38,078 nt of DNA from a virus. Positions within the stretch are counted from its first letter, which is position 1. Each line of letters starts with the position of its first letter. The stretch spans positions 1 through 38,078 of IMG/VR virus record IMGVR_UViG_3300020451_000471. One strand, written 5' to 3'. The position numbers and the translations under genes were made by a program. Of the stretch, positions 1 to 38,078 are shown piece after piece. The notes beneath the pieces were generated by a model. That model saw only the letters and a program-made list of their open reading frames with translations, searched no databases and was not told the DNA's origin.

Positions 1-94
1 ATCTCAATGCCATCAGTTTTATTTGTAATTGTAGCCATATCTTTTATTTGTATAGCTTATGTATGGATGTTACTAATATAAAAAAAAAGAGCCA
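1..94. repeat. Terminal direct repeat, left copy
   Basis: This copy matches 37986-38078 except for one substitution and one A-run length difference (9 A here, 8 A at the right end). The substitution is synonymous (Thr codon ACT here, ACA at the right) in the start of the gene whose full copy ends the window. The simplest reading is an overlap left by assembling a circular or circularly permuted phage genome. The unique length is then about 37,985 bases. Confidence 0.85.
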
Positions 95-109
95 ATTATT
101 TTTGACTCT
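80..109 (-). terminator. Rho-independent terminator closing the packaging/glycosyltransferase unit
   Basis: On the minus strand AGAGTC and GGCTCT form a 6-bp stem with one G-T pair, followed by a run of nine T. The plus strand has its own T run at 113-120, so it may work in both directions. It lies between the leftward genes ending near 130-210 and the fibre gene that starts the structural block across the circle junction. Confidence 0.75.
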
Positions 110-129
110 CAATTTTTTTTAATAAAGCA

Positions 130-213
130 CTACTTTTTATTTATCATTTTTTCTAACACTCTGAATATAAATTGTATCAATACAAACAAGAATAATACTA
201 ATAATGGAGTCAA
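130..213 (-). CDS. Possible 27-residue membrane peptide, TTG start
   Basis: A short frame begins with TTG overlapping the TGA stop of the preceding gene (ATTGA) and ends at a TAG at 130-132. It encodes a very hydrophobic segment (residues about 3-17, rich in Leu, Val and Phe) followed by a basic tail ending NKK, the shape of a single-span membrane peptide. The TTG start and tiny size make it uncertain. The stop-start overlap and the clean hydrophobic/basic layout favour it. Function is unknown. Confidence 0.3.
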   Translation of the reverse strand: MTPLLVLFLFVLIQFIFRVLEKMINKK

Positions 214-713
214 TTTTTAAGTTTTAAAATATTATTAATTTGTCTAAAATCATTTAGAATCTGTTGAAAGTTTTTTGATTGATACCTCTCCTGAATACCA
301 TCTATTAAATCACTAACCTCATCAACTTGTATCTCCACCATCTTAATAGCTTCTTTAATCTCTTTGGTTTTCTTAGAGCTTTTTAATTTGTATAAATCAT
401 CCAGCATCATATCATGTACCTCTTTAGACTTTTCAAGTAGATCAGGCATCTCTTTAATAGCCTTATCTTTTAACTCCTCTTGCTCACTAATCTGCTTAAT
501 TTGTGCTTTCCTTTGCTCAATTAAACTGTTTTTAAAATCAAGCTCATTCTGGAGCCTATAAGCCTTATCAACATCATCTAAACTTTTATAAACATTATCA
601 CCTTTGCTATTTACGGTGTACTGTGTTAAATGTTCGATATATTGCTTTAAAAAGTTAACTCTCTTTTTGTAGTTCTCTAATTCTTCTTCTAGTTTCTGGA
701 TAGTTGCTAACAT
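210..713 (-). CDS. Coiled-coil protein of unknown function
   Basis: A 167-residue, highly charged protein, almost entirely Lys/Glu/Gln/Leu with heptad-like spacing, so probably a long alpha-helical coiled coil. There is no signal peptide, membrane segment or catalytic motif. It starts 2 bases after the stop of the 50-residue gene upstream and belongs to the unit that runs from the terminase to the terminator at 80-109. Its position just before the fibre genes would suit a virion accessory or assembly role, but that is only inference from context. Confidence 0.6.
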   Translation of the reverse strand: MLATIQKLEEELENYKKRVNFLKQYIEHLTQYTVNSKGDNVYKSLDDVDKAYRLQNELDFKNSLIEQRKAQIKQISEQEELKDKAIKEMPDLLEKSKEVHDMMLDDLYKLKSSKKTKEIKEAIKMVEIQVDEVSDLIDGIQERYQSKNFQQILNDFRQINNILKLKN

Positions 714-715
714 TG

Positions 716-868
716 TTAATTGTGTTTTATAAGTTCAATTTTTGCTTCTTCTGGTATGCTTCCGATAGCTATTTGCCATTGCATTAAGTCCTCACCAATT
801 TCTATTAATTCCTTTTCGTTATCTGTTTCTTTGTGTACTAGAAAATAGTAATCTATATCCTCTTCCAT
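716..868 (-). CDS. Small acidic protein, 50 residues, unknown
   Basis: An ATG at 866-868 opens a 50-codon frame that begins MEEDIDYYFLVHK and ends KIELIKHN. It fills the otherwise empty space between the glycosyltransferase stop (885) and the coiled-coil gene start (713), with short gaps on both sides. Composition is acidic with aromatic residues near the start, and there is no membrane segment. The tight spacing supports a real gene. Function is not recognisable. Confidence 0.5.
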   Translation of the reverse strand: MEEDIDYYFLVHKETDNEKELIEIGEDLMQWQIAIGSIPEEAKIELIKHN

Positions 869-884
869 GTTACTAGTTTAACAA

Positions 885-1595
885 TCATTTTCTATGCTCA
901 CAAATAATGTTAGAATCTATTAATATCTTAAAACCTAACTTATGCATATCTGTAAAAATAAAAGTATCACTAAAAGCACTTTTGTTTAAATCTAAATCTA
1001 CTCTAAAGTAAACCAGTTCTAAAGCCTCTCTTCTGAATAAAGTACATCCTATTCCTGTTGCTGTTATCTTTGCATCAGGGTCTACTAATAATTGATTGAG
1101 AGGTAAAACACCTTGTCCCATTATATCAATACCATGCGAACGCTCTAAAAGCTTTTCACTTCTAACGGCCCTATAATCACTAGTAGATGTTAAGCACAAT
1201 GTAGGCTCACCTCTATCAATTGCATAGGTACAGGTAACTGCACCAGCTCCAGAACATTCGGCATAGCTTATTAAGTTTTCTAAAATACATTCACCAGTAA
1301 ATACATCACTTTCAATCATCATTAAATAGTCATAGTCACCATTTAAAAAGTATTCTCTTATGATGTTTTGATGGTTTGCTAACTCTTCTCTAAAGTCACC
1401 GTTTAATGGCTCATGAATAGCCTTGATACCTCTTTTATGGTATTCTTTAACATGGCTCTTATCCTTGCTGTTATCTACTACAAAGATGTCGTATAAGGGA
1501 TAGGTGAAAGTGGTTATCTGTTTTACAAAATCATCTAAGCAGTAATCCTTAACTGAAGATGTAGGGAAGCCTATTAGTATTTTAGGGTAGTTCAT
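885..1595 (-). CDS. GT-A fold (family 2-like) glycosyltransferase
   Basis: A 236-residue protein with the layout of a short family-2 type glycosyltransferase. It has an N-terminal strand with a conserved Pro-Thr turn (GFPTSS), a nucleotide-sugar region with DNSKD at residues 41-45, and an acidic metal-site motif MIESDV in the DxD position (95-97, here E-S-D). The C-terminal part has GIGCTLFRREAL and FTDMHKLGF, as in acceptor-side regions of the family. It would transfer a sugar from a nucleotide sugar to an unknown acceptor. In a phage the target could be a virion protein, host surface glycan or modified DNA base, and the sequence does not say which. Its start overlaps the stop of a 25-residue membrane peptide by ATGA, suggesting coupled translation. 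Confidence 0.7.
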   Translation of the reverse strand: MNYPKILIGFPTSSVKDYCLDDFVKQITTFTYPLYDIFVVDNSKDKSHVKEYHKRGIKAIHEPLNGDFREELANHQNIIREYFLNGDYDYLMMIESDVFTGECILENLISYAECSGAGAVTCTYAIDRGEPTLCLTSTSDYRAVRSEKLLERSHGIDIMGQGVLPLNQLLVDPDAKITATGIGCTLFRREALELVYFRVDLDLNKSAFSDTFIFTDMHKLGFKILIDSNIICEHRK

Positions 1596-1669
1596 ATTAA
1601 ATCTAAAATAAACATTGCTGCTACTGAAAACATAATAATAATTACTGAAATAAAGTTTTTAATTGTCAT
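1592..1669 (-). CDS. 25-residue membrane micropeptide coupled to the glycosyltransferase
   Basis: A 25-codon frame (MTIKNFISVIIIM...) is almost entirely one hydrophobic helix, with Lys at position 4 and Asp at 23. Its stop TGA overlaps the glycosyltransferase ATG (ATGA). A promoter-like TATATTTA box lies 23 bases upstream of the ATG, the same distance as at other starts here, and the leader has the A-rich AAACAAACAA style. It could be a membrane peptide or simply a leader that couples translation into the glycosyltransferase. Confidence 0.4.
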   Translation of the reverse strand: MTIKNFISVIIIMFSVAAMFILDLI

Positions 1670-1692
1670 CTTGTTTGTTTTTAAAGTTTGCT

Positions 1693-1700
1693 TAAATATA
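1693..1700 (-). promoter_or_regulatory. Candidate -7 box TATATTTA upstream of the micropeptide/glycosyltransferase
   Basis: TATATTTA differs from the Bacteroidetes TAnnTTTG box at one base. It sits 23 bases before the ATG at 1669, within the 23-30 base range seen at six other starts in this window. No clear TTTG lies at the -33 position, so it would be a weak promoter. Confidence 0.4.
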
Positions 1701-1717
1701 ATAAATTTTTAAAACAT

Positions 1718-1933
1718 TTATAACTTATCTAACATTTTATCAATTAATCCTTCATCATTATCAAAGTCTACAACCTCTGCCCATTGCTCTTTTGCCTGAA
1801 AATGTATAATTGATATTTGTATAAAGCTGGGAGTAACTGCTACTATCTGATAGTTCTTATAAGTACCGTAAAACTCCCAATGAAAGAAAGCACAAGCTTC
1901 TAAAATCTCTTTTAAAAACTCCTCTTTATTCAT
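1718..1933 (-). CDS. Small protein of unknown function
   Basis: A 71-residue protein, probably mixed alpha/beta, with an aromatic-rich centre (AFFHWEFYGTYKNY) and an acidic C-terminal half. Its ATG overlaps by ATGA the stop of the frameshifted extension that ends at 1930. This overlap is good evidence both for this start and for translation of that extension. Function is not recognised. Confidence 0.55.
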   Translation of the reverse strand: MNKEEFLKEILEACAFFHWEFYGTYKNYQIVAVTPSFIQISIIHFQAKEQWAEVVDFDNDEGLIDKMLDKL

Positions 1934-2858
1934 CTTTTACGATTCTTTTTCATTGCATCATCATGAGCCTGTTGCTGTAACTCTGCTTTATAAGTTTCCT
2001 CTGCTGTTTCTATGCTTATGAACTCTAACACCTTCCAAAGATTTGAACTGTAAACACTGTCTAAAGGAGTTTTGTTTTTCTGATTGAAAATACCCTTTTC
2101 AGCAATCTTATAAGCTTTGCTTTGCCAGTAAAGATTCTTAACAATGGATTCACTTTTCGTGCCTGTGCTTTTGCCTTTTTTTCCGTTAAAGATGTTAGCA
2201 TAGACTTTTGTAATTTGTTCGTATGCTCTTGCAAAAAAAAATAGCCTTTATAAGCTTCAGATATTGTAAGATTCTCAAAAGCCTTTGCCCTCATGTCTAT
2301 TATATCTTCATCGTATTGCTCATCCTCTGTTTCTCTAAACAGTATTGCTGTGATCTTACTTAGGTAACTCCATTTTCTATACTGCTTACTTTGAAACAAA
2401 GTACTTAAAGCTTGAGATTCTGAAAAATGCTTATAGGTCGCCCCTCCTAACATCTTTTCAATACCTCCAGAAGTTTTAACAGATTTAATTAATACGTATT
2501 GTGTTTTGTTTAGTGTGATAGTATCAGAAGTACCTATATCATCCTGTGATGGCTCACCTAAGAACTTAGCAACTAGATTAAATATTTCAATAAGGCTTAA
2601 TTCATCAGCTTTATTTACGCTTATTTCAGATTCTAAGTACTTTCTAGGTATATCGCTAAACATCTCTATCCAGTCAACATAAAAGCCTAGTAGTTTAGAA
2701 TCACTTACAGGCTCATCTTTATCTGAGTAGATGTAGTTGGATAACCATTTAGGCATAGCACTAATGTAGTTTTGTGCCATTCCCATCTGTTTAATGGTGT
2801 TATCCTCCCAGTTATTACGTATTTGATATGGTTTATCTAGGATAGTTACTTTCAGCAT
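1930..2858 (-). CDS. -1 frameshift fusion product, about 309 residues
   Basis: A -1 slip at TTTTTTG joins residues 1-208 of the zero frame to a 101-codon open -1 frame ending at the TGA at 1930-1932. The extension contains well-mixed sequence (NLYWQSKAYKIAEKG, SSNLWKVLEFIS, KAELQQQAHDD). It covers 130 bases that would otherwise be non-coding between the zero-frame stop and the next start, and it ends in an ATGA overlap with that gene. Either the shift is programmed, as in tail assembly chaperones, or one base is miscounted in the nine-base run. In both cases the extension is probably real protein. Confidence 0.6.
2061..2858 (-). CDS. Zero-frame product of a frameshifted gene, tail-assembly-chaperone-like
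   Basis: Read without frameshift, this gives a 265-residue protein. The first about 209 residues look like a normal folded domain, with WEDNTIKQM near the start and MRAKAFENLTISEAYKGYFF before a run of nine T. After that run the zero frame becomes Lys/Arg-rich and repetitive (KKAKAQARK, LIRLLKRVFSIRK), while the -1 frame looks like real protein. The start overlaps the upstream stop by one base (TAATG). The two-product architecture resembles gpG/gpGT tail assembly chaperones of siphoviruses. Here, however, the gene is far from the tape measure, so that role is inference. Confidence 0.5.
   Translation of the reverse strand: MLKVTILDKPYQIRNNWEDNTIKQMGMAQNYISAMPKWLSNYIYSDKDEPVSDSKLLGFYVDWIEMFSDIPRKYLESEISVNKADELSLIEIFNLVAKFLGEPSQDDIGTSDTITLNKTQYVLIKSVKTSGGIEKMLGGATYKHFSESQALSTLFQSKQYRKWSYLSKITAILFRETEDEQYDEDIIDMRAKAFENLTISEAYKGYFFLQEHTNKLQKSMLTSLTEKKAKAQARKVNPLLRIFTGKAKLIRLLKRVFSIRKTKLL
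2232..2238 (-). promoter_or_regulatory. Candidate -1 slippery site T TTT TTG
   Basis: The heptamer fits X XXY YYZ with zero-frame codons TTT and TTG. It lies within a run of nine T (2233-2241 on the plus strand as A). The -1 frame is closed upstream by a TAA 15 bases before the heptamer and open for 101 codons after the slip, as expected for a programmed shift. I did not identify a downstream stimulatory stem-loop with confidence. Confidence 0.6.
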
Positions 2859-3070
2859 TATTGGATAATGTTTCTAGCAATAAATATTAAATCTTGCTTT
2901 ACTTTTCCCAGCCTAGCACAAGCGACGGTACTTAGTTGTTTATTACGCTCTTCTACAATAGTTTTATCAATAAACTCTGCTATCTCATTTAGTTTATCTT
3001 TTAACTCTACTTTAACAGGCTTCTTAGCCTTTGCTGCTGGCTTTTTAGCCTTTACTTCTTTCTTTTCCAT
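2858..3070 (-). CDS. Small basic protein with Lys/Ala/Pro tail
   Basis: A 70-residue protein. Residues about 1-25 are a Lys/Ala/Pro-rich tail (VKAKKPAAKAKKPVK), like histone H1-type or other nucleic-acid-binding tails. Residues 25-70 form a probable helical domain with a single Cys. A TATATTTA box stands only 4 bases before the ATG, so a transcript from it would be nearly leaderless. The stop overlaps the next start (TAATG). Binding to nucleic acid is an inference from composition only. Confidence 0.5.
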   Translation of the reverse strand: MEKKEVKAKKPAAKAKKPVKVELKDKLNEIAEFIDKTIVEERNKQLSTVACARLGKVKQDLIFIARNIIQ

Positions 3071-3090
3071 GTTATAAATATAATAAAATT

Positions 3091-3732
3091 TTAAAAAGTG
3101 TTTTTAATCACTTCTTCACAAAGTTGCTGAGGTATCTTTGATCTCTCATAACTACCTTTTTTTCCTTGAGTACCTGTTTTACTTCCTCTAGGTGCAGATT
3201 CATGATGGCATTTAGTATTACCATTAAAGCATTCTTTTCTTGGCTGCCATCCATTAGGGTTAAATAAAGTCCTTAAATTGTTTGTGAAAATATGGGTAGG
3301 CTTTGCTCTCATATCTCCATACTGACAATACCAAACTGTTGCAACTTGACAATGTTTAACAAAATCCATTTTATTCATCATACCTCTAGGGTTTTCAATA
3401 TAATATTTTAGGTTAGGATTTATTTTTAACCATTCTTTAATAAGATGGTGAATGTGTATATTAACTGCATCGCATTTTTTAGCATAATCAGTTTTTGGTA
3501 AAACACCATCTCTATGATGTGAAATAGCAGCAATTGAGTAAGTAGTACAATCTGGAGAAGCCCATACCATATCAGGAACAAAAGGAACATCAGAAATCTT
3601 AAGCTTACCAATGTCAATAACTAAATCTATGTTATCATAATTAGTCCAATCAACACTAAATACATTATATCCTTGCTTCTCTGCTTCTTTTCCTATACTT
3701 CTTGATCCTGCAAAAAGCTCTAGTATATTCAT
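3091..3732 (-). CDS. C5-cytosine DNA methyltransferase-like protein
   Basis: A 213-residue protein with the order of C5-methyltransferase motifs. Motif I is LELFAGSRSIG at residues 4-14 with acidic D28 after it, motif IV is SPDC with the candidate catalytic Cys62, motif VI is IENPRG at 112-117 (ENP instead of the common ENV), and a motif VIII-like CQYGDMRAKPT is near 135-145. It is shorter than typical enzymes (300-400 residues) and a large target-recognition domain is not evident. It probably methylates phage or host DNA, perhaps against restriction. No restriction endonuclease is nearby. Start and stop overlap neighbours tightly (ATGA with the gene upstream). Confidence 0.75.
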   Translation of the reverse strand: MNILELFAGSRSIGKEAEKQGYNVFSVDWTNYDNIDLVIDIGKLKISDVPFVPDMVWASPDCTTYSIAAISHHRDGVLPKTDYAKKCDAVNIHIHHLIKEWLKINPNLKYYIENPRGMMNKMDFVKHCQVATVWYCQYGDMRAKPTHIFTNNLRTLFNPNGWQPRKECFNGNTKCHHESAPRGSKTGTQGKKGSYERSKIPQQLCEEVIKNTF

Positions 3733-3941
3733 CTCTTAAAACAATCGCTCTTAGGCTTAATATTAATAAGCTGTTTAATATCATCCTTACTCAACTGACT
3801 GTAAATACTTCTAAGCTCCTGAAAGTATCCTAACGGCTCTCTTTTATACCTACCCTCTGTTAATAATCCTATCCTCCTATAATTAGATACCTCTAACCTA
3901 ACTAGCTTATCTAATAAATAATCCTTGCTATTAATATTCAT
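3729..3941 (-). CDS. Small protein of unknown function
   Basis: A 70-residue basic, helix-rich protein (LLDKLVRLEVSNYRR, DDIKQLINI). It is overlapped by four bases at both ends, with the micropeptide upstream and the methyltransferase downstream, so it is firmly inside an operon. No motif is recognised. Confidence 0.55.
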   Translation of the reverse strand: MNINSKDYLLDKLVRLEVSNYRRIGLLTEGRYKREPLGYFQELRSIYSQLSKDDIKQLINIKPKSDCFKR

Positions 3942-4075
3942 TTCTTAAATAGCTTTTTAATAGTTAGTAATACTTTCTCACAATAGAATAAACAGCTTGT
4001 AAATATTGATAATACTACCAGCAGAAACATAAAACTGTTTTCATTCTTTACCTTAAATCTTTTGTCTTTTTTCAT
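3938..4075 (-). CDS. 45-residue single-span membrane protein
   Basis: An ATG at 4073-4075 opens a 45-codon frame with a basic N-terminus (MKKDKRFKVK), one hydrophobic stretch (FMFLLVVLSIFTSCLF, residues 16-30) and a basic C-terminus (TIKKLFKK). It ends in an ATGA overlap with the next gene. A strong promoter box lies 23 bases upstream and the leader is of the A-rich type (CAAACAAACTAACTAACA). It has holin-like size and topology, but it sits next to the terminase and not the lysis genes, so its function is open. Confidence 0.55.
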   Translation of the reverse strand: MKKDKRFKVKNENSFMFLLVVLSIFTSCLFYCEKVLLTIKKLFKK

Positions 4076-4098
4076 TGTTAGTTAGTTTGTTTGAATAT

Positions 4099-4127
4099 CA
4101 AATATAATAATAAAATTGTAATACAAA
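4099..4127 (-). promoter_or_regulatory. Bacteroidetes-type promoter TTTG-N17-TATATTTG
   Basis: On the minus strand TTTG (4124-4127) and TATATTTG (4099-4106) are spaced by 17 bases, a full match to the TAnnTTTG box. It lies just after the terminase large subunit stop and 23 bases before the 45-residue gene. It would drive the methyltransferase, frameshift and glycosyltransferase run. Confidence 0.6.
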
Positions 4128-4136
4128 AGTAAAAAG

Positions 4137-5474
4137 TTATGCAACTGCTCTAACTGACTTCTTAGCAAGCTCAAAATACTCTCTCATCATAAAACAATCT
4201 GCATAATCTGGAGAACGTCCTATGCTCTCTTTAATCTTATCCTTAGCAATTATACCTAACCTGTTTTCATCATTATCAGGGTTAGCCTGTTTGATACTTG
4301 CGAGCTCTTCTTTTAACTCTTGCCAGCATTTATTAGCAACATTAGGAGCAATATAGATACCATAATCATTAACCCTCTCAGCACTCTTAAAATAACATTG
4401 AGCCTTTAAGTTTTTATAGTTTTCATTTTTAAACTTATTAACTATTGCTTTAGCGTTATTTGTAAAACCTTTTGAACCTTTTAAGACATCAACAGCACCA
4501 CCACCTACTCCATCTTGGTCTAAAACTATATTACTCCTAGCAACATTATATTTATTTGCCATTTGTCTAATAGTCAATACAACCTCATCAATACCAGACT
4601 TATCTATTATATGAATATCAGATATAACAAAGCCTTGCCATACCATTATAACAGTCTTATCAGCTCCAAACCTAGCAACATCACAAGTAATAAAAGCTTT
4701 ACCTTCTGGTTTTATAAATTCATTAGTAAGTAAGTTATCTAATCCATCATCTGAGTAGATTCTATTAGGATCGTTATCATAATCCCAGTTACCTAATAAA
4801 AGCCTTTCCTTTTTAGACTGATCCTTAATAGATTTAAGGTTAATAATATACTCTTTATCAATGTATGGGTTATCTGTTACGTATGCTTCTATAAATGCCT
4901 GAGTACTGGGGAGCTTGTTTGCTCTGTATGGCTGTATAAACTCTTCATACATCCAGTTCCTTTTAGGGTTACAAGTTATAAGTAACTTAGGTAGTATATT
5001 GTATTCAGTATTGTACCATCTACCTATTCTGGTTCTAAGTACATCATAAGCACCGAAGTTTATTTCTCCACCCTCTTCAATCCATCCACCTGTATATTCT
5101 AATGAACCGAAACGCTCATACATTGGATCAGATGGCTTATACTGTAAATCTAATAAGTCTATTCTTGAGCCATTAGGAAATTCAATAAAGTTATCTTGTC
5201 CTTGATACCTCCAGAAGTCATGAGGTAAATTGTGATGTTGCCTAACTTTTAATAGTGTTTGATATGTAGAAGCTCTTAACCTTTTTAACTCCTCTCTACC
5301 TATAAACCATTTAGTCTTTGGATAGCGTAAACAGTTTACTAATAACCATTCACAGCCTAACCATGATTTACCACCACCAGCAGCACCACCGTAAAGAGTT
5401 TCTTTAGTAATGCTATCATTTAGTTTATTGTATGCTTCATGCTGTTTTTTGGATGGATTAATATCAATCTCCAT
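4137..5474 (-). CDS. terL: Terminase large subunit
   Basis: A 445-residue DNA-packaging motor with ATPase and nuclease domains. Walker A is GGAAGGGKS at residues 29-37, the Walker B-like strand ends in WIEEG with acidic E133/E134, and the coupling motif is LITCNP at 165-170. The nuclease domain starts with FITCDVARFGADKT (D265), followed by VLDQDG (D319/D321) and a C-terminal SPDYADCF acidic motif. It cuts concatemeric DNA and pumps it into proheads through the portal. The start overlaps the small subunit by 11 bases. Length and motif order are complete, with no sign of decay. Confidence 0.95.
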   Translation of the reverse strand: MEIDINPSKKQHEAYNKLNDSITKETLYGGAAGGGKSWLGCEWLLVNCLRYPKTKWFIGREELKRLRASTYQTLLKVRQHHNLPHDFWRYQGQDNFIEFPNGSRIDLLDLQYKPSDPMYERFGSLEYTGGWIEEGGEINFGAYDVLRTRIGRWYNTEYNILPKLLITCNPKRNWMYEEFIQPYRANKLPSTQAFIEAYVTDNPYIDKEYIINLKSIKDQSKKERLLLGNWDYDNDPNRIYSDDGLDNLLTNEFIKPEGKAFITCDVARFGADKTVIMVWQGFVISDIHIIDKSGIDEVVLTIRQMANKYNVARSNIVLDQDGVGGGAVDVLKGSKGFTNNAKAIVNKFKNENYKNLKAQCYFKSAERVNDYGIYIAPNVANKCWQELKEELASIKQANPDNDENRLGIIAKDKIKESIGRSPDYADCFMMREYFELAKKSVRAVA

Positions 5475-5841
5475 TAGGTAGGTTGTAGTTTATTTTTATT
5501 TCTCCAGTATGAGTATTATCGTTTTTGTTTTCTTGTTTGTCAGCCCAACCAAATCTGTTTTTCATATTCATATACCAACCAGTATAAGAAAAGTCTTTAT
5601 TATCCAACTCTGTACGACCTTTTGATAACCACCATGCCTCACAATATCTCTTACACTTTTTTATGGTGTGTAAAAAATGCTCATCACGTTCAGATAAATT
5701 GTATAAAGTTTTTCTACTAATATCTAAAGCTACTGCTAATTCAACAATACTAGCACCCTCTTTAGATAGGTTAATAATAATATTCTCCCATCCATCTGGT
5801 AAATCTTCTAATTTCTTTAACGGCCTACCTCTATCTGGCAT
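5464..5841 (-). CDS. terS: Terminase small subunit
   Basis: A 125-residue protein directly upstream of, and overlapping, the large subunit. Residues about 28-60 form a helix-turn-helix (GASIVELAVALDISRKTLYNL) typical of DNA-recognising small terminase subunits. The rest is helical with conserved-looking aromatic residues (YTGWYMNMKNRFGW). It would bind the packaging site and regulate the large subunit. The C-terminal end is Asn-rich and probably flexible. Assignment rests on the HTH plus position. Confidence 0.85.
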   Translation of the reverse strand: MPDRGRPLKKLEDLPDGWENIIINLSKEGASIVELAVALDISRKTLYNLSERDEHFLHTIKKCKRYCEAWWLSKGRTELDNKDFSYTGWYMNMKNRFGWADKQENKNDNTHTGEIKINYNLPNGD

Positions 5842-6052
5842 ATCTATCAGTTATATCATGGTTTGGATTATTCCTCCAAAAGCTATCCTTTATTTTTGGT
5901 TCTACTTTTATGGTTTTTAGAAAGTATCTGGTGATTCCATCATTAGGTATACTCTTAGCAATTATAAAGATGCTATTGTTTTCTAGTACTTTATATTGAT
6001 ACCCTTTATGATAAAATTTATCTTTTATTTTTAAGATTCCTACCTCAACCAT
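5831..6052 (-). CDS. Small protein of unknown function upstream of the terminase
   Basis: A 73-residue, beta-rich looking protein (KIKDKFYHKGYQYKVLENN) with many Tyr, Lys and Ile residues. It overlaps the small terminase gene by 11 bases, so it is co-translated with the packaging genes. A TATATTAG box sits 5 bases before its ATG and could give a nearly leaderless transcript. No known motif. Confidence 0.5.
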   Translation of the reverse strand: MVEVGILKIKDKFYHKGYQYKVLENNSIFIIAKSIPNDGITRYFLKTIKVEPKIKDSFWRNNPNHDITDRYAR

Positions 6053-6083
6053 TTTAACTAATATAATAAAATTTAATTATTAT

Positions 6084-6368
6084 TTATTTCTCAATCTCTC
6101 CAACTATTAATATTAACTCATTAAGTAGGTTAACCTGAGCCTCTTCATAGTTGTTACAATATGGGTAATTAGTTTCATGTTTTATGGGTCTATGATAAGA
6201 ACCTCTAGCATAAATCTTATAGTTGTATTCTTTACCTGTTTTCTCTATCCATGATGTATAACCCCACTTTCTTCTAAACCAATCAAACACCTTACAATAT
6301 GTTATATTATCATCGTATCCTAGTTGCCTTACAGCAGATAATTCTTTAGTAGTTATTACATCACTCAT
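6084..6368 (-). CDS. Conserved-looking Bacteroidetes phage protein, unknown function
   Basis: A 94-residue protein with a Trp/Tyr-rich middle (VFDWFRRKWGYTSWIEK) and a C-terminal helix (YEEAQVNLLNELILIVGEIEK). I recall this two-part pattern, W-F-R-x-K followed by a YEEA helix near the end, from unknown proteins of Bacteroidetes prophages, but I cannot name a family. It is the first gene after the cassette terminator, with an A-rich leader (AAACAACTTAAAA) before the ATG. Confidence 0.55.
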   Translation of the reverse strand: MSDVITTKELSAVRQLGYDDNITYCKVFDWFRRKWGYTSWIEKTGKEYNYKIYARGSYHRPIKHETNYPYCNNYEEAQVNLLNELILIVGEIEK

Positions 6369-6381
6369 TTTTAAGTTGTTT

Positions 6382-6408
6382 AAAAAACCCCCTCAATTAA
6401 TGAGGGAG
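6382..6408 (-). terminator. Strong Rho-independent terminator after the nitrogen cassette
   Basis: On the minus strand CTCCCTCA and TGAGGGGG pair as an 8-bp stem (one T-G pair) around a 5-base loop, followed by six T. It lies about 75 bases after the porin stop and just before the gene that leads into the terminase, so it isolates the P-II/Amt/porin cassette from the packaging genes. Confidence 0.85.
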
Positions 6409-6414
6409 TCTTAA

Positions 6415-6483
6415 TTAATCTAAATTGCTATCAATGATTGAATCTATGGCTAAATCATCAATGTAATCTTCTATAAAGCACAT
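6415..6483 (-). CDS. Possible 22-residue acidic peptide at the end of the nitrogen cassette
   Basis: An ATG one base after the porin stop opens a 22-codon frame (MCFIEDYIDDLAID...), rich in Asp and Ile. It ends 7 bases before the terminator stem. The stop-A-ATG spacing suggests coupled translation, but it is short enough to be chance. Confidence 0.25.
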   Translation of the reverse strand: MCFIEDYIDDLAIDSIIDSNLD

Positions 6484-6484
6484 T

Positions 6485-7474
6485 TTAGTTAAAAGAATAA
6501 ACCGCTGCTAGTACTATACTAGATAGGTTATCCTTTTGTTCAAATACTTGCTCACTGGCTTTATCTAATCTATACTCTAACTTTAAATTTAGATTCTCTT
6601 TAGCATAATCTAAAGTCGTAGTAAAGTTTATAACATTTGCATCTGGGCCAATAGCACCTACTCCATTATTAATCTCTGCAAAGTACTCACCTCTTAACCC
6701 AGCAGTTAATTTACCTAAGTTATACTGAGGATATAAAGCAACTCCATAAAAACCATCTTTATCAGTTTTGTTGTATGTAGAATTTACTCCTAAATAAAAC
6801 TTTTTACTTAGATCATAACCACCTGTTAAATCTATTTGCAAAGTAGGTTCTAAACTAGCATCCTGTTTCCCGTACAAAGCATTTAAGTAAGTACCTTTAT
6901 AACCTAGTTGAACTCCTAAAGTATTAAAGTTAGTAGTGTTAAAATCTGTTGCATCAGTAGCATTTAAAACCGCTAACATACCTGTAAGGTTTTTAGATAG
7001 GTTAAAATCTGCTTTTAATCCTGAATGAGAGAATGGACCATAACTAAACATGTAAGATGTTGAGTAGTTAAAGTTTCCTGTTGGAGAAATAACCTCATAA
7101 CCTAAAAAGGTATTAAAATTACCCATTGTGAAAGTAAGGTTATCGCTTGCATCCCAATATGCGTATAATTGATTAATGATATTGGAGCTGCCTGTTGATA
7201 AGAATACTGCATCTTCTCCTCTAGGGCCAAAAACTAAATCAGCAACAAAACCTGTGTTTTTAGTATCATAAGAGCTGATTAAATTAAACATTCCTAAACT
7301 AAACCCGTTACCATTTGCAAAAGATGTAGCTGGAGCTAAATCTGTATTTGTGCTAAGGTTTCTTTTGTAATAAATATCAGCACTACCTTCTAATGATAGT
7401 TTTGATTGTAAGCTATCTTGAGCTGTAATAATTAAAGTACTAAGTACTAATAAAATTGTAAATATATTTTTCAT
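6485..7474 (-). CDS. Outer-membrane beta-barrel porin (OmpL/BBP2-like)
   Basis: A 329-residue protein with a clear Sec signal peptide (basic MKN, hydrophobic core, cleavage probably after Ala18, TA-QDS). The mature part alternates polar and hydrophobic residues in many short strands with Gly/Asn/Asp turns, ending in the aromatic-rich strand VYSFN. That matches an outer-membrane barrel of the putative beta-barrel porin-2 type. It would sit in the host outer membrane and let small solutes through. Its place directly downstream of amt points to ammonium entry. A hairpin at 7491-7511 separates it from amt and may set relative expression. Family naming is by pattern; signal peptide and barrel character are visible. 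Confidence 0.75.
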   Translation of the reverse strand: MKNIFTILLVLSTLIITAQDSLQSKLSLEGSADIYYKRNLSTNTDLAPATSFANGNGFSLGMFNLISSYDTKNTGFVADLVFGPRGEDAVFLSTGSSNIINQLYAYWDASDNLTFTMGNFNTFLGYEVISPTGNFNYSTSYMFSYGPFSHSGLKADFNLSKNLTGMLAVLNATDATDFNTTNFNTLGVQLGYKGTYLNALYGKQDASLEPTLQIDLTGGYDLSKKFYLGVNSTYNKTDKDGFYGVALYPQYNLGKLTAGLRGEYFAEINNGVGAIGPDANVINFTTTLDYAKENLNLKLEYRLDKASEQVFEQKDNLSSIVLAAVYSFN

Positions 7475-7490
7475 TTTTTTTGAAATTAAA

Positions 7491-7511
7491 AGAGGGGCTA
7501 TTAACCCCTCT
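7491..7511 (-). terminator. Intercistronic hairpin between amt and porin, possible attenuator
   Basis: AGAGGGG and CCCCTCT form a perfect 7-bp stem with a 7-base loop on the minus strand. The following T run is short (TTTTAATTT), so termination would be partial. It may lower porin expression relative to amt or protect the 3' end of the amt message. Confidence 0.55.
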
Positions 7512-7517
7512 ATATTA

Positions 7518-8747
7518 TTAATGTTGATTTAATCGGAAATCTGGATAGGCACTCATTCCATGCTCTGCATTATCTAAGCCTTCTATCTCTTCTCTTTTCG
7601 ATACTCTTAATCCTATTGTTTTCTTTAATGTAAATAGAATTAAGAAAGCACTAATTAAACAAAAGGCTCCAATGATACCTACTCCAGTAAGCTGTGTAAG
7701 AAATTGACTAACTCCAGCCATACTACCAAAGATACCTACTGCTAATGTTCCCCAGACACCACATCCAAGATGTACTGCTATGGCTCCTACTGGATCATCT
7801 AGTTTTAGCTTATCTAATAAAGCAACACTAAACACTACAACAATACCACCAATGATACCAATTAAAACAGATTCATTAGGGCTCATCAAGTCTGCTCCAG
7901 CAGTGATAGCGACTAGTCCTCCTAAGATTCCGTTAAGGAACATTGTTAAATCAAATGTTTTGTCCTTAATAAAAGAAGTAATTGCAGCACCAATACCACC
8001 AGCAACAGCGGCTAAACAAGTAGTAACAAGAGTTAAAGAAGTTAGCTCAGGGTTAGCACTAAGTACTGAACCACCATTAAAACCAAACCACCCTAACCAA
8101 AGTATTAATACTCCAGCAGTAGCAAAGGGTATGTTATGCCCTAAGATAGGTATTGATTTACCGTTTTTGAATTTACCAATTCTAGCACCTAATAACCATA
8201 CTGCAATTAGTGCAGCCCATCCACCTACTGAGTGAACTAATGTAGATCCAGCGAAATCATAGAAACCTAAGTTATCCAAGAAACCACCTCCCCATTTCCA
8301 AGAGCCTACTATTGGATAAACTAACCCAACATAAATGATGCTGAAAACCATAAAGCTACTAAGCTTAATTCTTTCAGCTACTGCTCCAGATACAATTGTA
8401 GCAGCGGTTGCAGCAAACATTCCTTGAAAAAGAAAATCAGTCCACCACGTATAACCACCATCAGCATATTCAGCAGTCATACCGTTTACAGGTGCATCAA
8501 TTCCAAATCCAGCGAATTTAAGAACTCCCATACTACCCTCTTCAAAACCTGGATACATGAGATTAAAACCTCCAATGTAATAAACCAAAAGGCCCATACA
8601 GATTATGAAGATGTTTTTAAATAGGATGTTAATGGTATTTTTTTGTCTTGTTAGTCCTATCTCTAACAAACTAAATCCTAAGTGCATAAAGAACACTAAA
8701 CCTGTACAAACCATCATCCACAGGTTATTTACTGTTAACATTTCCAT
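7518..8747 (-). CDS. amt: Ammonium transporter, Amt/Mep/Rh family
   Basis: A 409-residue inner-membrane protein with about 11 hydrophobic helices, full length for the family. Visible functional residues are the Phe gate F107 and F221 (WFGFNGGS), W152 of the periplasmic ammonium site, the family signature with DFAG at 164-167, and the twin pore histidines H172 (LVHSVGG) and H326 (IAVHLGCG). The cytoplasmic C-terminal tail (GLRVSKREEIEGLD) needed for coupling and P-II contact is intact. It should conduct ammonium/ammonia into the cytoplasm as a trimer. P-II is encoded 7 bases upstream and a porin downstream. All key residues are kept, so the gene looks functional, not decaying. Phage carriage of amt is unusual. 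Confidence 0.95.
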   Translation of the reverse strand: MEMLTVNNLWMMVCTGLVFFMHLGFSLLEIGLTRQKNTINILFKNIFIICMGLLVYYIGGFNLMYPGFEEGSMGVLKFAGFGIDAPVNGMTAEYADGGYTWWTDFLFQGMFAATAATIVSGAVAERIKLSSFMVFSIIYVGLVYPIVGSWKWGGGFLDNLGFYDFAGSTLVHSVGGWAALIAVWLLGARIGKFKNGKSIPILGHNIPFATAGVLILWLGWFGFNGGSVLSANPELTSLTLVTTCLAAVAGGIGAAITSFIKDKTFDLTMFLNGILGGLVAITAGADLMSPNESVLIGIIGGIVVVFSVALLDKLKLDDPVGAIAVHLGCGVWGTLAVGIFGSMAGVSQFLTQLTGVGIIGAFCLISAFLILFTLKKTIGLRVSKREEIEGLDNAEHGMSAYPDFRLNQH

Positions 8748-8754
8748 CTCTCTT

Positions 8755-9093
8755 TTAGTTTAAAGTTTGGTTTCCACGTTCTCCAGTCCTAATTCTGTAA
8801 GCCTCTTCAATATTGGAAACAAATATTTTTCCATCTCCAATATTACCTGTTTTACCAGATTCAAGAATAGCTTTTATTGTTCTATCTAAAAACTCATCAG
8901 ATACAACAATAGATAAGTACCTCCTCTGTATATCAGAAGTACTATATTCAATTCCTCGATAACGCATATCGAGTTGCTCATTACCAACTCCTGTAACATC
9001 CCAGTAACTAAAAAAAGTTACCTTAACATCCATGAGAGCTGATTTAACATCATCAAATTGAGCTTTTCTGATGATTGCATCCACCTTTTTCAT
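8755..9093 (-). CDS. glnK: P-II nitrogen regulatory protein (GlnB/GlnK type)
   Basis: A 112-residue protein, full length for P-II. The N-terminus MKKVDAIIRK, the T-loop (residues about 37-55) with YRGIEY and Tyr50 at the position of the uridylylated Tyr51 of E. coli GlnB, the B-loop TGNIGDGKIF (82-91) and the C-loop RIRTGERG (100-107) are all present. By my alignment the T-loop is one residue shorter than E. coli GlnB, with an E-Q pair where Gln39 sits. It should bind ATP/ADP and 2-oxoglutarate as a trimer and plug or release Amt. The GlnK name is chosen for its link to amt. A TATATTTG box 30 bases upstream gives it its own promoter. Confidence 0.93.
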   Translation of the reverse strand: MKKVDAIIRKAQFDDVKSALMDVKVTFFSYWDVTGVGNEQLDMRYRGIEYSTSDIQRRYLSIVVSDEFLDRTIKAILESGKTGNIGDGKIFVSNIEEAYRIRTGERGNQTLN

Positions 9094-9123
9094 AGCGATT
9101 TATTTAAAGTTAAAAATTGATTA

Positions 9124-9131
9124 CAAATATA
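9124..9131 (-). promoter_or_regulatory. -7 box TATATTTG in front of P-II/amt/porin
   Basis: An exact TAnnTTTG match lies between the MazG stop and the P-II start, 30 bases from the ATG. I see no TTG at the expected -33 position, so it may be weak or need an activator. It makes the nitrogen cassette a possible independent transcription unit. Confidence 0.55.
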
Positions 9132-9132
9132 A

Positions 9133-9411
9133 TTATTTTCGTTGTTTTGCCCTGTACTCATTTATTCTGATCTTGTTTTTTAATTCTTGTTCAATATCAA
9201 TATTGTAATGCTTTGCCATGTTTAAACAAACCAATATAACATCAGCTAACTCTTCAGGCAAATTACTCCATTCTTTAGATATTAAAGCCTCTTTGTTTAG
9301 CTCTTCTACCTCTTCATCTAGCTTATCTAAAAACTCAAAAAGCGTAGTAGTAGGAGTTATAAAACCCCTATCTACTATGCTTTGGTAATTGGTACTTATT
9401 ATATCTTGCAC
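9133..9411 (-). CDS. MazG-like nucleoside triphosphate pyrophosphohydrolase
   Basis: A 92-residue all-helical protein with the paired acidic motifs of the MazG/all-alpha NTP-PPase family: EEVEE around residues 33-37 and EELADV at 53-58 (E54, D57) for Mg2+ binding. It would hydrolyse (d)NTPs, or ppGpp-like nucleotides, to monophosphates and pyrophosphate. Phage MazG is usually linked to nucleotide pool or starvation-signal control, which is notable beside a nitrogen cassette. The start is GTG, overlapping the methyltransferase TAG stop by one base (TAGTG), with no nearby ATG alternative. Confidence 0.75.
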   Translation of the reverse strand: MQDIISTNYQSIVDRGFITPTTTLFEFLDKLDEEVEELNKEALISKEWSNLPEELADVILVCLNMAKHYNIDIEQELKNKIRINEYRAKQRK

Positions 9412-10430
9412 TAGAATAAACTTTTTTGCTCTGCTGCCTCTTCAAATCTATATTTAGCATCACCTAAGTTTATCTTAGCCTGTTTGAAGTAAGAATCTTT
9501 TAACTCTATTCCTATGGCTTTTCTACCTAATGAAACAGGACTATAAACTTCAGAACCTACGCCCATAAAAGGAGTAAAAACAACCTCCCCCTCATTAGAA
9601 TATAATTCTACTAACCTATCAATAACATCTAATTGTAATGGATGTACGTGCTTTTCATCATCCTCTTCTCTTGAATCTCTAAATGGTAAAACATTATCTA
9701 TACTAATATCATCCCATACACTAGATGCGTACCTTTGCCATATGTAGTGTGATAATTTATTTGTTTTAGGGTCTTTATGGTTTTTAAATTCTTTATTTAA
9801 ATATTCCCACAATTGAGCTGAATTTAAATCTGATTTATTAGCATTATTCCATGCCTGTAAAATATTAGGTAAAATAGGAGTTGTACCAAAATATTTTTTT
9901 AATCCTTCTGGATTCGTTACGGGTACTTCATTAATACCTTTTTTAGTAAATATTAAAACATAATCAGGCATAGCCGTAAAGCACTTTGTAGAATCTTCTA
10001 CTATAAACTTATGCATTAAACTTTGCACCATTGTACGCATACGAACCTTTAAAGGCTCTTTCCATATTGTAATACGATTACGATATTCAAAACCGTACTT
10101 TTGATGTATTTTTATTATCTCATGAGGAAAATCCCATAATCTACAAATATTATCAAAAACATCTGTACAGTGTACGGCTGTTATTCTACCATCTTTTGTA
10201 ACTCTTGCAACCTCTTTAACTAAAAATTCATATTGCTCTAAAAACTGCTCTTTACTTTCACAATTACTAAAATCATTATCACTACTTGAATAGTTATAAA
10301 GCCCAGCAAAAGGAGGAGAGTATATTGATAAGTCAATTGATTTATCCTCTAATGTTGGTAATACATACATACAATCTGAGTTATAGATTGCATAATCTTC
10401 TGTTACTAATTGGTCTTTTACGTTGTTCAT
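9411..10430 (-). CDS. N4-cytosine/N6-adenine DNA methyltransferase (beta class)
   Basis: A 339-residue methyltransferase with the catalytic motif IV first (SPPF, residues 38-41) and the SAM-binding motif I near the C-terminus (FTPFMGVGS followed by GRKAIGIELKDSYF), i.e. the permuted order of beta-class enzymes. SPP-F/Y favours N4-cytosine but does not exclude N6-adenine. It likely methylates phage DNA for protection from host restriction or marks it. It is 3 bases downstream of an SF2 helicase gene and overlaps MazG, so the three are co-expressed. No cognate nuclease is seen. Confidence 0.85.
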   Translation of the reverse strand: MNNVKDQLVTEDYAIYNSDCMYVLPTLEDKSIDLSIYSPPFAGLYNYSSSDNDFSNCESKEQFLEQYEFLVKEVARVTKDGRITAVHCTDVFDNICRLWDFPHEIIKIHQKYGFEYRNRITIWKEPLKVRMRTMVQSLMHKFIVEDSTKCFTAMPDYVLIFTKKGINEVPVTNPEGLKKYFGTTPILPNILQAWNNANKSDLNSAQLWEYLNKEFKNHKDPKTNKLSHYIWQRYASSVWDDISIDNVLPFRDSREEDDEKHVHPLQLDVIDRLVELYSNEGEVVFTPFMGVGSEVYSPVSLGRKAIGIELKDSYFKQAKINLGDAKYRFEEAAEQKSLF

Positions 10431-10433
10431 TTG

Positions 10434-11801
10434 TTATAAAAATTTAGGTTTAATAATTTTGTTATCAAATCGTTTAATAGTTTCTGAAAATACAGTATTT
10501 ACATTTTTAGTAAGGTTCTCATATAACTGTATTGCTTTTTCTGTTTTTTGTTGTAATGCTTCTAGTACTCTTGTTTGTCCATCAGATATAACTAAATCAA
10601 TAGTTACATTATTTTTTTGTCCAAATCTCCAAAACCTTCTAATAGCTTGATAATATTGCTCATAAGAATAAGTAGGAAAAAATACGCTATGATTACAATG
10701 CTGCCAATTTAAACCCATACCAGTCATCTTAGCCTTAGTAATTAATCTCTTAATTTTACCATTAGCAAAATCCATTAAAATACTTTCTTTTTTCTCAATA
10801 CTCATACTTCCAGTAATCTCAACAGCTTCAGAATCTAAACTAGCAATTAAAGAACTCTCTTCATTAAGATTTACCCAGTATACAGATGTTTTACCTTTTG
10901 CTAATTCAACAGCTTTTATACATCTATCTTTTAATGTTTGTTTTTGCTCGTGCCTAATTTCTCTAAATGACTTTGCAACAAAAGTAAACATCTTAATTTG
11001 TCCATCAACATCAACAGTAGACTTATTCTCTACTACGTGCTTATTTGTAATTAACTCAGGTAACTTGTATCTAGTATTATCATATCCTAAATCGCTAGGC
11101 ATTTTAACCATAATACTCCATTGATTAACCCAAGCAAAAAAACTTTTTTCTGCATGAGGTTTTAAGTAGTATTTTTCTCCTATATTTTTTGATTGTTTTG
11201 CTATACTAGCCATGTTGTTTTTAAAAAACTTAGTAAGCATATCCATGTAACCCATATAACCCAAAGCCTCTGAGCTTGTACCCAGTTCTATAAAATCGTT
11301 AGGAGATGGAGTAGCAGTAGATAAAAATCTAAAAGGTATTTTTTTAACAAAACTTGTTACTTGATTCTTAATTTTACCATCAAAGTTTTTAAGTATTGAA
11401 CTTTCATCAAGTATAACTCCTTGAAACTCTGTTTTATCAAAGTAGTGTAATCTCTCATAATTACATATTACAATTCTCTTAGTATGTTTACCATCTTTGG
11501 AGTATTCAATATCTGTTATACCTAACTTTTCAGCCTCTAAAATAAATTGAAAAGCAACCGCTAAAGGAGTTAATATTAATACTTTTCCGCCTGTATGATT
11601 AACAATGTTTTGAGCTATGGAAACTTGCATCAAGGTCTTACCTAATCCAGTATCTGCAAAGATTGCCATTCTACCTTTTTTAACAGCTTTTTCAATAATA
11701 GCTTTTTGAAAATCAAATGCTATATCTGGTATGTAATTAGCATCAAAACCGAAATTACCGATAGTATGCTTTTTGCTTTCTAAAAATTCTTGATAATTCA
11801 T
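10434..11801 (-). CDS. SF2 (SNF2/DEAD-like) helicase
   Basis: A 455-residue helicase. Walker A is DTGLGKT at residues 50-56, motif II is LDESS (131-135), motif III is STATPSPND (161-169), and the C-terminal RecA-like lobe has TKAKMTGMGLNW and YYQAIRRFWRFGQ (motif V and VI with arginine fingers). It would translocate on DNA using ATP. It is paired with the beta-class methyltransferase just downstream, a combination known in many phages, and may help replication, repair or the methyltransferase. It overlaps the upstream HTH gene by four bases. Confidence 0.88.
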   Translation of the reverse strand: MNYQEFLESKKHTIGNFGFDANYIPDIAFDFQKAIIEKAVKKGRMAIFADTGLGKTLMQVSIAQNIVNHTGGKVLILTPLAVAFQFILEAEKLGITDIEYSKDGKHTKRIVICNYERLHYFDKTEFQGVILDESSILKNFDGKIKNQVTSFVKKIPFRFLSTATPSPNDFIELGTSSEALGYMGYMDMLTKFFKNNMASIAKQSKNIGEKYYLKPHAEKSFFAWVNQWSIMVKMPSDLGYDNTRYKLPELITNKHVVENKSTVDVDGQIKMFTFVAKSFREIRHEQKQTLKDRCIKAVELAKGKTSVYWVNLNEESSLIASLDSEAVEITGSMSIEKKESILMDFANGKIKRLITKAKMTGMGLNWQHCNHSVFFPTYSYEQYYQAIRRFWRFGQKNNVTIDLVISDGQTRVLEALQQKTEKAIQLYENLTKNVNTVFSETIKRFDNKIIKPKFL

Positions 11802-12001
11802 AAATAATATTGTTTTACTCGTACAAATTCACCATACCTGTTAGGTACTTCTAACCATTCATCTTTAATCTCATTACCTTCTTTTCTTAGATCACATATC
11901 CTTGATGCTAGGCGGTAAATACCTAGCTCTTGCCATGCTTTTAATGGGTTAATTTTGTTGCCTTGCTCAAGATAAATGAGCAACCTTTGTTTTTGTGTCA
12001 T
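11798..12001 (-). CDS. Small helix-turn-helix protein (HTH_39-like)
   Basis: A 67-residue protein with a winged-helix pattern. A start helix (TQKQRLLIYLEQG), a linker (INPLKAWQELGI), a recognition helix (YRLASRICDLRKEG) and a beta wing (IKDEWLEV, VRVKQYYL) are visible. It is likely a DNA-binding protein. As the first gene after a good promoter it could autoregulate the helicase-methyltransferase-MazG operon, but no operator was identified. Similar small proteins are common in phages, with unknown roles. Confidence 0.7.
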   Translation of the reverse strand: MTQKQRLLIYLEQGNKINPLKAWQELGIYRLASRICDLRKEGNEIKDEWLEVPNRYGEFVRVKQYYL

Positions 12002-12028
12002 AATTGTTTAGTTTGTTGTTTATTTCTA

Positions 12029-12058
12029 CAATGATAATAATAATTTTTTAATATCAAA
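12029..12058 (-). promoter_or_regulatory. Promoter TTTG-N18-TATCATTG
   Basis: TTTG at 12055-12058 and TATCATTG at 12029-12036 (7 of 8 match to TAnnTTTG) are spaced by 18 bases. The ATG of the HTH gene follows 27 bases later after an A-rich leader (AAACAACAAACTAAACAATT). It would drive the helicase, methyltransferase and MazG genes. Confidence 0.55.
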
Positions 12059-12410
12059 ACTTTAAAGATTGATTCTCTAATTTTAGTTTATAATTTTCTT
12101 CTCTAAGCTTCAAATTTTCCTGTTTTAAAAGCTGGTTTTGATTCTTTAATTTTGTAACCTCATCATTCACAGTATCAACATAAAATTCTAATTCTGCTAC
12201 TGAAAATATAGCGGATTCTGTTAATGCCGCTAATGGGTTATCAGTCATTTTTTTCTCTTCAAAGTTTTTAAATAATCTTCTTAACGCAATATCGTACGTT
12301 TCTAGCGATTGTTTCACCTCAAGGTATACATTACCACCGAAAATGTTTTTGGTGTCCTTAAACATCACGTAAATAGGCAATAAATTGATTTCTGGCTTTT
12401 CACTTAGCAT
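12054..12410 (-). CDS. Coiled-coil protein, unknown function
   Basis: I choose the ATG at 12410 (118 residues) over an in-frame ATG at 12437, because it follows the A-rich leader AAACAACAAACT seen at other starts and avoids overlap with the ATPase gene. The N-terminal half is mixed (INLLPIYVMFKDTKN). The last 40 residues are a regular coiled coil (LKQENLKLREENYKLKLEN). It could be an oligomeric partner of the replication ATPase encoded just upstream. No known motif. Confidence 0.5.
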   Translation of the reverse strand: MLSEKPEINLLPIYVMFKDTKNIFGGNVYLEVKQSLETYDIALRRLFKNFEEKKMTDNPLAALTESAIFSVAELEFYVDTVNDEVTKLKNQNQLLKQENLKLREENYKLKLENQSLKF

Positions 12411-12420
12411 AGTTTGTTGT

Positions 12421-13401
12421 TTAAAATGGTAAATCATCGTTTATTTCATCATTTCCGTAGCTCATTCTGCTCATACTTTGATGCTCTTTTGTTTTGTACA
12501 GGTCTAATTGCTCTGCTGGTTTTTCGTAGGTATGCTCTAATGGGTTTTCATTATCAATGAAGTATGCGCAATGATTATACCACCTCAACTCTAGTGGCTT
12601 ATCTCTGGGAGTTACACAACCTCCTGTGATAGTTTCTTTAACTTTTCTAACGTGTAATTCTCCTATATTCCATCTTTCTGGATGCTGTGTCATTCTGTGA
12701 ATAGTCCAAAAGTCATCTGCTCTATTTGCAAATTTTTGCCCTCCTTCGGTATCTGCTTTCTCAGGAGCTGCTAAATGGCCCTCATAAACATGGTCTTTAG
12801 GGTATCTGTTTCTAGCTGCTTGAGTAACTAGGTGAGCATTTACAAAAACGTTAGTATTGTTTTGCTCCCCAAAAATTCTAAGGTTAGCACAGATGTCATA
12901 ATCCTCTTGATGCTTGTTAGATGTTTCTACCATTAGCGAGTTAAAAGGGTCTACTAACAATCCATCATGATGCTTTTTACTTGCTATGTCCAGAATATCA
13001 TAAGCAGTGTATCTTTTTGTATTTGGGATAAACTCAAAGTAATCAGATATTTCATTTAGGGTATGCTGAAAACCTTTATCATCAATTGAGTAATCTTTGT
13101 CTAATCTGCGTCCTGTCCAAAAGTTAAAAATTTTAAACACTTGTGATCTAACAGTATTTTCTGAAGAGTAGATAAGATGTTTTTTACCATGTAGCTTACT
13201 CATGCAAACAAAGTACCAAAGGAGTACATCTGTTTTCCCTACGTTGTCATGCCCGTTAATCATGTTAAACTGCCCTTGCTTCCATTTGATATGATTATCA
13301 AAGGCTTGTACTCCTATGCCTAAACCTTGCTCAACTTTTCCTAATCGTATTTCATCTAAGCCCTGAAGCTCATGAAAAGGTTTTGTGTAATAATTTTCCA
13401 T
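12421..13401 (-). CDS. RecA/DnaB-like replication ATPase with SSB-type C-terminal tip
   Basis: A 326-residue ATPase. Walker A is GHDNVGKT at residues 50-57, the Walker B strand is GLLVDP (147-152), and a later VFVNAHLVTQAARN motif resembles the H3/sensor region of RecA/DnaB-type helicases. It likely acts as a replicative helicase or RepA-like unwinding ATPase. Its last residues, INDDLPF, match the acidic-hydrophobic tip of SSB proteins that docks replisome partners. It starts immediately after the initiator stop, suggesting an initiator-helicase pair. Confidence 0.75.
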   Translation of the reverse strand: MENYYTKPFHELQGLDEIRLGKVEQGLGIGVQAFDNHIKWKQGQFNMINGHDNVGKTDVLLWYFVCMSKLHGKKHLIYSSENTVRSQVFKIFNFWTGRRLDKDYSIDDKGFQHTLNEISDYFEFIPNTKRYTAYDILDIASKKHHDGLLVDPFNSLMVETSNKHQEDYDICANLRIFGEQNNTNVFVNAHLVTQAARNRYPKDHVYEGHLAAPEKADTEGGQKFANRADDFWTIHRMTQHPERWNIGELHVRKVKETITGGCVTPRDKPLELRWYNHCAYFIDNENPLEHTYEKPAEQLDLYKTKEHQSMSRMSYGNDEINDDLPF

Positions 13402-14118
13402 TTATTTACTGCCCTCTATCCAAGGAGCTGCTGTGTTGTTATTTGTTTGTTTTGGTTTGCTTGTAGAATTGCACCAATTCCAGAACCAAGATATAACATT
13501 TCCATAAGGCTTGTTAGTAAACTCTTCAGAATCTTTTTTTATTTCTAAAAACCTTTTTAGATGTTTTACTAACTCTTCTTTGTTTGTTTTATAAATTATT
13601 TCATTCTGCTGGTAGTTAGTTTCAGAAAACAGTTTTAAAATTTCTTTTATTTTATTTTCTTTTATTGTTATGTTATGTTCTGTTATCTTATGGTTTCGAT
13701 TAGCTTTTATTTCGGTTTCGTTTAGGTTTAATTTAGGTTTAATTTCGGTTTTTATTTTCTTTGGTCTACCCCCTTTTTTACCGTTTTCTTTTTTAGTATC
13801 CCATACTCCCATTACCCTACTCAAAGCTGGTGAGAAAAACCTGTTTTTATCCTCTACAAGTAATTCAAATTTAATACAATCCTTATACCATTCTAAGAAC
13901 TTATCAGTATCTGTACATCCTATTAAACCAGATAACATCCTTAAATCAAATTCATCAGCACTATGGCTATAACTTGCTGAATCTCTTAATATCTCTACAA
14001 CATCCCAATAGATACCTTTTCCCCAATGCCCATGTACATACCATATTTTTCTTAATTTCAATCCTCTACCAGCAGAACTATCATGCCTGAACCAGTAGCT
14101 ATCCTTTTTATTTGACAT
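13402..14118 (-). CDS. Phage replication initiator, DUF4373/Lin1244-like N-terminus
   Basis: A 238-residue protein. Residues about 5-105 (YWFRHDSSAGRGLKLRK, GKGIYWDVVEILRD, LSGLIGCTD) resemble the DUF4373/Lin1244-Lin1753 N-terminal domain of phage replisome organisers, a winged-helix DNA-binding fold. The middle is Lys/Asn-rich (KKGGRPKKIKTEIKPK) and is encoded by an array of 11-bp repeats. The C-terminal helical part (KEELVKHLKRFLEI) would contact a helicase or loader. Gene order (initiator then ATPase) and the internal repeats support an origin-binding role, as in other phages with the origin inside the initiator gene. Confidence 0.65.
   Translation of the reverse strand: MSNKKDSYWFRHDSSAGRGLKLRKIWYVHGHWGKGIYWDVVEILRDSASYSHSADEFDLRMLSGLIGCTDTDKFLEWYKDCIKFELLVEDKNRFFSPALSRVMGVWDTKKENGKKGGRPKKIKTEIKPKLNLNETEIKANRNHKITEHNITIKENKIKEILKLFSETNYQQNEIIYKTNKEELVKHLKRFLEIKKDSEEFTNKPYGNVISWFWNWCNSTSKPKQTNNNTAAPWIEGSK
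13688..13753. repeat. Six tandem 11-bp iterons, candidate replication origin
   Basis: On the plus strand six consecutive 11-mers run TTATGGTTTCG, ATTAGCTTTTA, TTTCGGTTTCG, TTTAGGTTTAA, TTTAGGTTTAA, TTTCGGTTTTT. Most units share the pattern TTtnGGTTTnn. Eleven is not a multiple of three, so the repeats are not due to protein repeats and must be kept at DNA level. A very A+T-rich stretch (about 13620-13687) lies beside them, like an unwinding region. The array lies inside the initiator gene. Confidence 0.6.
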
Positions 14119-14383
14119 TATTATTTAGTAGTTTTTTAATTTGTTCTAAATCATTAAGTAATACTTTATCATCAGCCTTTAACAAGCTGGTAATGTTTCT
14201 TTTATAAGCTCTTACTTTGCTTATAGTACAACCTAAATACTTAGAAATATTTGTTTGATTTGTTTTTAACTCTTCGTGTGCTAAGTAACAAAATAAATCC
14301 CTAGAATAATTATTATTTTTCAGATTATCATTAAAATACAGGAAGATTACAAATGTTAGAAAGTCTAAATCTTTACGCTGCAT
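14108..14383 (-). CDS. Small helical protein, possible helix-turn-helix
   Basis: A 91-residue protein with a putative HTH around residues 42-62 (NQTNISKYLGCTISKVRAYKR), framed by aromatic N-terminal helices (FVIFLYFNDNLKNN). It overlaps the DnaA-domain gene upstream by 19 bases and the initiator downstream by 11 bases. It is probably part of the replication-initiation group as a DNA-binding adaptor or regulator, an inference from context. Confidence 0.5.
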   Translation of the reverse strand: MQRKDLDFLTFVIFLYFNDNLKNNNYSRDLFCYLAHEELKTNQTNISKYLGCTISKVRAYKRNITSLLKADDKVLLNDLEQIKKLLNNNVK

Positions 14384-14826
14384 AATTGCTCTATAAGATG
14401 TTTATTTTCCTTATTACGAGCATGTACGTACTCATGATAAATAGACTTAACTTGCTCAATATCGCTATCAATATCATCAGTTTTAAACTCCAGTAAATCA
14501 ACTACTAACCTATAACCATTTAATACAGTAGCATGATCACGATTAACCCTCTTACCAATGAATTTAAGGCTGTTTTTAGTTAAGTTTCTGGATAAATAAT
14601 AATAAGCACCTCTTGCATTTACAAAGTGCCTTTGTCTACTTTTACCAGAAAACTCCTTTTCTGTGATCTGGTAATGTAATAGCACTGCATCAATTATTAA
14701 TTCTATTTTTTGTTTGTCATAAAGCGTTACATTGTTTCGTCTAAAGTAGTTTGTAACATCATAAAAATTAAAGCCTTCTTTAAACAACATGTAGGCTTTG
14801 TAAAGGTCGTTTTCACTATAAATCAT
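14365..14826 (-). CDS. Stand-alone DnaA domain IV-like DNA-binding protein
   Basis: A 153-residue protein without an AAA+ domain. Residues about 50-110 match the DnaA C-terminal DnaA-box-binding domain. Helix SRQRHFVNARGAYYYLSRNL corresponds to the R-x-R-Q-IAMYL segment, SLKFIGKRV to the SLPEIG segment, and NRDHATVLNGY to the signature RDHSTVLHA at residues 95-104. The N-terminal 50 residues (DLYKAYMLFKEGFNFYDV) are helical and unfamiliar. It should bind DnaA-box-like DNA, recruiting or excluding host DnaA, or recognising a phage origin. Confidence 0.75.
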   Translation of the reverse strand: MIYSENDLYKAYMLFKEGFNFYDVTNYFRRNNVTLYDKQKIELIIDAVLLHYQITEKEFSGKSRQRHFVNARGAYYYLSRNLTKNSLKFIGKRVNRDHATVLNGYRLVVDLLEFKTDDIDSDIEQVKSIYHEYVHARNKENKHLIEQLCSVKI

Positions 14827-14836
14827 ATTTATCTAG

Positions 14837-15037
14837 TTAAAAGTTTTTTAATTGTTCAACTCTATCAAGTTCATCAGAAATATCTTGATATAAATTTTTA
14901 AGCTTGTTTTTTGTTTGGAAAACTAAAAGCTTAACATCTTCTTGTTTGTATTCAGTTTTATTCAACTGATTCTCAAAATTACTAATAGCATTAGCAAATA
15001 CTATAAAGTTATTTTCAAAAGTATCTAACTCACTCAT
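14837..15037 (-). CDS. Small coiled-coil protein, unknown
   Basis: A 66-residue acidic helical protein (FVFANAISNFENQLNK-like pattern, then KLLVFQTKNKLKNLYQDI) with no motif. It overlaps the gene upstream by four bases (ATGA type) and lies 10 bases before the DnaA-domain gene, so it is expressed with the replication group. Confidence 0.45.
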   Translation of the reverse strand: MSELDTFENNFIVFANAISNFENQLNKTEYKQEDVKLLVFQTKNKLKNLYQDISDELDRVEQLKNF

Positions 15038-15219
15038 GTTAATAAATTTTTTAATGTTTTCAAAAATTCTTGTCTATTATCTTCAGAATAATATTCATGC
15101 ATTATAAATGCTACGCTTTCAGCTAGCTCTTTATAAGATAAATTTTCATCTACTTCATTAATCGCATTAACTATACCCTTAGTCAATAGCATACTCTTTT
15201 CAATCTCTGTAAAATCCAT
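15034..15219 (-). CDS. Small helical acidic protein, unknown
   Basis: I start this gene at the ATG at 15219 (61 residues, MDFTEIEKSMLLTKG). A longer frame back to 15282 would translate the promoter and an AT-only leader. A TATATTTA box lies 23 bases before this ATG, and the leader AAACAAATAAACAATTTACA has the window's usual style. The protein is helical and acidic (INEVDENLSYKELAESV), with no known motif. It heads the replication-initiation operon. Confidence 0.5.
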   Translation of the reverse strand: MDFTEIEKSMLLTKGIVNAINEVDENLSYKELAESVAFIMHEYYSEDNRQEFLKTLKNLLT

Positions 15220-15242
15220 TGTAAATTGTTTATTTGTTTCCA

Positions 15243-15277
15243 TAAATATATAATAAATTTCTAATATAAAAAACAAA
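15243..15277 (-). promoter_or_regulatory. Candidate promoter TTTG-N23-TATATTTA for the replication operon
   Basis: TATATTTA at 15243-15250 with TTTG at 15274-15277 (spacing 23). It lies right after the rusA terminator and 23 bases before the ATG at 15219, and would drive the DnaA-domain, initiator and ATPase genes. Confidence 0.45.
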
Positions 15278-15280
15278 CAC

Positions 15281-15310
15281 AAAAAAAAAGGTAAAAAATT
15301 AATTTTACCT
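15281..15310 (-). terminator. Rho-independent terminator after rusA
   Basis: AGGTAAAA and TTTTACCT form an 8-bp stem on the minus strand, followed by nine T. It closes the operon that runs from 17997 down to the resolvase and precedes a new promoter. Confidence 0.7.
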
Positions 15311-15338
15311 CCTGTGATCTAGATTATCTCCTTATTAT

Positions 15339-15701
15339 TTACATACTTAATATACTAAAAATAATTCTAGGATTCTCTTTATCAAGATGTTTTTTTGCAA
15401 CTATCTCAATGCACTTGTTATCATTCTTAATAGCTCCAGCTTTTTGCAAGCAGTCTAAAACAACTTTTAATGCATTATCTAAATCTGGCCTACGTGAATC
15501 ATAATAAACATCAATAATAAATTTAAACTCTGTTTCTATAAGTTCATACTTGTATTGTAGCATCTGAAGCTTAAAAGAGTTTTCATATTGTTCTAACTTC
15601 TTTTGCTTACCTAATCCGCATCTATTACCTAGTCTAACTACCTTATAACAATTGCTTTTGGAAGGACAGTTACCCGTTATCGTGAACTTTTGAATCTTCA
15701 T
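15339..15701 (-). CDS. rusA: RusA-family Holliday junction resolvase
   Basis: The start is set at the ATG at 15701 (120 residues, MKIQKFTITG); a longer frame to 15749 would overlap the upstream gene by 80 bases. RusA hallmarks are present: N-terminal strand and NCPSKSN, then SRRPDLDNALKVVLDCL with metal-binding Asp73 and Asp75, and GAIKNDN with Asp94. The enzyme cuts four-way junctions as a dimer, resolving recombination or replication intermediates before packaging. It fits with the possible annealing protein of the same operon. Confidence 0.88.
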   Translation of the reverse strand: MKIQKFTITGNCPSKSNCYKVVRLGNRCGLGKQKKLEQYENSFKLQMLQYKYELIETEFKFIIDVYYDSRRPDLDNALKVVLDCLQKAGAIKNDNKCIEIVAKKHLDKENPRIIFSILSM

Positions 15702-16107
15702 ACTCTTTACGCAATATACTAATATCCTGTGTAATGCTAGTAATCGCATCTCTCATAGTATCAAAGTAGCTTTTAACCTTCCTATAAAGAGCTTCATTTT
15801 CACCTTCTGCTAGTCTTAGCTGGTAGTTTTTTAACTCTGCTTTTAACTCAGCTTTTCCAGCAGTATCACCTTGTTCAATATACTTTAACTTCTTATTTGC
15901 AAGCTCTGTTTTTCTACTAGCATAGGTAACATTGTATTCATCCAGTGCATAGCCTACAACCTCACTAAACCTGTAAGAATAGCCTACAAGTTTACGCTTT
16001 GCCTTTATTAGATAATGTATATCAGTATCTCCAAAATCAGAAGAGGAGTACCAGGTTATTACCTTCTGTACTCCTCCTATTAATTCATCTATCTCTTTTT
16101 TATCCAT
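15670..16107 (-). CDS. Helical protein with coiled coil, unknown
   Basis: Start taken at the ATG at 16107 (145 residues, MDKKEIDELIGG), 2 bases after the upstream stop; two codons further up lies only a TTG. The first 60 residues are helical with aromatics (VITWYSSSDFGD, SYRFSEVVGYALDEY). The remainder is Lys/Glu-rich coiled coil (KAELKAELKNYQLRLAEGE). I recall similar proteins, with a core near YASRKTEL, in phage recombination operons, but the function is unknown. Confidence 0.5.
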   Translation of the reverse strand: MDKKEIDELIGGVQKVITWYSSSDFGDTDIHYLIKAKRKLVGYSYRFSEVVGYALDEYNVTYASRKTELANKKLKYIEQGDTAGKAELKAELKNYQLRLAEGENEALYRKVKSYFDTMRDAITSITQDISILRKEYEDSKVHDNG

Positions 16108-16109
16108 AA

Positions 16110-16406
16110 TCAAAATGGTAAATCATCAGGAGTACTTGAATTAACAGCATCCTCCATAAAGTTAGATTCAATGTTGCCCATTGGCTTTTTAGCTTTGCCT
16201 TCTGGCTTCCATGTATTAACAGCAGCATAACCTTTACCAGATTTACCTTCTTTTAAATCTAAGTTAATCCATTCATCAGATTTACTGTTAAGCCATTGTA
16301 TTAACTCTGCTCTCTTAATTGATAAGCTACCCTTTATAAATTCAGGAGCTTTATCTCTGGGTAGTTTAAATATTAAACCCTGTGGGAATTCTAAATTGTT
16401 GTCCAT
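16110..16406 (-). CDS. Small replication protein with SSB-like C-terminal tip DDLPF
   Basis: A 98-residue protein. The N-terminal part (EFPQGLIFKLPRDKAPEFIKG, then AELIQWLNSKSDEWINLDLK) may be a small OB-like or other beta/alpha domain. Residues 70-90 are a flexible linker and the last residues are STPDDLPF, the acidic-aromatic tip of bacterial SSB. It lies between recombination genes. It may bind ssDNA or act as an SSB mimic that recruits host SSB-interacting proteins. The same ending occurs on the ATPase at 12421. Confidence 0.5.
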   Translation of the reverse strand: MDNNLEFPQGLIFKLPRDKAPEFIKGSLSIKRAELIQWLNSKSDEWINLDLKEGKSGKGYAAVNTWKPEGKAKKPMGNIESNFMEDAVNSSTPDDLPF

Positions 16407-16408
16407 TT

Positions 16409-16630
16409 TTAATTTACTTTTTGTCGTTTATTTTTTTGTTTTTCTATCCACTCGTTAACTTTATTAGGCTCTATACCTGTTTCAGTAACATATAAATCAT
16501 TACATAAATCAGTTATAAAATTAATTATTTCAGGTCTGATTTCTAAGTAATTACCTAACCATAATTCTGGACAAACTAAATCTACAAATTCATCTAATAA
16601 AATTTGTACTTGTGTTTTTGAGTATTTCAT
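16409..16630 (-). CDS. Small protein of unknown function
   Basis: A 73-residue helical protein (QVQILLDEFVDLVCPELWLG) with a basic C-terminus (EKQKNKRQKVN). It starts 11 bases after the upstream stop with the leader AAAACTAAATAAC, and ends 2 bases before the SSB-tailed gene. No motif. Confidence 0.45.
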   Translation of the reverse strand: MKYSKTQVQILLDEFVDLVCPELWLGNYLEIRPEIINFITDLCNDLYVTETGIEPNKVNEWIEKQKNKRQKVN

Positions 16631-16641
16631 GTTATTTAGTT

Positions 16642-16845
16642 TTAATCGTTTATTAATTTTTGAATTTTTTCACTTAGTACAGTTGTTATAATTACACCAT
16701 GTATATCATGAGTTGATTTGTCTAAAATTGTTTGTACCTCTATTTCTGCTGGTGTTATCCCTTTATCTGAAGTTTGTAAAAATATTTGAGTATCATCTGG
16801 TAAATCACTTAAAACCTCTATTAATTCTTTTACTGTATGTAACAT
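16642..16845 (-). CDS. Small acidic protein, unknown
   Basis: A 67-residue protein with the pattern TVKELIEVLSDLPDDTQIFL followed by a beta segment (IHGVIITTVLS). The helix-loop-strand 'L..LPDD..I.I' pattern is common in small phage and bacterial proteins of unknown role. It is in an early operon with short spacing on both sides. Confidence 0.45.
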   Translation of the reverse strand: MLHTVKELIEVLSDLPDDTQIFLQTSDKGITPAEIEVQTILDKSTHDIHGVIITTVLSEKIQKLIND

Positions 16846-16858
16846 AGTTTTTAAATTT

Positions 16859-17083
16859 TTATTTGTTTATTTTTCTGTTAAATTCATCTTCTAAGCTGGG
16901 TATACTATTAGCCTTTAAATAAGTTATAATTGCATCAGCCTCTTCATACTTTAACTCAGTATCGAATATCATTCTTTCTACCTCATCCTTTTCCTGTTGA
17001 GGTATGTAAGATAATGGTATTAAGTTCTCTATTATTGATATTTGCCAGTCGCTAGCATTCTCAGTAGTATTATCAAAACCCAT
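16859..17083 (-). CDS. Small acidic helical protein, unknown
   Basis: A 74-residue protein rich in Glu/Asp with a central helix (QQEKDEVERMIFDTELKYEEADAI). The start is at the ATG that overlaps the stop of the annealing-protein candidate by one base (17083). It may be a partner of that protein, given the overlap, but nothing in the sequence shows a function. Confidence 0.45.
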   Translation of the reverse strand: MGFDNTTENASDWQISIIENLIPLSYIPQQEKDEVERMIFDTELKYEEADAIITYLKANSIPSLEDEFNRKINK

Positions 17084-17517
17084 TATTTTTGATTCTTTAT
17101 AGCATTAGCAACCTCATCAGCACTAGCAACCGAGCTATCTACTCCTATTGCAAAATTGGCTAAAGCTCTACCCCATGCACTAGTTTCGCAGTTTTCAATA
17201 TAACTAGTTTTGTTAATGTATGAGCTATCCGCTTTTTCCATTGCATAACCAGTAGCTACTAGATCATCTTGCTCATTAAATATAGAAGCCTTAAAGCAAA
17301 TTTCTCCTTTAGTCCACGCAGACTTATTCACTTGCTTACCTTCTGCATTAAATTCATGCCATTCAACAAATTCAGCCTCATTGTGATATACTATCTCACT
17401 TATTAGCTTATAGCCTGTAAAATGCTCTCTAAAGTACTTTACACGCTCATTTACTGTTACGTAGGCTTTACCTTTAATGTCTACGGTTTTTAATGCTCTT
17501 TCTAATCCTGTTGCCAT
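17083..17517 (-). CDS. Possible ERF-like single-strand annealing protein
   Basis: A 144-residue protein with a beta-rich start (KGKAYVTVNERVKYFREHF), several aromatic/acidic strands, and the C-terminal motif SYIENCETSAWGRALANFAIG. That ENCETSA-GRAL pattern is familiar from phage recombination proteins of the ERF-like group and their relatives. It would anneal complementary ssDNA. Neighbours (SSB-tailed protein, RusA) fit a recombination operon. It is shorter than classical ERF proteins, so the assignment is tentative; another ssDNA-binding function is possible. Confidence 0.45.
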   Translation of the reverse strand: MATGLERALKTVDIKGKAYVTVNERVKYFREHFTGYKLISEIVYHNEAEFVEWHEFNAEGKQVNKSAWTKGEICFKASIFNEQDDLVATGYAMEKADSSYINKTSYIENCETSAWGRALANFAIGVDSSVASADEVANAIKNQK

Positions 17518-17741
17518 GTTTTATCGTTTATAGTTATTGTTAATTCTGCATCCTCATTAAAGCTCTTAATACTCTTAGATAACTTTTCAGCAGTAGCATC
17601 TAGGCTTTTCTTTTCTTGATGCACTACTACATTATCATGCTTATTACTTAGCTTCTTAACTTGCCTAATACTATTGGCTAGCTCTTTGTTTGTTTTTTGG
17701 GAAGCCCTATGTAAGAACTCCCCTAAATTTACTTTCTCCAT
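17502..17741 (-). CDS. Small protein of unknown function
   Basis: A 79-residue Lys/Ser/Asn-rich helical protein (LANSIRQVKKLSNKHDN, ATAEKLSKSIKSFNED) ending in a short strand (ELTITINDKTWQQD). It overlaps the annealing-protein candidate by 16 bases, so it is co-translated with it. No motif. Confidence 0.45.
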   Translation of the reverse strand: MEKVNLGEFLHRASQKTNKELANSIRQVKKLSNKHDNVVVHQEKKSLDATAEKLSKSIKSFNEDAELTITINDKTWQQD

Positions 17742-17754
17742 TGTGTGTGATTTA

Positions 17755-17997
17755 TTATAAACTTTTAAACTCTTCTATCGCTAAAGATTCAAAGTCAACT
17801 TTAAACATACTTTCATATCTTTCTATTAACCCATTAACTACACCACCTTCAGAATCATAAATATCACTATCTATGTAAAACTCTGTATCTGGTGGACAAT
17901 CCCAGCTACCACTATCATGGTCACAAGTTACCTTAACTGTAAATAATCTCTCTGATGTTTCTCCTAATAATACTGTTACTTCCTCTGTTGTTCTCAT
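17755..17997 (-). CDS. Small acidic protein, first gene of the recombination operon
   Basis: An 80-residue acidic protein with a beta-rich N-terminal half (EEVTVLLGETSERLFTVKV), a short Cys-containing loop (CDHDSGSWDCPP) and a C-terminal helix. The two Cys could bind metal or be incidental. It lies 29 bases after a good promoter box with an A-rich leader (CAAATAAACAAAC), so it is probably among the earliest expressed genes. Confidence 0.5.
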   Translation of the reverse strand: MRTTEEVTVLLGETSERLFTVKVTCDHDSGSWDCPPDTEFYIDSDIYDSEGGVVNGLIERYESMFKVDFESLAIEEFKSL

Positions 17998-18026
17998 GTT
18001 TGTTTATTTGAATGATTAATATAGTA

Positions 18027-18057
18027 CTAAGATAATACTTTTTTAATACATAACAAA
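18027..18057 (-). promoter_or_regulatory. Promoter TTTG-N19-TATCTTAG for the recombination operon
   Basis: TTTG at 18054-18057 and TATCTTAG at 18027-18034 (7 of 8 match to TAnnTTTG), spacing 19. The ATG at 17997 follows 29 bases after the box. It probably drives 17997 down to rusA. Confidence 0.5.
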
Positions 18058-18063
18058 CAAAAA

Positions 18064-18498
18064 CTATAAAAACTCTAATAAAATTTTAATATCATGAGGA
18101 GCTGGAGCTTTACCTCCAAAGTATGGAAAAAGGAACTTTCCAAACCAGTAAGTGCGATGGGCTTTTATTCTTAGCTTGTTATACTGCCCTATTTTAACAG
18201 TATCAAAATGCTTTTTAATCCTTACTCCTTCAATGTATTTGTAAGTGTAAAGCTTTATCTTATCTTTTTTTGCTGAGTACCGCCAGCCTATTCTAACACT
18301 GTTTCGATGATGCCATAAAGCACCAAAGCCTACAAGCTTGTTAATCTGTTCAGATAGTTGTGGATCATCACTAACATAGCGACAAGAATCTGTAAACTTA
18401 AATATAATGGTTACCTCTCTGCATCTAAAGAAAGGTATAAATCTAAACCCTGAGTAGTGCCTATTTTTCTTTATCGAATAGGCTTTTAATCCCCACAT
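18064..18498 (-). CDS. Conserved-looking protein of unknown function
   Basis: A 144-residue basic, beta-rich protein with many Tyr/Arg residues (ALWHHRNSVRIGWRYSAKK, KLYTYKYIEG) and a distinctive ending LFPYFGGKAPAPHDIKILLEFL-like block (PYFGGKAPAPHDI near residue 125-137). I recall similar endings in unknown Bacteroidetes proteins but cannot name a family. The start overlaps the upstream membrane-protein gene by 38 bases. It may belong with that small membrane protein functionally. Confidence 0.5.
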   Translation of the reverse strand: MWGLKAYSIKKNRHYSGFRFIPFFRCREVTIIFKFTDSCRYVSDDPQLSEQINKLVGFGALWHHRNSVRIGWRYSAKKDKIKLYTYKYIEGVRIKKHFDTVKIGQYNKLRIKAHRTYWFGKFLFPYFGGKAPAPHDIKILLEFL

Positions 18499-18655
18499 AA
18501 AGCATAATTAAAAGGTAAATAACTGCTAATATTGCTGGTATAACAAACATCCATAATACTATCTCTGTGTAAATTTCTGAATCTGTAAAGTATGAACCTA
18601 TTATTAAGGCCCAGTATACTGCTATACATACATAAATAATTGATTTTTTGTTCAT
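18461..18655 (-). CDS. Small two-span membrane protein
   Basis: A 64-residue protein with two hydrophobic helices (IIYVCIAVYWALIIGSYF and VLWMFVIPAILAVIYLLIML) and charged ends (MNKK, LFDKEK). Size and topology resemble a holin, but it sits in the early region with a terminator just upstream. A superinfection-exclusion or host-membrane role is equally possible. Function is undetermined. Confidence 0.5.
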   Translation of the reverse strand: MNKKSIIYVCIAVYWALIIGSYFTDSEIYTEIVLWMFVIPAILAVIYLLIMLYVGIKSLFDKEK

Positions 18656-18674
18656 CTTTTTATTTTAAAATTAA

Positions 18675-18699
18675 TAAAAAAAGGCCATTAAAACGGCCT
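18675..18699 (-). terminator. Rho-independent terminator
   Basis: AGGCC and GGCCT form a 5-bp G/C-rich stem on the minus strand with an 8-base loop, followed by seven T. It closes the short unit that includes the 83-residue gene at 18752-19003. Confidence 0.7.
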
Positions 18700-18751
18700 A
18701 TAACATTTCATAACAGCAATTTAAAAAGCTGTTATTTGATGTTGTGTAATG

Positions 18752-19003
18752 CTACTCTCCTAGTAACCATAAGATAGGCATTACTTCTCCTTTTATTTTT
18801 TTATAAATAACATAGTCTACATTCCAACTTAGTCCGTTATCAAAATCAGGCATTTTATCGTCAATAATAGAATCACAATCAAACATATCGTTTGGTCTTG
18901 GCAAGAATGGTAAACCCCACTCTAATTCAATCATATTATCGTAGCAATATTGGTTTTGTTCGTTAGTATAAAAACTACTATCTAATTTTATAAGTATCTT
19001 CAT
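18752..19003 (-). CDS. Small acidic protein of unknown function
   Basis: An 83-residue protein, beta at the ends (MKILIKLDSSFYTN and VDYVIYKKIKGEVMPILWLL), with an acidic middle (FDCDSIIDDKMPDFDNG). It is flanked by a hairpin upstream and a terminator downstream, so it may be expressed separately. No motif recognised. Confidence 0.45.
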   Translation of the reverse strand: MKILIKLDSSFYTNEQNQYCYDNMIELEWGLPFLPRPNDMFDCDSIIDDKMPDFDNGLSWNVDYVIYKKIKGEVMPILWLLGE

Positions 19004-19035
19004 ATCATATTAAATTAAAAGTGCGTAAAAAATGT

Positions 19036-19054
19036 AAAAGGCATTAAAATGCCT
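19036..19054 (-). terminator. Weak hairpin terminator or processing site
   Basis: A perfect 6-bp inverted repeat (AGGCAT/ATGCCT) with a 4-base loop, followed on the minus strand by TTTTA. The T run is short, so termination may be partial. It lies between the 70-residue gene and the 83-residue gene. Confidence 0.45.
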
Positions 19055-19067
19055 CTAACACTAACCG

Positions 19068-19280
19068 TTATTTAAAAAGGTACTCATAATAATCTTTAAG
19101 CTCCTGTGCTGTATCCTTCTTACCTTGATACTTCTTTACTTGGCCATCGTAGAAATCTTTTAAATCCTCCACTGTATTCTTATCTCTGGATTTAATAGCA
19201 TCCTCTAATACTACATCATACGCATTTATACTACTTTGTATCTTATGCATGAATTTGATATGTTTTTGTTCGTTTGTCAT
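19068..19280 (-). CDS. Small Lys/Asp-rich helical protein, unknown
   Basis: A 70-residue all-helical protein (NEQKHIKFMHKIQSSINAY, VEDLKDFYDGQVKKYQ, ELKDYYEYLF). It has no Cys or membrane segment. The leader before its ATG (AAAACTAAATAAG) is like that of its neighbours. Function unknown; likely an early host-interacting protein, by position only. Confidence 0.45.
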   Translation of the reverse strand: MTNEQKHIKFMHKIQSSINAYDVVLEDAIKSRDKNTVEDLKDFYDGQVKKYQGKKDTAQELKDYYEYLFK

Positions 19281-19305
19281 CTTATTTAGTTTTAAAAAGA
19301 AGAGC

Positions 19306-19569
19306 CTAAATAAGCTCCTCTCCTTTGATTTGTAATTTAGTTACTGTCTTAAGGTTAATCATTCTAAACCCGTTTTTGTTCATATCCCATACTGGAAGTA
19401 AACCCTTTTCTATTGGGTCGTATGCCATACCAGTACCTTTAACACCTTTTTTAACGTGAAGCCTAGCTGTCATAGTTCTTACTGAACCATCTTTCTTAAT
19501 AAACTCTACGCTAAAAATAGTGTTATTTGCCGTTTGAATTTCCTCTAATACTTTTTTAAATTTTTCCAT
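19306..19569 (-). CDS. Conserved phage protein with F-x-KKDG-x-R-x-M-x-A-R signature
   Basis: I start at the ATG at 19569 (87 residues, MEKFKKVLEEIQ). The in-frame ATG at 19602 would translate the leader ATCAAACAAACAAACTAACA. The body reads IFSVEFIKKDGSVRTMTARL, then KGVKGTGMAYDP, LLPVWDMNKNGFRMINLKTV, a small beta-barrel-like pattern I know from many phage early regions without an assigned function. It is the first gene after a strong promoter and so is probably expressed early and highly. Confidence 0.6.
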   Translation of the reverse strand: MEKFKKVLEEIQTANNTIFSVEFIKKDGSVRTMTARLHVKKGVKGTGMAYDPIEKGLLPVWDMNKNGFRMINLKTVTKLQIKGEELI

Positions 19570-19599
19570 GATGTTGTTAGTTTGTTTGTTTGATATAAT

Positions 19600-19629
19600 C
19601 AAAGATAGTATTAATTTTCTAATATCACA
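19600..19629 (-). promoter_or_regulatory. Strong early promoter TTG-N19-TATCTTTG
   Basis: An exact TAnnTTTG box (19600-19607) with TTG at 19627-19629, spacing 19. It lies 30 bases before the ATG at 19569 and just after the lysis-operon terminator, so it is the start of the early region. Confidence 0.7.
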
Positions 19630-19657
19630 ATAGTAAAGTAAATATTTATTTTTAGAG

Positions 19658-19688
19658 CAAAAAAAAGAGGGGTAACAACTCCCCTCTT
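19658..19688 (-). terminator. Strong terminator after the lysis cassette
   Basis: AAGAGGGG and CCCCTCTT form an 8-bp stem on the minus strand, followed by eight T (19658-19665 as A). A second hairpin (AGCCC/GGGCT, 19708-19722) precedes it. Together they separate late lysis genes from early genes. Confidence 0.85.
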
Positions 19689-19730
19689 AACAAACAAATA
19701 AACAATTAGCCCAGAAAGGGCTGGAAAATC

Positions 19731-19937
19731 CTAATTAATATCTTTAAACAGTTCTATAAATGTTTCCTCACTTATAACACCGCATAACGCTAAGATAGCT
19801 AAAACAACAGTAACAGCAAGAGCTACCTTCTTTTTGTTAACTCTTACTTTTCCAATCTTTTCAATACCATCAACAGTATTTTTAACCGTTTCAGGCTTTA
19901 AAAAAAATCCTTTTGCAATACCTAGTAATTTTTTCAT
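19731..19937 (-). CDS. Small single-span membrane protein of the lysis cassette, holin candidate
   Basis: A 68-residue protein with a basic amphipathic N-terminal half (KKLLGIAKGFFLKPETV, KVRVNKKK) and one hydrophobic helix (VALAVTVVLAILALCGVI, residues 38-55). It overlaps the peptidase gene by ATGA and is the last gene before a terminator. Size and position suit a holin or antiholin, yet such small basic membrane proteins in Bacteroidetes phages are poorly studied. Confidence 0.5.
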   Translation of the reverse strand: MKKLLGIAKGFFLKPETVKNTVDGIEKIGKVRVNKKKVALAVTVVLAILALCGVISEETFIELFKDIN

Positions 19938-20419
19938 GTATTCGCTTTTTTATAAATTGTTTTACCGTTAACCTTTTCAGCTATTAATATTTCACCTCTG
20001 TTATTATCACTATAACTAATATGAATCCATTTAGGTACTCCTTCACCATCTGGATATTCAATAATTAACTGATCAAACTTAATAGCACCATTAAAAGATA
20101 AACTTATAACCTCATCCAATAATATAGCGTTCTTTTCTTCTCCTCTAATCCATAACTCAATATCAGCAGCCTCACCTTTTACATGTTGACTCCTGGAACT
20201 GCCTCCAATAGCTTTATTAAGCTTTTCACATCTATAACCGCTAGTAACTCTAACAGGTAACTCTAAACTATCTCTAATAGGCTGTAATACCTCTTTACAT
20301 AGTTTAGTAAGATTATTAATAATTTCTTTACTGGGATTAAACTGATCTTCAATACCTAACCTAGAGGCGGTATTGCTTTTTAGCATTTCTGATAACGTAA
20401 AACTGTTACTTAGTTTCAT
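19934..20419 (-). CDS. Peptidase M15-family endolysin (D-Ala-D-Ala type)
   Basis: A 161-residue protein with the M15 (Hedgehog/DD-peptidase) zinc site. SGYR is at residues 60-63, IGGSSRSQHVKGEAADI carries His79 and Asp86, and WIHISY carries His133, the three zinc ligands. The N-terminal NSFTLSEMLKSNTA is typical of the phage/Bacteroidetes M15_3 type. It would cleave peptidoglycan peptide cross-links or stem peptides at lysis. It has no signal peptide, so export needs a holin. It overlaps both neighbours by 4 bases. Confidence 0.88.
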   Translation of the reverse strand: MKLSNSFTLSEMLKSNTASRLGIEDQFNPSKEIINNLTKLCKEVLQPIRDSLELPVRVTSGYRCEKLNKAIGGSSRSQHVKGEAADIELWIRGEEKNAILLDEVISLSFNGAIKFDQLIIEYPDGEGVPKWIHISYSDNNRGEILIAEKVNGKTIYKKANT

Positions 20420-20685
20420 AAGTCATTTAGTCGCTTCAAATATCCTTTTATCTCACCTATATCAGCTGCGATACTTTTAATATCATCCTCAACTTCACTA
20501 ATCTTATTCTCGAGCTTGCTATAATTTTCTTTCACCTCTTGCTTGATGGCTTTAACATCCTTCTCTAACTGCACAATTAATAACGTATTTTTTTCTGTTT
20601 TGTTATTAAATCTAATAAACCCAGTTAAAAGCCCAATGAATAAAGCTATAAATTGTAATAAATTATCGACGGTTAAGAAATCCAT
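20416..20685 (-). CDS. Membrane-anchored coiled-coil lysis protein (holin or spanin-like)
   Basis: An 89-residue protein with an N-terminal hydrophobic helix (LLQFIALFIGLLTGFIRF, residues 9-26) and a long Lys/Glu coiled coil (LEKDVKAIKQEVKENYSKLE and on to the end). Such topology fits an inner-membrane spanin-type or a holin with a cytoplasmic coiled coil. The stop overlaps the endolysin start (ATGA). An inverted repeat directly before the start codon might control it. Confidence 0.55.
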   Translation of the reverse strand: MDFLTVDNLLQFIALFIGLLTGFIRFNNKTEKNTLLIVQLEKDVKAIKQEVKENYSKLENKISEVEDDIKSIAADIGEIKGYLKRLNDL

Positions 20686-20729
20686 GCCTTAAAAAAAAAT
20701 ATTTTTGGTTAAAAAACTAAATTTAAGGC
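20686..20729 (-). promoter_or_regulatory. Inverted repeat at the start of the lysis cassette
   Basis: GCCTTAAA (20722-20729 on the minus strand) and TTTAAGGC (20686-20693) are perfect 8-base complements separated by 28 A/T-rich bases. They end exactly at the ATG of the first lysis gene. The RNA hairpin could hide the start codon region and delay lysis, or the DNA could be an operator. A TATATTTA box lies about 70 bases before the ATG (20756-20763). Confidence 0.4.
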
Positions 20730-20824
20730 GGTTATGATAAACTTTAATCATTTTATAAATATATCAAATTAAAATTACTTTTAAAATTTGTAATTAAAAT
20801 CTAAAATATTAACACCAATTTATA

Positions 20825-21007
20825 TTAAATGCTATTTATAGACAATTGCTTAAATGAATCAAATACCGCTTTTTCATCATCACTTAGATCACTATAATCT
20901 GTTATAGTTTGCATCTCCTCACCTTCATCATCTACATATTGAACTATCATTCTAGGGGGTATAGACACTAAATCAAATTGGACCACATTCTGTTTAATTT
21001 CTGACAT
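20825..21007 (-). CDS. Small acidic protein after the spike gene, unknown
   Basis: A 60-residue protein, beta at the start (VVQFDLVSIPPRMIVQYVDD) and an acidic helix at the end (DLSDDEKAVFDSFKQL). It lies 15 bases after the beta-helix protein stop. It could be a small virion protein or a chaperone for the spike. No motif recognised. Confidence 0.5.
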   Translation of the reverse strand: MSEIKQNVVQFDLVSIPPRMIVQYVDDEGEEMQTITDYSDLSDDEKAVFDSFKQLSINSI

Positions 21008-21022
21008 TTTTAATTTCTTTTT

Positions 21023-22579
21023 TTATATTAATAAATTGCCGTATGTATCAGCAGTATTTACCATATTATTAGCATTTGTATTTACAACAGCCGTTGTACA
21101 TCCTTTAAAGGTATTTTTAGCCCATTTACCATCAGCTACTGAATTAGCATTTAAACCATTAGCACCAGAGTTTACTACCTCACCAAAACAACCACTAAGC
21201 AAAAAGCCATCAGCAGCTGGAGCGTTTATTATTGCAAAAGCATGCCCTCCAGCATTATCCCATAAACAATTAGCCTTAACATCAATCAATTTAGGGTCTG
21301 CAATACCATACACCGCTATATTAGCTGTGCTTAAAGATGAACCTCCAAATATTTTTGCAGCATTATTCACCCTTAAACCACTATTAGCAGTTGAGTAATA
21401 ATCACTACTATAAGATTCTGCATAACCTCTAATATAACCTCCCTCTGAGCTTGTTGAGTATGCAGAGCAATTAAACAATTTGCTAAATACCGTTGCTGTA
21501 TCTCCTATTGCCTCTACACCATCTCCAGCCGTTGAATAAAAGGTACAATTGTGAGCTTCATTGCTACCATTGCCTAAATAACCTCCCCTACTACCATCAG
21601 AGCGAAAAATGCAATTAAATACTTTTGAGCTGCTTCTAATGTAATTATAACTTGATGCAGAGTACATACTACTATTATAAACTTTACTATTTATAATATC
21701 ATTAGTACCTGTACTGTTAATATAAATGCCTTCTAAATTAGGGGAGTTTGTAGACCTAAAACCTGTACTACCTCCAGTGCTTAAAAATATACCTCCAATT
21801 TGACTGCAATAAATAGACGCAGCTAAACCTACTGAACTTTCAAAAGTAATACCATGAGCATAAACAGTAGCAGTTATTTGATTTGAGTACAAATTAACAT
21901 TTGATGAGGCTGCACTTCCTCCTGTTTTCTTTATTTTTCCTCCCCCTGTGATTCTAAAAGTTGTTGAGGCTGGTGCCGTAAATACGTAAAAATCTGAAGC
22001 AGCAGTGTTTTTATATTCATACCCGTTCATATTCCATGTAACCCCATCTACAAAATTAATAGTTGATGTACCAGATACAGATATATTTGCAAACTGCTCT
22101 ATAACATCACCACTAGAAGCAGCAGCTAAAGCGGTATCAATACCAGAATAATACGTAAATGCTCCAGTACTATCACTAATTCCAAACTTACCGAAACTAG
22201 CACCCATACCAGCCCATGCAGAACCATCATAAACCATTAATGCATCAGCAGTCTTATCATAGCATAAACTACTCTTTTGAGGTGTAATACTATTCCAGTT
22301 AGTACCGTCATACCTAACCCAGTCCTGTAAGCTAACACCTCCCCAGCCAGCATTAACACTACCACCACTAGATAGTATGTAAATATCTCCGCTGTTTGTA
22401 GTTGGAGGAGCTACACTGCCATCAACAAAGTTTAAAGCAGCTGGTAATAATAATTCATCAATACTCTCTAGCTCTCCTTTCTCATTCTTAAAAGCATAAT
22501 CTCCATTGTTAGCACCGCTAAACCATTTAGGATTATGTATGTCAGCAGCCGCTGTTATATTCTTATGTAATATTGCCAT
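21023..22579 (-). CDS. Tail spike/receptor-binding protein with beta-helix
   Basis: A 518-residue protein in three parts. The N-terminal attachment segment (about 1-50) is followed by a DUF2793-like region (about 57-125, APPTTNSGDIYIL, WVRYDGTNWNSIT, KTADALMVYDGSAW), then a right-handed beta-helix from about 140 to 480 with many short Ser/Asn/Gly-rich rungs (TINFVDGVTWNMNG, GIYINSTGTNDIINSK). It probably binds, and may cut, host surface glycan, but catalytic residues cannot be picked by eye. It lies between the connector and lysis genes, apart from the other fibre-like genes at 36-38 kb. Confidence 0.7.
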   Translation of the reverse strand: MAILHKNITAAADIHNPKWFSGANNGDYAFKNEKGELESIDELLLPAALNFVDGSVAPPTTNSGDIYILSSGGSVNAGWGGVSLQDWVRYDGTNWNSITPQKSSLCYDKTADALMVYDGSAWAGMGASFGKFGISDSTGAFTYYSGIDTALAAASSGDVIEQFANISVSGTSTINFVDGVTWNMNGYEYKNTAASDFYVFTAPASTTFRITGGGKIKKTGGSAASSNVNLYSNQITATVYAHGITFESSVGLAASIYCSQIGGIFLSTGGSTGFRSTNSPNLEGIYINSTGTNDIINSKVYNSSMYSASSYNYIRSSSKVFNCIFRSDGSRGGYLGNGSNEAHNCTFYSTAGDGVEAIGDTATVFSKLFNCSAYSTSSEGGYIRGYAESYSSDYYSTANSGLRVNNAAKIFGGSSLSTANIAVYGIADPKLIDVKANCLWDNAGGHAFAIINAPAADGFLLSGCFGEVVNSGANGLNANSVADGKWAKNTFKGCTTAVVNTNANNMVNTADTYGNLLI

Positions 22580-22582
22580 ATC

Positions 22583-23086
22583 TTAATAAAATATAATGCC
22601 TTTTTTATTCACTTGTACAGGAGTTTCGCAATCATCAAATAAAGGAAATTTAGTACTATCAGCATCTTTAGCCTCTTTGATATACTCTATCATGTCCTTT
22701 TTCCAGAAATCAGCCTTATTAATATAGAAATCCCTAGATTGAGAATATTCAAAATTATTAGCCTGACTAGATTGTTCTGTGTTGTTCTCCATTGCGCCTT
22801 GATTAGTCAATTGAGTATGTATTTTAGAATACACCTCATAGACTACATAATGAGCTAACATAGGCTTTATAAACTGATTTACTATAATAGTGTTATCACC
22901 TGTTAAACTAGCTCCAGCTATCTGGGTTAAAAGCTCATCATAATACTTTACTCCTAATACAGGCTTAATATACTTTCTTTGACTAGTTAAAATGTACTTA
23001 TCAAAATAAGCAGTATCAAAATAATTATCATTTATAGCTTGACTACTAACCTCCGTAGGAGTCATCATTTCAGTATTATACGCCAT
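22583..23086 (-). CDS. Head-tail connector/adaptor-like protein
   Basis: A 167-residue helical protein just downstream of the portal. Features include MTPTEVSSQAIND, YFDKYILTSQRKYIKPVLG and a C-terminal hydrophobic strand. Its size, helices and position match the small head-completion (DUF6712-like) proteins found next to portals in Bacteroidetes phages. It would extend the portal and receive the tail. Confidence 0.6.
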   Translation of the reverse strand: MAYNTEMMTPTEVSSQAINDNYFDTAYFDKYILTSQRKYIKPVLGVKYYDELLTQIAGASLTGDNTIIVNQFIKPMLAHYVVYEVYSKIHTQLTNQGAMENNTEQSSQANNFEYSQSRDFYINKADFWKKDMIEYIKEAKDADSTKFPLFDDCETPVQVNKKGIIFY

Positions 23087-23091
23087 ATTTA

Positions 23092-24729
23092 TTAACTGTT
23101 TTCTATTTCCTTAATCTTTCTCTCAGCCCAACTCTTCATACTCTTACCTCCCCACAATAAATATGAGATAGTACCACAAGCCTTTGTGTCACTTGGATCA
23201 TAGTACTCTTCTGCTCTTGATAAATAACTAAATGTCCTTTTTATAGTGCTAAAGCTTAAGCCTCTTCTGTTGGCGATGTCTTGCGCTCTTTGCTTACCTA
23301 CGCTAGTAGCACATTTATTATTAACCTCATCATTTAGCTTTATACCTCTTTTAGCATTGTTAACTGCACTATCTGGATAGTCTGCATAGGTTTTAGAATA
23401 AATACTGTTTTGATAAGTGTTATTGATTTCATTCTCAACCTCATCCTCTTCAATATTCTGCACAGCATTCTCATTAACAAACTGCTCACCTCTCCCATCT
23501 TCTAACATTTCTAAGCCTAGCATCTTTCTAGCCTCATTAATAGTTATAACAGCGTTTAAATCAACCTTTGCACTATCTCCAACAGGGCTAACATTTAATA
23601 TACCTACTTCAATATTACCGTATTTAGTATCTCTCTTTATAATAGTGTTTAAAGCTCTTAATAATGGCTCTTGAAAATCTGGTATAACTACGCTATTCAT
23701 AAACTTGTCATACTCATCTTTAATCTGTTGATTGCTACCTAACTTACCAGCAGTTTCTATACCGGCTAAACTAGGAGTAATCCTATGAGCGGAAATAATG
23801 GCCTTTGTACATAAAGTTGATAGCTCCATAAATTCACCATCACGCTCCCTATCAAACTCCTTAATACTTGCAGCTTGTTCTGGGCTATCTAAAAGCTCTA
23901 CTAAAAATTTATCATTGTTAGCTTCACCTGTAAATTTCTCTTTAATCTTTTCAACGTATTGTTGAGCGTTTAAACCATCTGGAACCTCCCCAAACATCTG
24001 AATAAGTACACTAGGGAAAAACCCATTATCAAACTTATCAATATTGTACTTTGACATTCTGTACTCAATATCAATCCAATCTAAAGCACCTACATAATCT
24101 GGTAATCCGTAAAAATTGAACTCAGGATATTTACGCATTATATGAATTAAAAACTCTTTTTGATTAGTACCATTAAAAAAGTCTAACTCATTTACAGGAT
24201 ATTGAGCTGATGGTGTATTACTTAATTCTATATCTCTCCAGAAATTTGATAAATAAGCAATATCACCTGTTTTGCCTTTTCTTACCGTCGTAGCATCGTA
24301 ACAATATAATGCCGTATAATCACCGCTTTTTTTAACATGAGGGTAAGCATTACCAGTAATAACATAAGACTGTACAAGGTCGCTAAATACATCATACAAG
24401 GTAGCTCCTTCAGGATTAACCTCTTTACACCATTCTTTAAAATCATTAGGTAGCTCATCATATCCAACATTCTCGCCATCCACCTTGAAAGTAAAGCCTT
24501 TGCCCTTGATAAAAGTTATCTTTTGATTTATAATACTGCTATGAGTACTGGACCTTCTGGCCCTCTTTGCTAAATCATTTACATAAATGTTATCCGAGTC
24601 TTGAAAAAATGGAACCCACTTCTGCTCAATATCAATATTAGGCTCTTTCTCCTTCTTAACTATTGGAGTAGTAATCGGATCAGTCTTAACAGTACTGGCC
24701 TTTATACTACTTATCTTCTTTTGGCTCAT
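23092..24729 (-). CDS. Portal protein with extra C-terminal domain
   Basis: A 545-residue portal. The N-terminal and middle parts carry HK97/PBSX-type portal features: HSSIINQKITFIKGKG, VTGNAYPHV-like region (VITGNAYPHVKKSG), FYGLPDYVGALDWI and GFFPSVLIQMFG. After the portal core (to about 430) there is a distinct Cys-containing domain (about 445-545) with PDSAVNNAKRGIKLN, GKQRAQDIANRRG, LSRAEEYYD and YLLWGGKSMKSWAERKI. I recall this domain fused to several phage head proteins. The portal is the DNA entry dodecamer and binds terminase. It is encoded downstream of the capsid gene, an unusual order. Confidence 0.85.
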   Translation of the reverse strand: MSQKKISSIKASTVKTDPITTPIVKKEKEPNIDIEQKWVPFFQDSDNIYVNDLAKRARRSSTHSSIINQKITFIKGKGFTFKVDGENVGYDELPNDFKEWCKEVNPEGATLYDVFSDLVQSYVITGNAYPHVKKSGDYTALYCYDATTVRKGKTGDIAYLSNFWRDIELSNTPSAQYPVNELDFFNGTNQKEFLIHIMRKYPEFNFYGLPDYVGALDWIDIEYRMSKYNIDKFDNGFFPSVLIQMFGEVPDGLNAQQYVEKIKEKFTGEANNDKFLVELLDSPEQAASIKEFDRERDGEFMELSTLCTKAIISAHRITPSLAGIETAGKLGSNQQIKDEYDKFMNSVVIPDFQEPLLRALNTIIKRDTKYGNIEVGILNVSPVGDSAKVDLNAVITINEARKMLGLEMLEDGRGEQFVNENAVQNIEEDEVENEINNTYQNSIYSKTYADYPDSAVNNAKRGIKLNDEVNNKCATSVGKQRAQDIANRRGLSFSTIKRTFSYLSRAEEYYDPSDTKACGTISYLLWGGKSMKSWAERKIKEIENS

Positions 24730-24883
24730 CTTTTACCTTTTCGATTGATACAACATCTTTAAATCCAGCGTTGTATAGTTTCTTTAAGTCCTTTTGGCTT
24801 GTTTTCTCAGTCAGATTAATAATACCTACTGAACCCATTATCTTTTTACCTATAAAACTAGGGTCTATAATATATTTGCTCAT
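24707..24883 (-). CDS. Small basic protein overlapping the portal gene
   Basis: An ATG at 24881-24883 opens a 58-codon frame (MSKYIIDPSFIGKKIMG, then KDLKKLYNAGFKDVVSIE) ending 23 bases inside the portal gene. The sequence looks natural, basic and mixed alpha/beta. A TATATTTA box sits 4 bases before the ATG, suggesting a nearly leaderless transcript. It fills the space between a terminator and the portal. It may be a small head protein. Confidence 0.55.
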   Translation of the reverse strand: MSKYIIDPSFIGKKIMGSVGIINLTEKTSQKDLKKLYNAGFKDVVSIEKVKDEPKEDK

Positions 24884-24920
24884 ATTATAAATATAATAAA
24901 ATTATTCATACTCACTATAC

Positions 24921-24953
24921 AAAAAAAAAGGGAGAACACATAACCGCTCCCCC
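24921..24953 (-). terminator. Terminator between capsid block and portal block
   Basis: GGGAG and CTCCC pair around a 12-base loop on the minus strand, followed by nine T. A small hairpin (GTTGC/GCAAC, 24962-24974) stands just before it. It would end transcripts from the protease, capsid and 189-residue gene. Confidence 0.7.
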
Positions 24954-24990
24954 TAAAATGTTGCAAAGCAACTATCCACCATAAACAATA

Positions 24991-25560
24991 TTACGAACCT
25001 AGTGATACTGTACCAGAGCTATTAGTAGTGATGGAACCTACAAATTCTCTTACTAGCTGGGCTTGTTTACCAGCAAAAGTTACAGTATAACCATTTTGTC
25101 CTTGCAACTCAGCTTCTAAAACTTCATTAGCAATAGCATCTACTGACGCATCTTTACCCATAATTTCATCATAACCTAAAACAAAAGCTTTATTATCATT
25201 AGTTTCTTTGTTGTAAGTTTCAAAAATTACTATTAAACCACATGATTCAACATAACTGTTAATCCCTTTGGCTTTTACTTTCTCCATTTTTGGAGAGAAC
25301 ACCTCTAAAGAAGTTTCATAAGAAATAGAACCGTTTTCACGTGAACCCTCTGAGCTATATAACTTTGTTTCCAATTCCCCTTCAATCTCGAAAAACTTAT
25401 CATCAGTAGTACTTAGAGTAACCGCTGTGTAAGAATGATTATCAGTAGAAGCAGTAAACGTAGTCACATCATCTTTGTTTATAACGAATACTCTTTTGAT
25501 ACCACCTCTGCGGTTTTCATCGTTACAACTTATTAAAATATCTGTTGTTATTTCTGACAT
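24991..25560 (-). CDS. Virion structural protein, possible tail tube
   Basis: A 189-residue beta-rich, Ser/Thr-rich protein with an acidic centre (FFEIEGELETKLYSSEGSRENGS) and an ending GYTVTFAGKQAQLVREFVGSI. The alternating strands and single-domain size fit a tail tube or decoration protein. Between hairpins at 25581 and 24921 it forms a separate unit, as expected for a product needed in many copies. Tube versus decoration cannot be decided from the sequence. Confidence 0.45.
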   Translation of the reverse strand: MSEITTDILISCNDENRRGGIKRVFVINKDDVTTFTASTDNHSYTAVTLSTTDDKFFEIEGELETKLYSSEGSRENGSISYETSLEVFSPKMEKVKAKGINSYVESCGLIVIFETYNKETNDNKAFVLGYDEIMGKDASVDAIANEVLEAELQGQNGYTVTFAGKQAQLVREFVGSITTNSSGTVSLGS

Positions 25561-25580
25561 CTTTATAAAATTTATTAGTT

Positions 25581-25607
25581 AAAAAAATGCCCCCCATAAA
25601 GAGGGGC
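25581..25607 (-). terminator. Hairpin after the major capsid gene, likely partial terminator
   Basis: GCCCCTC and GGGGGGC form a G/C-rich stem with a short A/T loop on the minus strand, followed by ATTTTTTT. It lies 8 bases after the capsid stop, so it likely sets a high capsid to downstream-gene ratio. Confidence 0.7.
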
Positions 25608-25615
25608 TTTAATTC

Positions 25616-26629
25616 TTAGTAGTAGAAAGAAATCAACTCACCAAATACAAACTGCGCTCCCATTTTATACTTAGCAATAATCTTTAACAACTCATCATCA
25701 TCATCATTACTTCTAAACTTCAATTGAGAACCAGCATCAGCAACATCAGTACCTATTACTAGGTTATCATCTACTGTGTAAACTACCATATTCTTTCCTA
25801 TGTTAGCATTAGGATTAGTAGCATCAGCTAACTGTGTATCCCATCCAGTAATTTCTACAACTGGAATACCTCTGAAAGTCAAAGATTGTCCATCTTGTAA
25901 CAACTGAAGCCCTAAAGCGTTTCCAGTACCTAACTGCTCATAAGTAGTCATCAAGTTATCTACGATTGTAGCAGTAACTCTAAAAGACTTAGATGCGTTT
26001 GGCATTTGTCTAAGTACCTTAGTTTGGTTTTCGTAAGCAGACTTTAACAAAGTGTAAGCACCATCAGCAACTAGATCACCGTTAGTATCTTCAACATTTG
26101 CAATTGCAGTCATCTCTACATATTTCCCTAAAGAAGCTGAGTTATCAACGAATAACTGTACAAAACCATCAAACTGGTTGTAATCAGATGATGCAGCAGT
26201 AGAAGCAGCAAACCATGCCATACGTCCGTTATCATCAGCAATAGCTTCAGCAACTCTTTTACGAGCAACTTCACCTACAACTGTATCAGTTAAATCATCA
26301 ATTGCAGTTCCTGAACCGTAAAACTCTTCAAAGATAGTACCGTAAAAAGCATCTCCACACTCTTCAAGGTTAACCTTAAGTTTTGATACTTCTAAAGTTC
26401 TATCAGAAACAGAAGTTACTCCACCAGTAGCAGAAAAACCGCAAGTTGTATACTTTCTAACGATTTTCGTTAGAGATGAGTTAAGGTACATGTTAGCCTT
26501 AACCTTAATGTTAGGTATTACTCTAATACCTGCTAAATCTGAACTTCCCTCCTGTGGAGCGAATAAGATTTCTGTAAATTCCTGTCCTGAATAAGTAGAG
26601 GAAATTGATTGTGTAATAAAATTTGCCAT
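25616..26629 (-). CDS. Major capsid protein (HK97 fold)
   Basis: A 337-residue protein following the prohead protease, with hallmarks of Bacteroidetes phage capsids. It has an N-terminal segment (SSTYSGQEFTEILFAPQ), a long alpha helix with acidic/basic residues (ARKRVAEAIADDNGRMAW), a P-domain-like QTKVLRQMPNASKSFRVTATIVDNL and the E-loop/A-domain stretch LTFRGIPVVEITGWDTQ. Order protease then capsid and the hairpin directly after agree. No decay is visible. Confidence 0.85.
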   Translation of the reverse strand: MANFITQSISSTYSGQEFTEILFAPQEGSSDLAGIRVIPNIKVKANMYLNSSLTKIVRKYTTCGFSATGGVTSVSDRTLEVSKLKVNLEECGDAFYGTIFEEFYGSGTAIDDLTDTVVGEVARKRVAEAIADDNGRMAWFAASTAASSDYNQFDGFVQLFVDNSASLGKYVEMTAIANVEDTNGDLVADGAYTLLKSAYENQTKVLRQMPNASKSFRVTATIVDNLMTTYEQLGTGNALGLQLLQDGQSLTFRGIPVVEITGWDTQLADATNPNANIGKNMVVYTVDDNLVIGTDVADAGSQLKFRSNDDDDELLKIIAKYKMGAQFVFGELISFYY

Positions 26630-26640
26630 CTTTTTTAATT

Positions 26641-27048
26641 TTAGCTTTTATATGAAGATTTTAAAATATTTAGGATTGCAGCACCTAATTCATCCACCTC
26701 TTTAACATTAGCTTCAGGATTAACTACATCATCTTTAGCCTCTAATGGCTTTCTGGATGCTTTTGCTTTATCCAATTCCTTTTTTAATTCTGCTAACTCA
26801 CTATCCTTAGCGGTTAGTTCAGCTTTAATTGAATCCATAAGCTCCGCTTTGATAGACTCAACATCAACTGCATCCTGTGGCTCTTCTGTTACCTCCTCAG
26901 TAGTTTCCTCAACTTCTTCAGTAGTTTCTTCAACAGCCTCAACTTCTGGAGTTTCTTCTGTTACCTCTTCTACTGCTTCAGCTTTAGGAGCTAGCAATTC
27001 AGATACATAAGCCTTTAGCTGGTCTAATAGACCTTCCTTTTCAGACAT
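26641..27048 (-). CDS. Possible nested scaffold protein (internal start)
   Basis: An in-frame ATG at residue 218 of the protease gene, just after the protease domain and preceded by an A-rich stretch (AAATAACGTGAAT), would give a 135-residue acidic coiled-coil product (MSEKEGLLDQLKAYVSELL). This is the arrangement of nested scaffold genes such as lambda Nu3. It is inferred only from domain border and start context. Confidence 0.4.
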   Translation of the reverse strand: MSEKEGLLDQLKAYVSELLAPKAEAVEEVTEETPEVEAVEETTEEVEETTEEVTEEPQDAVDVESIKAELMDSIKAELTAKDSELAELKKELDKAKASRKPLEAKDDVVNPEANVKEVDELGAAILNILKSSYKS

Positions 27049-27699
27049 ATTCACGTTATTTAATTGATTTACATAATTAGACGGTACTTTGTACCCTTTC
27101 TTGGCCAACTCTTTAGGACTAGCATAAGCAGCAATAGTAAGAGCAACCTCTATACTACCTATAAAATTGTACTCCTTAGCCTCTTCAGCAGTTAGCCATG
27201 TTTCCGCTTTCATCATGTCTTGAATTGTAGATAATTCTAAACCTGTTGAATTAGCGTAGATTTTAGCAAGTTTCAAGTTAATCTTATCCATTAACTGGGC
27301 TTGCTTTTCTAACTCCTCTTGATAATCTCTAATCTCATCACTATTCATACCAGCCATACTAACAACAGGCATCCATGCATTGTGGATCATAAAGAAACTG
27401 TTTTCACTCATAACAGGTAACTCACTACCAGATAGAGCAATGATTGTAGCAGCACTAGCAGCTAAACCTTCAATTTTAACAGATACATTATAAGAAGAAT
27501 TTTTTAAGAAGTCGTAAATAGCAAGAGCATCAAAAACTGAACCACCTCCACTATTTACAGTAAGCTCTATATCTTTACTACCTGAAGCCTTAACCTCATC
27601 AATAAAGCTTTTAGCATCAATACCAAAAGAGCCTATTTCCTCATCTATTGAAATAGATAACTTATTATTTATTGAATTACTTATATTATACCAATTCAT
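26641..27699 (-). CDS. ClpP-like prohead protease fused to a scaffold-like acidic coiled coil
   Basis: A 352-residue protein. Residues 1-200 are a ClpP-type serine protease: LTVNSGGGSVFDALAIYDF, catalytic Ser82 in GLAASAAT and His106 in FFMIHNAW. Residues about 218-352 are Glu/Thr-rich acidic repeats (EEVTEETPEVEAVEETTEEV) and a coiled coil (DSELAELKKELDKAKASRK), typical of a scaffolding core removed during maturation. An internal ATG at 27048 may express the scaffold alone. It cleaves scaffold and capsid in the prohead. The gene lies just upstream of the capsid gene. Confidence 0.85.
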   Translation of the reverse strand: MNWYNISNSINNKLSISIDEEIGSFGIDAKSFIDEVKASGSKDIELTVNSGGGSVFDALAIYDFLKNSSYNVSVKIEGLAASAATIIALSGSELPVMSENSFFMIHNAWMPVVSMAGMNSDEIRDYQEELEKQAQLMDKINLKLAKIYANSTGLELSTIQDMMKAETWLTAEEAKEYNFIGSIEVALTIAAYASPKELAKKGYKVPSNYVNQLNNVNMSEKEGLLDQLKAYVSELLAPKAEAVEEVTEETPEVEAVEETTEEVEETTEEVTEEPQDAVDVESIKAELMDSIKAELTAKDSELAELKKELDKAKASRKPLEAKDDVVNPEANVKEVDELGAAILNILKSSYKS

Positions 27700-27749
27700 T
27701 TAACAACAATAAACAATTGTTTTATGATTGATATGTAAAAGTTTTATAC

Positions 27750-27783
27750 AAAAAAAAAGAGGGATACCCTAAACCCTCTTTTT
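27750..27783 (-). terminator. Terminator closing the tail block, possibly bidirectional
   Basis: AAAGAGGG and CCCTCTTT form a perfect 8-bp stem with a 10-base loop on the minus strand, followed by nine T. Because the stem ends in A/T runs on both sides it may terminate both strands. It separates tail genes from the protease-capsid genes. Confidence 0.8.
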
Positions 27784-27830
27784 GAATTACAAAACTATTT
27801 ACTTATGAAGTAAAAAGCTAAGATATAAAT

Positions 27831-28133
27831 TTATTTTTGTAATACTATTTTTATAACCAGATTAACAGAAATATCATACTTAACAGATAAGTTATAATAG
27901 ATATCCTTCATCATCATTAAAGGATTCTTTCTCATTATATGGTAATCATTTATCACCGCCATATTCCTTACAGCTTTTTGATTGATTAACCCAGTGCTTA
28001 ATAACAACTCAGTAGCATGCTTAATATCATCAGCCTTATTAACTACACTAAATAAAGTATCATTTAGTACATTTGCCAATTCTCTAGCCTCTGCTTCCAA
28101 AAGTTTATTATTCTCCTTTTGCACCGTCCACAT
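27831..28133 (-). CDS. Small helical protein of unknown function
   Basis: A 100-residue helical protein (LLEAEARELANVLNDTLFSVV, KHATELLLSTGLINQKAV, HIMRKNPLMMMKDIYYNLS) with a possible HTH in its C-terminal half. Written from the first ATG it overlaps the upstream gene by 70 bases, so the true start may be further in. It is the last gene before the tail-block terminator. Confidence 0.45.
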   Translation of the reverse strand: MWTVQKENNKLLEAEARELANVLNDTLFSVVNKADDIKHATELLLSTGLINQKAVRNMAVINDYHIMRKNPLMMMKDIYYNLSVKYDISVNLVIKIVLQK

Positions 28134-28303
28134 GAAATTTTGAAATTAGGTTCAACATTCTCTTTAAATAGATCAGATAAATATTCAAGGCTTTTACTAC
28201 ATGGAAACATTTTACCATGAGTTTTAATAATAGCCTCTTTTATAGTAAGCCTTTCTTGCTCATCTAAGTTTGCTAAGTTTTTATTTATGTCAAAATCTAC
28301 CAT
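28064..28303 (-). CDS. Small protein with C-terminal CxxC motif
   Basis: Taken from the ATG at 28303 (79 residues, MVDFDINKNLANLDEQE); an ATG at 28318 adds only residues that mirror the upstream reading frame. It has two helical segments, then ISCGRCKRRIINFW, a Cys-x-x-Cys followed by basic residues, as in small zinc or nucleic-acid-binding proteins. I recall similar small proteins from Bacteroidetes phages. Function unknown. Confidence 0.45.
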   Translation of the reverse strand: MVDFDINKNLANLDEQERLTIKEAIIKTHGKMFPCSKSLEYLSDLFKENVEPNFKISCGRCKRRIINFWKQRLENWQMY

Positions 28304-28527
28304 TTTCCTTTTGGGCATTGTTCATCCTCCCATATTGTCTTATCTATTAAAGCACATTTACAAATGCTACATTGTGATATACCCTCTTTTTTAAAACATA
28401 GAAATTTAAAGTTATCTCTTTTATCATTGCAACCTTCACAAATGTTAAGCCTTTTTAATTTCTTTTGATAACTTGCTAACTCACTACTTATATTCTTTGC
28501 CCTACCAAATAAGTTAGTTAACCACAT
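28297..28527 (-). CDS. Cys-rich zinc-binding-like small protein
   Basis: A 76-residue protein with about seven Cys: CEGC at 30-33, a single Cys in FLCFKK, CSICKC near 52-57, and CPKGKW at the end. The paired CxxC motifs suggest a zinc ribbon or finger. It lies 18 bases after the tape-measure stop. The C-P-x-G-K-W ending is familiar in small proteins of Bacteroidetes phages and could join it to tail assembly, but this is only positional. Confidence 0.55.
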   Translation of the reverse strand: MWLTNLFGRAKNISSELASYQKKLKRLNICEGCNDKRDNFKFLCFKKEGISQCSICKCALIDKTIWEDEQCPKGKW

Positions 28528-28545
28528 ATTCTAAATATAACAATT

Positions 28546-31455
28546 TTAACCAAATGTAGCCTCGCTTTGTATATTGTTCACTTTAGCAGCTTGTGTGATT
28601 GTATCAGTAGCATTATTAACTACCTGAATAGAACCTATTGAACTTGCAACAGCTCTTGTTATTCTGTTTTCTAGTTCAGACATATCAACTCCACTAGCAC
28701 CAGCAAAGCCACCATTAGCAAAACCTATGTTACTAAATGGTTGAGGTCTACTTGTACGCATAGCCTCTAATGCACCTACTAAGCTACTACCTCTTTGTGA
28801 TTCTAGTACATTCTTAGGTACTACATACTCACCCTCATGCACTACTCCAGCCTGTTTAAATCCACTACTATCAGCACTACCAAAACCAGAACCAGTATAA
28901 CCACCTTCAGCAAATGATTGACTAGCTATTATACCAGCTTGTACAGCAGACCTGGCAACCGCTAAACCAGTTAATACACTTGCTTGTGATAAACCAGCAG
29001 CACCAAAAGTAACAGCGTTAGCTGGGTTAGCAGCAGCGTTTGCATTAATGCTTGCTATTTCCCTTGCTAAACTAATAGCTATTTGTGCTAACTCTAATCT
29101 TTTTTGCCTTTGAAATGCTTTTCTTTCTATTGCTTCTCTTTCCTTTTCAAAGTCCGCTTGTGATATTAATCCCTGTTGTAATCTAGCATCTAAGTTTGCT
29201 AGTTCTAAGGTTTTCTCCCTTTCAAATCTCCTACTAGATACATCAACTAAAGCATTAGCAGTTTGTTCAGCTAAATCTAAAGATTGACTTCTAACCTCTG
29301 CTTTAAAATCAGCTTCATCTTTAAGCCTTTTTTGCATATCAGCAGCATCCTTAGCTGTTCTTTGCTCATTAAGGCCTTCTTGAATATTGTTATTATCTTC
29401 AGCTAGTTTATTAATAGCATCATAATAATCCTGTGCTAAATCTAACTTCTTTTCAAAAGCTAGCTCATCATCTTCAACATCTAATGGGTCTTCAACTTCA
29501 GCAAGCTCTTCTAATGAAAATTTTACATTATCAACTGCCTTTGCTTGGCTGTTTAAAGATGTTGTGGTTTTTTTACTAGCATCACTTGATTTTTCTTGAC
29601 CTTTGCCAAACCTCTCCTCTAGTTTTTTAGTTCTTTTTGTTATTTCATCTAATATGTCTTGTTCATCTTTTAAGTCATTGTTTAATCTTCTGGTTGACCT
29701 TGATAACTTCAATAACTCATATACCTCTTCACTTCTAAAACTAGCCTGATTAACCGCTGCTAGTGCTACGGCTTGCTCTTGAAATGATAGGTTAGTTTGC
29801 TCTACGATGGCTAATTGTGCTCTTCTTGTTTTGGTAACATCGGTATCTTTACCCCTTTGATTGGCTAACTCGATACTTTTTAATGCTTTTAATCTTATTT
29901 GACTTAATAACTCTTCTGCTTTCATCTGGTCTTTAACCCTATCACGTTCTATATCAGCAACTTCAGCAGCTTGCTCCGCTAACTCCTCTTGTTCTCTTTT
30001 AAGTATAATGTTCCTAATTAATTCTTGATTATTCTGTTTTAAACTTTTAGCTAGTTGTTCATTGCTGATAGTTTGTAAATCCACTCCTTTTGTGATTTCA
30101 GGATTTAAAATGTTTAATTCATTAAGTAACTCTAGTCTATCCTCATCACCCTCTTTTAATTTAAGAATCCTATTAGCTAATGCATTAACTTGTACTCCTT
30201 GCTGTTGCATGGCATCGCTTTCAGCATGTATGTTTTTAGTTAAATCCCCAATAGTAGATATAAAGTCAGTAGCACCTTCTACAACTCCCCTAAATAAATC
30301 ATTAGCATTTTCTCCTAAGTTCAATACTAAACCTTCCCATGCTGAGTTAAATCTTTTAATATCACCTTCTAAAGTATCTCCTACTATTCTAGCCATTGCT
30401 TCAGCAGCCCCTCTTGAATTTTCCAGCTCTTTAGTAAACTCTGCTGTTTTATCTGTTGACTTAGCAAGAGCAATAGCAACCGCTGCACCTCTTTTACCAA
30501 ATAAATCTAGTGCAGTGCTTGTAGGGTCTGCACTCTTTTTAATCATATCAAAAGCCTCAGATGTAGAAATACCAGCCTTCTGAGTATCTAGCAATATATT
30601 TCTTAATGCAGTACCAGCAGTACTAGCATCAAAACCAGCATCTACCAAAACACCTAAACTAGCAGTAGTTTCTTCTAAACTCATTCCTACTGTCGCTGCA
30701 ACTGGAGCAACAGCACTCATGGCCGTTTCAAACTTACTTAAATCTAATGCCGAGCTAGTAAATGATTTAGCCATTACATCAACTATCTTCTGAGTATCTT
30801 TTGCCTCTAAACCAAACCCGTTAATAGTAGCAGCAGCAACCTTTGCAGACTGTGCTAAGTCTGAGCCAGTAGCAGTAGCAAGCTCTAATGTAGCCTCTGA
30901 AGCATCTAATATCTGCTCTGTTGTAAAACCTAATTTAGCATACTCCTCTTGTAGCTTACCCACCTCTGAAGCAGTGAATTGTGTTGTAGCACCTAACTCT
31001 TTAGCAGACTTTTCAAGACTTGCAAACTCTTTACCCGTAGCACCAGTAATAGCTTGCACTGTTGCCATTTGCTGCTCAAAGTCCTTCATTATCTTAGTAG
31101 CATTACTAAACAATTGAGCTATCTTTTGTATAGCAAACATCCCAGCAAACCCAGCAACTATACTAGTACCCATTTTTCTAAATGATTTACCTAATCTAGT
31201 AGTAAAGCCATCAATGCCTAGCATCTCTTGCCTAGTAACTAATAACTGCCTTCTATTCGCTTTTAACTTAGTGTTAATAGCCGCTAACTCTTGGCCATAC
31301 TTTTTAGTAACTACTCCGCTTTTCTTTACCGTTTTATTTAATTCAGCCCTTCTTAGTGTTAACTTTTTAACCTCAGTTTCTAAAGCTGCTAACTTTTTCT
31401 TTTGTGCTTCAGTACCTTGTAAATCAACTTTTATCGCTATCGTTTTATTTGACAT
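28546..31455 (-). CDS. Tail tape measure protein (TP901 family)
   Basis: A 969-residue protein, the largest gene here. An N-terminal coiled coil (about 20-75) precedes a hydrophobic segment (FAGMFAIQKIAQLF), then the TP901 core (about 130-350) with ELGATTQFTASEVGKLQ, EATLELATATGSDL and FDASTAGTALRNILLD. A long coiled-coil middle and a C-terminal Gly-rich block (FAEGGYTGSGFG, GVVHEGEYVVPKNVL) complete it. It sets tail length and is extruded with DNA. At about 1.5 Å per residue it implies a tail near 140-150 nm. The frameshifted chaperone usually upstream of this gene is not here. Confidence 0.93.
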   Translation of the reverse strand: MSNKTIAIKVDLQGTEAQKKKLAALETEVKKLTLRRAELNKTVKKSGVVTKKYGQELAAINTKLKANRRQLLVTRQEMLGIDGFTTRLGKSFRKMGTSIVAGFAGMFAIQKIAQLFSNATKIMKDFEQQMATVQAITGATGKEFASLEKSAKELGATTQFTASEVGKLQEEYAKLGFTTEQILDASEATLELATATGSDLAQSAKVAAATINGFGLEAKDTQKIVDVMAKSFTSSALDLSKFETAMSAVAPVAATVGMSLEETTASLGVLVDAGFDASTAGTALRNILLDTQKAGISTSEAFDMIKKSADPTSTALDLFGKRGAAVAIALAKSTDKTAEFTKELENSRGAAEAMARIVGDTLEGDIKRFNSAWEGLVLNLGENANDLFRGVVEGATDFISTIGDLTKNIHAESDAMQQQGVQVNALANRILKLKEGDEDRLELLNELNILNPEITKGVDLQTISNEQLAKSLKQNNQELIRNIILKREQEELAEQAAEVADIERDRVKDQMKAEELLSQIRLKALKSIELANQRGKDTDVTKTRRAQLAIVEQTNLSFQEQAVALAAVNQASFRSEEVYELLKLSRSTRRLNNDLKDEQDILDEITKRTKKLEERFGKGQEKSSDASKKTTTSLNSQAKAVDNVKFSLEELAEVEDPLDVEDDELAFEKKLDLAQDYYDAINKLAEDNNNIQEGLNEQRTAKDAADMQKRLKDEADFKAEVRSQSLDLAEQTANALVDVSSRRFEREKTLELANLDARLQQGLISQADFEKEREAIERKAFQRQKRLELAQIAISLAREIASINANAAANPANAVTFGAAGLSQASVLTGLAVARSAVQAGIIASQSFAEGGYTGSGFGSADSSGFKQAGVVHEGEYVVPKNVLESQRGSSLVGALEAMRTSRPQPFSNIGFANGGFAGASGVDMSELENRITRAVASSIGSIQVVNNATDTITQAAKVNNIQSEATFG

Positions 31456-31458
31456 CTC

Positions 31459-33771
31459 TTACTTATAAACTGGTTCTAAAATTCCTGTTATTGGATTTTC
31501 AATCATTACCTCTATTAATTGTGATCCATCCTCTACATAAATAGGCTGTAATAAATCATCATTTAAATCATCCGTATCTACATTATTATTACCCTGTTGA
31601 CTACCATCTATGCTTACACTACCTAAGTTTTCAAACTTAAATAAACTAACCTTTGTTAATCCATTTTGTACAGGCTTATAATCAATAACGCTTTCTATTA
31701 AATAATAACCTCTAACATCGTAATCATTATCTAAATAAATAAGCTTTCTAAAATCTAGGTTCTCAATATCAGTACTGCTAAGGTTAAAGTACGCTATCAA
31801 TCTACCTCCCTCTTCAATGTTTTTAAGCATCTTAGAATAGTAAGTAGAAAATAAGCCTTTTTGAGTAGTTCCATTTGTGTTAATACTATCTGTAAATGAT
31901 AAATTATATCCTGTGCCTACATAAGTATTATTGTATGGCTCAAAAATTCCATAAGGTATAACCACGCTATTAGTATTGTCAGTATAATAAACTTTTCTAA
32001 GGCTTGTATCAGCGTTTGTTTGCCCTCCATTTTTATAGTTAAATATTCTGGGATTATAGCCATTTATTCTATTTGTTGGTATACCTTCATTTATGTACTC
32101 ATCCCAATACTTTAATGATGTAAACGCCTCTACTTCATTACTAACAGCTTCAATACTAACATGAGCATAACTAGGGCTAAATAAATCCAACTTTACAGGG
32201 GTAACGCCCTCCTTAAATCTATCTGGTAGCTGGTGCTTATATTGTGCATAAACTCTCCTATTCTGGTCTTGCCATCCTTTCAACCATTCATCATTATCTA
32301 AATCCCTATAACTAAATTCAATGTTCCTATTATAAGAGCTTACATAATCAACCTCATACTTATTACCAATATCTAACTTATCAGTCCATTCAATAGCCTC
32401 AGTCTGAGCTTTAAAAAAGGTATCTCTAGGCTCAAAGTATACTGTTTTGGTTTTAATATCAGTCCAATAATATACATTGAACATCCTTGTAAAATCATTT
32501 AAAACATCTAACAACTTTAATCCATCAGGTATTAAATCCTTAACATCAAAAACATCATCCTCTTTAATTTGCAAAGTTCTTGATGCGCTTATCTTAGGCT
32601 TTTCATTTATTGAATTTATCGTATAACTGCCTATTTGAAAATTAGCACCGCTACTACTAAATTGAAATTTATAAATATGAATACTTAAAATATCATTTTG
32701 TTGAAGCTTAACTTCAAATGTTTCATTAAATAATTGCGGTGATAAGGAGCTTAAAACTTCAAACTGAGTTAATAATGTAGTAGTAAGATAATCTGTACTA
32801 CTTCCTACTTTTACATCAATATAAAAGTAACCAGTAGAGAAAGCTCCAGAGGTTATATAATGAGGTAGCCTTAAATTAATTTGATAAGTTCCTGTTGAAT
32901 CTGCTGTATATGCTCCAGATGTTGTATTGTAAACATTATTAACATCCTCATTACCTCCAGTAGAATCATCATCAAAAACTAATTTAAAAGTAGTATTACT
33001 AGGGTTATAATTTGTATTTATGTCTAAATCTGTTGTTCTTGTAGCCTTAACCTTAGAATCATCTATTATAGACTGCCTAACCCTCATCTCGCTGTTTAAA
33101 TCGCAGATTAAGCCTTTTGAGCTATTAGTGTTTAAAAAAGTACTATTAATATTGTATCCTAAAGAATTAAAGCCTCTTAGTAATATTTTTTCTAAAAAGA
33201 AACAAGGTGTGAAATCATTTACTGATAATTTTGGTACATTTTGATTACCTCCCCTACTAATATAAGGGTATGCAAAATCTTTAGCATTTGCAATATTTGT
33301 AGCATCACTATTAATAGACTTTACAGATGGTAAATCATACGTTTGCTCAGAGTTAGTAAAAGGGATACTATTAACATTTAAATCAGCAGCACCCTTAACC
33401 CAGTCAATATTATTACCAAAGAATACTAACTCAAAACTATCTAAATTAAAACCATTATAAACCTTACTAACTTGTAAAAACCCCTTCTCAATAGGGTTAT
33501 CATTTACCAGTATTATACATGGTTTTCTATTTAATGCATCTCTATAATCCTTTCTACTATTAATATTATCAACACTACTCAACAGATTAGCATTGTTTTT
33601 AGTATTAGGTACTTTAAAAGTCTTAGTATAAGTTCCTGTACGCTCTTTTAAATTATCCAGATTAACAATACCCTTAGTAATTGCCAAAGGGAAATCATTA
33701 AAGCTTGCCAACTCTAAATCACCCTCAACATTATTAGCAGTATCTATTATTCTTATAATTACTTCATTCAT
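31459..33771 (-). CDS. Large tail protein, probably hub or tip
   Basis: A 770-residue protein encoded just before the tape measure. It is beta-rich with many Asn/Asp residues. It starts with EVIIRIIDTANNVEGDLELA and FPLAITKGIVNLDNLKERTG, and its middle has LDVLNDFTRMFNVYYWTD and KTVYFEPRDTFF. The pattern resembles tail hub proteins of Bacteroidetes phages that bridge the tube and fibres. No lysozyme or peptidase motif is visible. It overlaps the gene upstream by 4 bases. Confidence 0.6.
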   Translation of the reverse strand: MNEVIIRIIDTANNVEGDLELASFNDFPLAITKGIVNLDNLKERTGTYTKTFKVPNTKNNANLLSSVDNINSRKDYRDALNRKPCIILVNDNPIEKGFLQVSKVYNGFNLDSFELVFFGNNIDWVKGAADLNVNSIPFTNSEQTYDLPSVKSINSDATNIANAKDFAYPYISRGGNQNVPKLSVNDFTPCFFLEKILLRGFNSLGYNINSTFLNTNSSKGLICDLNSEMRVRQSIIDDSKVKATRTTDLDINTNYNPSNTTFKLVFDDDSTGGNEDVNNVYNTTSGAYTADSTGTYQINLRLPHYITSGAFSTGYFYIDVKVGSSTDYLTTTLLTQFEVLSSLSPQLFNETFEVKLQQNDILSIHIYKFQFSSSGANFQIGSYTINSINEKPKISASRTLQIKEDDVFDVKDLIPDGLKLLDVLNDFTRMFNVYYWTDIKTKTVYFEPRDTFFKAQTEAIEWTDKLDIGNKYEVDYVSSYNRNIEFSYRDLDNDEWLKGWQDQNRRVYAQYKHQLPDRFKEGVTPVKLDLFSPSYAHVSIEAVSNEVEAFTSLKYWDEYINEGIPTNRINGYNPRIFNYKNGGQTNADTSLRKVYYTDNTNSVVIPYGIFEPYNNTYVGTGYNLSFTDSINTNGTTQKGLFSTYYSKMLKNIEEGGRLIAYFNLSSTDIENLDFRKLIYLDNDYDVRGYYLIESVIDYKPVQNGLTKVSLFKFENLGSVSIDGSQQGNNNVDTDDLNDDLLQPIYVEDGSQLIEVMIENPITGILEPVYK

Positions 33772-34985
33772 CCTCTAAGCCCTTTTGTTGGATTAGCAAA
33801 ACTATAATTTAATACAAACTGTATAGGCATATCTCTTTCATCAGTTTTAAAAAAAGTACCATCCTCTATAATGATAGGTAAGTAACTACCATCTATCTCA
33901 ACCCATGCCCTCTTATTAATTAACATATCACTTAGCCAATGGTACTCATCTCTTCCTATTGATTTACTGTATGCCGTAAAAGTACTGTTTAGTGTATTCT
34001 GCATAACGCTAATACCTCTAGCATCACTTGAATATGTTAAGCCTTTAGCCTTCATGAAAGTACTAGCTTCATGATCTAAACTCTCTTGCTTATTTCCTTT
34101 AAAAGTATAACTATCCCTTTTGCCGTATTTGTTTTGCCAATGTATACGTACATCATGAGTACATGAATCAACTATATTATACCTTTTTAACTCACTTACA
34201 TCTCCAGTACTATTAATAATTCTAACAGTATAATAAGCAACATTAGTTAAACTTATTCCAGCAGCTATAAGATTAGAAGTTCCTACTGGTATAGTAAGAT
34301 ATGGATTAGGTACATTACTACTAGCAGCACCATCCCAGTCAGTAATATTTATGTAGTCAGTATTTAACAATGCATCTGAAGCATCATAAGTAAGGTACTC
34401 AATTTTAAAAGCCTGTGATGCTGTACCGTTATAGTATAAAGCTCCTAAATATTCACTTTGAGAAAGCTCTATATTTTTAGCAGTAGGTGTATCATTTAAA
34501 AACTTTTTTGTATTAGCTGTTAACTGGTAATCTGTAATAGTTAATGTACTATGCCCTACTGTATCTAATGTCCAATTAATAACTGTTGATGCATTAGAAA
34601 TATACGCATCATAGCTTGAGTTATTAGCATCATCAGGGTTATAAGCAGTAGTTAAAACTCCTCCGCTTTCTGTTACCTCATAAATCTTTATAGTAAAAAC
34701 CTTTGCACCATCAGCATCAATATCATAAGTACTTAATGCAGTAGTATAAAGTTTAAAATCTAGTTGAGTTTGTAAGATGTCATTAACAGCCAAAGTAAAC
34801 TCATCAGTAGTACCTTTATTAGGCTGTACACTAACAGCAGCAACTCTAACACCAGTTACTAATACTTCTACTATACAACTTACAATAGTGGCTGTATTAC
34901 TTGTAAAATTGTATTTAATTTTATTCTCTCCATACCCTAAAAATGGTATTGTTGGATTAGGACTTGATGTAAATGTTATTGCCAT
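33768..34985 (-). CDS. Tail structural protein, baseplate/distal-tail-like
   Basis: A 405-residue beta-rich protein. The N-terminal 250 residues consist of Ser/Thr-rich strands like Ig or fibronectin-type modules. The C-terminal part is more conserved-looking: IHWQNKYGKRDSYTFKGN, TFTAYSKSIGRDEYHWLSD, KRAWVEIDGSYLPIIIED, QFVLNYSFANP. It resembles a distal-tail protein of Bacteroidetes phages. It overlaps both neighbours, by one base (gp10-like) and four bases (hub). Confidence 0.55.
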   Translation of the reverse strand: MAITFTSSPNPTIPFLGYGENKIKYNFTSNTATIVSCIVEVLVTGVRVAAVSVQPNKGTTDEFTLAVNDILQTQLDFKLYTTALSTYDIDADGAKVFTIKIYEVTESGGVLTTAYNPDDANNSSYDAYISNASTVINWTLDTVGHSTLTITDYQLTANTKKFLNDTPTAKNIELSQSEYLGALYYNGTASQAFKIEYLTYDASDALLNTDYINITDWDGAASSNVPNPYLTIPVGTSNLIAAGISLTNVAYYTVRIINSTGDVSELKRYNIVDSCTHDVRIHWQNKYGKRDSYTFKGNKQESLDHEASTFMKAKGLTYSSDARGISVMQNTLNSTFTAYSKSIGRDEYHWLSDMLINKRAWVEIDGSYLPIIIEDGTFFKTDERDMPIQFVLNYSFANPTKGLRG

Positions 34986-35473
34986 TAGTTTACTTTATTA
35001 AAATCTTTTACCATTGTAGCTATTGCATCATCATAGCCTTTAAATACTTGCTGCTCTAACTCATTATAAACCTCATCTAACTCATTGTTAATTACAAAGT
35101 CTATAAAGCCTTTTCTACGGCCATTATTGCTAAACTTAAAACTTCCCTTTGTTGGTATTCCCTCCTTATGAATAGTTTGCTGAATAGCAAAGGCTAAACT
35201 CTTAACCTCTTTATCACCGTTTACAATAGCTTTACGCTCTATCCAGTCTACCAATACATTAATAGGTACTTTTTTACCTCCTGTTTTTCTGCCTTCATTA
35301 ACATAGATACCATATTCATCCATTAGAATCTCAATAACTATGCTATTAGGTACTTCAATAACTCTTTGCTCAAAACTGTTAACTAGATTACCACTAGCCT
35401 CATGGCCTTGCTGAATCAACTCCTTTTGTAAAGAAGCTATTATCAATTTACCTACTTTGTTAAAGTCTACCAT
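34985..35473 (-). CDS. HK97 gp10-like head-tail completion protein
   Basis: A 162-residue protein. The pattern LMDEYGIYVNEGRKTGG, VPINVLVDWIERKAI, LAFAIQQTIHKEGIPTKGSF is typical of HK97 gp10-like/tail completion proteins of many phages, where a conserved aromatic G-x-P region is followed by an AFAI helix. It would sit at the head-tail interface. Its start overlaps the next upstream stop by one base. Confidence 0.65.
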   Translation of the reverse strand: MVDFNKVGKLIIASLQKELIQQGHEASGNLVNSFEQRVIEVPNSIVIEILMDEYGIYVNEGRKTGGKKVPINVLVDWIERKAIVNGDKEVKSLAFAIQQTIHKEGIPTKGSFKFSNNGRRKGFIDFVINNELDEVYNELEQQVFKGYDDAIATMVKDFNKVN

Positions 35474-35955
35474 TAGTAACTAAATGAACCTAAAGTACAA
35501 TTACTATCTAATTCAACTGTTATTGTATAAGTGCTTTGTACTAGCTTATCATTGTGGACATCATGAGCCAGAAAACCAGATAAAGAAGTATTATTTACTA
35601 TACTAAATCCATTAGAGCCATCTATATTCCTTCTCATTACTTCAGCTATGTACTGATCTAAAATATTATCTATTTCTCCTTGCTTCTGTTGTAGGCTCTT
35701 AGTACCTCTTTCAGCACTATTATAATCACCATAACAAAAGATGTTTAAAGTAAACTGCTTACCTCTAGGCAAAAAGCTGTTATTGTTTGCACCTCTTACA
35801 AAGTTTGGAGTTGAGTTAATTAATATCATTGGATATGCTTTGTTTTGTAAAGTACCATTAACCCTACTCACCCTATCATATACAAAATAATTAACGGAAG
35901 CAAAAGCATCTGCAACCGTTTTGAACTCATCTATTATATCTTTAAATACTGCCAT
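35473..35955 (-). CDS. Tail completion/terminator-like protein
   Basis: A 160-residue alpha/beta protein (VYDRVSRVNGTLQNKAYPMI, KQFTLNIFCYGDYNSAERG, QKQGEIDNILDQYIAEVMRR, QSTYTITVEL). The order helix, strand pair, helix and final strand resembles tail-terminator (gpU-like) proteins, and it is encoded directly before the gp10-like gene as usual. The identification is by layout, so moderate. Confidence 0.5.
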   Translation of the reverse strand: MAVFKDIIDEFKTVADAFASVNYFVYDRVSRVNGTLQNKAYPMILINSTPNFVRGANNNSFLPRGKQFTLNIFCYGDYNSAERGTKSLQQKQGEIDNILDQYIAEVMRRNIDGSNGFSIVNNTSLSGFLAHDVHNDKLVQSTYTITVELDSNCTLGSFSY

Positions 35956-35957
35956 AA

Positions 35958-36623
35958 TTAAAACATTGCAAAGAAATCACCTCCACTAGTATCTACTGAA
36001 CTTGATAACCCTTTTATCTCTGTTCTATCAAGTGTTAAGTTACCGCTTGCACTAGTTGCCCTTACATTAATAGTACCAGCACTGTGGCCACCATCAGCAC
36101 TAATTGCACCCGTTGCTACCTGTCTATTAACATTATGAGTTGTAAAAGTTCTATTGGTTCCAGTTGGTATCTGCTGAGTAAGAATAACATTAACACAGCA
36201 TGAAGTAATCATAATTAATGAATCCTCTTCTACTGTTATATCCCCACTATGAGGGGATGGTTGGCCTCCTGTTCTATTTGATGCACCTACGCCTCCTGAA
36301 TCTGTGAAGCTTCTAATATGTACACTAACACCATTCCAAACACTAGCACTAAAACTAAGCGTTAATGTATTGCTACCAGTAGGAGGATTCTCTAAATAAT
36401 AGAAAGCCATTCTTTGTCCTAAACCACCTCTATTAATTTGATACAGTTGAGTCATGGCTTCACCTCCATACGTAGCTCCTGTAAAACTTCTATTATTAGT
36501 CATTGAAAGCTGAACAATGATTAATCCATCATCACCAGTATTCTGGGTATGAGTATAGTTTTTAGAACTAGCTCCAGGAGTAGCACTTGAGTTAGTTGTA
36601 TTTCCCTTAGTAGGAGTTGCCAT
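35958..36623 (-). CDS. Beta-sandwich virion protein, adhesin or fibre-like
   Basis: A 221-residue Ser/Thr/Gly/Asn-rich protein. The centre contains TGATYGGEAMTQLYQINRG, MAFYYLENPPTGSNTLTL and WNGVSVHIRSFTD, a jelly-roll/Ig-like pattern common in phage and marine bacterial surface proteins. The ending has GNLTLDRTEIKGLSSSVDT. It probably decorates the virion or belongs to the fibre. Two adjacent Cys (SCCVN) are unusual for such a protein. Confidence 0.5.
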   Translation of the reverse strand: MATPTKGNTTNSSATPGASSKNYTHTQNTGDDGLIIVQLSMTNNRSFTGATYGGEAMTQLYQINRGGLGQRMAFYYLENPPTGSNTLTLSFSASVWNGVSVHIRSFTDSGGVGASNRTGGQPSPHSGDITVEEDSLIMITSCCVNVILTQQIPTGTNRTFTTHNVNRQVATGAISADGGHSAGTINVRATSASGNLTLDRTEIKGLSSSVDTSGGDFFAMF

Positions 36624-36904
36624 TATAACTGATTTATATTATTAATTTGAATTAATCCTAATCCATCAACATTATCTACTTGAGTAGCTGCTTCATTTAC
36701 ATACTGAGTAGTTACAAAAAATGTACTTATTGAAACTTCTCCTAAGCTTAACTTTGTCCTGTTTTCTCCTATGAACTTGCCTAAAGTACTATCATAAGCC
36801 TCATTGATTTCATTAATTACACTTGTATCAGTAGTATAACCTACATCTGTGTATTTAAGATTATCAGTACCCTCTAATTCTATTTTTGAAATAATTGTTA
36901 TCAT
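36623..36904 (-). CDS. Small virion-type protein, unknown
   Basis: A 93-residue acidic protein (EGTDNLKYTDVGYTTD, VINEINEAYDSTLGKFIGENR, FVTTQYVNEAATQVDN). It is one base from the fibre-like gene upstream and overlaps the beta-sandwich gene by one base, so it belongs to the fibre operon, perhaps as an adaptor or chaperone. No motif recognised. Confidence 0.5.
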   Translation of the reverse strand: MITIISKIELEGTDNLKYTDVGYTTDTSVINEINEAYDSTLGKFIGENRTKLSLGEVSISTFFVTTQYVNEAATQVDNVDGLGLIQINNINQL

Positions 36905-36905
36905 T

Positions 36906-37784
36906 TTAAGCTTCTGTTTTAACTGCTATAACATCCCATTTAGTATCAGTATCATTATAAATACATCCTATGTATAATTTCTTGCTTACTGTTGTAGTAG
37001 TTGGTAAAGTAACACCTATTGCTGTAAATATTGCATTAAAAGCTATACTCCTTGCGCTTCCATCATCTTTAAGTCTAATGATTAACTTTTGGCCCTGAAC
37101 AGGTGAACCCGTTGGAGCTGCTATTGTTAAACCTTCAGCCTGTGCCGTTATTACTGCAAAATCTGTACTATCTGCATCTACTGTTAATGTTGCTGTGGAT
37201 GCCGTTGAACTTACAATAGGATTAACAACCGCTTTTCTCTTAATGCTCTTTTTGTTTCCAGAATCAGCACTATCCTCAATAATAAATTCATCATCACTTG
37301 CAACTGTTGTTTTTTCTGTTATTGTTGTGATCTCATTAGCAGCATTTACATGAACAGCATTTGCATCGCTTGTAGCTGGTAAGTCTGCAATAGTAATTTT
37401 CTTTTTGTTGTTACTATCAGCAGCATCTTCTATTAATAGAATATCACTAGTTGTAGGAGTACCTTTAGCAGTTATGCCATTAATCTCACCTCCTACATTT
37501 ACATGAACAGCATTTGCATCAGTACCACCACCAGCAGAAACATCAATATATCCTCTCACAGTAGAATACAAAGCATCTATGTCACCTGTACTAGGACTTG
37601 TAACCTCACTAAAAGGAATACTTATGTAAACCTGTCCTCTCTGGTTACCGTCATCATCTGAATCATCGTAGATATTAATATTAGTGCCTCTTTTTAAAAG
37701 CTTTACATTGCCATGCTTGATATAAGTTATTGCTCCTTTGAAGTCAATCTCTATACCGCTTGTTAAGTTAGTTATTGTTGCCAT
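36906..37784 (-). CDS. Fibre-like protein with duplicated modules
   Basis: A 292-residue protein. Residues 1-80 (MATITNLTSGIEI, IYDDSDDDGNQRG, EVTSPSTGDIDALYSTVRGY) repeat the whole protein encoded just upstream at 37784-38023. Then two related modules follow: TDANAVHVNVGGEINGIT...IEDAADSNNKK and SDANAVHVNAANEITTIT...IEDSADSGNKK. The last 90 residues form a beta domain (GQKLIIRLKDDGSARSIAF, KLYIGCIYNDTD), like C-terminal fibre domains. It probably forms a host-contact fibre or its tip. Start and stop are both close to neighbours. Confidence 0.55.
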   Translation of the reverse strand: MATITNLTSGIEIDFKGAITYIKHGNVKLLKRGTNINIYDDSDDDGNQRGQVYISIPFSEVTSPSTGDIDALYSTVRGYIDVSAGGGTDANAVHVNVGGEINGITAKGTPTTSDILLIEDAADSNNKKKITIADLPATSDANAVHVNAANEITTITEKTTVASDDEFIIEDSADSGNKKSIKRKAVVNPIVSSTASTATLTVDADSTDFAVITAQAEGLTIAAPTGSPVQGQKLIIRLKDDGSARSIAFNAIFTAIGVTLPTTTTVSKKLYIGCIYNDTDTKWDVIAVKTEA

Positions 37785-38023
37785 TAGTCTATGTAAGTTC
37801 TAATTGTTGTGTATAAATTATTTAAGTCCGCTGTACTAGGGCTTGTTACCTCTGCATGAGTAACCCTAATAGCATCTGCTCCTTTTCTGTTTTCTGAGTT
37901 ATCGTATATCGAAACTGTTGAACTGCTCTTGATTAGTTTAACATTTGCATACTTAATAAAATAAGTATCTCCATGAGAATCTACTATCTCAATGCCATCT
38001 GTTTTATTTGTAATTGTAGCCAT
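37784..38023 (-). CDS. Small paralogue of the fibre N-terminal domain
   Basis: A 79-residue protein (MATITNKTDGIEI, IYDNSENRKGADA, EVTSPSTADLNNLYTTIRTY) that is a stand-alone copy of the first 80 residues of the fibre-like protein downstream. A gene duplication at a virion attachment domain is the simplest reading. It is the first gene of the structural block after the junction terminator. The first 38 bases of the window repeat its start because of the terminal overlap. Confidence 0.6.
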   Translation of the reverse strand: MATITNKTDGIEIVDSHGDTYFIKYANVKLIKSSSTVSIYDNSENRKGADAIRVTHAEVTSPSTADLNNLYTTIRTYID

Positions 38024-38078
38024 ATCTTTTATTTGTATAGCTTATGTATGGATGTTACTAATATAAAAAAAAGAGCCA
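37986..38078. repeat. Terminal direct repeat, right copy
   Basis: The 93-base counterpart of 1-94. It contains the start of the 79-residue gene and the leading part of the junction terminator. Differences from the left copy are the Thr codon (ACA) and one fewer A in the run. Confidence 0.85.

Follow-up and report, generated by a model that had tools for sequence, protein, structure and literature searches.

A segment of the 38,078-nt viral stretch analysed here (the window) is very probably, at a rough probability of 0.86, a phage replication origin lying within the gene of its own initiator, with iterons to bind, a 5-bp array to melt and a helicase to recruit. In the proposed mechanism, the N-terminal domain of the initiator would bind six 11-bp iterons, all turned to the same side of the helix. 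This complex would melt an adjoining A+T-rich 5-bp array, and the C-terminal domain would recruit the phage helicase encoded directly downstream. The repeat DNA would also code for the disordered linker that joins the two domains, and this would leave its sequence open to selection for DNA recognition. Judged from the letters of the DNA, the segment combines the features of an in-gene iteron origin: repeats in the initiator coding sequence, an adjoining A+T-rich tract and a repeat type that tracks the N-terminal domain. An earlier note had read the repeats as a candidate origin; the analysis supports this interpretation, and origin activity itself is what we infer.

The gene at 13402–14118 (minus strand) encodes a protein of 238 residues, organized as an N-terminal domain, a GGRPKK motif, a linker coded by the repeats and a helical C-terminal domain. 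It looks like an initiator, given its PF14297 relatives, its match to a PHROG replication-initiation family and the helicase gene directly downstream. Against PF14297 (Lin1244_N) the window protein scores 23.4 bits for a cut-off of 25 bits, and its relatives L009 and L032 score 28.7 and 28.0; the match to phrog_2562 (replication initiation) has an E-value of 3e-5. In the AlphaFold model, the folded N-terminal domain (residues ~15–111) is confident, the linker (residues 114–148) has low confidence and the C-terminal domain is helical. Foldseek comparison of this model with the PDB gave weak matches, mostly to winged-helix regulators (best E=0.05), and fold matches among viruses were weak as well, several of them being Lin1244_N proteins; a sequence search of solved structures returned no relative. 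The N-terminal fold may be called winged-helix-like at best, and the repeat-coded linker between the domains is predicted to be disordered. The Phg_2220_C domain, present in L009 and L016, was absent from the window protein in the domain search. The basic GGRPKK motif and the codons just after it (13753–13779, minus strand) precede the iterons. GGRPxK occurs in most relatives, and proteins of the Lin1244_N type and of the DUF6291 type alike retain GGRPKK; the GRP within it is the core of AT-hook motifs, which is a resemblance only.

The helicase gene (12421–13401, minus strand, 326 residues) carries a Walker A-like GHDNVGKT and matches phrog_18375, DNA primase/helicase (E=6e-32). Its product is 88–95% conserved wherever the C-terminal type of the window protein occurs, and elsewhere 35–38% or not detected; it is presumed to be the client of that domain. 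Terminase and portal genes in the window confirm a tailed phage. A Bacteroidota host, as proposed earlier, is plausible: the helicase finds its nearest matches in Cellulophaga and Maribacter phages, and the same kind of array is present in a Riemerella phage. GC skew gives no origin signal, since its sign is negative in every 1-kb window of a genome that codes almost entirely on the minus strand. At 9411–11801, adjacent genes match phage DNA helicase (phrog_62, phrog_16) and DNA methyltransferase/helicase families (phrog_67, phrog_16), a possible split methyltransferase-helicase arrangement.

The six iterons occupy 13687–13752 on the minus strand, with the consensus NAAACC(T/G)AANN, and are putative binding sites for the N-terminal domain. 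From first to sixth they read AAAACCGAAAT (13752–13742), TAAACCTAAAT (13741–13731), TAAACCTAAAC (13730–13720), GAAACCGAAAT (13719–13709), AAAAGCTAATC (13708–13698) and GAAACCATAAG (13697–13687). The tandem units inside the initiator gene and the two exact copies that had been reported among them are both real: TRF finds period 11 at 13700–13751, and two units read exactly TTTAGGTTTAA on the plus strand. The span first assigned to the iterons, 13620–13753, holds for 13687–13752, the remainder being A+T-rich flank. Spaced about one helical turn apart, they would all point to the same side of the helix. The three copies of the phased AAACC pair, AAACCNAA-N3-AAACCNAA, that the window contains all fall in the array, for 0.01 expected from shuffling. 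Opposite the initiator, an open frame of 100 codons (13670–13972, plus strand) spans the iterons in antisense and shows no sign of being a genuine gene.

The A+T-rich flank that the earlier note placed beside the iterons is present and is itself periodic. About ten 5-bp units (ATAAG ATAAC AGAAC ATAAC ATAAC AATAA AAGAA and so on; minus strand) fill 13641–13691, overlapping the end of iteron 6, and form a putative DNA unwinding element. TRF finds period 5 over exactly this interval (about 10 copies), which is 84% A+T, and relatives have an array at the same position. On the coding strand the units are purine-rich, of the ATAAC/AGAAT kind in the window group and AAAGT/AAAGG in many others, and period 5 is found again among PF14297 initiators, with AAAGT and AATAG units, and in orf11 of the Lactococcus phage r1t. 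The array also accounts for odd peptide repeats, SKVKESKVKE and NRIEYNSIEYNSI among them, since 15 bp make three 5-mers and five codons.

Binding sites of this sort might serve mainly as an operator, for autoregulation or as a transcriptional roadblock, with the origin elsewhere. Plasmid iteron-binding Rep proteins often autoregulate, and the presence of binding sites is no proof of an origin. However, the array sits ~370 bp inside the initiator gene, an A+T-rich periodic stretch follows directly, as in ori-lambda, and the window holds no second phased array, which together make a primarily operator role improbable, and it was rejected. Moreover, the in-gene repeats of characterised phages act as origins: TP901-1/Tuc2009 (PMC8965321), SPP1 (PMC3485210) and lambda (PMC7466680).

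That the repeats are a mere low-complexity protein linker (K/N/E/T/P-rich) devoid of any DNA role is very unlikely. The segment does encode a predicted disordered linker, and relative L006 has an 11-residue peptide repeat. As 33 bp correspond to three units and 11 codons, the codon argument needed a test, and the earlier claim that a codon-driven repeat could not produce the period went too far as worded; what stands is that the period survives shuffles in which the protein is fixed. Only 0.33% of 1500 synonymous shuffles reached the period-11 score, 0.07% the period-22 score and 0.47% the period-5 score (p=0.0047), and none of 500 codon-order shuffles reached the period-11 score. Synonymous sites are nearly frozen: over codons 122–145 synonymous identity is 0.988 against 0.748 expected (0 of 20,000 resamples as high), and over codons 146–160, in the 5-bp array, 0.909 against 0.754. 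These values were computed on the window together with seven close relatives and without the near-identical L001, with amino-acid-matched columns elsewhere in the gene as expectation. The array-coded part of the protein is at the same time the least conserved in the gene (0.70 amino-acid identity), and selection, as the earlier note held, therefore acts on the DNA. The 11-bp unit is, in addition, read in three frames, and core and peptide vary without loss of the period. A pure protein repeat, already contradicted by the shuffles and the synonymous identity, was thus rejected.

The periods are shared across the family. PF14297 genes were taken from 395 genomes in the phylum to which Bacteroides neonati belongs and 299 in that of Lacticaseibacillus kribbianus (a first genome scan with alignment A1 gave no matches), and the survey set comprised 51 initiators from phages, Bacteroidota and Bacillota alongside 180 control ORFs, a period being significant when it scored above all 60 protein-preserving shuffles. 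Period 11 was found in 45% of the initiators, period 5 in 43%, period 10 in 41% and period 22 in 39%; the corresponding range in control ORFs was 1.7–2.8% (2.8% at period 11, 1.7% at period 5), and the three strongest control outliers turned out to be initiator-like genes. None of the 51 rose above all shuffles at periods 7, 9, 13, 14 or 19. The set is partly redundant, forming 24 clusters at 50% identity, and with one gene per cluster period 11 is seen in 29% and period 5 in 50%. The 11-mers precede the 5-bp array in 19 of the 22 genes showing both, the order also seen in the window. Surveys for DUF6291 (matches in 2 of 296 genomes, too few for statistics) and Phg_2220_C (3 of 299) were sparse.

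Conservation of the 11-bp period in relatives had been set beforehand as the refuting test, and every close relative retains it, as do distant ones with a changed core. Six units are retained in L001–L005 and L007, and nine are found in L006 and L008, where a 33-bp insert adds exactly three units in frame. In distant genes the core becomes AAAGC (L032–L034), AGCC (L031), CCACC (L019) or, in the eight units of Riemerella phage GRNRAP2, AACC. The L019 gene (2492–3502 of MT836332.1), a human-gut phage initiator, has CGCCACCCGAT-type units in 11-bp register with a differing core. No prior description was found in the literature for Lin1244, DUF4373 or iterons in Bacteroidetes phages, in a search that covered few subscription journals, so that this absence carries little weight.

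The repeat type is linked to the N-terminal domain, as a natural cassette swap demonstrates, and this swap is the decisive piece of the evidence. Up to codon 6, over 1.1 kb, the DNA of L013 and L002 is 95% identical, and it is 95% identical again over 5.3 kb, from nucleotide 377 of the gene in L013 and 450 in L002. Only the piece in between differs, from the N-terminal domain through the iterons as far as the A+T-rich stretch: L013 has there a DUF6291 domain and repeats of the AACCCAG..TGGGTT kind; the C-terminus and the downstream helicase gene are unchanged. L010–L014 likewise share with the window the upstream gene (41–80%), the C-terminus (77–83%) and the helicase (89–95%), but differ in having a DUF6291 N-terminal domain and repeats built from AACCCAG and TGGGTT. 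Conversely, L009 keeps the N-terminal domain and the 11-mers and has a different C-terminus (Phg_2220_C). From the L013/L002 swap and the other C-terminus of L009 it follows that the repeats accompany the N-terminal domain, as expected if this domain reads them. The fixed left edge of the swapped cassette is the upstream gene (14108–14383, minus strand, 91 residues), which overlaps the initiator start codon and is conserved across both cassette types. Within DUF6291-type cassettes (L010, 1319–1957; L013, 4812–5453), a repeated AACCCAGAAAACCCAGTGGGTT-like unit contains an inverted pair, and the repeat geometry differs in otherwise near-identical phages. The notion that the repeats are only a recombination hot spot driving domain shuffling at the linker, with no origin, draws on a domain swap that ends near them, but was rejected as highly improbable, given that the swapped piece brings its own, different repeats and that the junctions lie outside the iterons, on the right past them in common A+T-rich DNA and on the left at a start codon devoid of repeats. 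Initiator protein and start site thus seem to behave as one swappable unit.

More broadly, and as a tentative proposal that is rather less probable than not, the window may represent a widespread class of origins in Bacteroidota and Bacillota phages. In such a class, linker-coded 11-bp binding iterons of variable core would precede a 5-bp code, single-strand or unwinding, with its register read by an oligomer of initiator, loader or helicase, and the N-domain, iterons and A+T-rich segment would be inherited as an exchangeable cassette for origin specificity. In-gene origins are already a known kind, and the interest lies in the paired 11-bp and 5-bp arrays and in the cassette swap. Non-codon periods in the initiator linker offer a sequence-only route to the origins of uncultured phages, and point to a likely function and DNA target for what are currently annotated as Lin1244_N or DUF6291 proteins. 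Thanks to the natural swap, origin specificity can be tested directly, and with the 5-bp array the opening of phage origins becomes a well-defined question.

Among known systems, orf11 of r1t, a putative replisome organizer described as a homologue of that of Tuc2009 (PMC8965321), has four repeats with an 11-bp period (GGAACCGAAAT, GGAACCGAAAC, GGAACCAACTT, GGAACC), the first nearly the same as the window 11-mer. As in the window, the 11-mers are followed by a period-5 A+T-rich array (AGATA AGAAT AGATT) in the linker of a two-domain initiator, and none of 500 shuffles reached either the period-11 or the period-5 score. The r1t protein, however, has a different N-terminal domain without a Pfam match, a Phg_2220_C C-terminus and an adjoining DnaC-like loader gene, whereas the window has a Lin1244_N-like domain, a different C-terminus and its own helicase gene. 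XBA97212.1 of Riemerella phage GRNRAP2, a hypothetical protein, resembles the window in its eight period-11 units, mostly with an AAACC core, at the same linker position and in the helicase-like gene that comes next, but its N-terminus is of the DUF6291 type and its C-terminus Phg_2220_C.

TP901-1 ORF13, Tuc2009 Rep2009 and SPP1 G38P are, like the window protein, replisome organizers tied to origins or repeats in their own genes. TP901-1 ORF13 and Tuc2009 ORF16 bind direct repeats in their own genes, which serve as origins (PMC8965321), and SPP1 oriL is located in the gene of G38P (PMC3485210). TP901-1 differs from the window in its DnaB_2/HTH_36 domains, and its rep gene, an accepted in-gene origin used as positive control, gave no 11-bp or 5-bp array in the period test, so the 11+5 pattern does not hold for every such origin. 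Bacterial unwinding elements, too, have short repeats in A+T-rich DNA beside initiator sites, the DnaA-trio and the 13-mers (PMC10797057), but their units of three or 13 bases are read by DnaA or Rep, whereas the window unit has five bases. In lambda, ori-lambda is located in O, its iterons adjoin an A+T-rich tract and additional iterons make the O protein longer (PMC7466680). The window shares with lambda the iterons within the initiator gene and the A+T-rich tract after them, and the same scan recovered the lambda array, at period 20. Lambda differs in its annotated 18-bp iterons at 20–24-bp spacing, in that no 5-bp array was found, in its unrelated domains and in loading the helicase via P rather than having a phage helicase. 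The best reading of the window is an in-gene origin that would work like lambda O/ori-lambda, in an initiator of the Lin1244_N type.
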